From Microbacterium yannicii (GTDB lineage: Bacteria > Actinomycetota > Actinomycetes > Actinomycetales > Microbacteriaceae): DNA of 64,000 nucleotides. The first letter of the stretch is position 1, and each line of letters opens with the position of its first letter. The stretch covers positions 1 to 64,000 of the forward strand of contig NZ_JAMXMB010000014.1 in assembly GCF_024055635.1 (NCBI RefSeq), written 5' to 3'. The position numbers and the translations under genes are program-made. The notes beneath the pieces were generated by a model. The model was not told where the DNA came from. It worked only from the letters and a program-made list of their open reading frames with translations, and made no database searches. Positions 1 through 64,000 of this stretch are shown here, piece by piece.

Positions 1-47
1 GCCGACGCGGCCAATAGGCCGCGTCGCTTCGAGCGGGCTGTGCTCAT
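1..47 (-). CDS. N-terminus of a CDS running off the left edge, possibly an exported protein
   Basis: An ATG on the minus strand at 47 is preceded by a good ribosome binding site (AGGAG, 54-58) with a six-base gap. Only 15 codons are visible (MSTARSKRRGLLAAS). The basic stretch followed by the first hydrophobic residues is how Sec or Tat signal peptides begin, so an exported or lipid-anchored protein is likely. Because the nearby TRAP transporter has no adjacent binding protein, this could be its DctP component, but that is only an inference from context. Confidence 0.5.
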   Translation of the reverse strand, partial: MSTARSKRRGLLAAS

Positions 48-364
48 GGGACTCTCCTCTGATGTGCGCACGTCGTCGTGCGGGTTCTGACGTGTCAATC
101 GGTCGCCGGTGCGTGACGTGCCGTCGACGTTCCTCGCGCGGGGCGAGATCCACGTCGACCACGCTGTCACGGTGCGGCCGTGTGGCAGTGCTGACTCTTA
201 CGGACTTCGATCGGCCGGCAAAGCGATGTCCCGTCGAGTGGAACATGGGGTCCGCGGCGCTCGGCGGGGGCTTCACCGCTGAATGGAACGATCCGCGCGC
301 GTCGCCCCATCGTGCCATACGCTCGGGCCGACTCTCGCCCGCGACCACGATGCAGGGAGGCGCC
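48..364. promoter_or_regulatory. Divergent intergenic region with operator-like motifs
   Basis: This 317-base stretch separates the leftward gene at the edge from the rightward oxidoreductase operon and holds no convincing gene; the reading frame of the oxidoreductase stays open through it but without protein-like sequence. Two related decamers are present: GAGTGGAACA (236-245) and GAATGGAACG (281-290). The first is the right half of an imperfect inverted repeat, GATGTCCC (225-232) and GGAACAT (240-246). Similar decamers lie upstream of the TRAP genes and the aldehyde dehydrogenase operon. Confidence 0.45.
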
Positions 365-1507
365 GTGACTGTATCCGGACCTCCGCCGGTGCGCATCGGG
401 GTGGTCGGCGCCGGGTTCATGGGGCGCCAGCACATCGACTTCGTTCGCGCGTCCACCGGAGCCGCGCTGGCGGCGATCGCCGACCCCGCCGTCACCATCA
501 CGGAGGCCGCGTGCCCGACGTATCCGTCGACCGCCAGGATGCTGGATGCCGAGCAGCTCGATGCGGTGATCGTCGCCAACCCGAACGCTCTGCACGTGGA
601 CACGGCGGTCGCGTGCCTCGAGGCCGGGGTCGCGGTGCTGCTGGAGAAGCCGGTCGCGGTCTCGTACGCGCAGTCCCGCCGGCTCGTCGATGCGGTCGAA
701 CGGCTGAACGGGCGGCTGCTGGTGGGGCACCACCGCCGTCACCATCTGGCGGTCGCACGGGCACGCGCCGCGATCGGAGACGGCGAGCTCGGCCAGGTCG
801 TCGCCGTCACCGCCCTCTGGTCGGCCCGCAAGGAGCCCGAGTACTTCATCGACACGCCCTGGCACAGTCAGCCCGGGGCGGGCGTCACCCTCATCAACGC
901 CGTGCACGACCTGGACCTCCTCCGGCACCTGTGCGGGGAGGTCGCCGAGGTGCAGGCGATGCAGAGTTCGCACGCCCGTGGGCTCGAGGTCGAGGACACC
1001 ATCTCGCTGACCCTCAGATTCGAGAACGGCGCCCTGGGGAGCCTTCTCGCCTCCGACGCGGGAGTCTCGCCCTGGGGCTGGGATCAGGCGACCGAGGAGA
1101 CGCCCGCCTTCCCGTTCCTGCCCGACGAGGTCGCCTACCGCATCGTCGGCACACGCGCGGCGCTGTCGGTGCCGAACCTCGCGAGGTACGGCTACGACGC
1201 CTCCGTGCCGCCGGACTGGCACTCGCCGCTCTCGCGCACGTACCTCCCGGTCACGCCGCGCGCGTCGTTCCCCGCCCAGCTCGATCACTTCCTCGAGGTC
1301 GCGCGGGGGACGACGGCGCCCCTCGTCTCGGCGGACGACGCGTCACGCACGCTCGCACTCGTCGAGGCGGCGGCGCTCGCGGCTCGCAGCGGCCGCACGG
1401 TGGATGTCCGGCGCTTCCAGGCCGCTGCGCAGACCGACGTCGCCGCGCACCCCGACGACGCATCGCCCGACCACCCGGCGACGGGAGGACGCGATGGCGG
1501 TGCATGA
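365..1507 (+). CDS. Gfo/Idh/MocA family NAD(P)-dependent oxidoreductase
   Basis: Predicted cytoplasmic dehydrogenase of about 380 residues, oxidising or reducing a hydroxyl/keto group on a sugar or cyclitol-like substrate with NAD(P). The GTG at 365 is chosen because AGGGAGG (354-360) sits four bases upstream and the Rossmann motif (GVVGAGFMG) begins ten residues in; the open frame extends further upstream but is not protein-like. The family motif EKPVA carries the catalytic-type lysine at residue 95, and H181/D185 in NAVHDLDLL match the usual active-site region. It overlaps the next gene by 14 bp, so the two are translationally coupled. The true substrate is unknown; association with TRAP and dehydroquinase-like genes suggests a carbocyclic or sugar acid. 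Confidence 0.88.
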   Translation: MTVSGPPPVRIGVVGAGFMGRQHIDFVRASTGAALAAIADPAVTITEAACPTYPSTARMLDAEQLDAVIVANPNALHVDTAVACLEAGVAVLLEKPVAVSYAQSRRLVDAVERLNGRLLVGHHRRHHLAVARARAAIGDGELGQVVAVTALWSARKEPEYFIDTPWHSQPGAGVTLINAVHDLDLLRHLCGEVAEVQAMQSSHARGLEVEDTISLTLRFENGALGSLLASDAGVSPWGWDQATEETPAFPFLPDEVAYRIVGTRAALSVPNLARYGYDASVPPDWHSPLSRTYLPVTPRASFPAQLDHFLEVARGTTAPLVSADDASRTLALVEAAALAARSGRTVDVRRFQAAAQTDVAAHPDDASPDHPATGGRDGGA

Positions 1508-2855
1508 CGCCCGAACCTTCGACGCGATCGTCGTCGGAGGCGGACTCGCGGGGCTGGCCGCGACCCAGCGGCTGGCCGCCAGCGGGCTGAGCGTCGCCCT
1601 CGTCGAGAAGCGCGACCGCCTCGGCGGCAGCTCGGCGTTGAGCGGGGGGTGGTTCGCGCTGTCGGGCACCGCCGTCCAGCATCGGGCGGGCGTCGCGGAC
1701 GCCGCCGACATCTTCCTCGCCGACATGGTCGCGACCGGCGGCGGCTTCGCCGACACCTCGCTGCTGGATGCGCTCGTCGCCCGTCAAGAGCACGCCATCG
1801 CAGCGATCGACCGCGCGGACGCCTGGACGGAGGAACTCAAGGTCAGCGCCGGCATGACGATCGCGCGCGCCCACCTGATCCGCATCCGGCGTCTGCTGGC
1901 GCACCTCGAGCGTGAGGCGCTCGCCGCAGGTGCCGTCATCCTCCCGGGTCGCCCTGCCGACGAGCTGGTCACCGACGGGGGACGGGTCGCCGGCATCCGA
2001 TCGGGACGTGCTGTCTTCGGCGTCGACGCGGGTGTGGTGCTCACGACCGGCGGCTTCTCGCGCTCCCGCGCGCTCCTGGATCTGTTCGTGCCCGACCAGG
2101 CGGCGGCGATGCCGTACGGCGGCGTGGGCAACACGGGCGACGGACTCCGCATGGCATGGATGCTGGGTGCCGGCCTTGCCGACGTCGGGCACGTCGCAGG
2201 CACCTACGGCCAGCACCCCGACGCGACGGACGACGAGCACGAGCTGCTGACCGCCAACTACCTCGGCGCGATCCTCGTGAACGCCCGCGGCGAGCGGTTC
2301 ACCGACGAGTCGGAGTCGTACAAGGTGCTCGGTACGGCGGTGATGAGCCAGCCGGACGGGATGGCCTTCCAGGTCTTCGACTCCGTCGTGCGGGCGCGTT
2401 CGAGGCCCGGCGTGCCGCTGTCGGACATGGAGCGCATCGAAGCTCTCGGCCACCTGGTGGATGCCCCGACCCTGTCCGAGCTCGGGCGCAAGGTCGGCAT
2501 GCCTCCCGGCGCGCTCGAACGCACGGTGGAGCGCTACAACGACAGCGTCGCCGGTCGGGAGGCCGACCCCTTCGGCCGGACCGGCCTCGTGAACGGCGTC
2601 GGCGGGCTCGAGCCGGTCGAGACCGGGCCGTTCTACGCCTATCCCGCGGTGACGGCCATGACCTCGACCTACGGCGGCCTGAGTGTCGCGACCGACACAT
2701 CGGTGCAACGGATCGACGGCAGCAGGATCGAGCACCTCTTCGCCGCCGGCGAGGTCGTCGGCGGATTCCACGGCGCGTCCTACATGACGGGCACGGCGCT
2801 CACCAAGGCGCTCGTGTTCGGTATCGAGGCGGCCGACCGGATCGCCGCCGCCTGA
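1494..2855 (+). CDS. FAD-dependent dehydrogenase/reductase (FAD_binding_2, fumarate reductase/ketosteroid dehydrogenase-like)
   Basis: Soluble flavoprotein of 453 residues. The N-terminus carries a dinucleotide-binding motif (VVGGGLAGLAA) ending in the acidic VEKRDRLGGSS; the C-terminus has the second FAD contact (AAGEVVGGFHGASYMTG). The internal NARGERFTDE segment is typical of the fumarate reductase/tricarballylate dehydrogenase/3-ketosteroid-dehydrogenase group, which add or remove hydrogens across a C-C bond next to a carbonyl or carboxylate. No haem or Fe-S motif is present. ATG 1494 is preceded by GGGAGG (1483-1488) and lies inside the end of the Gfo/Idh/MocA gene. The substrate cannot be read from sequence; acting with its partner dehydrogenase on a ring ketone is plausible. 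Confidence 0.85.
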   Translation: MAVHDARTFDAIVVGGGLAGLAATQRLAASGLSVALVEKRDRLGGSSALSGGWFALSGTAVQHRAGVADAADIFLADMVATGGGFADTSLLDALVARQEHAIAAIDRADAWTEELKVSAGMTIARAHLIRIRRLLAHLEREALAAGAVILPGRPADELVTDGGRVAGIRSGRAVFGVDAGVVLTTGGFSRSRALLDLFVPDQAAAMPYGGVGNTGDGLRMAWMLGAGLADVGHVAGTYGQHPDATDDEHELLTANYLGAILVNARGERFTDESESYKVLGTAVMSQPDGMAFQVFDSVVRARSRPGVPLSDMERIEALGHLVDAPTLSELGRKVGMPPGALERTVERYNDSVAGREADPFGRTGLVNGVGGLEPVETGPFYAYPAVTAMTSTYGGLSVATDTSVQRIDGSRIEHLFAAGEVVGGFHGASYMTGTALTKALVFGIEAADRIAAA

Positions 2856-2904
2856 CGCGCGCGCCCGCGGGTCGGCTCCCGGCCGGCCGCCGCACGGTCG
2901 AGGG

Positions 2905-3342
2905 TCAGGTGGTCAGCCGGTCGGCGGCGCGGATGGCCAGTTCGTAGCCGTACACGCCCGCGCCCGCGATCACGGTGCGCGCGACCGTCGAGATGATCGA
3001 GTCGCGATGGAGGGCATCACGGGCGTGGATGTTCGTGATGTGCACCTCGACCACCGGGGTGGACAGCATGTGCAGTGCGTCCAGCAGCGGCACCGAGCCG
3101 AAGCTGAAGCCCGCGGGATTGATCACGACCGTGGCCTGCTGGCGGAACGCATCGTGCACCCACTGGACGAGCTCGTGCTCCGCGTTGGACTGCGCGAAGA
3201 AGAGCTCGAAACCGACTTCGCCCGCGACCCGCTCGCAGTCGGCGCGCACGTCGTCCAGGCTCGCGGTCCCGTAGAGCTCCGGTTCGCGCACGCCCAGCAT
3301 GTTGAGGTTCGGGCCGTTCAGCACGAAGAGCTTCCTCGTCAT
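2905..3342 (-). CDS. Type II 3-dehydroquinate dehydratase-like protein with altered active site
   Basis: A 145-residue protein that aligns end to end with type II dehydroquinases (flavodoxin-like dodecamer; trans-dehydration of 3-dehydroquinate to 3-dehydroshikimate). N12, the lid arginine R19, catalytic-base tyrosine Y24, N75, E99, H101 and R108 are all in the expected places. Two usual substrate contacts differ: residue 81, normally His, is Phe (NPAGFSFGS), and residue 112, normally Arg, is His; residue 103 is Thr rather than Ser. It is therefore either a divergent catabolic dehydroquinase or a dehydratase for a related acid. ATG 3342 has AAAGGAG eight bases upstream. It is the last gene of a leftward unit behind dctQ-dctM, separated from dctM by a strong hairpin. 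Confidence 0.8.
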   Translation of the reverse strand: MTRKLFVLNGPNLNMLGVREPELYGTASLDDVRADCERVAGEVGFELFFAQSNAEHELVQWVHDAFRQQATVVINPAGFSFGSVPLLDALHMLSTPVVEVHITNIHARDALHRDSIISTVARTVIAGAGVYGYELAIRAADRLTT

Positions 3343-3365
3343 GGATGACTCCTTTCTCACCCGGG

Positions 3366-3416
3366 CCGTTCCTCCGATGTCCCGGCGCCGCGGGCGCAGG
3401 GACATCGGAGGAACGG
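3366..3416. terminator. 18-bp perfect inverted repeat between dctM and the aroQ-like gene
   Basis: CCGTTCCTCCGATGTCCC (3366-3383) and its exact complement (3399-3416) are separated by 15 bases, immediately after the dctM stop codon. There is no U-run. It could terminate or attenuate transcription into the aroQ-like gene, protect dctM mRNA, or act as an operator, since its inner arms (GATGTCCC/GGGACATC) resemble the inverted repeat at 225-246. Confidence 0.6.
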
Positions 3417-3423
3417 GGGGCTT

Positions 3424-4701
3424 CTACAGACCGATCAGCGTCGGCAGGAACGTGACGATGACGGGGAAGAGCGTCAGCAGCAGCAGGACCGTCCCCAGCG
3501 GGATCAGGAACGGCAGGATGCCGCGGAACAGCTCTCCCATGGGTCGGCGCGTGATCGAGCCGACGACGAACAGCACGGCGCCGACCGGTGGTGTCAGAGA
3601 TCCGATCATCAGGTTGAGGATCATCAGCACGCCCAGCTGCACCGGGTCGATCCCGAACTGGGCGACGATCGGCATGAGGATCGGCACGAGCACCAGGATG
3701 ACCGGCGGCGCCTCGAGCGGGATGCCGAGCAGGATCAGCAGCACGTTCAGCATCAGCAGGAAGACGATCGGGTTGTCGGTGAATCCCGTGAGCCACTCAC
3801 CGAGCGCGCGCGACACCTGCTCGCGGGCGAGCACCTGACCCATGAGGTTCGAGGCCCCGAGGATCAGGAGGATGCCGCCCGCGATGACGACAGTCTCCTT
3901 CGCCGACTTCCAGAACACCCGCCAGGTCAGCGTGCGGTAGATCGCGCCGAGGACCAGCATGTACACCGCCGCGATGCCGGCGCTCTCGGTGGCGGTGAAG
4001 AGTCCGCTGAAGATGCCGCCGAGGATGATCACGGGCAGCAGGGCGGGGCCGATGACGCGCACGGCCGCTTTGCCCAGCATCCCGCCGTTGAACGGTCGAC
4101 TGACCGCGACGTCCGGGTGCCGGCGCACCCAGAAGAAGACGTACAGCGCGAGGCCGACCGCCATGAGCATCGCCGGGATGATCGATCCCGCGAACAGCGC
4201 CCCCGTCGAGATCGACGCCGTCGCCGCGAACAGCACCGCGGGGATGCTCGGCGGCATGACCGTGCTCATCAGCGAACCCGACGCCGTCAGGCCGGCGGAG
4301 AAGCCGTAGGGATAGCCCGCCTTGAGCATCTGGGGGATCTGCACCTTGCTGGTCGACGCGGCATCCGCCAGGGCGGAGCCACTGATCCACGAGAAGCCGA
4401 TCGCGGTGCCGAGGTTGACGTAGGCGAGGTTGCCGGGCAGCCGTGGGAGGAGCGCCCGTGCCAGGTCGTACAGGCGCGTTGCGATGCCGAGGTTGTTGGC
4501 GATCGTGCCGACGAAGATGAACAGCGGCACGGCGAGCAGCGGGAAGCTGTTGATGCCGTTGACGATCGACGAGATCGCGTACCCCGCCGACAGGTTGTGG
4601 CTGTAGAAGTAGAGCATGCTCGACGCGATCATCGCGAAGGCGACGGGCACCCGCAGCAGCAGGAAGACGACGAACAGCAGGATGTAGAGCCAGAGGTCCA
4701 C
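3424..4701 (-). CDS. dctM: TRAP transporter large permease subunit (DctM family)
   Basis: A 425-residue integral membrane protein with about a dozen hydrophobic segments and the long hydrophobic layout of DctM/SiaM, the substrate-translocating subunit of TRAP transporters, which import organic acids using a sodium gradient and a soluble binding protein. Family-typical stretches include GSALADAASTSKV and STVMPPSIPAV. The start is GTG at 4701, two bases after the dctQ stop, so translation is coupled. No dctP gene is adjacent, which is unusual; the gene cut by the left edge could supply it. Context with dehydrogenases and a dehydroquinase-like protein points to uptake of a hydroxylated or cyclic carboxylate. 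Confidence 0.9.
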   Translation of the reverse strand: MDLWLYILLFVVFLLLRVPVAFAMIASSMLYFYSHNLSAGYAISSIVNGINSFPLLAVPLFIFVGTIANNLGIATRLYDLARALLPRLPGNLAYVNLGTAIGFSWISGSALADAASTSKVQIPQMLKAGYPYGFSAGLTASGSLMSTVMPPSIPAVLFAATASISTGALFAGSIIPAMLMAVGLALYVFFWVRRHPDVAVSRPFNGGMLGKAAVRVIGPALLPVIILGGIFSGLFTATESAGIAAVYMLVLGAIYRTLTWRVFWKSAKETVVIAGGILLILGASNLMGQVLAREQVSRALGEWLTGFTDNPIVFLLMLNVLLILLGIPLEAPPVILVLVPILMPIVAQFGIDPVQLGVLMILNLMIGSLTPPVGAVLFVVGSITRRPMGELFRGILPFLIPLGTVLLLLTLFPVIVTFLPTLIGL

Positions 4702-4703
4702 GC

Positions 4704-5360
4704 TCAGCCCTCCATCTCACCGATGTCGAGCTTGCGCTCGGGGCGGTTCGCGTAGGGGATCTTGAACGACGAGTGGATCGCGGCGGACACGAAGCCGACG
4801 AGCGCGAAGATGTAGAGGACGCCGACCGGCACGTGCATGGCGGCGCTGAGCCGGCCCCATTCGGTCTCGATCTTGACCCACGCCTCGTAGGCGAGGGCGA
4901 GGCTGGTGGCGACCATGATGACGGCGGAGATGACCCGCAGGGCGACGAAGAGCCGGGTGCCGGCGAGCATCTCGTCGAACATCTCCAACACGATGTGCCC
5001 GTTGCGTCCGACGAGGTAGCCGGTCGTGATGAACGTCATCGCGATCATCGAGAGCAGTGCCAGCTCTCCGGCGCCCACCCAGCTGATGGCGGGGAAGTAC
5101 CGGCCGAGCACCTGGTACATGACGCCGAAGATGATGCCGGCGAACAGCGCGACCCCGATCGTGATCTCGATGCCCGAGAGGATGCGGATGAACACGGGGT
5201 CGGGCGGGACGCCCTGGTTGAGCTTGGGCGTCGTGTAGAAGGTGTTCGTGTGCGGGTAGATCGACTCGCCCACCCCCGGCTCGTGCGCCGCGTCCGCTGC
5301 CGCCTCGGACTCGGTGCCGCGAACCTCTTCGGGTTCCGCCCCGGGGTCCTTGTCGGTCAT
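4704..5360 (-). CDS. dctQ: TRAP transporter small permease subunit (DctQ family)
   Basis: A 218-residue protein with a hydrophilic, acidic N-terminal tail of about 65 residues followed by four hydrophobic segments (roughly residues 70-95, 105-125, 140-160 and 175-200), the layout of DctQ, the small membrane subunit that pairs with DctM. The Gly-Glu-Leu and Gly-Arg-Asn-Gly-His segments between helices resemble other DctQ proteins. The N-terminal extension is longer than in most family members. It is the first gene of the leftward TRAP unit; the GAATGGGACA motif lies 130 bases upstream of the ATG at 5360. Confidence 0.88.
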   Translation of the reverse strand: MTDKDPGAEPEEVRGTESEAAADAAHEPGVGESIYPHTNTFYTTPKLNQGVPPDPVFIRILSGIEITIGVALFAGIIFGVMYQVLGRYFPAISWVGAGELALLSMIAMTFITTGYLVGRNGHIVLEMFDEMLAGTRLFVALRVISAVIMVATSLALAYEAWVKIETEWGRLSAAMHVPVGVLYIFALVGFVSAAIHSSFKIPYANRPERKLDIGEMEG

Positions 5361-5489
5361 GGCGTCACCGCCGCGGTCTCAGGATGCATTGCCAACCTCT
5401 CTGTAGGTGCCGGGCCCGGCATGCGCGCGCGCATCGCCGTCCCTGTGACTCTGGTCTGCGGGCGGGGGTGCGCAAAGAAGAGTTTCGCC

Positions 5490-5499
5490 GAATGGGACA
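5490..5499 (+). promoter_or_regulatory. Operator-like decamer upstream of the TRAP genes
   Basis: GAATGGGACA matches the decamers at 236-245, 281-290, 8424-8433 and 8486-8495. It lies between the dctQ start and the terminator of the quinoprotein gene, where a regulator of the TRAP operon could bind. Role inferred from recurrence only. Confidence 0.35.
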
Positions 5500-5511
5500 C
5501 CGGCCGCACGC

Positions 5512-5551
5512 ACCGATCCGCCCCCGTCGCAGGCGACGGAGGCGGATCGGT
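5512..5551 (-). terminator. Terminator hairpin downstream of the PQQ dehydrogenase gene
   Basis: ACCGATCCGCC and GGCGGATCGGT form an 11-bp outer stem with an inner CGTCGC/GCGACG stem, starting 15 bases after the stop codon of the leftward PQQ dehydrogenase gene. The long GC-rich hairpin without a clear U-run is usual for terminators in this group. Confidence 0.7.
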
Positions 5552-5566
5552 GTTCGGTGGGAACGG

Positions 5567-8260
5567 CTACTTGACGACAGGCACCGTCGCCGTCGAGGAG
5601 AGCTGCTCCTGCACCCCCGCGGGGTTGAGGACGTTGATCCGCAGGGTCAGCGCCGCCTCTCCGGCCGGCACGTTGTTGTCGACGTCGTCGGCGTCGAACC
5701 GGACGATGACCCGGTTCTTGTTCGCCGTCACTTTCGACGCGACGATCGGTGTCGACGACAGCGGCGTGATGAGCACGGCGCCGCTGTCATAGGTGTACCC
5801 GGCCGGCAGCTCGAAGTGCGCCGAGACCTTGCCGTCCACGCCGGTGAACAGCCCCGTCTCGGAGCCGAGCTGCAGTGTGCCCGGTGTGAACTTCAGCGCA
5901 CCCGGCTGATCCTGCGGCACGAGATACACCTCGATCTTGCCGGTCGGCCGCGGATCGGTGCAGTCGTTGAAGAAGTACTCACCGGCACGGTCGAACGTGT
6001 GCTGGTAGGTCTCTCCGGGCTGCAGCTTGACGTTGAACTCGCCCTCGAAGAACTGCGTCGCGCAGTGCGCCTTCGTGTTCGGGAAGTTCGGGAACGTCTC
6101 GGCTCCCGGGTTGCGGAACGTCACCGTCGTGCCCACCGGCACCCGCAGGTGCGTCGGCTGCATGCCGTTCTGCGACACGCTGTCGCGGGAGGCGGCGTCG
6201 TCGGCCGTGCGGCTCGACCGTGCGAGCAGCACGGTGTTGCCGACCGTCGAGCCTTCGACCGCGGCACCGCCTACCGGGCGACGGATCGTCAGGGGCGCCG
6301 TCGCCGGCCCTTCCTGGCTGCCCGACTCGGTCGTGTAGTCACCGCCGAGCTTGAACGACCACAGCGAGTCGCCCTGGGTCACGGATCCGCCGTACGGGTT
6401 CGTCGATCCGGCCGCGATCACGGCGACGTACTGCTCGCCGTCGACCTCGTAGGTGACCGGCGCCCCCGAGATGCCGGAGCCCGTCTGGAACTCCCACAGC
6501 ACGTCGCCCGTGGCCGCGTCCATCGCCAGCACCCGGCCGTCGATCTGGCCGACGAACAGCAGATCGGATGCCGTGGTCAGGGGTCCCTGGCCGTGCGACA
6601 TGTCAGTGCCCAGGTGGTTGCGCCACGCGACCTCACCGGTCGACGCGTCGTACGCCAGGATGCCGCCCGTCTGGTACTGACCGATGGCACGCAGGCCGTT
6701 GGCGGCTGCGCCGTCGTAGTGGGCGACCGGGTTCGTGCCGTACGGGAAGTACACCAGGTTCGTGCTCTGGCTGTACGAGTTGTTCGACCAGTCGCCGCCG
6801 CCGTTCTGGCTCGTCGTCGACAGGATCGGCGCCTCGAACTGCGGGTCGTAGAGGCATCCCTCGCGATGGCCCGACGAGCCCGCCGGGTAGGTGAGGAACG
6901 GCTCGTCGACCGAGACGTAGCTGTCCGGGTTGAACACGAGGTTGCCGTCGGCATCCGCCTGATACCCGTTGTAGTTCGGCACGCCGCGCCAGGGGTTCCC
7001 CGGGATGTTGTCGGCGCTGAGCTTCTCCCACTCGACGCAGTCCGGCAGGAGCCGCGTCTCGGGCATGGGCTGGGTCGCCGCGTTGTGCTGGCGCGAGTCC
7101 GTGATCACGGGCTGCTCGGTCACAGGAAGCACGGGCTTGCCGTTGGTGCGGTCGATCACGAACTGGTGACCCGACTTGCTGCCGTAGAAGGCGACCTTGC
7201 GCTCCTCGCCGTCGACCGTGATGTCGGCGAGTGTCGGAGGGTGCACGTTGTCCATGTCCCACACGTCGTGGTGGATGGACTGGTAGTGCCACTTGAACGC
7301 GCCGGTCCTGGCGTCGACGGCGACCATCGTGTCGGAGAACAGATTGTCGCCCGGACGCCCGGAGGCGTTCTGCGACGACGTGCAGCTGCGCGCGTTGCCG
7401 AAGGTCATGATGTACGTGCCGAGTTCGGTGTCGACGGCGCCGTGCATCCAGGAGGTCGCACCCCCCTCTTCCGCGCAGTCCGTGCCGTCGGCCTGTACCG
7501 GGCCCCACGTCGCCGACGCGTCGAACGTCACGCCGTCCAGGCCGGTGAACAACTGGCCGCGCTTCGGCCCACCGAAGAAGTGCCAGAGGTAGTGCCCGTC
7601 GCTCGCGTCCAGCGCGACGACCGCGCCGCGATCGCCGTCCGCTGCGTGGGCGTAGACGACTCCGTCGTAGTACACGGTCGCGACCTTGCCGACGCGGCCG
7701 AGGTCTTCGCCGTTCGCTCCGGTGGGCTGCACCGCCCACACCTCCGCGCCGGTCGCCTGGTCGAGGGCGACCACGCGGTTGCCTCCGGCCAGTGTGAAGA
7801 TCTTGCCGTCGCCCGCCGAGACGCCCCGGCGAGTGGTCGACGTTCCGTAGGCGGGCTTGTCCCACTTCCAGATGGCGTCTCCCGTCACGCCGTCGACGGC
7901 GATGACGCCACCGCTGGGCGTGTCGACGTAGATGACGCCTTCGACGACGATCGGCGTGGTCTGCTGGCCGACGTTGGCCGACGCGGGCGCGACGGCCGAG
8001 AGGTGCGTCCGCCAGGTCGGGGCAAGCTCGTCGAGGTTCTCGCGCGTGATCTGCGTGAGACCCGAGTAGTGCTGGTTGCCCAGATTGCCGCCGACCGTGG
8101 GCATGTCGGCGCCGGTCGGCTCGAGTCCGCTGAGTCCGGCCGGTGGGGCCGGGTCGGCGGGTCTGGTCATTCCGTAGGCGGGTGAGGCGGCGATGGCGAG
8201 CACGGCCACCAGCGCGCCGATCCCCGCCGTTCCCAACCTCATGGTCAGTCGTTTGCGCAT
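5567..8260 (-). CDS. Secreted PQQ-dependent dehydrogenase (glucose/quinate dehydrogenase-like) with C-terminal cupredoxin-like domain
   Basis: An 897-residue exported quinoprotein. Residues 1-30 are a signal peptide ending SPAYG. The centre is an eight-bladed PQQ propeller with repeated tryptophan-docking motifs (GxxxWxW-type). The motif HHDVWDMD (D335, D337) followed by PTLADI closely resembles membrane glucose dehydrogenase and the related quinate/shikimate dehydrogenases, but the five-helix membrane domain of those enzymes is missing. Residues about 660-790 resemble a cupredoxin, with H732 and C767 but no His/Met after the cysteine, so a type 1 copper site looks incomplete. It would oxidise an alcohol outside the cell, passing electrons to an unseen acceptor. 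No PQQ synthesis genes are in the window. ATG 8260 has AAGGAG upstream. Confidence 0.85.
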   Translation of the reverse strand: MRKRLTMRLGTAGIGALVAVLAIAASPAYGMTRPADPAPPAGLSGLEPTGADMPTVGGNLGNQHYSGLTQITRENLDELAPTWRTHLSAVAPASANVGQQTTPIVVEGVIYVDTPSGGVIAVDGVTGDAIWKWDKPAYGTSTTRRGVSAGDGKIFTLAGGNRVVALDQATGAEVWAVQPTGANGEDLGRVGKVATVYYDGVVYAHAADGDRGAVVALDASDGHYLWHFFGGPKRGQLFTGLDGVTFDASATWGPVQADGTDCAEEGGATSWMHGAVDTELGTYIMTFGNARSCTSSQNASGRPGDNLFSDTMVAVDARTGAFKWHYQSIHHDVWDMDNVHPPTLADITVDGEERKVAFYGSKSGHQFVIDRTNGKPVLPVTEQPVITDSRQHNAATQPMPETRLLPDCVEWEKLSADNIPGNPWRGVPNYNGYQADADGNLVFNPDSYVSVDEPFLTYPAGSSGHREGCLYDPQFEAPILSTTSQNGGGDWSNNSYSQSTNLVYFPYGTNPVAHYDGAAANGLRAIGQYQTGGILAYDASTGEVAWRNHLGTDMSHGQGPLTTASDLLFVGQIDGRVLAMDAATGDVLWEFQTGSGISGAPVTYEVDGEQYVAVIAAGSTNPYGGSVTQGDSLWSFKLGGDYTTESGSQEGPATAPLTIRRPVGGAAVEGSTVGNTVLLARSSRTADDAASRDSVSQNGMQPTHLRVPVGTTVTFRNPGAETFPNFPNTKAHCATQFFEGEFNVKLQPGETYQHTFDRAGEYFFNDCTDPRPTGKIEVYLVPQDQPGALKFTPGTLQLGSETGLFTGVDGKVSAHFELPAGYTYDSGAVLITPLSSTPIVASKVTANKNRVIVRFDADDVDNNVPAGEAALTLRINVLNPAGVQEQLSSTATVPVVK

Positions 8261-8567
8261 CCCTTGCTCCTTGATCGTCTTCGATCCGGCAATGCGGGGA
8301 CCTGCCCGCGCGTCGCCGCTGTGGGGAATGCCGTCCGGGCCGTCGACCCTGGGGGATCGGCCACTCCGGCCGGCGCTCGGACGCTAACCCCGGGTCACCG
8401 AGGCGGCAACCTCGCGACCCATCGAGTGGTACAGCGGATGCCGCGACCGGCGACCCGCGCCGCCGCGATCCCTCCCCTTTCTGCCCAGTGGGACACGCTT
8501 TGTCGTCGGCGTAGGCGCCTGCATAGCATGCGGCGATCGGCACCAATGCCCCATGGACGGAGTTGTC
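8261..8567. promoter_or_regulatory. Divergent promoter region between the PQQ dehydrogenase and the aldehyde dehydrogenase operon
   Basis: A 307-base gene-free stretch. On the plus strand TTGTCG (8500-8505) and TAGCAT (8524-8529), 18 bases apart, are a plausible -35/-10 pair for the aldehyde dehydrogenase operon. CAGTGGGACA (8486-8495) lies just upstream of the -35, an activator-like position, and GAGTGGTACA (8424-8433) lies further up. These are variants of the decamer found near the other two transcription units of the cluster. Confidence 0.5.
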
Positions 8568-10016
8568 ATGGCTGCTTCAGCACCAAAATCCCTGTCGCCC
8601 GAGCAGCAGCAGGAGCTCGATGAGGTGTTCGCCCGGGCGCGCGCTGCGCTCGCGGTCATCGAGACCTATGACCAGGCGCGCGTCGACCGGCTGATCCGCG
8701 CGGTGGCCTGGGCGGTGGCCAATCGCTCGTCGTTCCACCGCCTGGTCGAGATGGGCATCGAGGAGTCCGGCCTCGGCGACTTCGACAGCCGCATGAACAA
8801 GCGGATGAAGATCCGCGGCGTCCTCCGCGACGCGCTGCGCAGCCCTTCGGTCGGCATCATCGAGGAGGATGCCGAGAAGGGCCTCGTCAAGTACGGCAAG
8901 CCCGTCGGGGTGATCGGCTGCGTCGTCCCGACGACGAACCCCGACCTCACGCCCGCCGGCAACGCCATCTACGCGATCAAGGCGCGCGATGTCGTGGTGT
9001 TCTCGCCGCACCCGCGTTCGAAGCACACGACCTTCGAGACGGTCCGGCTGATGCGCGAGGCGCTCGAAGCGGAGGGCGCTCCCGCCGACATCCTGCAGTG
9101 CATCGAGCTGCCGAGTCTGGCGGCATCCCAGGAGATCATGCAGCGCGCCGACCTCGTCATCGCCACCGGCGGGCAGGGGCTGGTGCGCGCCGCCTACAGT
9201 TCCGGGACGCCGGCCTACGGCGTCGGCGCGGGCAACGCGACCGAGTTCGTCGACGAGACCGCCGATCTTCGCGAGACCGCGCGCAACTGCGCGCTGTCCA
9301 AGACGTCGGACTTCGGCTCGGGCTGCTCGGCCGACGGCAACGTGCTCGTGCCCGCCGCCCGATATCGCGAGATGCTCGAGGCGCTCCAGGCCGAGGGCGG
9401 GTATCTGGCGACCGCCGACCAGCGCGCCGCCCTGCAAGCGGTCATGTGGGATGCCGAGGGGCACCGGCTGCCCGACACGGTCGCCGTCTCACCGCAGAAG
9501 CTCGCGCGCGCCGCCGGCTTCGACATCCCCTCCGACAGCCGGTTCATCGTGGTCGAGGGCGACGGCATCGCCGAGGACCGGCAGTTCTGCAAGGAGAAGC
9601 TCACCACCCTGATGGCGGTCCACGCCTATGAGGGCGGATTCGAAGACGGCGTCGAACTGGCCAAGAAGCTGTACGACATCGGCGGCAAGGGCCACTCCTG
9701 CGGCATCGCGTCGACCGACGACGCGCACATCGACTACTTCGCGCGGCACATGCCCGTCTCGCGCATCATGGTGCGCCAGCCCAACTCGAAGGCGAACGCC
9801 GGATCCTTCACGAACGGGATGCCGATGACCTCGTCGATGGGATGCGGCACGTGGGGCGGCAACATCACGTCCGAGAACGTCTCGCTGCGCCACTACCTGA
9901 ACACGACGTGGGTCTCACGCACGATCGCGGAGGACCGGCCGTCGGACGAGGAGCTGTTCGGCGACTTCTACGACGCTGCGCTGGAATCAGCCGACACCGC
10001 GGCGGCGACGCGATGA
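8568..10016 (+). CDS. CoA-acylating aldehyde dehydrogenase (sulfoacetaldehyde/acetaldehyde dehydrogenase-like)
   Basis: A 482-residue aldehyde dehydrogenase of the acylating group (EutE, PduP, AdhE N-terminal domain, SauS), predicted to convert an aldehyde, CoA and NAD(P)+ to an acyl-CoA. The cofactor region VVPTTNPDLTPAGNAIYA and the catalytic cysteine C253 in SDFGSGCSADGN are present; the sequence looks most like sulfoacetaldehyde dehydrogenases, but that does not fix the substrate. The second ATG (8568) is preferred because GGAG sits six bases upstream; ATG 8553 in the same frame lacks this. It heads a rightward operon and overlaps the next gene by 4 bp (ATGA). With the downstream ThDP enzyme it could turn a 2-oxoacid into an acyl-CoA. 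Confidence 0.85.
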   Translation: MAASAPKSLSPEQQQELDEVFARARAALAVIETYDQARVDRLIRAVAWAVANRSSFHRLVEMGIEESGLGDFDSRMNKRMKIRGVLRDALRSPSVGIIEEDAEKGLVKYGKPVGVIGCVVPTTNPDLTPAGNAIYAIKARDVVVFSPHPRSKHTTFETVRLMREALEAEGAPADILQCIELPSLAASQEIMQRADLVIATGGQGLVRAAYSSGTPAYGVGAGNATEFVDETADLRETARNCALSKTSDFGSGCSADGNVLVPAARYREMLEALQAEGGYLATADQRAALQAVMWDAEGHRLPDTVAVSPQKLARAAGFDIPSDSRFIVVEGDGIAEDRQFCKEKLTTLMAVHAYEGGFEDGVELAKKLYDIGGKGHSCGIASTDDAHIDYFARHMPVSRIMVRQPNSKANAGSFTNGMPMTSSMGCGTWGGNITSENVSLRHYLNTTWVSRTIAEDRPSDEELFGDFYDAALESADTAAATR

Positions 10017-10927
10017 GCGCCACCGACGACGGCGCCCTCGACGATCGCGGGGTGGCGAGCGAGCCGGGCGACGAGCCGTCGGCCGAGGAGCTCGTCGACG
10101 AGGCCCGGCGATGGTGGCAGACCGACATCATCGACATCCGTCCCGGCGAGATCGCACTGCGCGGGTATCCGATCGAGCAGCTCATCGGCAACGTCGGCTT
10201 CGTCGACACGATCTGGCTCATGCTGCGCGGCGAGCTGCCGTCGCGGGCACAGGCGGCGCTGCTGGAGTCCGCATTGGTGGCGTCCGTCGACCACGGGCCG
10301 CAGGCGCCGTCGATCGCGATCGCCCGGATGGCGACCACGTGCGGCGCGCCGGTGAACGGTGCGATGGCTTCGGCGATCAACGTGCTCGACGACATCCACG
10401 GCGGTCCGGGGGAGCAGTGCATGGAGCTGTACCTGGAGGTCGATGCGGAGCTCGACCAGGGGCAGGGCCTCGACGACGCGATCCGTGTCGTCCTGCAGCG
10501 ACGGCGGGACGCGGGGGTCACCTACATCCCGGGCTTCGGCCACCGGTTCCATCCGCTCGACCCGCGCACCCCGCGTCTGCTGTCCCTGGTGGACGCGGCA
10601 GCGGCGGACGGCGCGGTGAGCGGGCGGTTCGCGACGATCGGGCGCGCTGTCGAGGCCGCCATCAGCGCGGGGAAGCCGCGGACCATCCCGATGAACGTCG
10701 ACGGAGTGACCGCGGTGATCTACTGCGAGCTCGGCTTCACCCCCACCCTCGGGCGAGGCGTGTTCATCCTGGCCCGCTCGGTCGGCATCCTGGCGCACGC
10801 GAGCGAGCAGATGGTGCAGGGCGGGCGCATCAAGGGCCCGGTGCCCAAGTCCATCGGCTACACCTACACGGGGCCGGCGCGCCGGTCGGTCCCGGTCGAC
10901 GGCGACGAAAGAAGGAGCACCTCATGA
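10013..10927 (+). CDS. Citrate synthase/citryl-CoA lyase-like enzyme
   Basis: A 304-residue protein of the short citrate synthase superfamily, about 100 residues shorter than normal citrate synthases and similar to stand-alone citryl-CoA lyases. The catalytic triad appears intact: H129 (DDIHGG), H177 (GFGHRF) and D230 (MNVDG). Such enzymes either condense an acyl-CoA with a 2-oxoacid or cleave the citryl-CoA-type product. The acylating dehydrogenase just upstream could supply the acyl-CoA and the lyase-like enzyme at 12833 could act on a later intermediate, as in a methylcitrate-type route; this is inference. The ATG overlaps the preceding stop, and its own stop overlaps the next start by 4 bp. 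Confidence 0.82.
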   Translation: MSATDDGALDDRGVASEPGDEPSAEELVDEARRWWQTDIIDIRPGEIALRGYPIEQLIGNVGFVDTIWLMLRGELPSRAQAALLESALVASVDHGPQAPSIAIARMATTCGAPVNGAMASAINVLDDIHGGPGEQCMELYLEVDAELDQGQGLDDAIRVVLQRRRDAGVTYIPGFGHRFHPLDPRTPRLLSLVDAAAADGAVSGRFATIGRAVEAAISAGKPRTIPMNVDGVTAVIYCELGFTPTLGRGVFILARSVGILAHASEQMVQGGRIKGPVPKSIGYTYTGPARRSVPVDGDERRSTS

Positions 10928-12687
10928 GGGACCTGGTCTCGAACCAGATCGTTCGCTACCTGGAAGCACGCGAGGTGGAGCACATCTTCGGCCTCTGCGG
11001 CCACACGAACATCGCGCTGCTCGCGGCGCTCGAGAAGAGCGACAGCATCTCGTTCGTCAACGTGCGGCACGAGCAGATCGCGGCCCACGCGGCGGACGGC
11101 TATGCGCGCGCAGCCCACCGGACCGGTGTCGTCCTCACGCATCTGGGTCCCGGTCTGACGAACGCGACGACCGGTGTGGCCAATGCGGCCCTCGACTCGA
11201 TCCCCATGGTCGTCATCGCCGGCGACATCCCGACGCACTACTTCGGCAAGCACCCGCACCAGGAGATCAACCTCCACGCGGATGCCGCGCAGTACGAGAT
11301 CTACCGGCCCTTCGTCAAGCGCGCGTGGCGCGTCGATCAGCCGCACCTCATCGCCGAGGTGCTCGACAAGGCGTTCACGCTGGCCGAGAGCGGGCGTCCC
11401 GGTCCCGTCCTCGTCGACGTGCCGATGGACGTCTTCTCGGCCGAGATCGATGTCGCCCTCTTCGACAGGGTCATCGGCAACACCCGCGCCCTCGTGAAGC
11501 CGGGGCTCGACGAGGGCGTCGCCGAACGGATCGTGCAGAACCTGCTGGATGCCGAGCGGCCGGTGCTGTACGTCGGCGGGGGCATCGTCGCCGCCGGCGC
11601 GGCGCCCGAGCTCGCCGAGTTCGCCGAACTGCTCTCGCTCCCCGTCGCCCACAGCCTGATGGGCAAGGGCGCGATCCCCGACGACAGCCCGCTCGTGCTC
11701 GGCATGACCGGATTCTGGGGAACCGCGTTCACGAACGAGACCACGCGGACGGCGGACTGGATCCTCGCGCTCGGAACGCGGTTCGCGGAAGCCGACTCGA
11801 GCTCGTGGTACACCGAGTACACGTTCGACATCCCCGGCACCAGGCTCATGCAGATCGACGTCGACCCGGCCGAGCTCGGCCGCAACTACCCGCTCGAGAT
11901 CGGCGCGCTCGCCGACCTCAAGTCCGCGCTGGCGGCGCTGCTGCGTGCGGCCCGCCGTCTGGCCCCCGACGGCGTGCAGCGCACGGAGCTGCTCTCGCAG
12001 ATCGCCGCGAACCGCGCGACGTTGAAGCTCCAGAACGCGCCGGCGCAGGCATCCGATTCCTGGCCGATGCGGCCCGAGCGGATCCTGTCGGAGACGAGGG
12101 AGGTGCTGCCCGCGGACGCGATCATCACCACCGACGTCGGCTGGAACAAGAACGGCGTGGGGCAGCAGTTCGACATCCTCACGCCGGGCAGCTTCCTCAC
12201 GCCGGGCGGCTTCGCGACGATGGGCTTCGGCGGGCCGGCCGCCGTGGGTGCCAAGATCGCCTGCCCCGACCGCGTGGTCGTCTCGCTGGTGGGCGACGGC
12301 GGCTTCGGCCAGAACCCGGCGGTGCTCGCGACGGCGCGCGAGCAGGGTGTTCCCGTGGTCTGGGTGGTGATGAACAACAACGCGTTCGGCACGATCGCGG
12401 GCCTCGAGAAGGCCGCGTTCGACACGACCTACGGCACGGTGTTCGGCAGCGCCGACGACCCGATGTACACCGACTTCGCGGCGATCGCCCAGGCCTACGG
12501 GGTCACCGGCATCAAGGTCGAGTCGGCGGCGGAGTTCAAGCCCGCGCTCGAGCGCGCGATCGCGCTCGGCAGCCCGGTGGTGATCGACGTGTCGATGGTG
12601 AATGTGCCGACCCCGACCACGGGTCACTGGAACATCCTCGACATCTACTCGCCCGGCGAGACGGTGGAGCACGTGGCGATCCCCTGA
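10924..12687 (+). CDS. Thiamine-diphosphate-dependent enzyme (acetolactate synthase/2-oxoacid decarboxylase-like)
   Basis: A 587-residue ThDP enzyme with the three-domain order Pyr, central, PP. The activating glutamate is E50 (VRHEQIAAHAADGYA), and the ThDP/Mg motif starts at GDGG (457-460) and ends in MNNN about 30 residues later. It resembles large-subunit acetolactate synthases and sulfoacetaldehyde acetyltransferase/benzoylformate decarboxylase relatives; no small regulatory subunit lies next to it, which argues against branched-chain amino acid synthesis. It is the third of three genes joined by 4-bp overlaps, so it is likely made in step with the acylating aldehyde dehydrogenase and would release the aldehyde that enzyme uses. 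The substrate is not determinable from sequence. Confidence 0.85.
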   Translation: MRDLVSNQIVRYLEAREVEHIFGLCGHTNIALLAALEKSDSISFVNVRHEQIAAHAADGYARAAHRTGVVLTHLGPGLTNATTGVANAALDSIPMVVIAGDIPTHYFGKHPHQEINLHADAAQYEIYRPFVKRAWRVDQPHLIAEVLDKAFTLAESGRPGPVLVDVPMDVFSAEIDVALFDRVIGNTRALVKPGLDEGVAERIVQNLLDAERPVLYVGGGIVAAGAAPELAEFAELLSLPVAHSLMGKGAIPDDSPLVLGMTGFWGTAFTNETTRTADWILALGTRFAEADSSSWYTEYTFDIPGTRLMQIDVDPAELGRNYPLEIGALADLKSALAALLRAARRLAPDGVQRTELLSQIAANRATLKLQNAPAQASDSWPMRPERILSETREVLPADAIITTDVGWNKNGVGQQFDILTPGSFLTPGGFATMGFGGPAAVGAKIACPDRVVVSLVGDGGFGQNPAVLATAREQGVPVVWVVMNNNAFGTIAGLEKAAFDTTYGTVFGSADDPMYTDFAAIAQAYGVTGIKVESAAEFKPALERAIALGSPVVIDVSMVNVPTPTTGHWNILDIYSPGETVEHVAIP

Positions 12688-12832
12688 CCGCCCGTGGTCG
12701 CGCGTCAGACCGTGGCCAGCACGATGGCGAGGGCGGCTCCGCCGCGCTCGCCGATGCTTCGCGCGCCACTGGTACCGTGCGTAGGGGGTGATGCTGCCCC
12801 GTCTTTCCGCACATCCGACGGCAGGAGACGCC

Positions 12833-13654
12833 ATGGCCGACGACCTCAGGTTCACGAGCCGAGCGACTGAGCTGCTCGTCCTGCACGCCGGCCGCGGCTT
12901 CGTGATCCCGAACGCGTGGGATGCCGGGTCCGCCCGGATCCTCGAACAGGTGGGCTTCCCCGCGATCGCGACCACCAGTGCGGGCATCGCCTGGGCATGC
13001 GGCGTCCCCGACGGGAATGCGCTGGACCCCGACACGATGTTCGACCGCGTGGCCGAGATCGTGGGGGCGGTCGGCGTGCCCGTGAGCGCCGATCTGGAAG
13101 CGGGCTACGGCGACTCGCCGGCCGCCGTCGGCCGCACCGTTGCGCGGGCGGTGGCACTGGGCATCGCCGGAGCGAACATCGAGGACGCGCAGGACGGCCG
13201 GCTGTTCGGCATCGACGAGGCGGTGGAGCGCCTGGTCGCCGCGCGCGCTGCGGCGCCGGCGGGCACCTTCGTGCTGAACGCCCGCACCGACACCTACTTC
13301 GGCGGCGTGGCCGGCGACCCGTTCGACGAGACCGTCGAGCGTGCTCGCCGTTACGTCGAGGCCGGCGCCGACTGCATCTTCGTGCCGGGCGTGAACGACG
13401 AGGAGACGATCCGGCGACTGGCGGACGTCATCCCCGCACCCCTCAACATCGTCGCCGGGCTCGCCGCCAACGTCATTCCGGTGCACACCCTGTTCGGGCT
13501 CGGCGTCTCACGGGTGAGCGTCGGCGGCGGTCTGGCGCGCGCCGCGCTCAGCCTCGTCGAGCGCGCCGGACGCGAACTCAAGGAGTCCGGCACGCTCGGC
13601 TTTCTCGACGGCGCTCTCAGCTACGCCGAGATGCAGCGCCGCTTCGGCGCCTGA
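12833..13654 (+). CDS. Isocitrate lyase/PEP mutase superfamily protein
   Basis: A 273-residue TIM-barrel protein of the PEP mutase/isocitrate lyase superfamily. Metal- and substrate-site motifs are visible: PNAWDAGSARI, the acidic DLEAGYGD, NIEDAQ and LNARTD. The cysteine loop KKCGH of true isocitrate and methylisocitrate lyases is absent, so cleavage of those substrates is unlikely; a carboxyphosphonoenolpyruvate mutase-like, oxaloacetate decarboxylase-like or related C-C lyase role fits better. ATG 12833 is preceded by GCAGGAG with a sensible gap. It begins 145 bases after the ThDP gene, so it may have its own promoter, but orientation and content suggest it belongs to the same pathway. Similar stand-alone genes occur widely in actinobacteria, so the link is tentative. 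Confidence 0.8.
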   Translation: MADDLRFTSRATELLVLHAGRGFVIPNAWDAGSARILEQVGFPAIATTSAGIAWACGVPDGNALDPDTMFDRVAEIVGAVGVPVSADLEAGYGDSPAAVGRTVARAVALGIAGANIEDAQDGRLFGIDEAVERLVAARAAAPAGTFVLNARTDTYFGGVAGDPFDETVERARRYVEAGADCIFVPGVNDEETIRRLADVIPAPLNIVAGLAANVIPVHTLFGLGVSRVSVGGGLARAALSLVERAGRELKESGTLGFLDGALSYAEMQRRFGA

Positions 13655-13718
13655 CCCTCGGTTCCGCGAGCTGCTCCCGCGACCGACTCGCCCACCGGCC
13701 CCTGGCCCGCCCACGGCC

Positions 13719-13851
13719 CCCTGACCCGCCCGCCGGTCCCTGAGCCGCCCGCCGGTCCCTGAGCCGCCCGCCGGTCCCTGAGCCGCCCGCCGGTCCCTGA
13801 GCCGCCCGCCGGCCCCTGACCTGCCCGCCGGTCCCTGAGCCGCCCGCCGGC
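13719..13851. repeat. Seven tandem copies of a 19-bp unit
   Basis: The unit CCCTGAGCCGCCCGCCGGT is repeated seven times in perfect register (starts at 13719, 13738, 13757, 13776, 13795, 13814 and 13833) with one or two changes in four copies; more degenerate copies lie just upstream. An eighth partial copy (CCCTGAG at 13852) runs into the palindrome that follows. The array sits between two convergent genes and has no coding sense. Confidence 0.92.
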
Positions 13852-13853
13852 CC

Positions 13854-13887
13854 CTGAGCTTGTCGAAGGGCGCTTCGACAAGCTCAG
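13854..13887. terminator. Perfect 15-bp hairpin between convergent genes
   Basis: CTGAGCTTGTCGAAG (13854-13868) and its exact complement (13873-13887) enclose a four-base loop. This palindrome belongs to a type seen between genes in many Microbacteriaceae. Its place between the convergent lyase-like and MFS genes suits a bidirectional terminator. Confidence 0.7.
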
Positions 13888-13927
13888 CGACCGCGGGGCC
13901 GCAGGATGCGGCATGAGTGCGTTCCGG

Positions 13928-16263
<2,336 letters not shown>

Positions 16264-16265
16264 TT

Positions 16266-16290
16266 TTGCACTGAAGCATCGTTCGTGCAA
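16266..16290. promoter_or_regulatory. Candidate operator for the TetR-MFS unit
   Basis: TTGCAC (16266-16271) and GTGCAA (16285-16290) form an inverted repeat with a 13-base gap, immediately upstream of the TetR start codon, the usual position for an autorepression site. The exact protected sequence would need footprinting. Confidence 0.45.
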
Positions 16291-16386
16291 ACGCGGCGTT
16301 GCTCAGCCCGTCCTGGGGGACGCGCGAAAGGGCAGATGCCCGCACCACGCAGAGCGCGGAGATCTACCCTTTGCGATTCCGGGGGG

Positions 16387-17490
16387 TCAGCGGCCCGGGC
16401 GCAGCGTCGAGTCGCGAGGCAGCAGCTCGGGCAGCAGGTGCACACGCTGCACGGGGCGGCGGCTGCCCTCGCTCAGCCGCGCGACCATCGTCTCCACGGC
16501 GAGTCGCCCCACGTGCTGCTTGGGCGGGCGCAGGGCCGTGATCGGGGGCTCGGCACTCTCGGCGACCTCGTCGTCATAGGCGATGATGGCGAGGTCGGCT
16601 GGGATCGACCAGCCGTGGTCACGGGCGTACTGCTCCAGCAGCACCGCCTGCGGGTCGTTGTGGATCAGCAGCGCGGTGGTGGAGGTCTCGCGGCAGCGCT
16701 CGAGCAGGTCGGCGATGAGCGCCTCGCGCGCGACGCCGTCGAGGGCGTCGGGCGTCGCATCGACGTCAACGAGGCACTCCAAGCCCAGGTCTGCCACCGC
16801 GCGGTCCCAGCCGCGGCGCAGCTGCCACGACGTGGGGGAGCCGGCGGACGTCAGGATGCCGACGCGGCGGTGTCCGAGCGAGGCGAGGTGGTCGGCGGCC
16901 AAAGAGCCTCCGAAGACGTGGTCGGTGGTGACCCACTCGAGCCTCGTCAGGGCGAGGGCGGAGGGCACCCGTCGCTCGGCCAGCACGACGGGGATCGGCA
17001 GCGCTTCCAGCCAGTGCAGCAGTGCCCGACCGTCGGCCCCGAGCGTCTCGGGCGCCACGATGAGTCCGTGGAGGCTGCCCGATTCGACGAGTGAGGAGAT
17101 CTGGCGGCGCTGGTCGTCGACGGAGTAGCTCGCGCCGCGCAGGATGAGCTGGACGCCGAGGTCGGTGGCTGCCGCGCGCGCGCCGATCATGATGTGGGGC
17201 CAGTAGTAGCTGAGCGACGGCACCACCATGCCGACGCGAAATCGGATGGGCGCTCCCGCCGACGCGGGCACCGTGGTGTCGAGCCGGCTGCGCAGCGTCG
17301 CGCCGCCGTGCACGCGTGTGACGAGTCCGCGATCGGCGAGATGGCCGATGTCGCGGCGGATCGTGAGCTCCGACACCCGCAGTTCGCGGGCGAGATCGGC
17401 GACGCGGACCGAGCCCGTCCGGCGCAGCTCGTCCAGGATGTGCTCGCGGCGGGAGAGGCCGAAGGCGGGCGGGTCGAGAGGCGGCTCCAT
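16387..17490 (-). CDS. Hybrid regulator: DeoR-type helix-turn-helix with LacI-type sugar-binding domain
   Basis: A 367-residue transcription regulator. Residues about 12-65 are a DeoR winged helix (RREHILDELRRTG then VSELTIRRDIGHLADRGLVTRVHGGA). The rest, from about residue 85, is a periplasmic-binding-protein-like fold as in LacI/GalR regulators (VGMVVPSLSYYWPHIMIGA at the start, DLAIIAYDDEVAESAEPPIT near the end). It would sense a sugar and control the divergent GH59-like glycosidase gene. ATG 17490 has GAGG six bases upstream and is preferred to the GTG-less upstream extension. The direct repeats at 17516-17546 lie just upstream. Confidence 0.88.
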   Translation of the reverse strand: MEPPLDPPAFGLSRREHILDELRRTGSVRVADLARELRVSELTIRRDIGHLADRGLVTRVHGGATLRSRLDTTVPASAGAPIRFRVGMVVPSLSYYWPHIMIGARAAATDLGVQLILRGASYSVDDQRRQISSLVESGSLHGLIVAPETLGADGRALLHWLEALPIPVVLAERRVPSALALTRLEWVTTDHVFGGSLAADHLASLGHRRVGILTSAGSPTSWQLRRGWDRAVADLGLECLVDVDATPDALDGVAREALIADLLERCRETSTTALLIHNDPQAVLLEQYARDHGWSIPADLAIIAYDDEVAESAEPPITALRPPKQHVGRLAVETMVARLSEGSRRPVQRVHLLPELLPRDSTLRPGR

Positions 17491-17515
17491 GATCGCCTCA
17501 GCGTACAACTGTGGT

Positions 17516-17546
17516 CGAATCGGTTCAAGCATGAACGAATCTGTTC
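17516..17546. promoter_or_regulatory. Direct repeats in the regulator-glycosidase intergenic region
   Basis: CGAATCGGTTC (17516-17526) and CGAATCTGTTC (17536-17546) are 20 bp apart, i.e. two helical turns, and differ at one position. They sit 26 bp upstream of the regulator start and 130 bp upstream of the glycosidase start. Binding by the adjacent regulator is inferred. Confidence 0.5.
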
Positions 17547-17677
17547 GAATGGCTTTCGGCGTACGCCTCTTCCGATGCAGGATCTCGCTGCGGGCACGCG
17601 GTCGTGCCCCTTTCGTGCGTCGAAGCCGGCCCCGGTTCGCGAGCGCACGTGCACAGCCCCAGGAAACGGAGACTGCG

Positions 17678-20600
17678 ATGTCGCAGGCAGGGACGCCTCG
17701 TCCGAAGGACGCTCAGAAGCCCACGCGCAGGATGAGGATCGCGGTGGCGGCGGCGGTGACCGCCGCGGTGATCGTGGCCCCGCTCGCCGTGCCGACCATG
17801 GCGCAGGCGGCGGTGACCGACCCGGTCGTCGTGAACGTCACCGGCGCCGACGTCGCGGCGGCCGCACTGAACAAGAACGGTCTCACGTTCAAGGGCTTCG
17901 GTGTGCTGTCGGCCAACTCGACCAGCGCGCTCCTCCTCGACTACAAGTCGCAGCATCCCGACAAGTACTGGGAGCTGATCGAGACGCTCTTCGGGGGCGA
18001 CCACCCGATCATGAACACCGTCAAGATCGAGATGGGCAACGACCGCAACACCTCGACGGGCCCCAACGCGTCGACGATGCGCACGCGCGACGAATACCCC
18101 AACGTGCAGCGCGAGCCAGGCTTCCAGCTCGCCGCCGACGCGCAGCTCGTCGCACATGGCGACGTCCACCTGAGCCTCCTGCGGTGGAACCGCCCGGCGT
18201 GGGTGCAGAACGACGCCGACCAGTACATCTGGTTCAAGAACACCGTGCTGGCCGCCTACCGCGCCTACGGCGTCATGGTCGACTCGATCAACCCCGACAC
18301 GAACGAGACCAGCACCCCCAACATCCAGCTGTACAAGAACTTCTCCGCCTGGGTCGCGGCCGACACCGCGGGGTACCAGGGCGCCGACGCCTCCGACCCC
18401 AGCAACGGCTTCGCCTCGGAGGAGGAGAAGAACCTCTTCCACGCGATCGAGACCGTCGCCGCCGACACCGTCGGCACGCCGCCGGTGTCGTTCGGCAACG
18501 CGATGACCTCGGCCACCGACGCCTCGCTCCGCGACGCCGTCGACGTCGTGGGATTCCACTACTCCAGCGCCGATGACAGCGCCGGCAACATGAAGAAGAT
18601 CGCCGAGCAGCTCGACAAGGAGGTCTGGAACTCGGAGGGCCAGTCGACCTTCTCCAGCTCGGCCGACCGCCCCAACAACAACGTCAGCAACGAGCAGGGC
18701 GGCTTCGGCACCCAGTTCGGCGGCACCAACAGCGCGCTCGAGATGGGCAACTGGGTGACCACCGGGTTCGCCGCCTCGCGCCGGACGCTGAACATCTTCC
18801 AGCCCGCCATCGGATCCTTCTACGACGGGTTCCAGTACTCGTCGAAGGAGCTCGTCAACGCCCGCGACCCGTGGTCGGGCTGGATGTACTACGACGGCGG
18901 CCTCGCGGTCATCGAGCAGTTCACTCAGTTCGCGAAGCTCGGGTGGGAGAACGCCGACAACACGGCCGGCATCTGGCGGGCCATCCCGCAGGCCTCAAAG
19001 AGCGAGCTCGGCACCGGCAACCCGCCCAGCGGAGCGCGTGCAGGCGGGGCGTCGTACACGACGCTGGCGGCGCCCGACGCCTCGGACTTCTCGACGGTCA
19101 TCATCAACGACAGCACCTTCACGAAGACGTACCGCATCGTCGCGAAGGACCTGAACCTCGGCGCCGACCAGACGGCCGAGCTCTGGGAGACCCGGGCCGC
19201 CGACGCTGGGCAGGCGTACGACGCGAACTACCTCAAGCCGGTCGGCGAGCTCACGCCCGCCGCCGACGGCGCGTACACCGTCACGGTCAAGCCGTGGTCG
19301 GCGCTCACGGTCACGACGCTGGACCACGCGACCCCGGGCGCCGGCGGCGCCCTCACCGCCAAGGACGGCTACGGCAGCGCGCTGCCCACGTCGAAGGAGT
19401 ACACGGATGCCGACGGCGGCCGTGATGTGCTCGACACCGACGCGAGCGGCAACGTCAACGGCGTGATCGACGACGCGTTCATCTACGCCGACGACTTCGA
19501 CTACAGCGAAGAAGGCGCGATCAAGAGCTACGACCCGGAGAGCGGTCAGTTGATCGATTCCGGCCAGTCGTACCTCGACAGTCGCGGCGCCGCGGCGAGG
19601 CCCGCAGGAACGCCCGCGGTGCAGAACGAGGACATCGGCGCGACGCCCCGCTACACCAACGACACCAACGGCGCGTTCGAATCGGTCGCGACCGCCGACT
19701 CGGCGCACGACCGCGTGCTGCGTCAGCAGGTCGGCCCGGGCATGGCCGGCGGAGCATGGAACGCCGGTGACCCGAAGACCACGATCGGCGACGCGCGGTG
19801 GACGAACTACACGGTCTCGTCGGACGTGCTGTTCGAGGCGACCGGCTCGCAGTACGCGACCATCGGCGCGCGCGAGCAGGGCGGCACGGCCAATGGACAG
19901 AGCGTCTCCGTCGCGGAGCTGAAGATCGACCCGACCGGCGCCTGGACCTTCATGCGCTTCGGCGCGACGCTCTCGACGGGCACCGTGGCGAGCACGCCGG
20001 CCGCCGGCTTCAAGACCGGCGCGGGCGTGTGGAACAACATCGCGGTGAAGGTCGCCGGATCCGTGTACACCGCCTACGTCAACGGCGTGCAGGTGGCGAC
20101 GTACACGGATGCCGCGCCGCAGGCCGCCGGCCGTATCCAGCTCGGCTCGAGCTTCAACTTCGTGCAGTTCGACAACCTGAAGATCGAGACCGTGCCCGGC
20201 TACACGCCGTACTACGCGACGATCATCGACGGCATGCACCAGACCAGCTGGGAGGACCGATCCGTGCCCGTGCTGACCTTCGACGCGAGCTGGAGCCACG
20301 CGAACGGCCAGGGCATGTTCGAGTGGCAGCGCACCGCCTCGAAGAGCACGGCCAAGGGCGCGGCGATGACGTACGCGTTCACCGGCACCGGCCTCGACAT
20401 CATCGGCACGAACAGCGGCGCCACCACGCTCGACGTGAGCGTGGACGGCGTCCCGATCGTGGCGGCCGCACCGACCTTCGCCGCAGGCAGTGAGCGGACG
20501 ACGTTCATCCTGCGAGGGCTGAAGGATGCTGCGCACACCGTGGTCATCAAGACCGCGAACGACGCCTCGATCAACGTCGACGCGGTGGGCGTGATCACCG

Positions 20601-23131
20601 CCACCGCGGACTCCGCCGCGGTGGACACCACGGCGCTCGCCGCCGCGATCGACTCGGTGAAGGGTCTGGACGAGAGCGAGTACAGCGCCGAGACATGGGC
20701 GGTGTTCGCGGCGGCGCTCGCCGACGCGACCTCCGCGGTTGCCGACGCCGACGCCTACGGCCTCGACGCCGAGGGGGCCGCGGCGCTCGCCGCGCGGCTC
20801 ACGGTGGCGGCCGACGGCCTGACGCCCAAGGACGTCAGCGCCGATGTGATCAACCTCGGCGTGGTGTCGATCACCTCGACCGATCGCACGCTGCCGGCCA
20901 AGCTGACTCTCGCCGGTGTCGACGCCAAGGTCACCTGGAGCCTCGGCTCCGTCGCCGCCGCGAAGACCACGGCCGAGCTCGGCACGTTCGCTGCGACGGG
21001 TCGTTCGACCGAGAAGCTCTCGTCCGGCGTGTACCAGCGCTTCAGCGCCACGGTCCTCGTCGTCCCGGCCGACCTCGAGTACTTCATCGACTCCGGCTCG
21101 TCGGGTGCGCCGGAGGGATCGGCCTACGCCGCGGCCGCGGCATCCTTCCCAGAGCTGCGCAACGACACGAGCGACCAGAAGTGGGACGGGACGACGACCG
21201 GCGAGACGTGGGGCTACTCCACGGCGGCCACGACGCTGGCCGCCGGCAACCCCCAGGACTGGGGCTCGTCGTACGTCGGTGCCGACTTCAACAAGCCGAT
21301 CACGTATCACCTCACGCTGCCCGCGGGCTCGTACAACATCGTCGGCGTGCAGGCGCCGCGTGCGGGCCTCACGACCAACGTGTACTCCAAGGTGAAGGTG
21401 GCGGGCACCGAGACCACCAAGTCCGCCGTGTCGACGGGCGCGGCCACGCCGGTCGCGCAGACGCTCACGATCGATGCCGACGCCGTGGTGGATCTCGAGT
21501 TCGGCACGACGGGCACGAGCGGCTACAACGCCCGCCTGGCGCTGGTCTACGTGCAGAGTCTGCCGCGCGACCTCGGGGTGCAGCGTGCTCTGGGCGTCGA
21601 CGACGACCTGCCCGAGACGGTCGTCGTCGCGGGCACCGAGCGGGCCGTGGAGTGGGATGCCGCATCCGCCGCACAGCCGCGCACCGAGTACGCGAAGCTC
21701 ACGGTGACCGGTCGCCTGACCGACACCGACCAGGCTGTCGTCGCGGGCTTCGAGATCGTTCCGCCGGCGCTGGTGTACTACATCGACGCGGGAACGAGCG
21801 GTGCGGCATCGCCGCAGTATACGGCGGTCGCCGGCTCGGTGGCGCTGCGCAACGACAAGGTCGACCAGGTCTCGACGGCCGCCGACCAGTGGGGCTACGT
21901 CGCCGACGGCATGAAGACGAAGGGCACCACCGACATCAACGACAAGTACTCGACGGGTCTCTACCAGGACACCACGAAGCTCGTCTACCGGCTGCCGCTC
22001 GACGCGGGCACGTACACCCTCACCGGTGGATTCACCGAGTGGTGGGGCGTGAACCGCGCGATGTACCAGACGGTGTCGGTCGGGGGAACCGAGCTCGCCA
22101 AGGGCACGGTGCCGCTGTCGGGCTCGAACACGCCGATCGCCGCTCCGCTCACCTTCACGCTGACCGCCCCGGCCACCGTGGAGTACCTGGTGACCAACGA
22201 GGGTGCCGGCAGCGAGAAGCCGGTCATCTCGTGGCTCGCGGTCGCCGACCAGACGCTTCCGGGCGCCCCGCAGAACCCGACCGCGGCCCTGGCTGGCGAC
22301 ACCTCCATCAAGGTCTCGTGGGATGCCTCGGCCCTCACCGGACCGGGCTTCACCGGGTATCGCGTCTACGAGGCCGGCGCCACCGATCCGGTGTGCGAGA
22401 CGAGCGGCACGACCTGCACCGTCAAGGCGCTGGAGCTCGGCACGACCCACGCGTACGAGATCGCGGGAGTGAACGTCCTCGGCGAGGGCGAGCGCTCGGT
22501 GGCCACGGCATCCGTCACCCTTCCCGAGGTCGCGTCGAACGACGGTGCGAAGACGGCTCCGGCCAAGGGCGTGCTCTCGTCGAACGACGGCTGGGACACC
22601 GGCCTGAAGGACGGGACGTTCCAGGTCACGATGAACCTGTGGTGGGGTGAGAACGGCTCGCTGTTCAAGCTCTACCGCGATGGCGAGCTCGTGGCCAAGG
22701 TGCCGCTGACCATGATGTCGCCCGGCGCGCAGCGTGCCGTCGTCGACATCGAGGGCCTCCCGAACGGCACCTACGTCTTCACCGGCCAGCTGGTGAACTC
22801 GAAGGGCACCACCGCGACGCAGCCGCTCACCGTGAAGGTGACGGATGCCGCGCCGGCCAAGCCCGTGCTGTCGGCCGACAACAAGGACGGCGATGGGAAG
22901 TACACCGTCACCGCCGACCTGTGGTGGGGCACGAACGCCACGTCGTACCGGTTCCTCGAGAACGGCGTGGAGGTCGGGGCCGGTGCGCTGACCGCCGCTT
23001 CGCCCGGTGCGCAGCGCGCGACGCTGCCGGTCACCGGCAAGGCGAAGGGCACGTACACCTACACGGTGGAGTTCACCAACGCGGCGGGCACCACGGTGAG
23101 CGCCCCGCTCAAGGTGGCCGTGACGAAGTAG
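17678..23131 (+). CDS. Very large secreted GH59-like glycosidase with multiple accessory modules
   Basis: An 1817-residue exported enzyme. Residues 1-45 are a signal peptide ending TMAQAA. Residues about 50-400 resemble the GH59 galactocerebrosidase barrel (FKGFGVLSANSTSALLLDY, TVKIEMGND, SLLRWNRPAW); E210 (NPDTNETS) is the likely acid/base and E320 (VWNSEGQST) the nucleophile. A beta-sandwich follows, then a lectin-like domain (605-839), a carbohydrate-binding-like module (846-975), a helical FIVAR-like stretch (982-1047), two copies of an Ig-like (Big_4-type) plus sugar-binding-like pair (1057-1294, 1298-1520), an FN3 domain (1526-1617) and two related 95-residue C-terminal modules. No sortase signal is seen. 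ATG 17678 follows CGGAGA. Probable role: release of galactose from beta-galactans or galactolipids. Confidence 0.82.
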   Translation: MSQAGTPRPKDAQKPTRRMRIAVAAAVTAAVIVAPLAVPTMAQAAVTDPVVVNVTGADVAAAALNKNGLTFKGFGVLSANSTSALLLDYKSQHPDKYWELIETLFGGDHPIMNTVKIEMGNDRNTSTGPNASTMRTRDEYPNVQREPGFQLAADAQLVAHGDVHLSLLRWNRPAWVQNDADQYIWFKNTVLAAYRAYGVMVDSINPDTNETSTPNIQLYKNFSAWVAADTAGYQGADASDPSNGFASEEEKNLFHAIETVAADTVGTPPVSFGNAMTSATDASLRDAVDVVGFHYSSADDSAGNMKKIAEQLDKEVWNSEGQSTFSSSADRPNNNVSNEQGGFGTQFGGTNSALEMGNWVTTGFAASRRTLNIFQPAIGSFYDGFQYSSKELVNARDPWSGWMYYDGGLAVIEQFTQFAKLGWENADNTAGIWRAIPQASKSELGTGNPPSGARAGGASYTTLAAPDASDFSTVIINDSTFTKTYRIVAKDLNLGADQTAELWETRAADAGQAYDANYLKPVGELTPAADGAYTVTVKPWSALTVTTLDHATPGAGGALTAKDGYGSALPTSKEYTDADGGRDVLDTDASGNVNGVIDDAFIYADDFDYSEEGAIKSYDPESGQLIDSGQSYLDSRGAAARPAGTPAVQNEDIGATPRYTNDTNGAFESVATADSAHDRVLRQQVGPGMAGGAWNAGDPKTTIGDARWTNYTVSSDVLFEATGSQYATIGAREQGGTANGQSVSVAELKIDPTGAWTFMRFGATLSTGTVASTPAAGFKTGAGVWNNIAVKVAGSVYTAYVNGVQVATYTDAAPQAAGRIQLGSSFNFVQFDNLKIETVPGYTPYYATIIDGMHQTSWEDRSVPVLTFDASWSHANGQGMFEWQRTASKSTAKGAAMTYAFTGTGLDIIGTNSGATTLDVSVDGVPIVAAAPTFAAGSERTTFILRGLKDAAHTVVIKTANDASINVDAVGVITATADSAAVDTTALAAAIDSVKGLDESEYSAETWAVFAAALADATSAVADADAYGLDAEGAAALAARLTVAADGLTPKDVSADVINLGVVSITSTDRTLPAKLTLAGVDAKVTWSLGSVAAAKTTAELGTFAATGRSTEKLSSGVYQRFSATVLVVPADLEYFIDSGSSGAPEGSAYAAAAASFPELRNDTSDQKWDGTTTGETWGYSTAATTLAAGNPQDWGSSYVGADFNKPITYHLTLPAGSYNIVGVQAPRAGLTTNVYSKVKVAGTETTKSAVSTGAATPVAQTLTIDADAVVDLEFGTTGTSGYNARLALVYVQSLPRDLGVQRALGVDDDLPETVVVAGTERAVEWDAASAAQPRTEYAKLTVTGRLTDTDQAVVAGFEIVPPALVYYIDAGTSGAASPQYTAVAGSVALRNDKVDQVSTAADQWGYVADGMKTKGTTDINDKYSTGLYQDTTKLVYRLPLDAGTYTLTGGFTEWWGVNRAMYQTVSVGGTELAKGTVPLSGSNTPIAAPLTFTLTAPATVEYLVTNEGAGSEKPVISWLAVADQTLPGAPQNPTAALAGDTSIKVSWDASALTGPGFTGYRVYEAGATDPVCETSGTTCTVKALELGTTHAYEIAGVNVLGEGERSVATASVTLPEVASNDGAKTAPAKGVLSSNDGWDTGLKDGTFQVTMNLWWGENGSLFKLYRDGELVAKVPLTMMSPGAQRAVVDIEGLPNGTYVFTGQLVNSKGTTATQPLTVKVTDAAPAKPVLSADNKDGDGKYTVTADLWWGTNATSYRFLENGVEVGAGALTAASPGAQRATLPVTGKAKGTYTYTVEFTNAAGTTVSAPLKVAVTK

Positions 23132-23140
23132 CCCAGAGCG

Positions 23141-23186
23141 ACGGAACGCGCCCCGGGGCCCTGCGGAGGCTCGGGGCGCGTTCCGT
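23141..23186 (+). terminator. Terminator hairpin after the GH59-like gene
   Basis: ACGGAACGCGCCCC (23141-23154) and its exact complement GGGGCGCGTTCCGT (23173-23186) form a 14-bp stem with an 18-base loop, nine bases after the stop codon. Its 3' arm merges into the 92-bp palindromic repeat that follows. Confidence 0.8.
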
Positions 23187-23270
23187 CTCGCTCGTTCCTC
23201 GCTCGCTCAACGACCGGGACCTTGACTTCCGGTCGTTGAGCGAGGGAGCGCCAGCGACCGAGACGAAACG
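23179..23270. repeat. 92-bp palindromic repeat, copy 1
   Basis: The element starts CGTTCCGTCTCGCTCG and ends CGAGACGAAACG. Its core arms CTCGCTCAACGACCGG and CCGGTCGTTGAGCGAG pair perfectly over 16 bp. The same element recurs at 26278-26369 and 26512-26603, and as half copies nearby. Like those, it lies between convergent genes. Confidence 0.9.
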
Positions 23271-23329
23271 CCTCCGGCCGGCGAGCAACGCCGGGTGCGA
23301 GGCGATCCGACGGGCGGTGCGCGGGGGGA

Positions 23330-24742
23330 TCAGCCTGCGACAGCGTCGAGCACGTCGCCGAGGATGCGCGCCGCCTCGGGGAATCGTCCCGGATCGTCGC
23401 TCGAGTAGTTCAGGCGCACATACGGTCCCGACGGCTCGGCGGGGAACCACTCGTCTCCCGCGGCGATGATGAGCCCCCGCGCTTCGGCCTCGCGCACGAC
23501 GAGCGCGGCATCCGTGCCATCCGGCAGTCGCGCCCAGAGGTTGAGGCCGCCCTTCGGCGTCGTCTCGATATGCGCTGTCGGGGCGTGCTCGCGCACGCTG
23601 TCGCGCAGCAGGTCGCGCCGCGCCCTCAGCTGAGGACGCAGGCTCTTCAGGTGGGTGCGCCACGCGGGTTGCGTGACGACGTCGAGCGCTGCGGCCTGCA
23701 GCAGTCCGCTGACGTACATCGATTCGGCTGCGCGATCGGTGAGGATGCGCTCGCGCGCCGGCCCACGGGCGATGACGGATGCCACGCGCAGCGCCGGCGA
23801 CACGCTCTTGGTGAGCGAGCGCAGGTAGATGACGTGGCCGTCGTCGTCGTGTGCGGCGATGGGGCGGGGATCGGCGTCGATCGCGAGATCATGCGCCCAG
23901 TCGTCCTCCACGAGGAACGCGCCTCGCCGGCGGACGACCTCGAGGACGGCGTCCGCGACCTCAGCTGTCCACTGACCGCCCATCGGATTGGCGAACGTCG
24001 GCTGCGCGTAGAACGCGCGGGCTCCGGTGCGCTCCAGCGCCCGGTCGACCTCGTCGGGATCGGGACCGTCGGGGCCGGAGGGAACGGGGACCAGGATGAC
24101 GCCGGCCTGCTCCGCCGCGAGCATGGCGCCCCAGTAGGTGGGCGACTCGATGAGGAGCGGCTGCCCGGGCCCGACGACCGCGCGGAAGATGGACGACAGG
24201 CCGCTCTGGCTGCCCGAGATCACCAGCACGTCCCGTGCCGCGGGCGGGGTGACGCCCGAGGGAGCACTGGCAGCCAGCTCGTGAGCGAACCACTCCTGCA
24301 GCTCGGGCATGCCGGTCACCGGGGAACGGGTGATCGCGGCGCTGGAGCGCGCCGCGCGGGAGATCGCGGCGCGCACCGCACGCTCCGGCAGGAGATCGGA
24401 TGCCGGATACCCGGAGTGCAGTCCGATGGCGTCGGGCGCGACGGACCGCTGGGTCGAGGACAGCGCCGACAGTCGTGCCGGGGGCGCGCCCAGCGCCCCG
24501 GCCTGCCAGCCGTAGTCGGCCGGCCTCGTCGCGCGCACGGCTCGCACGAACGTGCCGATGCCGGGCCGGCTCTCGACGAGCCCGGCGTCGATGAGCGTCC
24601 GCATGGCCTTCTGCACGGTCACCGGACTCGCCGAGTGCTCGGCGACCAGCGCGCGGTTGGACGGGAGACGCGCGCCGGGCGGCGCGGTGGCGATCCAGGC
24701 GCGGATGCCGACCGCGATGCGCGTAGTGCTATCCTGACTCAT
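23330..24742 (-). CDS. MocR family regulator (GntR helix-turn-helix fused to aminotransferase-like domain)
   Basis: A 470-residue regulator. Residues about 5-75 are a GntR winged helix (LPSNRALVAEHSASPVTVQKAMRTL, LVESRPGIGTFV). The rest is a fold-type I aminotransferase domain, with the PLP lysine in YLRSLTKSVSPALRVA and the usual GSQSGLSSIFR and YAQPTFANPMGG segments. MocR proteins use PLP or a PLP adduct as signal and often control a divergent neighbour. Here the ATG at 24742 overlaps by two bases the ATG of the divergent EamA transporter, so the two genes almost certainly share regulation. The effector and the exported compound are unknown; an amino acid or amine is likely. Confidence 0.92.
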   Translation of the reverse strand: MSQDSTTRIAVGIRAWIATAPPGARLPSNRALVAEHSASPVTVQKAMRTLIDAGLVESRPGIGTFVRAVRATRPADYGWQAGALGAPPARLSALSSTQRSVAPDAIGLHSGYPASDLLPERAVRAAISRAARSSAAITRSPVTGMPELQEWFAHELAASAPSGVTPPAARDVLVISGSQSGLSSIFRAVVGPGQPLLIESPTYWGAMLAAEQAGVILVPVPSGPDGPDPDEVDRALERTGARAFYAQPTFANPMGGQWTAEVADAVLEVVRRRGAFLVEDDWAHDLAIDADPRPIAAHDDDGHVIYLRSLTKSVSPALRVASVIARGPARERILTDRAAESMYVSGLLQAAALDVVTQPAWRTHLKSLRPQLRARRDLLRDSVREHAPTAHIETTPKGGLNLWARLPDGTDAALVVREAEARGLIIAAGDEWFPAEPSGPYVRLNYSSDDPGRFPEAARILGDVLDAVAG

Positions 24743-24764
24743 GACACAAGATAGTAGCGCTACT
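24730..24764. promoter_or_regulatory. Mirror-image leaderless promoters and a 12-bp palindrome between divergent starts
   Basis: On the plus strand TATCCT lies five bases before the EamA ATG; on the minus strand TATCTT lies five bases before the MocR ATG. The two start codons overlap by two bases. With -10 boxes this close, both mRNAs would begin at or near the start codon. AGTAGCGCTACT (24753-24764) is a perfect palindrome covering the MocR -10 region and is a candidate operator. Confidence 0.6.
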
Positions 24765-25664
24765 CTGTCCGTTGCGCCGGTGCTACACCGGTTCGCGGGT
24801 TTGGGATGGGGACTCGTCGGCATTGTCGCGTTCTCATTCACGCTGCCGTTCACCCGCGTCGCAGTCGGCGGACTGTCGCCGCTGTTCATCGGAGCCGGCC
24901 GCGCCGTGGTCGCCGCCGCGCTGGCGGCCGTCGCGCTCTCGCTCACCCGTCAGCACTGGCCCGACGCCGTGCAGTGGGCGCGCGTGGCCGTCGTGGCAGC
25001 CGGGGTCGTCGTGGGCTTCCCGCTCCTCACCTCGTACGCTCTGCTGTCGGTGCCGGCGAACCATGCCGTCGTCGTCATCGGCCTCCTTCCCGCCGCGACC
25101 GCGGTCATGGCGGTGCTCCGTGGCAAGGAGCGCCCGGCCGTGTCGTTCTGGGTGTTCGCGAGCCTCGGCGCCGTCGCGGCGATGGCCTTCGCCTCGCTGC
25201 AGAACGGGGGTCTCGGACAGCTGCACCAGGCCGATCTCCTGCTGTTCTTCGCGGTGCTGCTCTGCGCCATGGGATACGCGGAGGGCGGGCTGCTCGCCCG
25301 CGAGCTCGGCGCGTGGCAGACGGTGTCGTGGGCGCTCGTGCTGGCCGCGCCGCTCATGACGGTCGCGACGATCGTCGCCGTCGTCCAGCAGCCGCCCGCT
25401 GCCGGGCCGGTCGAGTGGGCGGCGTTCGCCTACCTCGCGGCGGTCAGCATGTTCCTGGGCTTCTTCGCCTGGTACCGCGGGCTTGCGATCGGCCCGATCG
25501 CCCAGGTCAGCCAGGTGCAGCTCATCCAGCCCGTGCTCGGCATCCTGTGGTCCGCCCTCTTCCTGCACGAGCGCATCGGGCTGCCCACGCTGCTCGGCGG
25601 GCTTGCCGTCATCGCCTGCGCCGGTCTCGCCGTCCGCACCCGACTCATCCGAAAGGAACGCTGA
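24741..25664 (+). CDS. EamA/DMT family transporter
   Basis: A 307-residue membrane protein with ten hydrophobic segments in two homologous halves, the layout of drug/metabolite transporters (EamA; RhaT/YdcZ relatives). Such proteins usually export amino acids or related metabolites. The start ATG has no ribosome binding site and lies five bases after TATCCT, consistent with a leaderless mRNA. It is divergent from a MocR regulator, and its stop overlaps the next gene by one base (TGATG), so the PaiB-like protein is co-expressed. Confidence 0.9.
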   Translation: MTQDSSATLSVAPVLHRFAGLGWGLVGIVAFSFTLPFTRVAVGGLSPLFIGAGRAVVAAALAAVALSLTRQHWPDAVQWARVAVVAAGVVVGFPLLTSYALLSVPANHAVVVIGLLPAATAVMAVLRGKERPAVSFWVFASLGAVAAMAFASLQNGGLGQLHQADLLLFFAVLLCAMGYAEGGLLARELGAWQTVSWALVLAAPLMTVATIVAVVQQPPAAGPVEWAAFAYLAAVSMFLGFFAWYRGLAIGPIAQVSQVQLIQPVLGILWSALFLHERIGLPTLLGGLAVIACAGLAVRTRLIRKER

Positions 25665-26269
25665 TGCGACACACGCCGCGCTATCTCATGACCGACCCCG
25701 AGCAGGTCAAGGAGCTGATCCGCCGTCACCCGTGGGCGACGTTCGTCTCGCACACGGCAGACGGGCTGGTCGCCTCGCACTACCCGGTGCTCCTCGACGA
25801 GGAGGCCGAGGACATCGTCCTGCTCAGCCATTTCGGCCGGCCCGACGACGAGCTGCACGAGCTCGGCAGCCACGAGATGCTCGTGATCGTGCAGGGGCCG
25901 CACGACTACGTCTCGCCGAGCTGGTACGCCCCCGGCGACCTCGTCCCGACCTGGAATCACATCACGGCGCACCTGTACGGCACGCCGGAGATCCTCACCG
26001 AGGAGGCCAACTACGCCATGCTCTCGCGCCTGACGGACCACTTCGAGGCGGGGCATCCGCACGCGCGCAGCCTCGGCGAGGACGAGGCCGGCACGCGCCG
26101 CATCGCGAAGGGCACCGTCGGCCTGCGCCTGCGCGTCACGCGGTTCGACGCCCGCGCCAAGCTCAGCCAGAACAAGTCCGCGGAGGTGCGTGAGAACATC
26201 ACGGACCACCTCGCCGGTCGAAACCCCGCGCTCGCGCAGGCGATGCGGGACGTCTCGCCCGTGCAGTGA
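25664..26269 (+). CDS. PaiB-like FMN-binding protein
   Basis: A 201-residue protein of the FMN-binding split-barrel PaiB family: HPWATFVS near the N-terminus, VLLSHFGRPDDEL, and the family block SPSWYAPGDLVPTWNHITAHLYG. In Bacillus PaiB acts with PaiA in negative control of sporulation and protease genes; most homologues in other bacteria are of unknown function and may be flavin- or haem-dependent enzymes. It is translationally coupled to the EamA transporter by a one-base overlap and has GAAAGGA upstream. Its link to the MocR-controlled process suggests a small-molecule modifying role rather than general regulation. Confidence 0.88.
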   Translation: MRHTPRYLMTDPEQVKELIRRHPWATFVSHTADGLVASHYPVLLDEEAEDIVLLSHFGRPDDELHELGSHEMLVIVQGPHDYVSPSWYAPGDLVPTWNHITAHLYGTPEILTEEANYAMLSRLTDHFEAGHPHARSLGEDEAGTRRIAKGTVGLRLRVTRFDARAKLSQNKSAEVRENITDHLAGRNPALAQAMRDVSPVQ

Positions 26270-26277
26270 TCGCGGCG

Positions 26278-26680
26278 CGTTTCGTCTCGCTCGTTCCTCG
26301 CTCGCTCAACGACCGGGACCTTGACCTCCGGTCGATGAGCGAGGGAGCGCCAGCGACCGAGACGAAACGGCTCGGGACTGCGAGCAGCGCCGGGTGCGGC
26401 GCGTTTCGTCTCGCTCGTTCCTCGCTCGCTCAACGACCGGGACCTTGGCCGGGGCGCGTTTCGTCTCGCTCGTTCCTCGCTCGCTCAACGACCGGGACCT
26501 TGGCCGCGGCGCGTTTCGTCTCGCTCGTTCCTCGCTCGCTCAACGACCGGGACCTTGACCTCCGGTCGTTGAGCGAGGGAGCGCCAGCGACCGAGACGAA
26601 ACGGCTCGGGACTGCGAGCAGCGCCGGGCGCGGCGGGTATCGTCGCGCTCGTTCCTCGCTCGCTCCACGACCGGGACCGT
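26278..26680. repeat. Block of 92-bp palindromic repeats and half copies
   Basis: Full copies lie at 26278-26369 and 26512-26603. Half copies (left arm only) lie at 26402-26448 and 26457-26503, 55 bp apart, and a decayed one at 26636-26680. The two full copies are each followed by the same spacer (GCTCGGGACTGCGAGCAGCG). The array fills the 423-base gap between two convergent genes, and the same element occurs at 23179-23270. No coding sequence is present. Confidence 0.92.
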
Positions 26681-26692
26681 GCGGCAGGCCCC

Positions 26693-27595
26693 TCAGGCGC
26701 CGTCTGCCGCGAGCAGGTCGGCGCTCGCCGCCTCGTCGGGCCGGTGGGTCGCCGCCCACGAGGCGAGCAGGCGGAGGCGCTCGGCGGAGGGCGAACCGGG
26801 CTCGGCGGTGTAGATCAGCATGACGTTGCCGGGCTCGGCGGTGAGCGCCAGCTCTTCGTACGCGAGGATGAGCTCGCCCACGACCGGGTGATGGAACCGC
26901 TTCGTGCCCGCGCCATGTGTGCGCACATCGTGCGCCGCCCACAGCCGGCGGAAGGTCTCGCTGCGCGTCGACAGCTCGCCGACCAGTTCCTGCATGGCGG
27001 GATCGTGCGGATCGCGGCCGGCCTCGGCGCGCATCACCCCGACGCACATCTCGGCGAACCGATCCCAGTCGGGGTAGAACTCCCGGGCGGCCGGGTCGAG
27101 GAACTGGAAGCGGGCGAGGTTCGGCACCCGACCGCTGTCGCCGATGACCGGGGAGTAGAACGCGCGGCCCAGCTCGTTCACGGCGAGGAGGTTCTGACGC
27201 GGATCGCGGACGAACGCGACCCCGTCGGTGATCGACGCGAGGGCCCACTGCAGGCTCGGCCGGGCGGCCGCCGGCCGCGCGGCGCGCCGCCGGGGGCGAC
27301 CGCTGGTCGGGATGCCGTCCGCCGCGCGAGCCAGGTCCAGCAGGTGGGCGTGCTCGGCGTCGTCGAGCTGCAGGGCGCGGGCGATGGCATCCAGCACCGA
27401 CGCCGACGCACCGGCGATCGCGCCGCGCTCCAGCTTCGCGTAGTACTCGACGCTGACCCCCGCCAGCACGGCCACCTCGCCACGGCGGAGCCCGGCGACC
27501 CGCCGACCCGATCCGGCGGCGATGCCCGCAGCGTCCGGTGTGACGCGGGCGCGGCGCGTCATCAGGAACTCGCGGACCTCGGCTCGATTGTCCAT
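26693..27595 (-). CDS. XRE family regulator with MLTR-type ligand-binding domain
   Basis: A 300-residue regulator. Residues 1-90 contain an XRE helix-turn-helix (GLRRGEVAVLAGVSVEYYAKLERG). The remainder is the MmyB-like (MLTR_LBD) domain that binds small hydrophobic ligands, with the typical NLLAVNELGRAFYSPV and FYPDWDRFAEMCVGVMRAEAG segments. Regulators of this type sit next to, and control, oxidoreductase or transporter genes, here the divergent MFS exporter and alcohol dehydrogenase. There is no ribosome binding site before the ATG; TAGCCT six bases upstream suggests a leaderless transcript. Confidence 0.9.
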   Translation of the reverse strand: MDNRAEVREFLMTRRARVTPDAAGIAAGSGRRVAGLRRGEVAVLAGVSVEYYAKLERGAIAGASASVLDAIARALQLDDAEHAHLLDLARAADGIPTSGRPRRRAARPAAARPSLQWALASITDGVAFVRDPRQNLLAVNELGRAFYSPVIGDSGRVPNLARFQFLDPAAREFYPDWDRFAEMCVGVMRAEAGRDPHDPAMQELVGELSTRSETFRRLWAAHDVRTHGAGTKRFHHPVVGELILAYEELALTAEPGNVMLIYTAEPGSPSAERLRLLASWAATHRPDEAASADLLAADGA

Positions 27596-27695
27596 AGGAG
27601 AAGGCTAGATCGACTCCGGCCGGCGAAGGGTGCCCTGTCGATACACGTCTCATCAGGAACTCCCCCCGCCATCGCCCGTGGGCGAGGCTCGATGC

Positions 27696-28952
27696 ATGAC
27701 CGATTCCGCCGCCCCGCTGCGCCCTGCCCTCACCCGGCTGCTGCCGACGCTGCTGCTCCTGCTGACGGTGTTCGGCCCGATCTCGATGGACCTGTACCTG
27801 CCCGCCCTGCCGGCCCTCACCGCCGACCTCGACGCGTCGACCTCGATCGCACAGCTCACCATCACGGCATGCCTCGTGGGACTCGCCGCCGGCCAGCTGC
27901 TCGCCGGCCCGCTGTCGGATCGCTTCGGCCGCCGCGGCATCCTGCTTGTCGGCGTCGCGGCGTACGTCGCGACGTCGGCGCTCTGCGCCGCCAGCCCGAC
28001 CGTCGAGATGCTGATCGTCGCGCGCTTCGTGCAGGGCCTCGCCGGCGGCGTCGGCATCGTCATCGCGCAGGCCGCGGGTCGCGACGTCTACTCCGGCGGT
28101 GCGCTCATCCGCTTCTACGGCCGACTGACCGTCGTCGGTGGTCTCGCCGCCGTCATCGGGCCGCTCCTCGGCGGGCTGCTCACCGCCGTCACCGACTGGC
28201 GCGGGCTGTTCGCCGTGCTCGCCGTCGTCGGCGCCGGCATTCTTGTGATCGCGGCGGTCGCCTTTCCCGAGACGCTGCCGGCCTCCCGTCGCACACGTGG
28301 CGGGTGGGCCCAGACGATGCGCGACTACCGGACCCTGGTGACGGATGCCCCGTTCCTGGGTGCCGTGCTCAACCAGGGGTTCCTCTACGCGGCGCTGTTC
28401 GCGTACCTGGCGGGAGCGACGTTCGTGCTCCAGGACATCTACGGACTGAGCCCCCTCGGCTACGCGCTGGCGTTCGGCCTGAACTCGGCGGGGTTCATGG
28501 TGTTCGGCTACGTCGCCGGCCGGCTCGCCGAGCGCTGGAGCGTTCGCGGGACGCTGGTCGCGGGCGTCATCGTCGCCGGCGGCGGCGCGGCGGGGCTGCT
28601 CGTCGCAGGGCTGACTCCGATGCCGCTCTGGGTCGTGATCGTCGCGCTCTTCGCGCTCTCGGTCGGCGTCGCGATCAGCTCTCCGCCCGCGACGACCCTC
28701 GCGCTCGTAGGCTATCCGCAGATGGCCGGAACGGCGTCGTCGCTGCTGGGCATGGTGCGCTTCGGCTTCGGCGGGGTCGCCGCTCCGCTGGTCGGTGTGG
28801 CGGGTGCCGCGAGCATCCTCCCGCTCGGCCTCGTGACGGTCGTCGCTGTCGGACTCTCGGCCGTCGCCTTCTTCGCCCTCGCCCGCCGGCGCGGGGCCGG
28901 CTCCGACACGGAGCAGGTGCCGGAGCAGGCAGCGGTCGCGGCATCCGTCTGA
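27696..28952 (+). CDS. MFS exporter, Bcr/CflA family
   Basis: A 418-residue, 12-helix MFS protein of the Bcr/CflA drug-resistance group: FGPISMDLYLPALPAL in helix 1, DRFGRRGILL after helix 2 and GPLLGGLLTAV in helix 5. Relatives export bicyclomycin, chloramphenicol-type drugs or cysteine pathway intermediates. ATG 27696 lies after GAGG (27684-27687); an ATG four bases earlier is in another frame. It is divergent from the XRE/MLTR regulator, which probably represses it, and is followed after 70 bases by the alcohol dehydrogenase. Confidence 0.9.
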   Translation: MTDSAAPLRPALTRLLPTLLLLLTVFGPISMDLYLPALPALTADLDASTSIAQLTITACLVGLAAGQLLAGPLSDRFGRRGILLVGVAAYVATSALCAASPTVEMLIVARFVQGLAGGVGIVIAQAAGRDVYSGGALIRFYGRLTVVGGLAAVIGPLLGGLLTAVTDWRGLFAVLAVVGAGILVIAAVAFPETLPASRRTRGGWAQTMRDYRTLVTDAPFLGAVLNQGFLYAALFAYLAGATFVLQDIYGLSPLGYALAFGLNSAGFMVFGYVAGRLAERWSVRGTLVAGVIVAGGGAAGLLVAGLTPMPLWVVIVALFALSVGVAISSPPATTLALVGYPQMAGTASSLLGMVRFGFGGVAAPLVGVAGAASILPLGLVTVVAVGLSAVAFFALARRRGAGSDTEQVPEQAAVAASV

Positions 28953-29022
28953 AACTCGAACGTCCCTCAACCCGACTACGTCCCCACCGACATCCCTCAC
29001 CACGACTACAAGGAGAATCCAC

Positions 29023-30042
29023 ATGCGCGCAGTCGTCATGCACGCCCCCGGCGACGTCCGGGTCGAAGAGCGGGCCGACCCGACCATCACGAGGCCGACC
29101 GATGCCATCATCCGTCTCGCCGCCTCCTGCATCTGCGGGTCGGACCTCTGGCCGTACCGCGGCGACGACGCGGTCGACCACACGCCGATGGGCCACGAAT
29201 ACGTCGGTGTCGTGACCGAGATCGGCGACAAGGTGTCGCAGGTGAAGGTCGGCGACTTCGTCGTCGGATCGTTCTTCGCGTCCGACAACACCTGCGAGAT
29301 CTGCCAGGCGGGCTACCAGTCCCGATGCATCCACGCGTACCCGATGGGAGCGATCGGCACGCAGGCCGAGTACGCGCTCATCCCCATGGCCGATGGGACC
29401 CTCGTCGCCACGCCGGGCGCGCCCGACCCGGAGCTGATCCCGTCGCTGCTGGCGGCATCCGACGTCCTGGGCACCGGCTGGTTCGCGGCGGTCGCCGCCG
29501 AAGCCGGCCCGGGCAAGACCGTCGCGGTCGTCGGCGACGGCGCGGTGGGTCTGCTCGGCATCCTCGCCGCGCGGGAGCTGGGCGCCGAGCGGATCATCGC
29601 GATGAGCCGCCACGCCGACCGGCAGGCGCTCGCCCGCGAGTTCGGCGCGACCGACATCGTCGAGGAGCGCGGGGACGCGGGTGTCGCGCGGATCAAGGAG
29701 CTCACCGGCGGCTACGGCGCCCACAGCGTGATCGAGGCCGTCGGGACGCAGGAGTCGATGATGCAGGCGATCCGCGCGACGCGGGCCGGCGGCCACGTCG
29801 GCTACGTCGGCGTCTCGCACGACGTGTCGCTCGACGGCCTCGAGCTGTTCTTCTCCGGTGTGCACCTGCACGGCGGGCCCGCCCCGGTGCGCCGGTTCCT
29901 GCCGGAGCTGATCCAGCTCATCTGGGACCGCAAGATCGATCCGGGCAAGGTCTTCGATCTGACGCTGCCGCTCGATGAGGCTGCCGAAGGCTATCGCGCG
30001 ATGGACGAGCGCCGCGCCACGAAGGTGCTGCTGACGGTGTGA
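29023..30042 (+). CDS. Zinc-dependent alcohol dehydrogenase (MDR superfamily)
   Basis: A 339-residue medium-chain dehydrogenase. Catalytic zinc ligands are visible at C38 (CICGSD) and H58-E59 (GHEYVG). The structural-zinc loop has three of the four usual cysteines (NTCEICQAGYQSRC), as is common in this subfamily. The nucleotide site is VVGDGAVGLLG, and acid/basic residues after the second strand (MSRHADR) suggest NADP. AAGGAG precedes the ATG. It lies behind the MFS exporter in the same direction and is likely part of the MLTR-controlled response. Substrate unknown; aldehyde detoxification is a common role for this group. Confidence 0.9.
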   Translation: MRAVVMHAPGDVRVEERADPTITRPTDAIIRLAASCICGSDLWPYRGDDAVDHTPMGHEYVGVVTEIGDKVSQVKVGDFVVGSFFASDNTCEICQAGYQSRCIHAYPMGAIGTQAEYALIPMADGTLVATPGAPDPELIPSLLAASDVLGTGWFAAVAAEAGPGKTVAVVGDGAVGLLGILAARELGAERIIAMSRHADRQALAREFGATDIVEERGDAGVARIKELTGGYGAHSVIEAVGTQESMMQAIRATRAGGHVGYVGVSHDVSLDGLELFFSGVHLHGGPAPVRRFLPELIQLIWDRKIDPGKVFDLTLPLDEAAEGYRAMDERRATKVLLTV

Positions 30043-30260
30043 CTCGCGCTGCCGGCCGTCGCGGTGCAGCCGGCAGCGCGACCGTCACATCGGGGCGGCT
30101 CCGCGGTCACGACGGGCGTGGCGGGCATGTCGAACCGCTCAGGCCTCGTCGAAGAGCTGATCCAGCACATGCCGGGCGAACTCGGCCCGGCCGGTCGGCT
30201 GGTTCGTGATCATGATGAGACGTACAGCTCGCGCTCCACCGCCGGCGCCGTCTCCGAAGG

Positions 30261-30917
30261 TCAGGCCCTGCTGGCGAGCACGAATCCCTGCGCGTGCTTC
30301 TCGACGCCGCGTGGACCGCGATCGAGCACCGCGACTGTCGAGAAGCCCGCTGTTGCGAGGGCGTCTCTGACGTACGGCGTGTGGTGAAGGTACGCCGTCA
30401 GGTCCACGTCGTGGCCGTACGGCCTGTCGAGTCGACGGTCGCCGGTGCCGGCCTGGAACCCCAGCAGCAGCACTCCGCTCGACCGAAGCACACGATGGAA
30501 CTCGCCGAACACCTCACCGAGCTGGTGCGGCGGAGTGTGGATGGTCGAGTACCACGCGAGCACGCCGTCGAACCGGGCGTCCGCGAAAGGAAGGGCGGCG
30601 TTGTCGCCCTGCACGAGTTCGAGCTCCGGGTGGACTCCCCGCGCCTGGTCGAGCATCGCCGGAGACAGATCGCTGCCGGCGATGTCGAGTTCGGAGTCGA
30701 GGCTGGTCAGGTAGCTGATCATGCGCCCCGTACCGCAGCCGGCATCGAGCACAGCGGCCGGACGCGCGGCGATCGCATCGACGAAGTGCTTCACCATCGC
30801 CAGATCGACGGCGGCCTCGTACCGCGTGTCGGGGATCATGGCGGCATAGCTGGCCGCCACCTCGTCGTATGCCGCTCGAGTCCGATCTGTCGCTCCGCCG
30901 TTCTGTCCGCCGCTCAC
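30261..30917 (-). CDS. Class I SAM-dependent methyltransferase
   Basis: A cytoplasmic methyltransferase of about 218 residues with SAM motif I VLDAGCGTG (57-65), the acidic residue after strand 2 (GSDLS) and motif post II (GDNAALPFADARFDGVLAW). The acceptor is not known; the LHHTPYVRDALATAGF tail resembles general small-molecule methyltransferases. The start is uncertain: GTG 30917 is chosen because homology-like sequence begins there, while the frame stays open to 31178 with low-complexity, repeat-derived sequence that is probably not translated. Confidence 0.8.
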   Translation of the reverse strand: MSGGQNGGATDRTRAAYDEVAASYAAMIPDTRYEAAVDLAMVKHFVDAIAARPAAVLDAGCGTGRMISYLTSLDSELDIAGSDLSPAMLDQARGVHPELELVQGDNAALPFADARFDGVLAWYSTIHTPPHQLGEVFGEFHRVLRSSGVLLLGFQAGTGDRRLDRPYGHDVDLTAYLHHTPYVRDALATAGFSTVAVLDRGPRGVEKHAQGFVLASRA

Positions 30918-31093
30918 GCCGCCGTCCCCTGTGCCATTCACTCCGCTGTGACCTGCGCCACTCACTCCATGATCTTGGCTGCACCGCTTCGCGATGGCTC
31001 GGAGCGCAACGCCGTGAGAGGGCGCGCCGTTCGGGAAGCAGCTGCAATGCACCGACAGCCTGCGGGGCGCAGCGGGCCCGGAAGAACTGGCGT

Positions 31094-31158
31094 GGGCGGG
31101 CGACCCGGTCAGAGAGGGGCGGGCGACCGGGTGAGAGGGGCGGGCGACCTGGTCAGAA
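31094..31158. repeat. Three near-tandem copies of a 21-23 bp G-rich unit
   Basis: Units beginning GGGCGGGCGACC start at 31094, 31117 and 31138, followed by GGT(C/G)AGA; a fourth partial copy begins at 31159. They lie in the gap between the methyltransferase and the 3' end of the HNH gene. Confidence 0.75.
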
Positions 31159-32685
31159 GGGCGGGCCGCCGGGGACACCGGGTGGGGCTCCGTCGGTGAA
31201 CAGCCAACGCTCGCGCATGATCTGTCGTCGCCGTTGGACCTCGTCGTCGATCACGAAGCGGACGACGGGTTCGGGCTTGTCGGTGTGTGCGCGGCCCGTC
31301 GGGCTGGTCCAGACCAGCACGCCGGGGCTGGTCTGCGCCACGGTCCACGCGCTGTGGTGCTTCAGGGTGTGGTGCCGACGGCAGAGATGAGCGAGGTTGC
31401 GGTGGCTGGTGGAGCCGCCGTGGGCGGCGTCGATGGTGTGGTCGATATCGGATCGCCAGACCGGCATGCGGCAGCCGGGGAAACGGCAGCGCTCGTCGCG
31501 GGCCGCGAGGAATCGGTCCAATCGCTTGCCAGGCCGATAGCGGTCGACGGCGAGGACCGCTCCGGTGACCGGGGAGGTCATCACGCGTTCCCAGCCGGTA
31601 GCCCCGGCGGCCAGCCTACGTGCCGTATCGGGATCGATGGGTCCGTAGCCCGCGAGGACGCAGGGCTCGCTGGAGACGCCGGTCATGGCGAGCACGGGCA
31701 CGGTGACCTGCACGGTAGCGCGGATCGCGTCGAGCCCGTCGCCGGCGACGCAGTCCTGCGGTCCGGTGGTGAGGAGCAGGTCGGTGGCGATGTCCGCACG
31801 CAGCTGATCCATGGTGCGCGTGTCGATGCTCGCCCGGTGGTCGCGGTCGCCGCCACCGTCGCCGGGACCGGCTGCGCCCTCATGGCGTACCGGGTCGGCG
31901 GGCTCTCGCGCGGCGACGACGGAGCGGGCCTGCGCAGTGAGGCGGTCATGGATGCCGTGGATGAGGGTGGCCTCGTGGGTGAGTATGAGGGTCGCCAGAC
32001 CGTCGGGCTGGTCGACCACGCCCACGTCCCGCCTGGCGGCCGCCGCTTCGTGGCGTTCCTCGAGGGTGCGGTCCAGGAAGCGTTCGGCGATCACCTTGAG
32101 CACCGAAGCGAGCCGAGCCGGCGTGAGGGTGGTGGCGCGATCCAGCGCGAGGGCGAGAAACTCGAAGCGGGCCGCATCGTCGGTGATGGGATCGCCGATG
32201 TCGTGGATCACAGCCAGCTGCTGCCGCGAGATCTCGCCGACGGCCAGCGCTTCCACCCCGGGCGCGAACCGTGTGCAGAGGTCCGCGGAGTCGGACAGCA
32301 GCCGGGTGATCGTCCATTCCGACACGCGGGTCGACGTGGCAAGGTCTGCGGTGAGCGCGCGTCGACTCAGCTCGGCCCGTCGCACCTGCTCCGGGCTCGC
32401 GCCGACGGGCGCACGCACCGATGCGGCAGCGTCGGCGAGCAGTCGTATCTCCGCAGCGTCAGCGGCGGCGCGTTCTCGCCGACCGGCCTCGAACCCGGCC
32501 ACCAGCCGTATGCCGCTCGCCCCTCCCGCCGGCAGCGCGTCGTCCGCCGGATGACCGGGATCACCGGGGGCGTCGAACGCGTGCGTGGCAGACATCGGGG
32601 ACTCGCAGACGAGAGGGGGACAAAAGGCGAGAGATCCCGACGCGTCCTGCGCCCTGTCGACATCCCGCGGCTCACGCCGCGCCAT
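31153..32685 (-). CDS. DUF222 (13E12 repeat) protein with C-terminal HNH endonuclease domain
   Basis: A 510-residue protein (480 if the internal ATG at 32595 is used). Residues about 80-330 are the helical DUF222 domain. The C-terminal HNH motif is complete: CRFPGC, then DIDHTIDAAHGG, then LCRRHHTLKH, giving the two metal-binding cysteine pairs' positions and the catalytic DH. These proteins are abundant and multi-copy in Microbacteriaceae and mycobacteria; their biological target is unknown, and links to mobile DNA or defence have been proposed. ATG 32685 has GGAG eight bases upstream. The upstream DNA is markedly AT-rich compared with its surroundings. Confidence 0.88.
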   Translation of the reverse strand: MARREPRDVDRAQDASGSLAFCPPLVCESPMSATHAFDAPGDPGHPADDALPAGGASGIRLVAGFEAGRRERAAADAAEIRLLADAAASVRAPVGASPEQVRRAELSRRALTADLATSTRVSEWTITRLLSDSADLCTRFAPGVEALAVGEISRQQLAVIHDIGDPITDDAARFEFLALALDRATTLTPARLASVLKVIAERFLDRTLEERHEAAAARRDVGVVDQPDGLATLILTHEATLIHGIHDRLTAQARSVVAAREPADPVRHEGAAGPGDGGGDRDHRASIDTRTMDQLRADIATDLLLTTGPQDCVAGDGLDAIRATVQVTVPVLAMTGVSSEPCVLAGYGPIDPDTARRLAAGATGWERVMTSPVTGAVLAVDRYRPGKRLDRFLAARDERCRFPGCRMPVWRSDIDHTIDAAHGGSTSHRNLAHLCRRHHTLKHHSAWTVAQTSPGVLVWTSPTGRAHTDKPEPVVRFVIDDEVQRRRQIMRERWLFTDGAPPGVPGGPPF

Positions 32686-33060
32686 CCCACCGCTCCGTTG
32701 CCGGAGCCTCTCTCATCCATCGAATCTCTATACGATATTCTATCGAAGAATGCCTTTGCGCACAAGAACAAATATACTAACTTTCGAGCTGGTCAACGCG
32801 TCGCGACCCCTCAACGACGCGTGTCGCGGTCGCAGGTCACACGAAGCACACCCCGGGATCAGCTGCCCCGCCGACGACGACGAACTCGAACTGCTCCAGT
32901 AGGCCGAGACCGGTCGCGGCGCGAACTGACCGTCCGTCCGCCCGCGAAGCCGCCGGCGAGGGCAGCGGGAGGACCACCGACGCCCTCACGGACGGGCATC
33001 TGGGTGCCGCGGCCACCGCGGTGGCGTCATCCGATGGTCGTCTTCTCGGCGTGGCCACGG
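32686..33060. promoter_or_regulatory. Gene-free region with AT-rich promoter-like segment
   Basis: This 375-base stretch separates two leftward genes. From about 32720 to 32790 the base composition drops sharply to AT-rich sequence in an otherwise GC-rich region. It contains CGATA-TTC-TATCG (32733-32745), a perfect inverted repeat with a three-base centre, and several TATA-like hexamers, so the promoter and operator of the HNH gene are probably here. The rest (32800-33060) holds nothing recognisable. Confidence 0.5.
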
Positions 33061-34419
33061 CTACTCCGTGCCGAGCTCCGACGGGTGGGTCAATCGCCAC
33101 CATTCGGTGGGCGGGATGATGCTGCCGTCGATCTCGAGCGCCACGCTCGTCGTGTTCGGCCCGGCCGTCCACGTGATGCTGCCGACCAACTCGCCGTCCT
33201 CGTAGGTCTTCGGCGTCACCGTGTCCATCGCGACCGTGATCGGGGTGTCGGACCACGTGAAGATCGAAGCGTCGTCGGCGACGATCACGCGGGCTGTGGA
33301 TCCCCACGGCGTCGAGTACGAGCCCACTTCGAGGCCTCGCGCGACCAGCGGCACCTGCTGGAAGCCGGCGCGGATGCTGTCGAGCGTGCGGACGACGTCG
33401 GCGTTCACCGACTGGCGGGTCGCGCCGCCCAGCGCCACTCCGATCACGCTCAGCGGTTCCGCCGCGCCCACGTCCAGCGTCGCGGTGTACAGCAGGTTGT
33501 AGCTGTTGTCGCCCAGGTTGCCGGTCTTCAGTCCCGTGATCCCGTCGACTCCGAGAAGCGAGTTCGTGTTGGACATCCCGCCGGGACCGGGCAGCGACAG
33601 CGCCGGGGTCGCGACGATCTGCGCGATCGCGGGATTTGCGGCGGCGAGCCTGCCCAGAGCGATGAGGTCGCTCGGCGTGCTCGTGTTGGAGGCGCTGATG
33701 CCCGTCGGCTCGACGATCGTCGTGCCGGCGAGGCCGTGGGCGGCGAGCCATCTCCTGGTCGCCGACACGAACGCTCGCTGCGAGCCGAACGCCCAGGTCG
33801 ACACGGCCTCGGCGTAGTTGCTCGCCGACGGGACGAGCATCGTGGCCAGGGCGTCGCGAAGCGACATGGTGCTGCCCGTCGGCATGGCGGCGATCGTCGC
33901 GCCCATCACGTAGTACTTGTCGTAGAGGTCGTGATCGGCCTTGTCGAACGTGATCGTCGGCCCGGGGTCCGCCGCATCGGCGAGCGGCTTCGCGTCGAGG
34001 ACGACCAGCGCGGTGATGAGTTTGGTGATGCTGGCGATGGCGCGCGGCTCGTCGGTCCCGCTCGTCGCCCAGATACCGCTCGCCGTCGGACCCAGGTACG
34101 GGTCGCCGCCCGCCACGCTGATCGCCGACGCGCCGGTCGCCGGGAGTGCGAGAGATGCCGCCGCCGGTACAGGCGCCGCCGGGGCGCGCGAGACCGTGGC
34201 GGGAGCGGCGACGGGCGCGGTCAGCGCCCAGCCCAGGTAACCGCCGACGGTGCCGAACAGCAGAGCGAACACGATGGCGGTGATGACCCACCCCCGGCGT
34301 CGACGTGCGCGCCGGACCTGCGGGTCGACTCCGCTGCCGCGAGCCGGGAACTGCTGCTCATCGCGCAGGAGATCAGCGAAGTCCGACAGCTCGTCGGGCA
34401 ACTGCTGGTCCATCGTCAT
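33061..34419 (-). CDS. Membrane-anchored D-alanyl-D-alanine carboxypeptidase-like protein (peptidase S11)
   Basis: A 452-residue protein: cytoplasmic tail, one transmembrane segment (about 44-66), an Ala/Pro linker, then an S11 penicillin-binding domain outside the membrane. The nucleophile motif is SITK (S130-K133) and the KTG triad is in GLKTGNLGD. The second motif, usually SxN, reads PSASNYAE, so the Asn may be shifted or replaced by Ser200, which could lower activity. Expected role: trimming D-Ala from peptidoglycan pentapeptides. The start is uncertain: ATG 34419 is taken, ATG 34413 and an upstream open frame to 34500 are alternatives, and no good ribosome binding site is seen. Confidence 0.85.
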   Translation of the reverse strand: MTMDQQLPDELSDFADLLRDEQQFPARGSGVDPQVRRARRRRGWVITAIVFALLFGTVGGYLGWALTAPVAAPATVSRAPAAPVPAAASLALPATGASAISVAGGDPYLGPTASGIWATSGTDEPRAIASITKLITALVVLDAKPLADAADPGPTITFDKADHDLYDKYYVMGATIAAMPTGSTMSLRDALATMLVPSASNYAEAVSTWAFGSQRAFVSATRRWLAAHGLAGTTIVEPTGISASNTSTPSDLIALGRLAAANPAIAQIVATPALSLPGPGGMSNTNSLLGVDGITGLKTGNLGDNSYNLLYTATLDVGAAEPLSVIGVALGGATRQSVNADVVRTLDSIRAGFQQVPLVARGLEVGSYSTPWGSTARVIVADDASIFTWSDTPITVAMDTVTPKTYEDGELVGSITWTAGPNTTSVALEIDGSIIPPTEWWRLTHPSELGTE

Positions 34420-34764
34420 CGAGGGCGGTGTCTTTCGTGAGCGGCATGCCACCGGGCCAGGGGGAGGGCGGCAGAGAGCCATGGTCCACTGCCGTGACAC
34501 AACCTATCGCGAGGGGGCGACTGAGCACGATCGCGGGCGGACAAGCACACGACACCGCTCTCGCGCAAGCCCCGTGATCGCGTCGTCGCGGCGTGTCTAC
34601 CATCGCCGCGTGACCGCACCCGAGGCCGGGCGTCCTGCCACTCGCGCGTCGGATGCGGACCCGCCGCAGACCATGGGGTGGGGAGAGCGGTGCGAGGGGC
34701 GGACGCCCGGACGGACGGTCCCTCGCGTGTGGTGACGATGCCACCCGTCGATGTGGAGAACGAC
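34420..34764. promoter_or_regulatory. Divergent intergenic region before the sugar ABC operon
   Basis: A 345-base stretch between the leftward DD-peptidase-like gene and the rightward ABC transporter. No gene longer than a few dozen codons with coding character is seen. It must contain the promoters of both units, but no confident -35/-10 pair or repeat was picked out by eye. Confidence 0.4.
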
Positions 34765-34815
34765 ATGACGTACACGATCCGCCGAGACGATTCGCTGCAC
34801 GAGGATCCGCGATGA
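34765..34815 (+). CDS. Possible 16-codon upstream ORF coupled to the ABC permease gene
   Basis: ATG 34765 is preceded by GGAG (34754-34757) at a good distance and reads MTYTIRRDDSLHEDPR before a TGA that overlaps the permease ATG by the ATGA arrangement. This is the same coupling seen between true operon genes here. It may be a leader peptide that tunes permease translation. Its shortness means chance cannot be excluded. Confidence 0.4.
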   Translation: MTYTIRRDDSLHEDPR

Positions 34816-35831
34816 GCATCACGACACCGCAGAACGATGCCGTCGTCGAAGCGCTGAAGGAGGCATCGGACGGGCGGGAGGATCGAGCCCGCGCTGGGCG
34901 CCGGCGCCGCGAAGAACGCCCGCGCAAGGCCAAGGTGCACTACGACAAGCGTGAGACGCTCGCGGGCTACCTGTTCATCTCGCCGTGGATCATCGGCTTC
35001 CTCGTCTTCACGGCCGGCGCGATGGTCTACAGCCTGTACATCTCGTTCAGCAACTATAACCTCGCCACGAACACGGCGAAGCCGGTCGGCTTCCATAACT
35101 ACGCCAACCTCTTCGAGGACCCGCGCGTGGGGGTCTCGCTCGCCAACACGCTCTTCTACGTCGTGATGGCGGTGCCCCTGGAGATCATGTTCGCCCTCAC
35201 CCTGGCCTTGCTCCTCAACCGCGCCGCACGCGCGGCGGGCTTCTGGCGCACGCTCTACTACCTGCCCAAGATGACGCCCGCCGTCGCCACGGCCGCCGTC
35301 TTCTTCCTGATGCTCAACGGCAACAGCGGCGTGATCAACCAGTTCCTGCGGATCTTCGGGATCGAGGGTCCCCAGTGGCTGGTCGACCCGGCGTGGGTGA
35401 AGCCGAGCATCGTCCTCATGACGCTGTGGACGGTGGCCGGCACCATGGTCATCTTCCTCGCCGCTCTCAAGAACGTTCCGCAGGAGCTCTACGAGGTCGC
35501 GTCGCTCGACGGCGCGGGCGCGGTGCGCAAGTTCTTCTCGATCACGCTGCCGATGATCTCCGGCGCGATGTTCTTCAACGTCATCGTCTTGTCGATCGCG
35601 GCGTTCCAGGTGTTCGACCAGGCCTTCCTGCTGTTCTGGCGGGATCAGAGCAACGCCTCGCCCGAGGCATCCCTCTTCTATGCCATCTATCTCTTCCAGC
35701 AGGCCTTCCGGCAATTCAACTTCGGCTTCGCGGCGGCGATGGCGTGGCTGCTGTTCGTCATCATCATGATCATCACCGTCATCCAGGTGAAGTTCGGAAA
35801 CCGCTTCGTGTACTACGAGGGAGACCGCTGA
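34812..35831 (+). CDS. Carbohydrate ABC transporter permease, MalF/UgpA type
   Basis: A 339-residue membrane protein with a charged cytoplasmic N-terminus (about 50 residues), then six transmembrane segments. The ATPase-contact EAA loop is YEVASLDGAGAVRKFFSITLP, in the normal place near residue 225-245. This is the first permease of a CUT1-type sugar importer; it partners the next permease and the lipoprotein at 36960. No ATPase gene is present, as is usual in actinobacteria where a shared MsiK-type ATPase serves several systems. GAGG lies seven bases before the ATG, and the stop overlaps the next ATG by one base. Confidence 0.92.
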   Translation: MSITTPQNDAVVEALKEASDGREDRARAGRRRREERPRKAKVHYDKRETLAGYLFISPWIIGFLVFTAGAMVYSLYISFSNYNLATNTAKPVGFHNYANLFEDPRVGVSLANTLFYVVMAVPLEIMFALTLALLLNRAARAAGFWRTLYYLPKMTPAVATAAVFFLMLNGNSGVINQFLRIFGIEGPQWLVDPAWVKPSIVLMTLWTVAGTMVIFLAALKNVPQELYEVASLDGAGAVRKFFSITLPMISGAMFFNVIVLSIAAFQVFDQAFLLFWRDQSNASPEASLFYAIYLFQQAFRQFNFGFAAAMAWLLFVIIMIITVIQVKFGNRFVYYEGDR

Positions 35832-36781
35832 TGTCGGCGTCGCTGCAGACCCCGGGCGTCGCGCGGCCCGTGCCCGAGGCGGCGACCGTCGCAGTCGCCA
35901 TGCCGAAGCGCTCCGGCTGGCGCCGCTCTTTCGCGCGTCCCAAGACGCTCGTGGGCCGGATCGTCCTGACGATCGTCCTCGTCGGGTTCGGGCTGCTGTT
36001 CCTGTACCCGTTCCTGTGGCTGCTGTCGGCGAGCCTGAAGCCGCGCGGCGAGGTCTTCGACAACGCGCTCATCCCGAAGACGTGGATGCCCGAGAACTAC
36101 GTCCAGGTGTGGAACCAGCTGCCCCTGCTCAGCTGGCTGTGGAACAGCGTCGTCATCGCGCTGCTGGCAGCGGGAACGGTGGCGATCTCGAGCTCGGTCG
36201 TCGCGTTCGGACTCGCGTACTTCAAGTTCCCGGGTCGCGGTCTGCTGTTCGGACTCGTGCTCGCCACGATGATGCTGCCCGGCGCCGTCACGATGATCCC
36301 GATCTACCTCATCTGGAAGCAGACGGGATTCCTGGGCACGTGGGTGCCGCTGTGGGGGATGAACCTGTTCGGCTCGGCGTTCTACATCTTCCTGCAGCGC
36401 CAGTTCTTCCTCGGTCTGCCCAAAGAGCTCTTCGAGGCGGCGCGCCTGGACGGCGCCAGCTATTGGGGCCTGTTCTGGCGCATCGCGATGCCGCTGTCGA
36501 TCCCGTCGTTCATCATCGTGTTCCTCTTCGAGTTCCAGGCCAGCTGGAACAACCTGCAGGCCGCGCTGATCTACCTCAATGCCGGCTCGGTCGACGAATT
36601 CACCGCGCCGCTGGGCATCGCCTACGCCATGACGAAATACAGCCCGACCGCCGGCGGCCAGGGCGACTACCAGTACGTCATGGTCGCGTCGTTCCTCGTC
36701 ACGCTGCCGATGCTCATCATCTTCGCGTTCGGCCAGCGCTACTTCATCGAGGGCGTGGCGACGCAGGGCAGGAAGGGATGA
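35831..36781 (+). CDS. Carbohydrate ABC transporter permease, MalG/UgpE type
   Basis: A 316-residue second permease with six transmembrane segments and the EAA loop FEAARLDGASYWGLFWRIAMP. The long cytoplasmic N-terminus and the LWLLSASLKPRGEVF segment after helix 1 are typical of MalG-type subunits. Its ATG overlaps the stop of the first permease gene (TGATG), so the two are made in equal amounts. The sugar transported cannot be predicted from the sequence; oligosaccharides are likely for this family. Confidence 0.92.
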   Translation: MSASLQTPGVARPVPEAATVAVAMPKRSGWRRSFARPKTLVGRIVLTIVLVGFGLLFLYPFLWLLSASLKPRGEVFDNALIPKTWMPENYVQVWNQLPLLSWLWNSVVIALLAAGTVAISSSVVAFGLAYFKFPGRGLLFGLVLATMMLPGAVTMIPIYLIWKQTGFLGTWVPLWGMNLFGSAFYIFLQRQFFLGLPKELFEAARLDGASYWGLFWRIAMPLSIPSFIIVFLFEFQASWNNLQAALIYLNAGSVDEFTAPLGIAYAMTKYSPTAGGQGDYQYVMVASFLVTLPMLIIFAFGQRYFIEGVATQGRKG

Positions 36782-36869
36782 GACGGATGCCGCGCCGCGG
36801 CCGGCATCGATTCCAGAACGCACACATCACAAACCAATGAATACGCGGGCAGTGCCGTCGTCGCGGCGC

Positions 36870-36917
36870 GTGGGCAAGAAGGGTCCGTGTGGAGGCTCCC
36901 ACATCGGACCCGCCCAC
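36870..36917 (+). other. Stem-loop between permease and binding-protein genes
   Basis: GGGTCCGTGTGG (36881-36892) pairs with CCACATCGGACCC (36899-36911) apart from one bulged base, and an outer GTGGGC/GCCCAC stem extends it. It lies 43 bases before the binding-protein ATG. It could be an attenuator or an mRNA-stabilising structure that lets the binding protein be expressed at a different level from the permeases. Confidence 0.55.
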
Positions 36918-36959
36918 GGCGAGGCGGCGACGGAGCCGCCCCGATCGAAAGGGAAACAG

Positions 36960-38327
36960 ATGCGCACGCGCATGATCGGGATCGCCGCTCTGGCGGCATC
37001 CGCTGTCCTCCTCACCGGGTGCGGCGGGGGCGGAAACGGTGGCGGGGGCACGGGCGGCGACGTCGACTTCGACGCCGAGCCGAGCGGGTCTCTCACCGCA
37101 TGGGGGTTCGAGAACGCCGACGACGTCGGTCAGTCGAGGCTGGACCATGCGGAGGAGCAGCTGAGCGACGTCGACGTCGAACTCGACGCGACCGCCTTCG
37201 ACGCGCAGAAGTTCACCACGCGCATCGCGAGCGGCGACGTGCCCGACGTCGTGCAGATGGATCGGCGGTACGTGACCCAGTACGCCGCGCAGGACCTGAT
37301 CATGCCGCTGGACGACTGCTTCAGCGCGCACGACGTCACGCCCGACGACTACTGGTACCCGTTCGTCGTCGACGACGTGCGCTACGACGACGAGATCTGG
37401 GCGGTGCCGCAGTTCTACCAGCCGCCGGCGATCATCCTGAACAAGCGCGTGATGGACCAGGCGGGCGTCACCAACGAGGAGATCGACACCTCCAACCCTG
37501 ACGCACTCCTGGGCGCGATCAGCAAGATGTACCAGGAATCCGGCGGCGTCCCGTCGCGACTGGGCTTCGACCCGGTCTCGACCGGTCAGGCGCCGCTGTG
37601 GATCCTCGGCATGGGCGGGCAGCTCACCGATGAAGACGGCAAACCGACGCTGGACGACCCGAGCAACGTCGCCGGCATCGACATCCTCAAGCAGATCAAC
37701 GACGCGCAGGGCGGCTACGCCTCGGTGAAGAGCTTCACGGACTCGTTCGACACGTTCGGCGAGGAGAACCAGTTCGTCAAGGACCAGGTGGGTGCGCAGG
37801 TCGACGCCCAGTGGTACCCGAACGTGCTGTCGCCGTATGTCGACCAGCTCCAGATCGAGGCCGTGCCGTTCAAGGACAGCGAGGGCAACCCCTTCTCGGT
37901 CGCCGGCGGTTCGGCGTTCGTCATCCCGGTGGGTTCGAAGAACCCCACCGCAGCGTGCGCGTGGATGATCGACCTGACCAGCGAGGATGCGTGGAACGCG
38001 GCCGGCGAGGCTCGCGCCGCGACGCGCGAGGATGACGGCGGCATCAACACCGGCCTGTTCACCGGCTCGCCCGGTCCGGACCAGTCGATCCGCGAGCAGT
38101 ACGTCGTCGAGAGCGGCAACGCCGGGTTCGACCAGACCATCGCGACGTACTACGACGTGCTGGACTACGGACAGTCGTTCGGCTCGTCACCGGCCGGCCA
38201 GGACATCCAGAACGAACTGAACAATGCCGTCACGGCGGCGCTCCTCGGCGACAAGACGCCGGAAGAGGCGCTCGCCGATGCGCAGGCAGCGGCCATCCGC
38301 GCGTACGAGAACGCGACCGGGGGCTGA
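36960..38327 (+). CDS. Sugar-binding lipoprotein of the ABC transporter
   Basis: A 455-residue extracellular solute-binding protein. A lipoprotein signal peptide ends at the lipobox LTGC (Cys21), followed by a Gly-rich linker, so it is anchored to the outer face of the membrane. The body has the family-1 solute-binding layout (SLTAWGFENAD, then FTTRIASGDVPDVVQMD, then SVAGGSAFVIPVGSKNPTAA). It delivers sugar to the two permeases upstream. ATG 36960 follows AAAGGGAAACAG. Being placed after the permeases, with a 178-base gap and a stem-loop, it may have its own promoter. Confidence 0.93.
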   Translation: MRTRMIGIAALAASAVLLTGCGGGGNGGGGTGGDVDFDAEPSGSLTAWGFENADDVGQSRLDHAEEQLSDVDVELDATAFDAQKFTTRIASGDVPDVVQMDRRYVTQYAAQDLIMPLDDCFSAHDVTPDDYWYPFVVDDVRYDDEIWAVPQFYQPPAIILNKRVMDQAGVTNEEIDTSNPDALLGAISKMYQESGGVPSRLGFDPVSTGQAPLWILGMGGQLTDEDGKPTLDDPSNVAGIDILKQINDAQGGYASVKSFTDSFDTFGEENQFVKDQVGAQVDAQWYPNVLSPYVDQLQIEAVPFKDSEGNPFSVAGGSAFVIPVGSKNPTAACAWMIDLTSEDAWNAAGEARAATREDDGGINTGLFTGSPGPDQSIREQYVVESGNAGFDQTIATYYDVLDYGQSFGSSPAGQDIQNELNNAVTAALLGDKTPEEALADAQAAAIRAYENATGG

Positions 38328-38350
38328 TCCGCCGCGCGAGACTCCTTGGC

Positions 38351-38389
38351 GGGACGGGCGGGCCGGCTCCGGTCGGCCCGTCCCGTCCC
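38351..38389. terminator. Bidirectional terminator hairpin
   Basis: GGGACGGGCGGGCCG (38351-38365) pairs with the downstream arm 38374-38389 over 15 bp with a single bulged T. It lies between the convergent binding-protein and CorA genes, 24 bases from the first stop codon. Confidence 0.75.
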
Positions 38390-38424
38390 CATCCCTGCGA
38401 GGCCGGACCTGCGCTCCGTCGCGG

Positions 38425-39423
38425 TTAGAGCCAGTGGCGTTTGCGGAACACCCAGTAGAGGGTGACGCTGGTCGCCGCCATGAGCGCGAGTGCCATGGGG
38501 TAGCCGAGCGGCCATTCCAGTTCGGGCATGTACACGAAGTTCATGCCGTAGATCGTGCCGACGAGTGTGGGACCGAAGAGGATCGCGGCCCAGCCGGAGA
38601 TCTTCTTCACCTGTTCGTTCTGCTGCAGCGCGGTGTCGGTCTGGCGCTGCGTGACGATCGTCGCGTTGACGGTGAGGGCGTTCTCGAGGATCGAGCGGAA
38701 CGCGGCGGCCTTGTCGATGATCCGCAGCGCGTGGTCGTGCACGTCGCGCAGCGACCGCTGCAACTCGAGGTCGACCTCGTACTTCGGCGCCCCGCGCTGG
38801 AGGGCGTCGAGCATCTCCGCGAGCGGCGCGACCGCGCGCTGCAGGGTGATGACCTCGCGCGACAGGTCGTAGATGCGCTTGGAGAGCGTGACCCCGCCGT
38901 TCTCGAACAGCGCGTCCTCGATTTCGTCGATGTCGTTCTCGACGCCCTCGATCACCGGCCAATACTCGTCCACCACCTCGTCGAGGATGGCGTAGAGCAC
39001 GGCCTCCGGCCCGAGGGCGAGCAGCTTCGGGTCGCCCTCCATGCGGTGGCGCACCCGGCTCAGATCGGGCGACTCGGCGTGGCGGATGGTCACGATGAAG
39101 TCGGGGCCGACGAACACGTGCAGCTCGCCGAACTCGACGGTCTCGGTTTCGTCGATGTACCGGGCGGGCCGCAGCACGATGAAGAGGATGTCGCCGTACC
39201 GCTCCAGCTTCGACCGCTGGTGACCCGTCAGGGCGTCCTCGACGGCCAGCGCGTGCAGCGAGAACTCGTCGGCGACCTGGGCGATCTCCTCGGGGGTGGG
39301 GCGGAACAGCCCGATCCAGGCCATTCCGTGCTGGGCGCGCGTGTACTCGAAGGTCTCGGCCAGACTCGTCGGATTCTTGATCCGTTGTCCGGCGACGTAC
39401 ACGCCGTTGTCGACGATGGGCAT
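38425..39423 (-). CDS. CorA-type magnesium/divalent cation channel
   Basis: A 332-residue protein with a large cytoplasmic N-terminal domain and two C-terminal transmembrane helices. The selectivity signature at the end of the first helix is GTIYGMNFVYMPELEW (GMN motif). The N-terminal part has the usual acidic alpha/beta sandwich and long stalk helix. CorA forms a pentameric Mg2+ channel gated by intracellular Mg2+; some relatives carry Zn2+, Co2+ or Ni2+. The ATG at 39423 has GGAGG about eight bases upstream and is preferred to a start 12 codons earlier. It stands alone between convergent and divergent neighbours. Confidence 0.92.
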   Translation of the reverse strand: MPIVDNGVYVAGQRIKNPTSLAETFEYTRAQHGMAWIGLFRPTPEEIAQVADEFSLHALAVEDALTGHQRSKLERYGDILFIVLRPARYIDETETVEFGELHVFVGPDFIVTIRHAESPDLSRVRHRMEGDPKLLALGPEAVLYAILDEVVDEYWPVIEGVENDIDEIEDALFENGGVTLSKRIYDLSREVITLQRAVAPLAEMLDALQRGAPKYEVDLELQRSLRDVHDHALRIIDKAAAFRSILENALTVNATIVTQRQTDTALQQNEQVKKISGWAAILFGPTLVGTIYGMNFVYMPELEWPLGYPMALALMAATSVTLYWVFRKRHWL

Positions 39424-39533
39424 CGGGCCATCCTCCCTCGCCGGCGGGCGACCCGGCAACGATCCTCACAGTATCCGGACGGACGGATGCCGCGGCCCTG
39501 TGCCGCGTCGGCGGTCGTCGGTACCCTGCCCTC

Positions 39534-40505
39534 ATGTCCACGCCGCGACCCGTGCTCGACTGGCTGCTCGACGCCGACCCCGCGCTGCGCTGGCAGGTCG
39601 AGCGTGACCTCGCCGGCGCCCCGCCCGATGTCTGGGAGGCCACGCGCGCCCGGGTCGCGACCGAGGGCTTCGGCGCCCGGCTCCTCGCCGAGCAGGACGC
39701 CGACGGCCAATGGGCCGGCGGCGCCTTCTTCCCGTCGGGATTCTTCGGCAGCGCCGAGTCGGAGGCGCCGGGTCAGCCGTGGGTCGCGACGACGTGGGTG
39801 CTCAAAGACCTCCGGGAGTGGGGCGTGGATGCCGCCGTGCTCGAGGGGACCGCTGCGAGGCTCGCGACGAACAGCCGGTGGGAGTACGAGGACCTGCCGT
39901 ACTGGGGCGGCGAGGTCGACGTCTGCATCAACTCATACACGCTCGCCACCGGCGCCTGGCTCGGCGCCGATGTGTCCAAGCTCGCGGCGTGGTTCCCCGA
40001 GCATCGCCTCGCCGACGGCGGGTGGAATTGCGAGGCCGAAGAGGGCGACTCCGTCCGCTCGTCGTTCCACTCGACGCTGAACGCGGTGCGGGGCATGCTC
40101 GCGTACGAGCGGATCACGAGCGACACGAGCCTGCGCGAGGCGCGCCACGGCGGGGAGGAGTACCTGCTGTCGCGGCGGTTGATGTTCCGCGCGTCGACCG
40201 GTGAGCCGGTGGGCGACTTCGTGACCCGCTTCGTGTATCCCAACCGGCACCGCTACAGCGCGCTGGCTGCCCTCGACCACTTCCGCGACGTCGCGCTGCT
40301 CGAAGGCACGCCGCCCGACCCCCGGCTGGCGGAGGCGATCGAGGTGGTGCGCGCTGCCCGACAGCGGGACGGCACGTGGCTCCAGACGACGCCCCTACCC
40401 GGGCGGACCTGGTTCGACGTCGACGCCGGCGAGGGGGAGCCGTCGCGCTGGCTCACCCTGATGGGCACCCGCGTGCTCGACTGGTGGGACTCGTCGGCCG
40501 CCTGA
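39534..40505 (+). CDS. Squalene cyclase/prenyltransferase-like alpha-barrel protein
   Basis: A 323-residue soluble protein made of repeated helical segments with the Gln-Trp-type pattern DADGQWAGGAFF and DGGWNCEAEEGD, as in squalene cyclase/prenyltransferase toroids. It is about half the length of a true squalene-hopene cyclase and lacks the DxDD catalytic motif, so it is not a triterpene cyclase. Such proteins are common and uncharacterised in actinobacteria. ATG 39534 is used; no strong ribosome binding site is present. It stands between divergent corA and the protease gene. Confidence 0.75.
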   Translation: MSTPRPVLDWLLDADPALRWQVERDLAGAPPDVWEATRARVATEGFGARLLAEQDADGQWAGGAFFPSGFFGSAESEAPGQPWVATTWVLKDLREWGVDAAVLEGTAARLATNSRWEYEDLPYWGGEVDVCINSYTLATGAWLGADVSKLAAWFPEHRLADGGWNCEAEEGDSVRSSFHSTLNAVRGMLAYERITSDTSLREARHGGEEYLLSRRLMFRASTGEPVGDFVTRFVYPNRHRYSALAALDHFRDVALLEGTPPDPRLAEAIEVVRAARQRDGTWLQTTPLPGRTWFDVDAGEGEPSRWLTLMGTRVLDWWDSSAA

Positions 40506-40604
40506 CCGCCGATACTCGCCGCCCCGTCGCCCGCCGCGGGTGGGGCGCCTTCCGCCGTCGGCGAACGCGGGCCGCGGCATCCGTCACGGGTCGACACTTG
40601 TCGC

Positions 40605-41528
40605 ATGGACGACAGCGAGGCGTTCGACGCCTACTCATCGACGGTGATGCGCGTCGCGCAGACCGTGCTGCCCTCGGTCGCAGCCGTGAGCGTGCGCACC
40701 CGTCAGGGGATGGGCGCGGGGAGCGCCTCGGTCATCACCGACGAGGGACACCTCCTCACCAGCGCTCATGTGGTCGAGGGCGCGGTCGGCGTCGAAGTCG
40801 CGTTCCCCGACGGCACCGTGGCGGCGGCATCCGTCGTCGGCGCCGACCCGCTCTCGGACCTGGCCGTGCTGCACGCCGACGGACCGACGCCTCCGCCCGT
40901 GAGGATGGGGGACGCCGCAGCCCTCGGAGTCGGTCAACTGGTGGTCGCACTCGGCAACCCGCGAGGCTTCTCGGGCAGCGTGACGGCCGGCATCGTGTCG
41001 GCGCTCGGACGATCGCTTCCGACGCGCTCGGGACGCGTGATCGACGAGGTCATCCAGACGGATGCCGCGCTCAACCCCGGCAACAGCGGCGGTGTCCTCG
41101 CGGACAGCTCCGGCCGGATGATCGGCGTGAACACGGCGGTCGCCGGCATCGGCCTGGGGCTCGCCGTGCCCATCAATGCCACGACCCGCGAGATCATCGA
41201 CGCCCTGCGCAGGACCGGGCGCGTGCGACGCGCCTGGCTGGGCATCGCCGGTGCGACCGTGCCGCTCGGCCCCGACGTGGCGGTCAAAGCAGGAGCGAGG
41301 GTCGGGATGCAGGTGGTCTCCGTCGCGCCGAACAGCCCCGCGGCCGCGGCCGGCGCGCGCGCCGGCGACATCGTGCTGTCACTGGACGGCGTCGCGATCG
41401 CCGACCCCACCGCCTTGCAGCGGCGCATGGTGGCGGGAGCGATCGGGCGGCGGATGGAGATGACCGTCTGGCGCAACGGGGCTCTCGTCGATGTGGTGGT
41501 CGAGCCCGAGGAGCTCCGCGTCGGCTGA
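40605..41528 (+). CDS. HtrA/DegP-like trypsin-fold serine protease with PDZ domain, apparently cytoplasmic
   Basis: A 307-residue protease. The catalytic triad is H (LTSAHVV), D (PLSDLAVL) and S (NPGNSGG), all in the usual HtrA context. A C-terminal PDZ domain starts near residue 205 (AWLGIAG) and contains AAAAGARAGDIVLSLDG. Unlike the typical actinobacterial HtrA, which has a transmembrane helix, and DegP, which has a signal peptide, the N-terminus (MDDSEAFDAYSSTVMRVAQ) shows neither. It may therefore act inside the cell, or leave by an unknown route. It has no operon partner. Confidence 0.88.
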   Translation: MDDSEAFDAYSSTVMRVAQTVLPSVAAVSVRTRQGMGAGSASVITDEGHLLTSAHVVEGAVGVEVAFPDGTVAAASVVGADPLSDLAVLHADGPTPPPVRMGDAAALGVGQLVVALGNPRGFSGSVTAGIVSALGRSLPTRSGRVIDEVIQTDAALNPGNSGGVLADSSGRMIGVNTAVAGIGLGLAVPINATTREIIDALRRTGRVRRAWLGIAGATVPLGPDVAVKAGARVGMQVVSVAPNSPAAAAGARAGDIVLSLDGVAIADPTALQRRMVAGAIGRRMEMTVWRNGALVDVVVEPEELRVG

Positions 41529-41573
41529 GCCAGGGCGAGCGGGAGCCAGCCGGTGCGCCTGCGTGTCGCCGGA

Positions 41574-43229
41574 TCAGTCGTCGACATCTCCCTCGGCCAG
41601 GCGCCCGGTGCCGACAGACTCCGGCAGTTCACCCGGACGGAACCTCGGCAGCCGGCTCGCCGGGACGATCGCGAGCGCGCTGACGCCGGAGAGGATCAGC
41701 AGGCCGATCTTCAGCGCGCTGAGGCGCGCCTCCTCGTTGAGCGCCACGGCGGCATCGACCTGCTCAGCGGTCGCGTCCGTCTGCTCGGTCAGCGTCGCCT
41801 CGAGGCGATCGTTGCTGATGAAGTTCACGTTGTCGAGATCGACCTGCGAGACGAGCTCGGGCGACAGCTCCGGGTGCTCGACCAATGAGCCGACGACGTT
41901 GAGGCTCAGGATGCCGACGAGGAGCGCCCCCGAGACGGCCGTTCCCACCGCCGAGGCGAGGTTCTGCGTGGTGCCGCGCACCGACCCGACGTCGCCGGCC
42001 AGCTCCTTCGGCGATGCGGTGACGAGAACGTTGAAGACGAGCGTCACGAGCGCGCCCTGCCCGACGCCGAAGACGAACAGGCCCAGGATCGTCGGAAGCG
42101 TCTCCCAGTTGTTGGTGACGACGATCGAGAGCCAGATCAGGGCGATCGTCGTGAGCCCGAACGAGAACATCCCGATCGTCCGCGGCGTGAAGCGCCGGTA
42201 GAACCGCACCACCAGCATGGCGGTGAAGAAGACGGTCAGGTTGAAGGGCAGCATCGCCAGGGACGTGTCGAACGGCGTCCGGCCCTGGACGATCTGGATG
42301 TACAGCGGAATCGTGAAGTTGAGGGCCGCCTCCAGGCTCACCACGATGAACATCGCATAGACGGCGGCCCGCTCACGCGACGATCCGAAGACCGAGAGGC
42401 TCACGAGTGGAACCTTGCCGGCTTTCGTCCGCCGCCGCGTCCACAGGAAGAAGAGCTGGACGAGCACCACGCCGATGAGGATCAGCACGGGGGCGGGCGA
42501 GACGCCGGCGATGTCGAACGGGGCGGCCGGGCGCGCGAGCAGGAGCCCCCAGTTGTTGAGGTTGTTGACACCGAGCGTGAGCGAGACGATACCCAGGCCG
42601 ATCAACACCGCGGCGACGACGTCGATCTTGATCGCCGGGTTCCCCGGCAGTCCGCGCAGCCAGAAGCTCAGGATGAAGACCGCCACCGCGAGCACGAGCA
42701 CCACGATGAAGACCTGGCGCCACCCGACGAGCGTCGCCAGCGTGCCTCCGATGAGGAACGCGCTGACGCCGGCCAGGGCGCGCGCTGAGCCGAGGGAGCC
42801 GATCGCCGTCTCCTGCTGGCCTCCCCGGTAGTTCTCGGCGATCAGGGCCACCAGCGAGGGCACGATGATGGCTGCCGATGCGCCCGCGAGCGCTTGGGCG
42901 AAGATGACGTACCCGACGGACGGGCCGAAGATCATGACCAGGGCTGAGACGGCGAAGAGGGCGACGACGACGCGGAAGACCCTCACCCACCCCACCCGCT
43001 GGCCGATCTTGGCGCCCACCATGACGAGAGCCGCGACGACGAGCCCGTACGTCACGATCGCGGTGCTGACATCGGTCGGGGGCACGCCGAACGTCTCGAC
43101 CATGCCGCCGAGGGAGACGGGCAGCGCTGCGACGTTGTACGACATCAGGATCTGAGCCAGGAAGAGGCCGATCATCGGCACCCAGGAAGCCCGAGAGGCG
43201 GTCACGCTGACGTTCTGCGTTGCGGTCAT
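41574..43229 (-). CDS. MFS transporter, 14-TM type, coupled to glutaminase
   Basis: A 551-residue membrane protein with about 14 hydrophobic segments. The helix 2-3 loop is GAKIGQRVGWVRVFR and helix 5 has GVSAFLIGGTLA. A large hydrophilic loop (about residues 455-505, rich in Glu, Asp and Gln) precedes the last helix. It resembles DHA2-type carriers, but motif A is weak, so drug export is not assured. AGGAGG precedes the ATG at 43229, which overlaps the glutaminase stop by 4 bp. The pairing with glutaminase suggests transport of glutamine, glutamate or a related amide/acid. Confidence 0.85.
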   Translation of the reverse strand: MTATQNVSVTASRASWVPMIGLFLAQILMSYNVAALPVSLGGMVETFGVPPTDVSTAIVTYGLVVAALVMVGAKIGQRVGWVRVFRVVVALFAVSALVMIFGPSVGYVIFAQALAGASAAIIVPSLVALIAENYRGGQQETAIGSLGSARALAGVSAFLIGGTLATLVGWRQVFIVVLVLAVAVFILSFWLRGLPGNPAIKIDVVAAVLIGLGIVSLTLGVNNLNNWGLLLARPAAPFDIAGVSPAPVLILIGVVLVQLFFLWTRRRTKAGKVPLVSLSVFGSSRERAAVYAMFIVVSLEAALNFTIPLYIQIVQGRTPFDTSLAMLPFNLTVFFTAMLVVRFYRRFTPRTIGMFSFGLTTIALIWLSIVVTNNWETLPTILGLFVFGVGQGALVTLVFNVLVTASPKELAGDVGSVRGTTQNLASAVGTAVSGALLVGILSLNVVGSLVEHPELSPELVSQVDLDNVNFISNDRLEATLTEQTDATAEQVDAAVALNEEARLSALKIGLLILSGVSALAIVPASRLPRFRPGELPESVGTGRLAEGDVDD

Positions 43230-44254
43230 TTCGAGGATCCTCCTGAGAAGTGCGAGCTCGAGGCGAAGATGTTGAGACCGAGGGCTCGCGACAGATAAGC
43301 CGTGGCCACTTGGCCGCGAATGCTGTTCCCGGCGGAATCGAGTGGTGGCGAGTACGTTCCGATGCCGACCTTGCCGGGGGCGACGGTCACGAGCCCGCCG
43401 GCGACGCCGGACTTGCCCGGGAGCCCGATCTCGTAGAGCCACTCGCCCGACCGCTCGTAGAGGCCGGTGGCCGCGAGTACCGCCAGAAGGTCGCGACAGA
43501 CCGAGGCGGACACCACCCTTTCACCGCTGAGGGGATTGACGCCGCCGTCGGCGAGCGTGGCGCCCATCACCGCGAGGTCGCGGGCGTCGACGAGCAACGA
43601 GCACTGCCGCGTATACACATCGACCACCTCGATGGGGTCGACGTGGATGCGGCCGTAGCTCTCGAGGAGCTGCGCGATCGCGCGGTTACGGTGATTGGTC
43701 GCGGCCTCCGACCGGTACACGTCTTCGTCGACGACCAGCTGACGACCCGCGAATCGCGAGAGACCGGACCGCACCGTCTCCCACTTGTCGTCGGCGGTGC
43801 GTCCGGGTACCAGTGCCGTCGTCGCGAGAGCGCCGGCGTTGACCATGGGATTCATCGGGTGGCCGTCGTTGAGCTCGATCGCGACGACAGAGTTGAAGGG
43901 CAGCCCGGTGTTGTTGACGCCGATCACGTCGAAGGCCTTCTCGTGTCCGAGCGCGTCGCAGACGAGCGCGTAGACGAATGCCTTCGATATCGACTGGATG
44001 GAGAACGGGACGCGGGTGTCACCGACTTCGTGCAGGCCACCGTCGACGTCGGCGACGCACACACCGAAGCTCTCGGGGTCCGCCTCGGCGAGGATCGGGA
44101 TGTAGTCCGCCACCATGCCCTCCCGATGGGAGCTTGCGCGGCGGTGTGCGGCGACGACGACCTCGTCTATGCGATCGCTCGGCGGAAGGGACCCGGTCGC
44201 CGCGCGCTGCTCGACATCGGCTACGTCCAGATCGCTCTCCCGCACAGAGCCCAC
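43226..44254 (-). CDS. glsA: Glutaminase (GlsA family)
   Basis: A serine-type glutaminase of about 342 residues that converts L-glutamine to L-glutamate and ammonia in the cytoplasm. The beta-lactamase-like SxxK motif is S88-K91 (FSIQSISKAF); other family blocks are LPFNSVVAIELNDGHPMNPMVNAGA, ATNHRNRAIA and LPGKSGVAGG. The start is uncertain: GTG 44254 has GGTGGGG seven bases upstream, GTG 44245 is close by, and the open frame continues to 44371. Glutaminases of this type help acid resistance by releasing ammonia. The 4-bp overlap with the MFS gene makes a two-gene operon. Confidence 0.92.
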   Translation of the reverse strand: MGSVRESDLDVADVEQRAATGSLPPSDRIDEVVVAAHRRASSHREGMVADYIPILAEADPESFGVCVADVDGGLHEVGDTRVPFSIQSISKAFVYALVCDALGHEKAFDVIGVNNTGLPFNSVVAIELNDGHPMNPMVNAGALATTALVPGRTADDKWETVRSGLSRFAGRQLVVDEDVYRSEAATNHRNRAIAQLLESYGRIHVDPIEVVDVYTRQCSLLVDARDLAVMGATLADGGVNPLSGERVVSASVCRDLLAVLAATGLYERSGEWLYEIGLPGKSGVAGGLVTVAPGKVGIGTYSPPLDSAGNSIRGQVATAYLSRALGLNIFASSSHFSGGSSK

Positions 44255-44388
44255 AGTAGGACCCCACCAGCTCGCATGGTCGCGGGGGCGTGCATGCGGC
44301 GAGTCGAGCGCGATGCGTCCGGTGCGTGAGACACGGCCTATCGACGGCGATTCCACGGCTGGGCTCACCACCCGGGATACTGGGACGC

Positions 44389-44658
44389 ATGTCCTCCTCT
44401 GTCGAACGCCGCTCCAACCCGACGGCCTGGGCCGCGTTCTGGGTTGCGCTGGCCGGCCTCGTGCTCATGCCCATCCCCCTGTTCATCGGGCTGATCCTGG
44501 GTGGCGGTCTTTCCATCATCGCCGCGGTGCTCGCCGTGATCGCCCTCCTCAAGGGACTGGCCCGCAACGGCAAGGGCATCGCCCCCGTCGTGTTCGCCGC
44601 GATCTTCATCGCACTCACGTGGGGCGGCATCTCGATCGGCGGCGGCACCGTCTGGTAA
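44389..44658 (+). CDS. Small two- or three-helix membrane protein (DUF4190-like)
   Basis: An 89-residue protein with hydrophobic segments at about residues 13-32, 38-55 and 66-85, joined by a short basic loop (GLARNGKG). The NPTAWAAFWVALAGLVLMP start resembles DUF4190 and similar small actinobacterial membrane proteins of unknown role. It is divergent from glsA; ATG 44389 follows GGGACGC, a weak ribosome binding site. Confidence 0.7.
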   Translation: MSSSVERRSNPTAWAAFWVALAGLVLMPIPLFIGLILGGGLSIIAAVLAVIALLKGLARNGKGIAPVVFAAIFIALTWGGISIGGGTVW

Positions 44659-44810
44659 GCCCCGTGCGGGCCTGACCCGGCCGCCCGGCAAACCGAAGCG
44701 CCGGGGGCCTCGAGCCGGTACAGCTCGCCGTCCTCTCCGATGCGCTCGCCGCAGTGGCGCCCGATGAGGGCAACGATGTCGAGCCGCGTTGAGCCGCTGC
44801 GGGACCGGCC

Positions 44811-45539
44811 TCAGGGCGTGGGGAGCTGCAGGGCGATGGCGGCCGGCATCCGCTGCACGATGGGTCTGAACAGTGGCTTGGCGAGAACTGCGGCCTCAAC
44901 CGGCCCGATGATGCGTGGCGACGCCGTCGGACGCCGGACGCCCTTCCACGAGAGCTCGGCACCTCCGGCGGCGACGACGTTCCGTGCCCAGTTGGTCTTC
45001 GCGCCCCAGGGCAGACCGATCAGGACGACGCTCCGGTCTCGCGTCGGCACCACGGCGACGGGAGTCTCATAGTCGATCCCGCTCGTGCGCCCACGATGGT
45101 GCACGACAGCCCACAGCGGGAACCAGCGGTGCCCGGCGAGCGCCTTCGCGATGGGCTCGGTCGCCTTCACCAGAACCCGGGGCGGCGGGCCCGCACCGTC
45201 CGCGGCCGGACGCGGGTTCCGTATACCGCGGAGGCCGCTACCCCCCGCGAGCACGTCGCGGAAGTGGTACCACGTCAGGGCGGCCATCGCCGCGGCACCG
45301 ACGGCCGCTCCGACGACTTCACCGGGCGAACGGATGCCGCGTCGCAGGAGAGCTGCACCCGCGATCGCGTTGGCCGTGCTCCAGCCGATGTTGACGCGGG
45401 GTGACGAGAGCCCGACCCCCGGCGGATCGCCGAACGGGGTCGGGAACGGCCGCCCTCGGACGCCGCTCACGCCGTGAGGGATCGCGTTGACGAGCAGCGC
45501 AGCGCCTGCGGCGCTGCGGAGCACGGTCATGATCGACAC
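44811..45539 (-). CDS. Fusion of a membrane domain with a deazaflavin-dependent nitroreductase-like domain
   Basis: A 242-residue protein. Residues 1-100 hold an N-terminal hydrophobic segment and further hydrophobic stretches (NIGWSTANAIAGAALL, VVGAAVGAAAMAALTWYHF). Residues about 125-230 match the split-barrel DDN family of F420-dependent oxidoreductases: VVHHRGRTSGIDYETPVAVV, then LIGLPWGAKTNWARNVVAAG. DDN-type enzymes reduce nitroaromatics or quinones with F420H2, sometimes at the membrane. The fusion would hold the enzyme at the membrane. The F420 dependence is inferred from family. Confidence 0.8.
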   Translation of the reverse strand: MSIMTVLRSAAGAALLVNAIPHGVSGVRGRPFPTPFGDPPGVGLSSPRVNIGWSTANAIAGAALLRRGIRSPGEVVGAAVGAAAMAALTWYHFRDVLAGGSGLRGIRNPRPAADGAGPPPRVLVKATEPIAKALAGHRWFPLWAVVHHRGRTSGIDYETPVAVVPTRDRSVVLIGLPWGAKTNWARNVVAAGGAELSWKGVRRPTASPRIIGPVEAAVLAKPLFRPIVQRMPAAIALQLPTP

Positions 45540-45591
45540 GCGCCCACACTACGACTCATCGCCGCATCGCGCTCGGGTCGGCATCATGCGG

Positions 45592-45622
45592 CAGCGCCCG
45601 CCCGCACTGCGGGCGGGCGCTG
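45592..45622 (-). terminator. Terminator hairpin after the flotillin gene
   Basis: CAGCGCCCGCCCGC (45592-45605) and its exact complement (45609-45622) enclose a three-base loop, 13 bases past the flotillin stop codon. A 14-bp GC stem without U-run. Confidence 0.8.
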
Positions 45623-45634
45623 AGAAACGCGTTG

Positions 45635-47143
45635 TCAGGATGCCACGGGCTCGGGGTCCACCGCCGTCGTGGTGGTCACCTGGTGGTTTCCCTCGGCGAC
45701 GCCGCGGCCGAAGGCGCGGCCCTGGATCACGGCTCCGAGGTCGAACCCGGTGGCGGCCTTGACGCTCTCGAACGTCGCGGTGAGGCTCGCCGACTGCTCG
45801 CGGGCGAGGTGGGTCGCTGCGCTGTCACCGCCGACCAGCGTGATGCTTCCCACCTTCTCGTAGCCCTTGGCGAACTCGGCCATGAGCTGCGGCAGATGAC
45901 CGATGATCTCCTTGGCCAGGATCGCGTCCTGGTTCTCCCGCAGCGCGGCGGCTTCGGCGGCGACCGCCTCAGCGACGGCGTTGCCTCGGAGGCGGATGCC
46001 CTCGGCCTCGGCCTCGGCCTGCACGCGCACGGCAGCGGCCTCGGCCTCCGCCTTCATGCGGACGGCGGCCGCTTCGGCCGATGCGGAGGCCTCGCGTGCC
46101 TCGGCCTGTGCCTTCACCGCGTAGGCCTCGGCATCCGAGCGCTCCTGCGCGACCTTGCGGTCGGCCTCGGCGTTCTTCTCGCGCTTGTAGGCTTCCGCGT
46201 CGGCAGCCGCCTGCTGCTGGTAGGCCTCGGCGTCTGCCAGCGTCTGCTGCCGATACTTGTCGGCGTCGGCGACCTTCTTGACCTCGGCATCCAGTCGCGC
46301 CTGGGTGTTGTTGGCCTCCTGCAGCAGCACGCCCTGCTCGGCCTCAGCGCGGGCGAGGTTCTCGGCCTGCTCTGCCTGCGCGTTCGCCCGGCCGACCTCC
46401 GACTTCGCCGCGGCGGTGTTCTTGTCGAGCGCGGTCTGCTCGATCAGGTTCGCCTCGTCGGCGGCGAGCTGGCGCTTCTTCACCTCGCGGGTGGCGTCGA
46501 TCTCTGCGACATCCGCTTCGCGCTTGACGCGCTGCACCTCTTTGGCGCCGAGCGCGGAGATGTAGTTGTTCTTGTCGGTGATGCCCTGGATCGCGAACGA
46601 GTCGAGCACCAGACCCTGTGCCAGCAGGTCGCCCGAGATCCCCTGGGCGATCTCGTCGCTGAGCTTCTGCCGGTCCTGCATGACCTGTTCGACGGTGAGC
46701 TTCGCGACCACGCCGCGCAGCGCGCCCTCGAGCTGCTCCGTCGTGAAGACCACGATGGCGTCGTCCTGTGACGCGAAGCGCTCCGCCGCGCGGCGGACCT
46801 GGTCGGGCGTCGAGCCGATCTTGACGAGGGCGACGCCGGTGAGGTCGATGGTGACGCCATTGATCGTCTGAGCGGTGGGCTCGAACTTGATCTGACGCGA
46901 CCGCAGCGACACCTTGTCGGAGCGCTGGGTCAGCTTGTTGACGAATGCACCTCGACCGCTGATGACGGTCATCTTGTTGGCTTCGCCCTCGGTGCTGTCG
47001 CGGGCCTTCTTGCCGACGATGACGATGGCCTCGTCGGCCTTCGGCACCTGGTACCAGGCGCGGAAGAGGATGAAGCCGATGAGGGCTACGACGAGCACGA
47101 CTCCGGCAGCCGCTGCGATGCCGATCACGCCGAACAGATCCAT
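45635..47143 (-). CDS. Flotillin family membrane scaffold protein
   Basis: A 502-residue protein with one N-terminal membrane segment (about 5-28), an SPFH/band-7 domain (about 35-230) and a long alanine/glutamate-rich coiled coil (about 235-420; repeated AEAE and AYQQQA-type heptads), then a short C-terminal tail. This is the flotillin layout; flotillins organise ordered membrane patches and affect secretion and wall synthesis. The usual partner NfeD is not adjacent. ATG 47143 follows GGAGA and is preferred over the upstream open frame because the hydrophobic segment begins directly after it. Confidence 0.92.
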   Translation of the reverse strand: MDLFGVIGIAAAAGVVLVVALIGFILFRAWYQVPKADEAIVIVGKKARDSTEGEANKMTVISGRGAFVNKLTQRSDKVSLRSRQIKFEPTAQTINGVTIDLTGVALVKIGSTPDQVRRAAERFASQDDAIVVFTTEQLEGALRGVVAKLTVEQVMQDRQKLSDEIAQGISGDLLAQGLVLDSFAIQGITDKNNYISALGAKEVQRVKREADVAEIDATREVKKRQLAADEANLIEQTALDKNTAAAKSEVGRANAQAEQAENLARAEAEQGVLLQEANNTQARLDAEVKKVADADKYRQQTLADAEAYQQQAAADAEAYKREKNAEADRKVAQERSDAEAYAVKAQAEAREASASAEAAAVRMKAEAEAAAVRVQAEAEAEGIRLRGNAVAEAVAAEAAALRENQDAILAKEIIGHLPQLMAEFAKGYEKVGSITLVGGDSAATHLAREQSASLTATFESVKAATGFDLGAVIQGRAFGRGVAEGNHQVTTTTAVDPEPVAS

Positions 47144-47285
47144 GTGGGGGATTCTCCAGGTCGGGCTCGCCGAGTGCGGGCCGTACACCGAATCTATTGG
47201 CAGCGCGGCGCGTCGGTGAATTCGCGCCGCAACCTGTGGATGCCGGGGCGCCTCGCGGACAGCCACCGTCCGGCGTGATCCGGGC

Positions 47286-48524
47286 TCAGACCTCCGCCTC
47301 GGCGGTGACCTCGCGCGCCGTGTCGGCAGGCGGCCGCTGCGCCCGGCTCAGCAGCACGAAGGGCACGGCCACCGCCGAGATCACTCCGCTCCACAGCATC
47401 GATGTGGCGTAGCCCCCGACATCTGCCGCTCGTCCCAGCAGGGGCTGGAAGACGACCCCGCCGCCCGAGCCCATCAGCGAGTCGAACGACAGCACGGTCG
47501 CCCGCTGCTTGGAGGGGATCATGTCATTGAGGTACGCGCGGTGTACCGGATCGTCGATCGCCGAGGCGATGCCCCACAGCGCCACCAGCACCACGGCGAA
47601 CCAGAAGTCGCGCACCAGCCCGAGCCCGATCAGCACGATCGCGCTCGACACCGCCGCCAGCAGGATCACCGACGTGCGGCGGCGGAAGAGCTTGCGCACC
47701 CGCGGGGCCAGCAGGCCGCCCACGATCGAGGCGCCCGACAGGAGTGCGGCGGCGAGCCCGGCGATCGAGTAGGCCTCCTCGTCACCCCACAGTTCCAGCA
47801 GGTACGGCTGCATCGCATAGAAGACGTAGATGCCGACGCCCGCGGTGAACGGGCTCGTGAGCATCAGCCAGCGCACCGGCGGATCGCCGAGGCCGTAGTG
47901 GATCGACGCGCGCAGCACGGTGCGCGTGGCCCGGATGGGGCCCTCGCTGCGATCCGGCTGGAAGCCCAGGTCCCGCATCAGCAGGGCGGCGACGACGAAC
48001 ATCACCAGCAGGATGCCGCCGCGGATGAGGAACGGCACCCCCAGGTTCGTCAGCTGTGCGATCACGCCGCCGAGCACCGACCCGGCGAGCATCGCCACGC
48101 CGCCGACGATCTGCGCGCGGCCGAAGACCGTCTCGAGGCTCCCCTGGTACCCGGTCGCCTTCAGCGCGTCGACGAGCCAGGCGTCCACCGCGCCCGAGAA
48201 GAACGTGAAGCCGAGGCCCAGCAGGACCGACACCACCGCCCACGCCCAGAACGGCGAGTGCCAGACCCACAGCATCCAATACAGCACGGTCGTCACCGCC
48301 AGCGTGATCGTGCCGAGCAGGTACGACGCACGGCGACCGACGGTGTCGGCCACGACCCCCGTCGGGATCTCGAAGATGAGCATGCCGGCCGTGAAGAAGG
48401 CATTGGCCGAGAACGCCTCGAGGTTGGACAGCCCCGCGTCGAGCAGGAACAGCGTGTTGATGCCCCAGATGAACGACGCGGCGAGGGTGTTGCCGAGGAG
48501 AAGCGTGTAGTAGGTGCCCTGCAC
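47286..48524 (-). CDS. MFS transporter of unknown specificity
   Basis: A 12-helix MFS protein of about 412 residues. The N-terminal half contains LFLLDAGLSNLEAFSANAFF and the motif A-like GVVADTVGRRASYLLG. The C-terminal half has NDMIPSKQRATVLSFDSLMG, common in the MFS group without clear drug specificity. The start is unclear. GTG 48524 is used here; helix 1 follows at once. The sequence that looks like the natural N-terminus begins 15 residues earlier at ISSNRAAPS, where the codon is ATC rather than ATG, preceded by a weak AAGGCGG. The gene has no obvious partner. Confidence 0.8.
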   Translation of the reverse strand: MQGTYYTLLLGNTLAASFIWGINTLFLLDAGLSNLEAFSANAFFTAGMLIFEIPTGVVADTVGRRASYLLGTITLAVTTVLYWMLWVWHSPFWAWAVVSVLLGLGFTFFSGAVDAWLVDALKATGYQGSLETVFGRAQIVGGVAMLAGSVLGGVIAQLTNLGVPFLIRGGILLVMFVVAALLMRDLGFQPDRSEGPIRATRTVLRASIHYGLGDPPVRWLMLTSPFTAGVGIYVFYAMQPYLLELWGDEEAYSIAGLAAALLSGASIVGGLLAPRVRKLFRRRTSVILLAAVSSAIVLIGLGLVRDFWFAVVLVALWGIASAIDDPVHRAYLNDMIPSKQRATVLSFDSLMGSGGGVVFQPLLGRAADVGGYATSMLWSGVISAVAVPFVLLSRAQRPPADTAREVTAEAEV

Positions 48525-48637
48525 CCGGCGAGGCGTGGGCAGCGACGGCGCGGCCCTGTTGCTGGAGATGGCGGCACCGCCTTTCCCTCGGGGAATCGGA
48601 CGACACCCGCGACAGTAGCCCTCGCCGCCGACAGCGT

Positions 48638-49678
48638 CTACGGGGAGGCCGGTCCGGCCAACCCGGTTGCGCGGGTGTCGGCCCCCACCGTCTGGTTCAT
48701 GTGCTTGGCGATGCGCAGCACGACGGCGCGGTCTCCGATGCGCGCGCCATGCAGCGCGTTCTCGAGCGCGAGTTCGAAGCGGTTGACGTCCGCCAAGCGC
48801 CGCAGCCACACGGCGAGGATGAGGTTGTAGCGACTCGCCGCGGTGATCGCCAGCCGCACCTCCGGTACTGACGTGATGGCGGTGCGGGCGACCTCGAGCA
48901 CCTGTGCGGGGGCCTCGACGAAGTACCAGGTGTAGATCGGCCAGCCGGACGCCGCGCGCGCCATGTCGGTGCGGAAGCGCAGGCTCCCCCTCGCACGCAG
49001 GGTGGCGAGCGCATCGGCCACGCGCTGCGGCGCGAATCCGGTGCGCTCGGCGATGGTCGCGACGGGTACGCGACCGTCCGCCCAGACCTCGCGCTCGATC
49101 GCCGCGCGCAGATCGTCGGGCACACGCTGCGCCGCGCGCGGCCGCGGCGGCCTCGGCGGGCGGACACCCTGCGCCTCGACAGGCTCCAGCGCGCGCAGTC
49201 GCCAGCTCGCGCCGTCGATGAGCGTCTCGTTCACGAGGTGCGTGCGCACCGATCGGACGCCGTCGAGCCGGCCCAGGCGGTGCAGCGAATAGTCCGACAG
49301 CCCCGCGATGTCGGGGGCGAAGACGATGGCCATGAGGTCACGTGAACCGGAGGTGACATCCAGGACGTAGACGGCGGGGTCTCGCTGCAGCTCCTGGATG
49401 ACGGCATCCATCTTCGCCCGCTCGCAGTCGATCTCCATGATCGACACCTGCCCACCGGTGGGATGCCCCGTGACCCACGCGATGCCCTCTTCCCGCAGTC
49501 GTGCCCACCGGCGTGCGAGCGTGCTGGCATCCACGCCGATGACGGGGGACAGCTCGTTCCAGCTCGCGCGCGGCTCGATCTGCAGGGCGTGGACGAGCCG
49601 TCGATCGATCGGATCGAGAGTGATCTCCTGCACGGCAATGCCTTCCGCGATGTCGTCGACAACCCGATTCTCGCGCAT
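48638..49678 (-). CDS. Lrp/AsnC family regulator with two tandem AsnC modules
   Basis: A 346-residue protein, about twice the normal Lrp length, holding two helix-turn-helix/RAM modules. The first HTH (LDPIDRRLVHALQIEPRASW, VDASTLARRWARLREEG) is near residues 20-70; its ligand domain follows. A second HTH (VPVATIAERTGFAPQRVADALATLRARG) is near residues 200-235 with a second ligand domain. Double-AsnC proteins are common in actinobacteria. Divergent from the M20-DUF3100-serine dehydratase operon, 98 bp away, so it most likely controls that operon in response to an amino acid or its amide. Confidence 0.88.
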   Translation of the reverse strand: MRENRVVDDIAEGIAVQEITLDPIDRRLVHALQIEPRASWNELSPVIGVDASTLARRWARLREEGIAWVTGHPTGGQVSIMEIDCERAKMDAVIQELQRDPAVYVLDVTSGSRDLMAIVFAPDIAGLSDYSLHRLGRLDGVRSVRTHLVNETLIDGASWRLRALEPVEAQGVRPPRPPRPRAAQRVPDDLRAAIEREVWADGRVPVATIAERTGFAPQRVADALATLRARGSLRFRTDMARAASGWPIYTWYFVEAPAQVLEVARTAITSVPEVRLAITAASRYNLILAVWLRRLADVNRFELALENALHGARIGDRAVVLRIAKHMNQTVGADTRATGLAGPASP

Positions 49679-49776
49679 TGTGTCCGTACTTTCCGCAGAT
49701 ATCCCGCGACTTCATCGGATCGAAACATGTCGAGGCGCACCATTACCGCATCGATCGCACCGACGAAAGGATCATC

Positions 49777-51006
49777 GTGAGCCTCATCACGACCGACGCC
49801 GTCACCCTCACCGAGTTGAAGCGGCATGCCGCCGACGACGTCGAGTCACGCCGTGACGAGCTCCTCGCGCTCAGCCACGCGATACACGAGAACCCCGAGC
49901 TGTCGTGGCAGGAGCACGAGGCCGCAGCCCTCGTCGCCCGCACCCTCGACGATGCCGGCTTCGACGTCGAGGTCGGGGCGTACGGCGTCGCCACCGCCGT
50001 CGAGGCGGTGTACGGCACCGGCGACCTCACCGTCGCGATCTGCGCCGAGTACGACGCCCTTCCCGGCATCGGCCACGGCTGCGGGCACAACGTCATCGCC
50101 GCCTCGGGAGTCGGCGCCGCCCTCGCCCTGGCGCCGCTCGCCGACGCGGCCGGCCTGCGGATCAAGCTGCTCGGCACGCCCGCGGAAGAGCACGGCGGCG
50201 GCAAGGTGGCGATGCTTCTCGCCGGTGCCTGGGAAGACGTCGACTTCTCGCTCATGGTGCACGGCATGACCGGCGAGGACATCTCGGCGACGGCGTTCAG
50301 CGCGACCGCCGTCGACCGGTTCGAGGTCGTCTTCCACGGCAGGACGGCGCATGCCGCGGGCATGCCGGAGCAGGGCCTCAACGCGGCCTCCGCGGCCGCC
50401 ATCGCGCAGACCGCCATCGCCTTCCTCCGCCAGCAGCTCCCGAAGGACACGAATCTCAACGCCTACGTCTCGCACGGCGGTGAGGCGACGAACATCATCC
50501 CCGACCGGGCCGTCGTGCAGGTCGAGCTGCGCGCCTACGACATCGACGTGTGGCGTGACATGAAGAAGCGCGTGCTCTCGTGCTTCGAGGGGGCCGCCAT
50601 CGCGACCGGATGCCGCTGGGAGTGGTCGCCCACCGAGCACCCGTACGCGCCGGTCAGGCACGACGCCTCGCTGGGTGCCCTCTGGGACCGCAACCTCGTG
50701 GCCCGCGGGCGCACGATCGGGGCGGCGCCGATGGGCGGCGGGTCCACCGACATGGGCAACGTGTCGCAGGTCGTGCCCTCGATCCACCCCACCATCGCCT
50801 TCCTCGGGCAGACGGGCCCCGCCCACAACCCCGAGTTCACCGCTGCTGCGGCCACCCCCGCAGCCGACGAGGCCGTCATCGACGCCGCCACGATCCTCGC
50901 GTGGACGGTGCTCGACGTCGCCCTGGACGACGCCCTGCGCGCCGATCTGCTCCACCGCACCGCCGAGCGCCCCGTCGGGGCGACCCGGACCACGCTCGAG
51001 GCATGA
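49777..51006 (+). CDS. M20 family metallo-amidohydrolase (AbgB/IAA-amino acid hydrolase-like)
   Basis: A 409-residue zinc amidohydrolase that would hydrolyse an N-acyl amino acid or small peptide-like amide. Metal ligands are in HGCGHN (after CAEYDALPGIG) and TPAEEHGGGK; the dimerisation/lid domain begins at VVFHGRTAHAAG. The overall pattern matches AbgB, aminobenzoyl-glutamate hydrolase and IAA-amino acid hydrolases. GTG 49777 has GAAAGGA seven bases upstream. It is the first gene of an operon with a DUF3100 transporter and L-serine dehydratase, so the released amino acid may be serine. Substrate and acyl group are not known. Confidence 0.9.
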   Translation: MSLITTDAVTLTELKRHAADDVESRRDELLALSHAIHENPELSWQEHEAAALVARTLDDAGFDVEVGAYGVATAVEAVYGTGDLTVAICAEYDALPGIGHGCGHNVIAASGVGAALALAPLADAAGLRIKLLGTPAEEHGGGKVAMLLAGAWEDVDFSLMVHGMTGEDISATAFSATAVDRFEVVFHGRTAHAAGMPEQGLNAASAAAIAQTAIAFLRQQLPKDTNLNAYVSHGGEATNIIPDRAVVQVELRAYDIDVWRDMKKRVLSCFEGAAIATGCRWEWSPTEHPYAPVRHDASLGALWDRNLVARGRTIGAAPMGGGSTDMGNVSQVVPSIHPTIAFLGQTGPAHNPEFTAAAATPAADEAVIDAATILAWTVLDVALDDALRADLLHRTAERPVGATRTTLEA

Positions 51007-51055
51007 CCGACCCCGCTCACACGGACGGCGCCGCCTCCCCACCTGGAGAACCCAC

Positions 51056-52456
51056 ATGACCGCTCCCACCCACGAAGGCAACGTCGCCTCGACAGGACCG
51101 CAGTCTCCCCGCCCGCTTCAGAAGACGGCATCCGCCATCGCCCTCGGATTCCGCAGTCCACGGCTCTGGATCCTCATCGCGCTGGTCGTGGCCATCTCGG
51201 CCGGTGCGCAGGCGATCGGGCCGATCGTGATCCCCCTCGGCATCGCGTCGGTGACGCTGCTGCCCATGATCTGGGGCATCACGGCCGGCGCCGTCGTGTC
51301 TGGGCAGCGCCTCAAGCCGCTGCCGATCGATCTCCAGCAGGCGGCCACGGTGATCATGGGCGTCGCGGTGCTCTTCCTCTGCGCCCGGCTCTCGTTCACG
51401 ATCGGTCCCAACATCCCTCTGCTTCTGCAGGCGGGCCCCGCGCTGCTGCTGCAGGAGGTCGGCCATCTGTTCGGAACCATCGCACTGGCGCTTCCGCTGG
51501 CCGTGCTGCTGCGCATGGGGCCGGCGACGGTCGGCGCCACCTTCTCGATCGACCGCGAGGGCTCGTTCGCAATGGTCAGCGAGCGCTATGGCTCCGACTC
51601 GCCGCAGTATCGCGGAGTGCTCTCGATGTACGTCTTCGGCACCATCTTCGGCGCCATCATCGTGAGTCTCATCGCCTCGCTCGCCGCTTCGCTCGGGATC
51701 TTCGACCCTCTCGCGCTCGCCATGGGCGCGGGTGTCGGCTCCGGATCGATGATGGCGGCCGCGGCGTCCGTCATCGTGTCGGCCCACCCCGACATGCAGG
51801 ACCAGGTGCTGGCGCTCGCCGCCACCTCGAACCTCATCACGGGTGTGCTCGGGGTCTACATCGGGGTGTGGGTGTCGCTGCCTCTCGCCGACCGCTTCTA
51901 CAAGATCCTCACCCGCAACAAGGACGCGGCACTGCCGGGCCGCCGATCGAAGACCAAGGGCGCCATGCCGACCGCGGCGGTCAAGACCGTGGCCGAGACC
52001 GTGCTCGAGAAGCCGAACGTGCGGGTGCCGCTCTGGGTGTCCCTGCTCATCATCGGGTTCGCCGGCATCGTCGTCGCCACGATCGCGGCCAAGGGCTTCT
52101 CGTGGGAGATGGTGGTCGCGTACCTCGTGATGGGCGCGCTGGTCGCAGGCGGAATCGCGCTCGCCAGGGTGACGCGCGGCAAGGTGCCCGCGATCATCGT
52201 GGTCATGACGGTGGGCGCCTTCCTCACGTCGCCGGTCTCGCCCGTCGCCGGATGGTTCACGACGGTGTCGGACACCATCGACTTCCTGTCGCTCATCACG
52301 GTGATGCTCACGATCGCCGGGTTGAGCCTCGGCAAGGACCTGCCGATGCTCAAGAGCATCGGCTGGAAGATCATCCCCGTCGGCACGGTCGCGATCGCGG
52401 CATCGTTCATCCTCTCGGCCGTCGTCGCCGAGTTCGCGCTGGGGCTCTGGGGCTGA
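51056..52456 (+). CDS. DUF3100 integral membrane transporter-like protein
   Basis: A 466-residue membrane protein with about 12 hydrophobic segments and a hydrophilic loop near residues 280-320. It matches the DUF3100 family, which is often next to M20 amidohydrolases and is thought to be a transporter. Glycine-rich MGAGVGSGSMMAAAASV in mid-protein is a family-typical stretch. ATG 51056 follows CTGGAGAACCC. Its stop overlaps the serine dehydratase ATG by one base (TGATG). Likely role: uptake of the amide cleaved by the M20 enzyme, or export of a product; direction cannot be told from sequence. Confidence 0.8.
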   Translation: MTAPTHEGNVASTGPQSPRPLQKTASAIALGFRSPRLWILIALVVAISAGAQAIGPIVIPLGIASVTLLPMIWGITAGAVVSGQRLKPLPIDLQQAATVIMGVAVLFLCARLSFTIGPNIPLLLQAGPALLLQEVGHLFGTIALALPLAVLLRMGPATVGATFSIDREGSFAMVSERYGSDSPQYRGVLSMYVFGTIFGAIIVSLIASLAASLGIFDPLALAMGAGVGSGSMMAAAASVIVSAHPDMQDQVLALAATSNLITGVLGVYIGVWVSLPLADRFYKILTRNKDAALPGRRSKTKGAMPTAAVKTVAETVLEKPNVRVPLWVSLLIIGFAGIVVATIAAKGFSWEMVVAYLVMGALVAGGIALARVTRGKVPAIIVVMTVGAFLTSPVSPVAGWFTTVSDTIDFLSLITVMLTIAGLSLGKDLPMLKSIGWKIIPVGTVAIAASFILSAVVAEFALGLWG

Positions 52457-53835
52457 TGACAGCCATCGCCCTCGAGGTCGAGCGCGGGGTCTACACCTCC
52501 GCGCTCGATCTCTTCTCGATCGGCATCGGCCCGTCGAGCTCGCACACCGTCGGCCCGATGCGCGCGGCCGCCGACTTCCGCGATGGTCTCGCCGACCGCG
52601 GGCTCCTGATGGAGGTGATCCGGTTCCGCTGCCGCCTCGACGGCTCCCTCGCCGCGACGGGCCTGGGTCACGGAACTCCGGATGCCGTCATCGCGGGTCT
52701 GCGCGGGCACCGCCCCGAGACGGTCGATCCGGCCGTCGTGCACGGCCGGTGGGCGGACCTCGAGGCGGGTCATGCGCTCGAGGTCGGAGGCGTGCGATTC
52801 ACGCGTGACGACATGACGTTCGCGCCGCGCGAGCGTCCGCACGGGCACCCGAACTCCCTCACCCTGCGCGCCGAGCTCACCTCGGGCGACGTCGTGGAGG
52901 AGACGTATCTGTCGATCGGCGGCGGCTTCATCCGGCGTCTCGGAGAGCCGTCCGCCGCCGATGCGTCGCGGCCGCGCCCGGAGGAGCCGAACGCTCCGTC
53001 CTTCCGCAGCATGCGGGAGCTGCTCGACCTCTCGCGCGGATGCAGCATCGCCGACGTCGCCTGGGAGACGGAGGTCTCCGTTCACGGGGCGGCGGAGGCC
53101 GGGCGTGGGCTCGATGAGATCTGGACGGCGATGCGGGCCTGCATCGAACGCGGCCTCCACTCCGATGGCGTGCTGCCGGGAGGCCTGCGCGTGCCCCGCC
53201 GCGCCGCTGCGGCATGGCGTCAGCTCGCCGCTCGCGGTGAGTCGACGGATGCGGCGGAGGCCGTGTCGATCTATGCGCTCGCGGTCAACGAGGAGAACGC
53301 GGCGGGCGGACGGGTCGTGACCGCGCCGACGAACGGCGCCGCCGGGGTTCTTCCCGCCGTGCTCTACCAAGCTGTCGCAACGACCGGGTTCGATCCGGAG
53401 CTCATCCGCCGGTTCCTGCTGACGGCGACCGCCATCGGGTCGATCATCAAGGCCAACGCCTCGATCTCGGGCGCCGAGGCCGGCTGTCAGGCGGAGGTCG
53501 GCAGCGCCTGCGCGATGGCGGCCGCAGGCCTCACCGCCGTGCGCGGCGGTACGCCCGAGCAGATCGAGAACGCCGCCGAGATCGCGATCGAGCATCACCT
53601 CGGCCTCACCTGCGATCCGGTGTCGGGCCTCGTGCAGATCCCCTGCATCGAGCGGAACGCGGTGGCCGCCTCGACGGCGATGACGGCGAGCCGCCTCGCG
53701 CTCCTCGGCGACGGCAGCCACATCGTCGACCTCGACACCGCGATCGAGACGATGCGCCAGACCGGAGCCGACATGTCGTCGCGGTACAAGGAGACGAGCG
53801 CCGCAGGGCTCGCCGTCAACGTCGTGGAGTGCTGA
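52456..53835 (+). CDS. sdaA: L-serine dehydratase (L-serine ammonia-lyase, Fe-S type, single chain)
   Basis: A 459-residue Fe-S enzyme converting L-serine to pyruvate and ammonia. The beta domain occupies the first 165 residues ([18 protein letters not shown]) and the catalytic alpha domain the rest. [4Fe-4S] cysteines are C344 ([10 protein letters not shown]), C386 (LTCDPVSG) and C397 (PCIERN). The protein ends exactly in Cys459 (VVEC); in the Legionella enzyme the C-terminal cysteine inserts into the active site as a fourth cluster ligand, and the spacing here is the same, so this is the tail-in-mouth type. Coupled to the DUF3100 gene by a one-base overlap. It supplies pyruvate from serine released by the M20 enzyme. 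Confidence 0.95.
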
Positions 53836-53865
53836 TCTCCTTCCTGAGATCCGTCCCGTTCCCGT

Positions 53866-55272
53866 TCACGGGGCCGCCGGTGCAGGGGGCTCGCTCTCGG
53901 CCGGCGGAGTGGCGGGCGGCTCGGCCAGGGCCGGCGGCGTCGTCGGCTCCGCGGGCGGCGTCGGCTCCGCGTGCGGCGCAGCCGGCTCTGCGACGGAGAC
54001 GGATGCCTCGGCCTCGGGCTGCTCCGTCGGCTCGGCGTCGGCGGGCGCAAGGTCGGGCGTACCGGTCTCCCCCGCCGCAGCTTCTGACCCGGCAGGCTCA
54101 ACCGCGGCGGGTTCGATCGGCGCCGACTCGGCCGGTGGCGGTGCGGTTGGTGCCGCGACTTCCGCTGCATCCAGGGCGGCGGCCGCTGTCGGGGCCTCGG
54201 GGGCGTCGCCCGGCGGGCGCTCCGGGAAATCGAACTCGTCGTCCGGGTCGCCCGCGAGTGTCGGACCGATCTGCCGGTTTGTTCCCGCGATGCCCGGTGC
54301 CTGGTTCCAGTGCTCTGGTGGAGTGAGGCTCTCGTCGTCATGGAACGTCAGCGGGTTGTCCCACACGATCAGATCTCCCACCGCCCCTGTCACCGGGTCC
54401 ACGGTCGTGTACTTCACGTAGTGATGCAACGGCCGGAGACCGCCGGGGCACTGCAGGCTGTCGGCCGCGACACCGGTGAGTGAGAACGTCAAGGCACGGT
54501 AGAGATCGCACTCGGGTTCACGGTAGCCGCGACGCCAGGGCGCCGTGACCGCGGTGATGCCGTCCTCCGTCTTCGGGTGATCTGGGTGGTCGAGACCCTG
54601 AGTGCCCCATCGGTCCATCGCATACGAGTAGCTCGCCCTGGCCTCGTCGAACGCAGCGCGGCACATGGCGACGCCGGCGGACAGGAGGACCACGTAGCGA
54701 GGGGTCTTCATCTGGAACACGCCGAAGTCGGGCGCGTTGGTGAACCTGTCGAGCGAGATGTAGCCGGCCGCGACATCGCACTCTCCTGCCCGCAGGTAGC
54801 CGTAGGCCGGGCCATCGTTGAAGTTGTTCGGGCTCGTGTCGCTCACGGGAAGCGCCCACGCGTAGATGCTTGGCCGAGGCTGGCCGCCGTTCCCGCCTGA
54901 GCCCCCGGATCCGCCTGAGCCCCCGGATCCGCCTGAGCCCCCCGATCCGCCGCTTCCGCCCGATCCACCGCCTCCACCCTGCCGGCTCTGCGGGGCGGTG
55001 CCCCCACCGGAACCGGGCTGCTGTGCGTCGGCGCTCGGCGGCGACGCCGGGGGTGCAGCATCCGGAATCTCGTCGGGCACGTCCGGCGCGTCCGGATCCG
55101 ACGGATGCACGTCGCTCCCGAAGTCGTCGTCACGCTGCGTCGCGGGCGGCTTCTCCTTGTCGGGCGCCACCGGTGAGTATTCGCCGCACCCCGAGAGCCC
55201 GAGGGCGACCGCGACCGCGAGGGCGGATCCGATCGCGAATGATCGCTTCGGAGTGATTCTTGTCGGAGACAT
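53866..55272 (-). CDS. Lipoprotein with Gly-Ser linker and Pro/Ala/Glu-rich tail, function unknown
   Basis: A 468-residue lipoprotein with signal peptide and lipobox LSGC (Cys29). An acidic, Pro-rich stretch is followed by an unbroken Gly-Gly-Ser linker (about residues 95-132, nine GGS units), then a globular core (about 135-330) that contains four cysteines (GEC, AMC, PEC, LQC) fit for two disulfides, and a low-complexity tail of about 140 residues rich in Ala, Pro and Glu. No known domain was recognised in the core. The layout suggests a core displayed on flexible spacers through the wall. It lies downstream of the membrane protein at 55333, 60 bases away, probably as one operon. Confidence 0.75.
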   Translation of the reverse strand: MSPTRITPKRSFAIGSALAVAVALGLSGCGEYSPVAPDKEKPPATQRDDDFGSDVHPSDPDAPDVPDEIPDAAPPASPPSADAQQPGSGGGTAPQSRQGGGGGSGGSGGSGGSGGSGGSGGSGGSGGNGGQPRPSIYAWALPVSDTSPNNFNDGPAYGYLRAGECDVAAGYISLDRFTNAPDFGVFQMKTPRYVVLLSAGVAMCRAAFDEARASYSYAMDRWGTQGLDHPDHPKTEDGITAVTAPWRRGYREPECDLYRALTFSLTGVAADSLQCPGGLRPLHHYVKYTTVDPVTGAVGDLIVWDNPLTFHDDESLTPPEHWNQAPGIAGTNRQIGPTLAGDPDDEFDFPERPPGDAPEAPTAAAALDAAEVAAPTAPPPAESAPIEPAAVEPAGSEAAAGETGTPDLAPADAEPTEQPEAEASVSVAEPAAPHAEPTPPAEPTTPPALAEPPATPPAESEPPAPAAP

Positions 55273-55332
55273 CGCTTTCCTCCCTCGTCGAGGATCTGCA
55301 GTTGTGGAGGGCGAAATAGTGGGGCAGATACC

Positions 55333-56340
55333 TCAGCCCTGACCCGCCACATCCGTCGTCGCGGCCGCGCACGGACCGAACCCGCCGGCATCCGCGATCC
55401 CGTACACGTCCCGGACGAACGTGAACCGCAGGCCGTCGCCGTCGACGGGGAGCATGACGACGACGCCGTAGTCGAAGGTCCAGTCGTCGGAGATGAGGAA
55501 ATAGTTGCCGCCCGTCGACTCGAGCAGGCGCAGCCCGCGATAGCGAAAGCGGAGTTCCTCGCCGGACCCGGCGCACGTGACGTCGACACCGGGCGAGACG
55601 ATGTCGAGCGGCGCCGCGCTGTCGACCATCACTCCCGGCAGCGTCTCGATCTGGTGAGGGAAGTCGCGAGCGAGCTCGGTACCCTCGACCGTCGCGTAGT
55701 TCATCGCCGACCAGAACAGACCGATCGCGACGAGGATCGCGATCGCGCCGCGCAGGACTCCCTCGGTCATCGGCGCGAATCTCACCGCGTCCCGCAGCCC
55801 GCCGCGCAGCATCAGCCCGTAGAGCAGCAGGAGCATTCCGCCCGCGCAGACGAGAGGCGCCGCGATGTACGTCACGGCGTAGCCGACCAGCCCGAGGAGC
55901 AGGCCCAGCGCGAAGACGCCGATGGCGATGAGCCACATCCATCGCGCCATCCACGCGACGATGCGATCGTCGTCGCCGAACCGGGTGCGGCGGCGGCGGA
56001 GCCACTGATCGAGGCCCACCCACGCGAGACCGGCGATAGCCGCGCAGATCGGGAGCAGCACAACCGGCTGCACACTGCGGCGGACGTAATCGTCGACAGT
56101 CATCCCGAGGATCGCCTCGTCGATACCGAGCATCTTCGCCATCCGGTCGCTGCGCACCCAGCCGAAGTACACGAGCAGGGCGGTCAGCACACCGACATTG
56201 GCGACGACGGCGAGGAGCGAGCGCACGAGCGACCCGCGCGTCTCCCGATCCGTCGCCTCGACGGCCTCGGATCCCTCCTCTTCGACGTCATTGCTCACAT
56301 AGGGGAGAGACGCCGCGAGGCGCCGCAGATACGCCGGCAC
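55333..56340 (-). CDS. Polytopic membrane protein with C-terminal extracellular domain, function unknown
   Basis: A 335-residue protein with hydrophobic segments near residues 40-60, 90-112, 132-152, 155-175 and 195-215, and a soluble C-terminal domain of about 110 residues ending with FVRDVYGIADAGGFGPC. Two cysteines (VTC and GPC) in that domain may form a disulfide, which suggests it is outside the cell. No family is recognised. It is likely co-transcribed with the lipoprotein gene that follows. The start GTG at 56340 is tentative; GTG 56298 is an alternative. Confidence 0.7.
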   Translation of the reverse strand: MPAYLRRLAASLPYVSNDVEEEGSEAVEATDRETRGSLVRSLLAVVANVGVLTALLVYFGWVRSDRMAKMLGIDEAILGMTVDDYVRRSVQPVVLLPICAAIAGLAWVGLDQWLRRRRTRFGDDDRIVAWMARWMWLIAIGVFALGLLLGLVGYAVTYIAAPLVCAGGMLLLLYGLMLRGGLRDAVRFAPMTEGVLRGAIAILVAIGLFWSAMNYATVEGTELARDFPHQIETLPGVMVDSAAPLDIVSPGVDVTCAGSGEELRFRYRGLRLLESTGGNYFLISDDWTFDYGVVVMLPVDGDGLRFTFVRDVYGIADAGGFGPCAAATTDVAGQG

Positions 56341-56361
56341 GGCGGCATCCCCGCCCCGCGG

Positions 56362-58500
56362 CTACCCCTCCAGCACCGCGAGCTGCTGCGTGGCCCGGGT
56401 CATCGCGACGTAGCGGTCGACCGCGCCCTCGATGCCCTCGCCGAAATCCGACGGCTCGACGAGCAGCACGAGGTCGAACTCCAGCCCCTTGGCGAGCTCG
56501 GGGGTGAGCGACCGCACCCGTTCCTGTGGTGCGAACGACCCGTCGCCGATGACGACCGCGGTGCCCTCGGGATGCCGCGTGAGCCAGTCGTCGAGGATCG
56601 TGTCGCGCTCCGACACCGCGCGGTGAAGCACGGGGATCCCGCTCGAGCGGATCGACGTCGGCACGTTGGCATCGCGGATCGCCGCCCGGATGACGGGCTC
56701 GGCCTCGGCCATCACTTCGCTGGGCGTGCGGTAGTTGATGGTGAGCGAGGCGATCTCGACCTCCGTGAGACCGACGCGCTCGAGCCGCTCCTGCCACGAC
56801 TCCCGGAAGCCGTGCCGCGCCTGAGCCCGGTCGCCGACGACCGTGAAGCTGCGCGACGGGCAGCGGGCCAGCAGCATCCGCCATTCCGCATCGGTGAGCT
56901 CCTGTGCCTCGTCGATCACGATGTGCGCGAACGGCCCCGCGAGCAGGTCGGGGTCGGCCGACTCGAGCACTGATTCGTCGACCAGGCTGTTGCGGAGGTC
57001 CTCGCCGTCCAGCCACTGCATCATCTCGTCGCCGGCCTCCTTCAGCCGCTCGACGACCTGCGACATGTACTCCCGCTCGCGGGCGAGCCGGGCATCGCGC
57101 TGCCGCTGACGCAGGGAGGCCGCGGGATCGCCGAGCCGGCGCCGGGCGGCGTCGAGCAGCGGAAGGTCCGACGTGGTCCAGGCGGCGGGAGCGCTCCGCT
57201 GCAGCGCATCGACCTCGTCGGGCGAGAGCCAGGGCGCGCACCGGCGCAGGTAGGCGGGGACGCTCCACAGATCGGAGACGACGACGGATGCCTCGACCAG
57301 CGGCCACGCCCGGGCGAAGGTCCGCGTGAGCTCCTCGTTCCGCGCGAGCGCCCGGCGCAGCTGGTGCAGCGGCACCTCTTCGCCGTCCGCCTGGTCGATG
57401 AGGATGTCGAGCACCGTATCCCATACCTGGTCGCGCGCCTCGTTGTGGGGTATGCCGGGTTCGGCCGAGGCGAAGGCCTCGGCCCAGTCCTGCGGGCTGA
57501 GCCGCAGTTCGCCCCACGGGGTCTCGACGAGGAGAGGCTTCATCGGGGGCTCCTCGTACAGCCGGACGGCAGGCTCGATCGCGTCGATCATGCGGCCGTC
57601 GGCCTTCAGCCGTGCGACGGCCGGATCAGGCTCGGCCGCGGCGACCGCACCCTCGGTGACCATGTCCCGCAGCGTGCAGGTCTGCACGCTCTCTTCGCCG
57701 AGGCTCGGAAGCACGTCCTCGACGTAGGAGAGATAGGCGGGACTCGGACCGACGAACAGCACGCCGCCGCGCCCTTCGCCGAGGTGCGGATCGGAGTACA
57801 CGAGATACGCCGCGCGGTGCAGCGCGACCACGGTCTTGCCGGTGCCGGGGCCGCCATCGACCACGAGTGCGCCCCGCGACCCGGCCCGGATGATCGCGTC
57901 CTGGTCCGCCTGGATGGTGCCGAGCACGTCGCGCATGCGCGGTGAGCGGCTCGCGCCGAGGCTCGCGATGAACGCTGACTGGTCGTCGAGGGCCGCATTG
58001 CTCCGCAGCCCCTCGGGGGTGAACACCTCATCCCAGTAGTCCGTCACGCGGCGTCCGGTCCACCGGTAGCGGCGTCGACTCGCGAGTCCCATCGGCTGCG
58101 CATGGGTCGCGGCGAAGAACGGCTCGGCCGCCGGGGTGCGCCAGTCGACCAGCAGGCGCCGGCCCGCAGCATCCCTCAGTCCGAAGCGGCCGATATAGGT
58201 CGGCTGCGAGCCGTCCGCGGGGACCATCCGGCCGAGGCACGCATCGACGCTGAAGCGGCGGAGGACGCGCAGGCGGGCGGAGAGCCGGTGGATCTCAAGG
58301 TCTCGCTCGAGCCCGGCCTGGCCATGGCCGCCAGGCTGACGGCGCAGCACCTCGAGGCGATCCTCGATGCCGGCGATCGACTGGTCGAGGCTCTCGGCGA
58401 TCGCGGCGAAGTGGCGTTCGTCGTCGCCGACGAGTGCAGGGTCCGACTTGGCGGTGAGACGGTCGGGCAGCTGAAAGGGGCTGGTCTGAATCGGATTCAC
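56362..58500 (-). CDS. helR: HelR/HelD-type RNA polymerase recycling ATPase (UvrD-like superfamily 1)
   Basis: A 712-residue superfamily-1 ATPase. The Walker A motif is GGPGTGKT (216-223); helicase motifs II (VIDEAQELTDAEW), III (TVVGDRAQA) and VI (YVAMTRATQQLAVL) are present. The N-terminal ~140 residues are a charged coiled coil, as in HelD and HelR, which enter the RNA polymerase channels and release stalled or drug-bound enzyme. HelR confers rifamycin tolerance in Streptomyces and mycobacteria, and here a rifamycin-associated-element-like palindrome lies in the promoter, which strongly favours HelR. GTG 58500 has AGGAG eight bases upstream and is preferred over the open frame reaching 58743. 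Confidence 0.9.
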   Translation of the reverse strand: MNPIQTSPFQLPDRLTAKSDPALVGDDERHFAAIAESLDQSIAGIEDRLEVLRRQPGGHGQAGLERDLEIHRLSARLRVLRRFSVDACLGRMVPADGSQPTYIGRFGLRDAAGRRLLVDWRTPAAEPFFAATHAQPMGLASRRRYRWTGRRVTDYWDEVFTPEGLRSNAALDDQSAFIASLGASRSPRMRDVLGTIQADQDAIIRAGSRGALVVDGGPGTGKTVVALHRAAYLVYSDPHLGEGRGGVLFVGPSPAYLSYVEDVLPSLGEESVQTCTLRDMVTEGAVAAAEPDPAVARLKADGRMIDAIEPAVRLYEEPPMKPLLVETPWGELRLSPQDWAEAFASAEPGIPHNEARDQVWDTVLDILIDQADGEEVPLHQLRRALARNEELTRTFARAWPLVEASVVVSDLWSVPAYLRRCAPWLSPDEVDALQRSAPAAWTTSDLPLLDAARRRLGDPAASLRQRQRDARLAREREYMSQVVERLKEAGDEMMQWLDGEDLRNSLVDESVLESADPDLLAGPFAHIVIDEAQELTDAEWRMLLARCPSRSFTVVGDRAQARHGFRESWQERLERVGLTEVEIASLTINYRTPSEVMAEAEPVIRAAIRDANVPTSIRSSGIPVLHRAVSERDTILDDWLTRHPEGTAVVIGDGSFAPQERVRSLTPELAKGLEFDLVLLVEPSDFGEGIEGAVDRYVAMTRATQQLAVLEG

Positions 58501-58571
58501 GGCATCTGCTCCTGGCGGATTCTGCGACGCGGGTGGGGAGGGAGAACGGGCGGGAGCGCGTCGCGACCGAC

Positions 58572-58610
58572 CAGTATGCGCCCTCAGGGGGCCCTTGCGG
58601 CAAGGCCCCC
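58572..58610 (-). promoter_or_regulatory. Promoter of helR with rifamycin-associated-element-like palindrome
   Basis: At 58587-58610 lies a G5-CC-CTTGC-G-GCAAG-G-C5 palindrome with one extra base in the left arm. It closely matches the rifamycin-associated element (RAE), CTTGC-G-GCAAG flanked by G and C runs, that controls rifamycin-resistance genes in actinobacteria. On the minus strand TTGCCG within the palindrome and CATACT (58572-58577), about 19 bases apart, form a -35/-10 pair, about 72 bases upstream of the helR start. Confidence 0.8.
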
Positions 58611-58754
58611 TGGCGCCGTTATCCTGGTAGTGGCAGGAAGTCGCTGCGGCCGGACGGGGAGGTCCGGATCGCGGCAGGAACCGCACGGGTCGCATTTCCG
58701 CCGGCGTCTGCGATGAGTCCGGCGTGTTGGTGGCCCGACCCACGCGCCCCTAGG

Positions 58755-61007
58755 ATGCGGAAAGTGACGGAGACTCTCCGTGAGCCGGCCCTGGGGGGAC
58801 CCGACTTGCAGGCGGTGCTGCTCAGCAGCAAGATCCAGACCCCTCCCGCTCGGCCCGGAGCCGTCAGCCGGCGCGCCCTCATCGACCGCGCACGCGACAG
58901 CGGCGCGCGCGTCGTCTCGGTCACGGCCCCGGCCGGATACGGCAAGTCCACCCTGCTGGCCGAGTGGGCAGCCAGCGATCCGCGAACCGTCGCGTGGGTC
59001 TCGCTCGACCGCACCGAGGTGGACCCCGCATCGCTGCTGTCGGTGATCGCCGCGGCATCCGTCTCGTTCTCGCCGGCAGCCGCGTCCGTCATCGCCGACA
59101 TGCGCGGTGTCGGGACGGCGGCGCTCGGCCGCTCGGCGCCGATGCTGGCCGGTGTCCTCGCCGCCGCACCGGAGAGCTTCGTGCTGTTCGTCGACGACCT
59201 CCACTGGGCGGACTCGCCCGATTGCCAGGACGCGATGGAGGTGCTCTTCGCGCACGTGCCCGAGGGATCCCAGATCGTCTTGGCGAGCCGCCGGGAGCCC
59301 TCGCTCATCGCGCGCCTGCGTGCAGCCGGAGACGCCTCGGAGATCACCGCCGCGGATCTGTCGCTCGATCATGCCGGCGCCCGCGCCATCTTCGAGCACG
59401 CCGGCGCCGAGGGCGTCGACGACGCGGACCTGCACTCCATCGTGGAGCGCTGCGAAGGCTGGCCGACAGGGCTGTTCCTGTGCGCGCTGGTCGCACGATC
59501 GGGTGGGGATGCGGCATCCGTCACCGGTGAGGACCGATTCGTCGCCGACTATCTGTATCGCGAATGCGTGGCCCGACTTCCGGAGGACACGCAGTCGTTC
59601 CTGCGCCGCACCTCCGTGCTGGACCAACTCTCCGCGGCGTCCTGCAATGCGGTGCTCGGCATCGAGGACTCCCGCGCTCGGCTGCGCGAGATCGAGACGG
59701 CCAATCTCTTCCTCATCGGGATGGACCACCATCGCGGGTGGTTCCGCTTCCACCCGCTGTTCCGCGAATTCCTGGCGACGGAGCTCGAGCGGGCCGAGGG
59801 TGCGGCCGCTGTCGCCGAGCTGCACCGCCGCGCCGCCTCGTGGCATGAGATCAACGGTGCGCCCGCGCAGGCCGTCGAGCACCTGCTGCAGGCGGGCGAG
59901 ATCGAGCGCGCCGCGGATCGCATCGCCGAGCTCGGCCTGCCGATGTACCAGCTCGGGCAGGTCTCCACGGTCAGACGGTGGCTCTCGCAGCTCGGCGACG
60001 ACCTCGTGCGCAGCTATCCGTCGCTCGTCGTGTCGATGACGTGGACGGCGATCCTCCTCGGCGACGTGCCGGCGGGGGAACGGTGGTCGCGCATCCTCGA
60101 GGGGTTCGATGTCACCGCCCTTCCCGAGCCGGATCGCGTGCCGTTCGAATCGGCTCGCGCCATGGTCCGTGCCGCGCTGTGCGAGCACGGGCCGGAGCGC
60201 GTCATGATCGACGCTGCCTACGGCATGGAGCACGAGCCGGCGACGAGCCCCTGGCGCGATCAGGCCCTGCACCTGTGGGGATCGGCGCACCTGCTGGTCG
60301 GCGACCTCCCGGCGGCGAAGAGCGCGTTCGAAGAGGCGATCGACGTGGCGACGGCCATGGGCAACCCTGACACCGTCATCCTGTGCCGGCCCGAGCTCGC
60401 CCTGCTCGAGGTCGATGCGGGCCGCTGGGGCAGCGCCCGGGAGCACGCGGAGCGCGGCATCGAGGCCATCGACGTGAGTCACATGGACGGCTACCCGACC
60501 ACCGCGCTGGCGCTGGCGGTGGCGGCGCGGGTGGCGCTGCACCACGGCGAGCGCGAACACGGCACGCGCCTTCTGGCGCGGGGGATGCGCGCGCGCATCG
60601 GCTGCACCCGCCTCCTCCCGTACGTCTCCATCCGCGCGAGGATCCAGCTCGCGAAGGCTCATGTCGCGCTGGGCGACCGTTCTGCGGCGTGGCACCTGGT
60701 CCGCGAGATCGACGACCTTCTACGCAAGCGCCCGGACGTCGGAGTCGTCGTGGGGCAGGTGGAGGAGCTGCGGGACGCCCTCGCCGCCGAGCCCGCCGCG
60801 GGCGGCTCGGTGCCGCTCACGCCGGCGGAGCTGCGCCTGCTGCCCTACCTGCAGACCCATCTGACCATCGCCGAGATCGGTCAGCGCCTGTTCATCTCAC
60901 GCAACACGGTGAGCTCGGAGGTCGGGTCGATCTACCGCAAGCTCGCCGTCACCACGCGCGGCGCGGCCGTCGAGCGCGCGAGCGCACTGGGGCTGCTGGG
61001 CGGCTGA
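58755..61007 (+). CDS. LuxR family regulator of the LAL/MalT type
   Basis: A 750-residue regulator. Walker A is APAGYGKST (58-66) and Walker B VLFVDDLHW (about 141-149); this is the STAND-type ATPase domain. A helical repeat (TPR-like) region fills about residues 370-680. The C-terminal LuxR helix-turn-helix is LTPAELRLLPYLQT then ISRNTVSSEVGSIYRKL. LAL proteins act as ATP- and ligand-dependent activators. The start may be ATG 58755 or GTG 58764, the latter with better spacing from AGGATGCGG. It is divergent from helR with 254 bases between; its targets are not evident. Confidence 0.9.
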   Translation: MRKVTETLREPALGGPDLQAVLLSSKIQTPPARPGAVSRRALIDRARDSGARVVSVTAPAGYGKSTLLAEWAASDPRTVAWVSLDRTEVDPASLLSVIAAASVSFSPAAASVIADMRGVGTAALGRSAPMLAGVLAAAPESFVLFVDDLHWADSPDCQDAMEVLFAHVPEGSQIVLASRREPSLIARLRAAGDASEITAADLSLDHAGARAIFEHAGAEGVDDADLHSIVERCEGWPTGLFLCALVARSGGDAASVTGEDRFVADYLYRECVARLPEDTQSFLRRTSVLDQLSAASCNAVLGIEDSRARLREIETANLFLIGMDHHRGWFRFHPLFREFLATELERAEGAAAVAELHRRAASWHEINGAPAQAVEHLLQAGEIERAADRIAELGLPMYQLGQVSTVRRWLSQLGDDLVRSYPSLVVSMTWTAILLGDVPAGERWSRILEGFDVTALPEPDRVPFESARAMVRAALCEHGPERVMIDAAYGMEHEPATSPWRDQALHLWGSAHLLVGDLPAAKSAFEEAIDVATAMGNPDTVILCRPELALLEVDAGRWGSAREHAERGIEAIDVSHMDGYPTTALALAVAARVALHHGEREHGTRLLARGMRARIGCTRLLPYVSIRARIQLAKAHVALGDRSAAWHLVREIDDLLRKRPDVGVVVGQVEELRDALAAEPAAGGSVPLTPAELRLLPYLQTHLTIAEIGQRLFISRNTVSSEVGSIYRKLAVTTRGAAVERASALGLLGG

Positions 61008-61028
61008 CGGCGTCGTCGTGCCGGCGCG

Positions 61029-61355
61029 TCAGAGGAACGGGTCGGGCACGAGGTCGTCGCCGTAGCCGAGCGCTGCGGCGATCCGGGGCGCCGCGGCGAC
61101 CGCGCGAGGAAGTCCGACGACGCCGACCATGCCGTCGAGCACAGCGACCATCTCGTGGATCGTCACGCCCGCGGCGACCGCTTCGTCGACGGCCGAGCGC
61201 ATCGACGCGGCCGGAGCCGACGACGCGATCAGGGCGCCGATGCGGATCAGAGCGATCGTGCGGCCGTCGAGCGCCTCGGACCACGGTGCCTCCGAGCCGT
61301 CCGCGAGGGAGGCGTCGTCGACGCAGAACCGCCGGAGCCGTTCGACATCGTCCAC
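61029..61355 (-). CDS. Carboxymuconolactone decarboxylase-like small protein
   Basis: A 108-residue helical protein. RTIALIRIGALIAS, AVDEAVAAGVTIHEMVAVL and LPRAVAAAPRIAAAL resemble the core helices of the AhpD/CMD family. The CxxC redox pair of AhpD is absent, so peroxidase activity is unlikely; it could be a CMD-type decarboxylase or structural relative. GTG 61355 has GGAGGAG seven bases upstream, a strong site. It converges with the LAL regulator gene. Confidence 0.65.
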   Translation of the reverse strand: MDDVERLRRFCVDDASLADGSEAPWSEALDGRTIALIRIGALIASSAPAASMRSAVDEAVAAGVTIHEMVAVLDGMVGVVGLPRAVAAAPRIAAALGYGDDLVPDPFL

Positions 61356-61690
61356 GTGTTCTCCTCCACAGCAGCCCAGCGACGTAGAGCCAGTGCACTA
61401 CGGGAGAGGGCCGCGCGCACCATTCAGATCGCATGATCACTGCGTCGCGCGCCCCGCGAAGCGTCGCGCGGGCCTGCGGATGTGGTCGGGTCGACGCCTT
61501 CCGCAGGAGAACTGCGTTCCACAGGACCTTGGAACGTTGCAACCTCCCGTGGAAGCGCGGTTGACCTGTTGGCGGGCCGGGCGCGGGGGAGGGCATGCGC
61601 GGATGGCGCCGCCCCCCCGGGCGGAGCGGGCAGGAACCGCAGGGTACTTTTGAACCTGGTTCACCAGCCGCGGACACAGGAGGGGCGACG
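61356..61690. promoter_or_regulatory. Divergent gap before the pantothenate operon
   Basis: A 335-base stretch between the CMD-like gene and the DUF2520 gene with no coding sequence recognised. It should hold both promoters. AGGAGGGGCG just before 61691 is the ribosome binding site for the DUF2520 gene. No clear operator or riboswitch was seen. Confidence 0.4.
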
Positions 61691-62539
61691 ATGCCGGACC
61701 TCGACTCCGCTCACGCGCGCGCGGCTGCGGCGCTCGGCGCGATCGCGATCGTCGGCGACGGACGGATGGGGCGATCCCTCGTAGCTGCCCTGCGCGGCGC
61801 GGGCGCCGACGTGCGGGGGCCTCTCGGCCGAGGCGCGACGGCCCACGACGCCGACCTCGTGCTGTTGGCGGTTCCGGATGCCGAGATCGCCGCAGCTGCG
61901 CATCACATCGCCGCCGGACGCCTCGTGGGGCACCTCTCGGGTGCGACGACGCTGGAGCCTCTCGCACCGCACGAGGCCCTCGGCATCCATCCCCTCATGG
62001 CGGTTGCGAGTGACGACGCCTCGTTCGCGGGCGTGCCGGCGGCCGTCGCGGGGTCGTCGCCTCGGGCGCTCGAAGCCGCAGAGGCGCTCGCGCAGGCACT
62101 CGGCATGACGCCGTTCCAGATCGACGACGTCGACCGTGCGGCGTATCACGCCGCGGCGTCGATCGCCTCGAACTTCCTGGTGACCCTCGAGGGCTTCGCG
62201 GACGGGCTCGCCGCGACGGCCGGCGTTCCGCGAACGGCCTTCGCACCGCTCGTGCGCGCCACGGTCGAGAACTGGCAGGCGCAGGGAGCGGCATCCGCGC
62301 TCACCGGTCCCATCGCGCGCGGCGACGACGCGACGGTGGCGCGCCAGCGCGCGGCGGTGGCAGAGCGGATGCCGGAGCGCCTCGCCCTGTTCGACGCCCT
62401 CGCCGCCGCGACCCGCGACCTCGCCGCGACTCGCGCATCGCGCCCGACCGGAGCGCCCGGCGCTCCCGCGACCGCGGCCACCGCCTCCACCCCCGCCACC
62501 GCCGCGGACGGCTCGGCGCCGGAGGAGGCCTCGTGGTGA
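61691..62539 (+). CDS. DUF2520/Rossmann-fold oxidoreductase, possible alternative ketopantoate reductase
   Basis: A 282-residue protein with an N-terminal Rossmann fold (AIVGDGRMGRSLVAAL, then DLVLLAVPDAEI) and a helical C-terminal DUF2520 domain (AYHAAASIASNFLVTLEGFAD), the 6-phosphogluconate dehydrogenase-like layout shared with ketopantoate reductases. A Pro/Ala-rich tail of about 30 residues follows. It overlaps panC by 7 bp and precedes panB, so it may supply the ketopantoate reductase step that otherwise needs PanE; a reductase of this kind (PanG) is known in Francisella. The strong AGGAGG site supports ATG 61691. Confidence 0.75.
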   Translation: MPDLDSAHARAAAALGAIAIVGDGRMGRSLVAALRGAGADVRGPLGRGATAHDADLVLLAVPDAEIAAAAHHIAAGRLVGHLSGATTLEPLAPHEALGIHPLMAVASDDASFAGVPAAVAGSSPRALEAAEALAQALGMTPFQIDDVDRAAYHAAASIASNFLVTLEGFADGLAATAGVPRTAFAPLVRATVENWQAQGAASALTGPIARGDDATVARQRAAVAERMPERLALFDALAAATRDLAATRASRPTGAPGAPATAATASTPATAADGSAPEEASW

Positions 62540-63387
62540 TCGTCGTGCGCACGGTCGCCGACCTGCGATCCGCGCTGCGCGATCGTCGTGGCGGCCGCAT
62601 CGGGCTCGTGCCGACCATGGGCGCCCTCCACGAGGGACACCTGTCGCTCGTGCGCGCCGCGCGCCGAGACAACGACACGGTCGTGATGTCGATCTTCGTG
62701 AATCCGACGCAGTTCAACGAGCAGGCCGACCTCGCCGCCTACCCGCGCACCGAGGAGGCCGACGTCGCGCTCGCCGCCGAAGCGGGCGTCGACCTGGTGT
62801 TCGCGCCCGATGCCGGCGAGATGTATCCGTCCGGCTTCGCCACGACGGTGAGGGTGACCGGACCGGTCGCCGAGACGCTCGAGGGCGCGCAGCGCGGCCG
62901 GGCCCACTTCGACGGCGTCGCGACGGTCGTGACGAAGCTGCTGCTGGCTGCGCTGCCCGACGCCGCCTACTTCGGCGCCAAGGATGCGCAGCAGGTCGCG
63001 GTGCTCCGCCGCCTGGTCGCAGACCTCGACGTACCGGTCGAGCTCGTCGTGTGCCCGACGTCCCGCGACGACGACGGACTGGCGCGTTCCAGCCGCAACG
63101 CGCGGCTGTCGCCCGACGAGCGCGCCCGGGCGCTGGCCATTCCGCGCGCACTGCGGGCTGTGACGGATGCCGCGGCCTCCGGCATCCGTGAATCAAGTGC
63201 GCTGCGCGACCGCGCGCTGGACGTGCTCGCCGAGGGGATGATCGCGCTCGAGTACGTCGCGTTCGTCGACCCCGACACGTTCGAGCCGGTTGCCCGGGCG
63301 GAGCGGCCGACGCTCGTCGCGATCGCGGCGCGCGTAGGCACGACCCGGCTCATCGACAACGCTGTGATCGACGGAGGAGGTGCGTGA
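62533..63387 (+). CDS. panC: Pantothenate synthetase
   Basis: A 284-residue enzyme that joins pantoate and beta-alanine using ATP. The HIGH-like motif is TMGALHEGHLSLVR; other landmarks are FVNPTQFNEQADLAAYPR, YFGAKDAQQVAVLRRL and the ATP-binding SSRNARLSPDER. The GTG at 62533, just behind GGAGGAGG, is used; a second GTG follows directly. It overlaps the DUF2520 gene by 7 bp and its stop overlaps the panB ATG by one base (TGATG). Length and motifs are normal for the family. Confidence 0.96.
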   Translation: MVIVVRTVADLRSALRDRRGGRIGLVPTMGALHEGHLSLVRAARRDNDTVVMSIFVNPTQFNEQADLAAYPRTEEADVALAAEAGVDLVFAPDAGEMYPSGFATTVRVTGPVAETLEGAQRGRAHFDGVATVVTKLLLAALPDAAYFGAKDAQQVAVLRRLVADLDVPVELVVCPTSRDDDGLARSSRNARLSPDERARALAIPRALRAVTDAAASGIRESSALRDRALDVLAEGMIALEYVAFVDPDTFEPVARAERPTLVAIAARVGTTRLIDNAVIDGGGA

Positions 63388-64000
63388 TGCGCCCGCAGGT
63401 GACGCTTCGGCGGCTGGAAGAGATGAAAGCCGGCCACGAGCCCATCGTGATGGTGACCGCCTACGACTACCCGACGGCGCGCGTCGCCGAGCGGGCGGAG
63501 GTCGACATGGTGCTCGTCGGCGACTCGGGCGCGCAGGTGGTGCTGGGCTACGGCTCCACCGTCGCGGTCTCTGTCGACGAGATGCTCGTGCTCGCCCGTG
63601 CCGTCCGCCGCGGCGTGCGGTCGGCGTTCGTGGTGTGCGACCTGCCGTTCGGCTCGACCGAAGTGTCGGATGAGCAGGCCGTCGAGACGGCGGTGCGATT
63701 CGTGCGGGAGGCGGGCGCCGACGCCGTGAAGCTCGAGGGCGGCGGCGAGACGCGCCTGAGCCGGATCCGCGCGATCGCGGGGGCCGGCATCGCCGTCGTC
63801 GCGCACGTGGGCCTGACGCCGCAGACCGCGGTCGCGCTCGGCGGCATGCGCGCGCAGGGCCGCACGGCCGATTCCGCCGCGCGGTTCGCGCGCGAGGCGG
63901 TCGCGGTGCAGGAGGCCGGCGCCAGCCTGCTCGTGGTCGAGGCGGTGCCGGCCGAGGTCGTCGACGTCGTGCTGCCCGCGCTCGACATCCCCGTGATCGG
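63387..64000 (+). CDS. panB: 3-methyl-2-oxobutanoate hydroxymethyltransferase, truncated by the window edge
   Basis: The first 204 residues of PanB, which makes ketopantoate from 2-oxoisovalerate and methylene-tetrahydrofolate. Visible landmarks are VTAYDYPTARVAERA, MVLVGDSGAQVVLGY (metal-binding Asp), DLPFGS, AVKLEGG and HVGLTPQ. ATG 63387 overlaps the panC stop. The C-terminal part lies beyond 64000. Confidence 0.96.
   Translation, partial: MRPQVTLRRLEEMKAGHEPIVMVTAYDYPTARVAERAEVDMVLVGDSGAQVVLGYGSTVAVSVDEMLVLARAVRRGVRSAFVVCDLPFGSTEVSDEQAVETAVRFVREAGADAVKLEGGGETRLSRIRAIAGAGIAVVAHVGLTPQTAVALGGMRAQGRTADSAARFAREAVAVQEAGASLLVVEAVPAEVVDVVLPALDIPVI

Follow-up and report, generated by a model that had tools for sequence, protein, structure and literature searches.

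The rifamycin-associated element (RAE) appears to be the centre of a larger and apparently new mirror-image element that extends well beyond its 19 bp. The locus that led to this view lies in a stretch of 64,000 nucleotides from Microbacterium yannicii (hereafter the window), where a RAE precedes a gene predicted to encode HelR, a class II HelD protein. On balance we favour a reading in which the RAE palindrome serves as the shared −35 region of two back-to-back sigma-A promoters, P2 directed towards helR and PA directed away from it, whose balance would be disturbed by the drug. The parts of this proposal deserve different degrees of trust. That the antisense promoter PA is real is likely, and we hold this with considerable confidence; that RNA polymerase itself is the rifamycin sensor is possible, although we lean slightly towards doubting it; and a transcription factor acting through the RAE is a strong rival.

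Why should the architecture of this element matter? Two papers, from 2022 (PMC10719064) and 2026 (PMC12802891), describe the sensing of rifamycins through the RAE in actinobacteria as an unsolved problem. Should the RAE prove to be the core of a bidirectional promoter, rifamycin sensing could be dissected by point mutations, and an 85-bp profile could take the place of a short palindrome in recognising RAE-driven resistance. No description of an antisense promoter at the RAE was found in the open-licence literature, a scope that does not establish its absence from print.

The helR gene and its product

The original prediction, that of a rifamycin-inducible HelR, was made for an interval (56362–58610) that comprises the helR gene (56362–58500) and its promoter up to 58610 (Table 1), and it is supported by the computational tests described here. 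The product scores 1217.5 bits against the NCBIfam HelR model NF041254, far over the cut-off of 750, whereas its scores against HelD_MYCSM (378.7 bits; cut-off 1051) and HelD_BACSU (93.8 bits; cut-off 419) are far under theirs, as would be expected of the HelR-type gene that had been proposed. Of the solved structures, 6yxu matches it best in sequence, through its HelD chain (E = 4.7e-100). As to the question raised earlier of whether the protein groups with HelR or with HelD, a FastTree tree of 135 proteins, the rooting outgroup of which is not monophyletic, places it inside a HelR clade of 105 members with a support of only 0.681. An upstream RAE core with at most one mismatch accompanies 87 of these 105 members; a separate HelD_MYCSM-type clade has 19 members, 11 of them with a true RAE (a chance intragenic match in L120 is not counted), and none was found upstream of the remaining 11 HelD proteins sampled in the tree.

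Table 1. Features of the helR locus, in positions of the window
Feature	Position	Strand	Details
helR coding sequence	56362..58500	-	GTG start at 58500; 712 aa; from translation and match to NF041254 (motor_HelR)
Shine-Dalgarno AGGAG	58509..58513	-	8 nt 5' of the helR GTG; from sequence
Sense −10 CATACT of P2	58573..58578	-	19-bp spacer; predicted RNA start about 58566–58567
RAE core CTTGC-N-GCAAG	58594..58604 (centre 58599)		perfect 5+1+5 palindrome; arms to 58588–58610; profile E 4.4e-14
−35-like TTGCGG of proposed PA	58595..58600	+	putative; mirrors the −35 of P2 within the palindrome
−35-like TTGCCG of P2	58598..58603	-	from sequence; position agrees with M. smegmatis P2 (PMC10719064)
Antisense −10 TATCCT of PA	58620..58625	+	19-bp spacer; conserved T-22, A-26, A-21 (helR strand)
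Predicted antisense +1 (G)	58632	+	7 nt past the PA −10; helR-strand C in 43/44
Divergent MalT/LuxR-type regulator gene	58755..61007	+	Pfam TPR_MalT, GerE; start codon uncertain

The PCh loop, the feature said to distinguish class II from class I HelD, is present in the window protein with its acidic residues kept (KEAGDEMMQW in the alignment); in the gapped alignment it lies opposite the M(D/A)DED of HelD_MYCSM-type proteins and is shortened. A DWR-x-P motif occurs as VDWRTP at residue 118, with T replacing A/S, a Walker A motif (GGPGTGKT) at residue 216, and the class III insertion is absent. Judged by its sequence, the window gene is thus a HelR (class II HelD) gene, ordinary in kind and a fresh member of a known family, and by homology its product would be expected to bind RNA polymerase and expel bound rifamycin. 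The HelR group of Larsen et al. (2021), described by its authors as the part of the tree in which RAE-preceded helD genes gather, includes two Microbacterium proteins (PMC8655204).

Could the gene instead be a housekeeping HelD that carries a relic RAE and no longer answers the drug? The same genome also has an Arr homologue, and HelR exceeds the cut-off in only 24 of 59 genomes of the genus, both of which would suit such a relic. Set against this, 31 of the 33 Microbacterium HelR loci in the tree, two of which appear twice, keep the RAE core, and we regard a relic as very unlikely.

The RAE in front of helR

The minus strand upstream of helR reads AGGGGGC-CTTGC-C-GCAAG-GGCCCCCT. The palindrome that had been noticed there fits the RAE indeed: its core is perfect, and a profile made from 57 diverse RAEs, that of the window included, matches it at E = 4.4e-14 in the genome, the next matches being an overlapping one on the opposite strand (E = 0.002) and then one at E = 0.098. 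The flanking runs of five G and five C are present as described; their exact register is not, for the two arms are one base out of step (left GGGGGC, right GGCCCCC). A genome-wide search for further copies, as had been suggested, found the core at one place only in 4.44 Mb, the reversed control pattern occurring 9 times per strand. With GG/CC arms and up to two mismatches, 12 sites per strand compare with 73 for the control; because the control outnumbers them, these looser RAE-like sites carry no signal, and one of the 12, elsewhere in the genome (C8:1798), has a single mismatch.

The placement of the palindrome over the −35 box is likewise borne out, with TTGCCG inside the palindrome and CATACT after 19 bp, and in M. 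smegmatis, too, the RAE overlaps the −35 of P2 (PMC10719064; Sudzinova et al. 2022). The antisense half of the element was absent from the original prediction. A standard sigma-70 scan of positions 58480–58800 with spacers of 16–18 bp returned no promoter on either strand; P2 and PA both have 19-bp spacers and poor −35s. No terminator-like site was found within the same interval.

A mirror-image element around the RAE

When helR upstream regions were aligned on the RAE core (44 non-redundant promoters out of 84 usable ones, 8 matchless loci being left out), near-invariant bases emerged on both sides of the palindrome. On the helR strand these are A+22 and T+26 on the right (44/44 each) and A-26 (43/44), T-22 (44/44), A-21 (39/44) and C-33 (43/44) on the left; the unfiltered set of 221 oriented loci has A+22 in all 221, T+26 in 219, T-22 in 218, A-26 in 220 and A-21 in 213. 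The right-hand pair is part of the sense −10 (CAGAAT, CACAAT; CATACT in the window), 19 bp from TTGCNG, and the left-hand bases supply, on the other strand, T1, A2 and T6 of a −10 hexamer whose distance from the palindrome is the exact mirror of the sense one. The near-invariant C-33 is then a G on the antisense strand at the +1 expected for PA.

A class-wide search of 296 genomes for GGNCTTGCGGCAAGNCC gave at least 150 matches in 126 genomes, and the reversed control pattern 19 matches in the same 296 genomes, so that some of the pattern sites are chance. The 150 matches listed furnished 130 for analysis, the 20 left out being 5 before helR genes already sampled and 15 chosen by no rule; after removal of one at a contig end (L152), 129 RAE sites remained. 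Both mirrored A/T pairs (+22/+26 and −22/−26) are present at 124 of these 129 sites among the matches listed, one pair at 2 and none at 3, and when both pairs are slid to other offsets between 8 and 39 no site has them, apart from 2 at offset 28. Two of the five misses (L233, L245) have no rifamycin gene visible by eye beside the site, in L195 the left block is shifted by one base, and in L194 T26 is changed. In the fifth, L186, the palindrome is intact, both −10s have lost bases and the frame that follows has similarity to no more than the end of HelR; this looks like a decaying helR locus.

For the analyses of wider sequence context, loci were first required to have the four mirrored bases, as 216 of 221 do, and were then thinned to less than 70% identity, which left 163 loci, in which counts at those four bases are circular. 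The antisense hexamer reads TANNNT in 158 of the 163, its first base being T in 158, and the sense hexamer (CANAAT) begins with C in 152. All 24 Microbacteriaceae loci found with a profile have the A/T bases at −26, −22, −21, +22 and +26, the profile having been trained on such elements, the best-fitting core having been picked per locus and one locus being also in the class-wide set. Left and right arms covary as complements at ±11, 12 and 13 (z = 4.1, 3.9 and 3.3 over the 163 loci, kinship not removed); RAE loci are related by descent, and redundancy was reduced only at the 70% level.

Four HelR loci without a RAE (L027, L051, L065, L067) have, by eye, a short TATAGCAGA-like or GCAGAG-like promoter sequence, as if the left and right blocks were joined and the palindrome between them were missing.

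The predicted antisense RNA

Past the predicted start of PA, the antisense sequence can in many loci form a hairpin from its very first base, followed by a U run. A stem of at least 7 bp with its 5' arm starting at +1 or +2 is found in 69 of the 163 loci; swapping the downstream halves among loci gives a mean of 41.6 and a maximum of 53 (200 trials), and because this control is itself high, shared sequence explains much, although not all, of the hairpin signal. Counted by the position of the 5' arm, hairpins are raised from about −27 to −38, with peaks at −33 (63) and −34 (67), compared with 3 to 16 at positions −42 to −119. A terminator-like form, with a stem of at least 6 bp and a U run, occurs in 43 of 163 loci, against 2–11 in ten shuffles and 0–5 at six control starts, and the first 40 nt of the predicted RNA fold at −14.6 kcal/mol, against −11.7 kcal/mol for shuffles.

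By gene, the 5' hairpin is found at helR in 41 of 111 loci, rox in 10 of 21, rph in 10 of 10, rgt in 5 of 10, ABC transporter genes in 2 of 3 and arr in 1 of 8. It is present in 66 of 140 loci outside Microbacterium and in 3 of 23 inside it, so the argument from hairpins does not hold within the window's own genus; the predicted antisense RNA of the window has no 5' hairpin, only an inner hairpin lacking a U run. Taken across the genera, the pattern argues for a real antisense transcript and for reading the left block as antisense, and the conserved antisense promoter would then often yield a hairpin RNA of roughly 25–30 nt.

Genes behind RAE sites

Clustering by blastp of the genes beside the 129 RAE sites among the matches listed gave helR (55), monooxygenase (29), phosphotransferase (16), glycosyltransferase (12), Arr (8) and ABC transporter (3) groups, with 6 genes in no cluster; none of the 123 assigned genes is a regulator. 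NCBIfam models support the monooxygenase cluster (rifampin monooxygenase over cut-off in 2 of 2 full-length representatives) and the Arr cluster (over cut-off in 3 of 3 representatives). The phosphotransferase cluster corresponds to Rph, the top family in all 4 of its 16 members scanned, with scores under the cut-off because the sequence stretch ends inside the gene. The single Rgt representative scored 624 bits over its whole length, below the cut-off of 800, and one RAE-bearing HelR was over its cut-off although cut short. Two of the six unclustered genes begin like monooxygenases, L168 by NCBIfam (masked in part) and L197 by eye. The orientation of the element is identical in every gene family, TANNNT facing away from the gene and CANAAT towards it.

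Three loci (L188, L190, L192) have the RAE and both −10s before an ABC transporter gene, for which a DrrA-type ATPase is the top family in all three and over cut-off in L188 and L190; these genes are candidates for a rifamycin efflux system under RAE control. A RAE-like site with both mirrored pairs also lies in L215 beside genes not known for rifamycin resistance, one of which resembles, by eye, a DUF2510-type membrane protein, and it may be either chance or a new RAE target. The Arr homologue of the window genome (L272, G000:C31:75023-75319; PF12120, 165 bits) has no RAE nearby, the best core match there being 8/10.

A proposed bidirectional promoter and its rivals

How might such an element work? 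In the reading favoured here, polymerase would choose between a weak P2 (CATACT) that leads to helR and PA (TATCCT) that leads away from it, the two −10s being mirror-placed. Because both share one palindrome, P2 and PA could not be occupied together, and polymerase would serve one at a time. Without drug it would be drawn to PA, which has the better −10 with the consensus first T, and in many other genera would make from it only a short hairpin RNA. A polymerase arrested by rifamycin, or a factor sitting on the palindrome, would then disturb the balance, P2 would fire and HelR would be made. PA would be kept at almost all RAEs sampled, with no gene consistently behind it in Microbacterium and often an immediate stop elsewhere, which suggests that it is the firing of PA that matters and not its product. 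A more ambitious version, in which the actinobacterial RAE is primarily a bidirectional promoter with polymerase as the sensor, akin to B. subtilis in another geometry, and in which a single device of this kind controls helR, rox, rph, rgt, arr and some ABC transporters, is tentative, and we would not yet expect it to hold.

The literature supposes something different of the RAE, namely that it is the operator of a rifamycin-responsive transcription factor; the outer A/T pairs would then be protein contacts, or the factor would control both promoters. Two −35s account for only part of the palindrome, which with its G/C runs exceeds what a −35 needs, and the covariation of the arms at ±11 to 13, which the promoters do not explain, favours a dyad-binding protein or a nucleic-acid hairpin. 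Deletion of half the RAE is reported to have abolished induction in M. abscessus (PMC10719064), the accessible text of PMC12802891 calls a factor possible, and neither P2 nor PA passes the standard promoter scan. What speaks against an operator is that the outer conserved bases coincide with T1, A2 and T6 of a −10 box and stand at the spacing of one, that hairpin arms start at or beside the predicted +1, and that a regulator is found at 0 of the 123 assigned RAE genes among the matches listed (the six unassigned ones having been viewed by eye). We consider the factor a serious contender, although we think it somewhat less likely than not.

The left block might, on the other hand, be the −10 of an upstream sense promoter P1, with no antisense promoter at all, as A-NNN-T is identical on both strands and M. 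smegmatis is reported to have a sense promoter P1 some 20 bp upstream of its RAE (PMC10719064); GATAAT on the antisense strand in 5 of 163 loci fits either reading. Read in the sense direction, TANNNT occurs in only 25 of 163 loci, compared with 158 of 163 in antisense, A-21 has no role, there is no strongly conserved −35 upstream, and both the mirrored spacing and the antisense hairpin would have to be coincidence. We hold this reading to be unlikely. Still less credible, and in our opinion very unlikely, is that the divergent promoter serves the neighbouring MalT/LuxR gene. That gene is indeed divergent, ends at 61007 and has no terminator-like site between it and the element; against this, 124 of the 129 sites among the matches listed, before several gene families, retain the mirror −10, and among relatives only L004 has this neighbour.

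The MalT/LuxR gene was also considered as a dedicated regulator of the RAE and rejected, since outside the window genome it was seen only in L004 (among L001–L141, with flanks of about 1.3–2.5 kb); it is probably not part of the RAE system.

Comparison with known systems

Among known HelR or class II HelD genes with a RAE, S. venezuelae SVEN_6029, M. abscessus MAB_3189c and M. smegmatis MSMEG_2174 share with the window the protein family, the acidic PCh loop and a RAE over the sense −35. In the window, as in L002, the PCh loop is 3 residues shorter than those of the nine further HelR loci compared. An antisense −10 and a hairpin are not described in the searchable papers.

A precedent for the proposed arrangement is the dual-promoter alarm of B. 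subtilis helD, a rifampicin-induced gene with an antisense promoter that has a 19-bp spacer and gives a terminated RNA of about 90 nt; this promoter silences helD until rifampicin arrests polymerase on it (PMC12802891). Common to both systems would be an antisense promoter with a 19-bp spacer upstream of a helD-family gene, for which the window has conserved hexamers at that spacing that the standard scan does not pick up; a short terminated antisense RNA is predicted in other genera, although not in the window. However, the B. subtilis protein is class I and that of the window class II, and the B. subtilis promoters are convergent, with start sites 39 bp apart and induction abolished when the gap is shortened by 17 bp (PMC12802891), whereas P2 and PA of the window would stand back-to-back and overlap over a shared palindrome. 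The B. subtilis model cannot be transferred as it stands because it depends on convergent promoters set some distance apart. Either the coupling at the RAE differs from that in B. subtilis, or a second sense promoter would have to lie further upstream; a search with strict hexamers for one like the M. smegmatis P1 found it in 6 of 163 loci, at no common position. PMC12802891, in its accessible text, sets actinobacteria apart from this scheme.

At the RAEs of actinobacterial rox, rph, rgt and arr, the element, its orientation and the −10s are the same as in the window, while the enzymes differ from HelR and the arr of the window genome lies apart from any RAE. The notion of one element driving several genes agrees with what is reported for M. 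smegmatis, where rox, arr and helD belong to the genes most strongly induced by rifampicin, with comparable induction when sigB is absent (PMC6529629).
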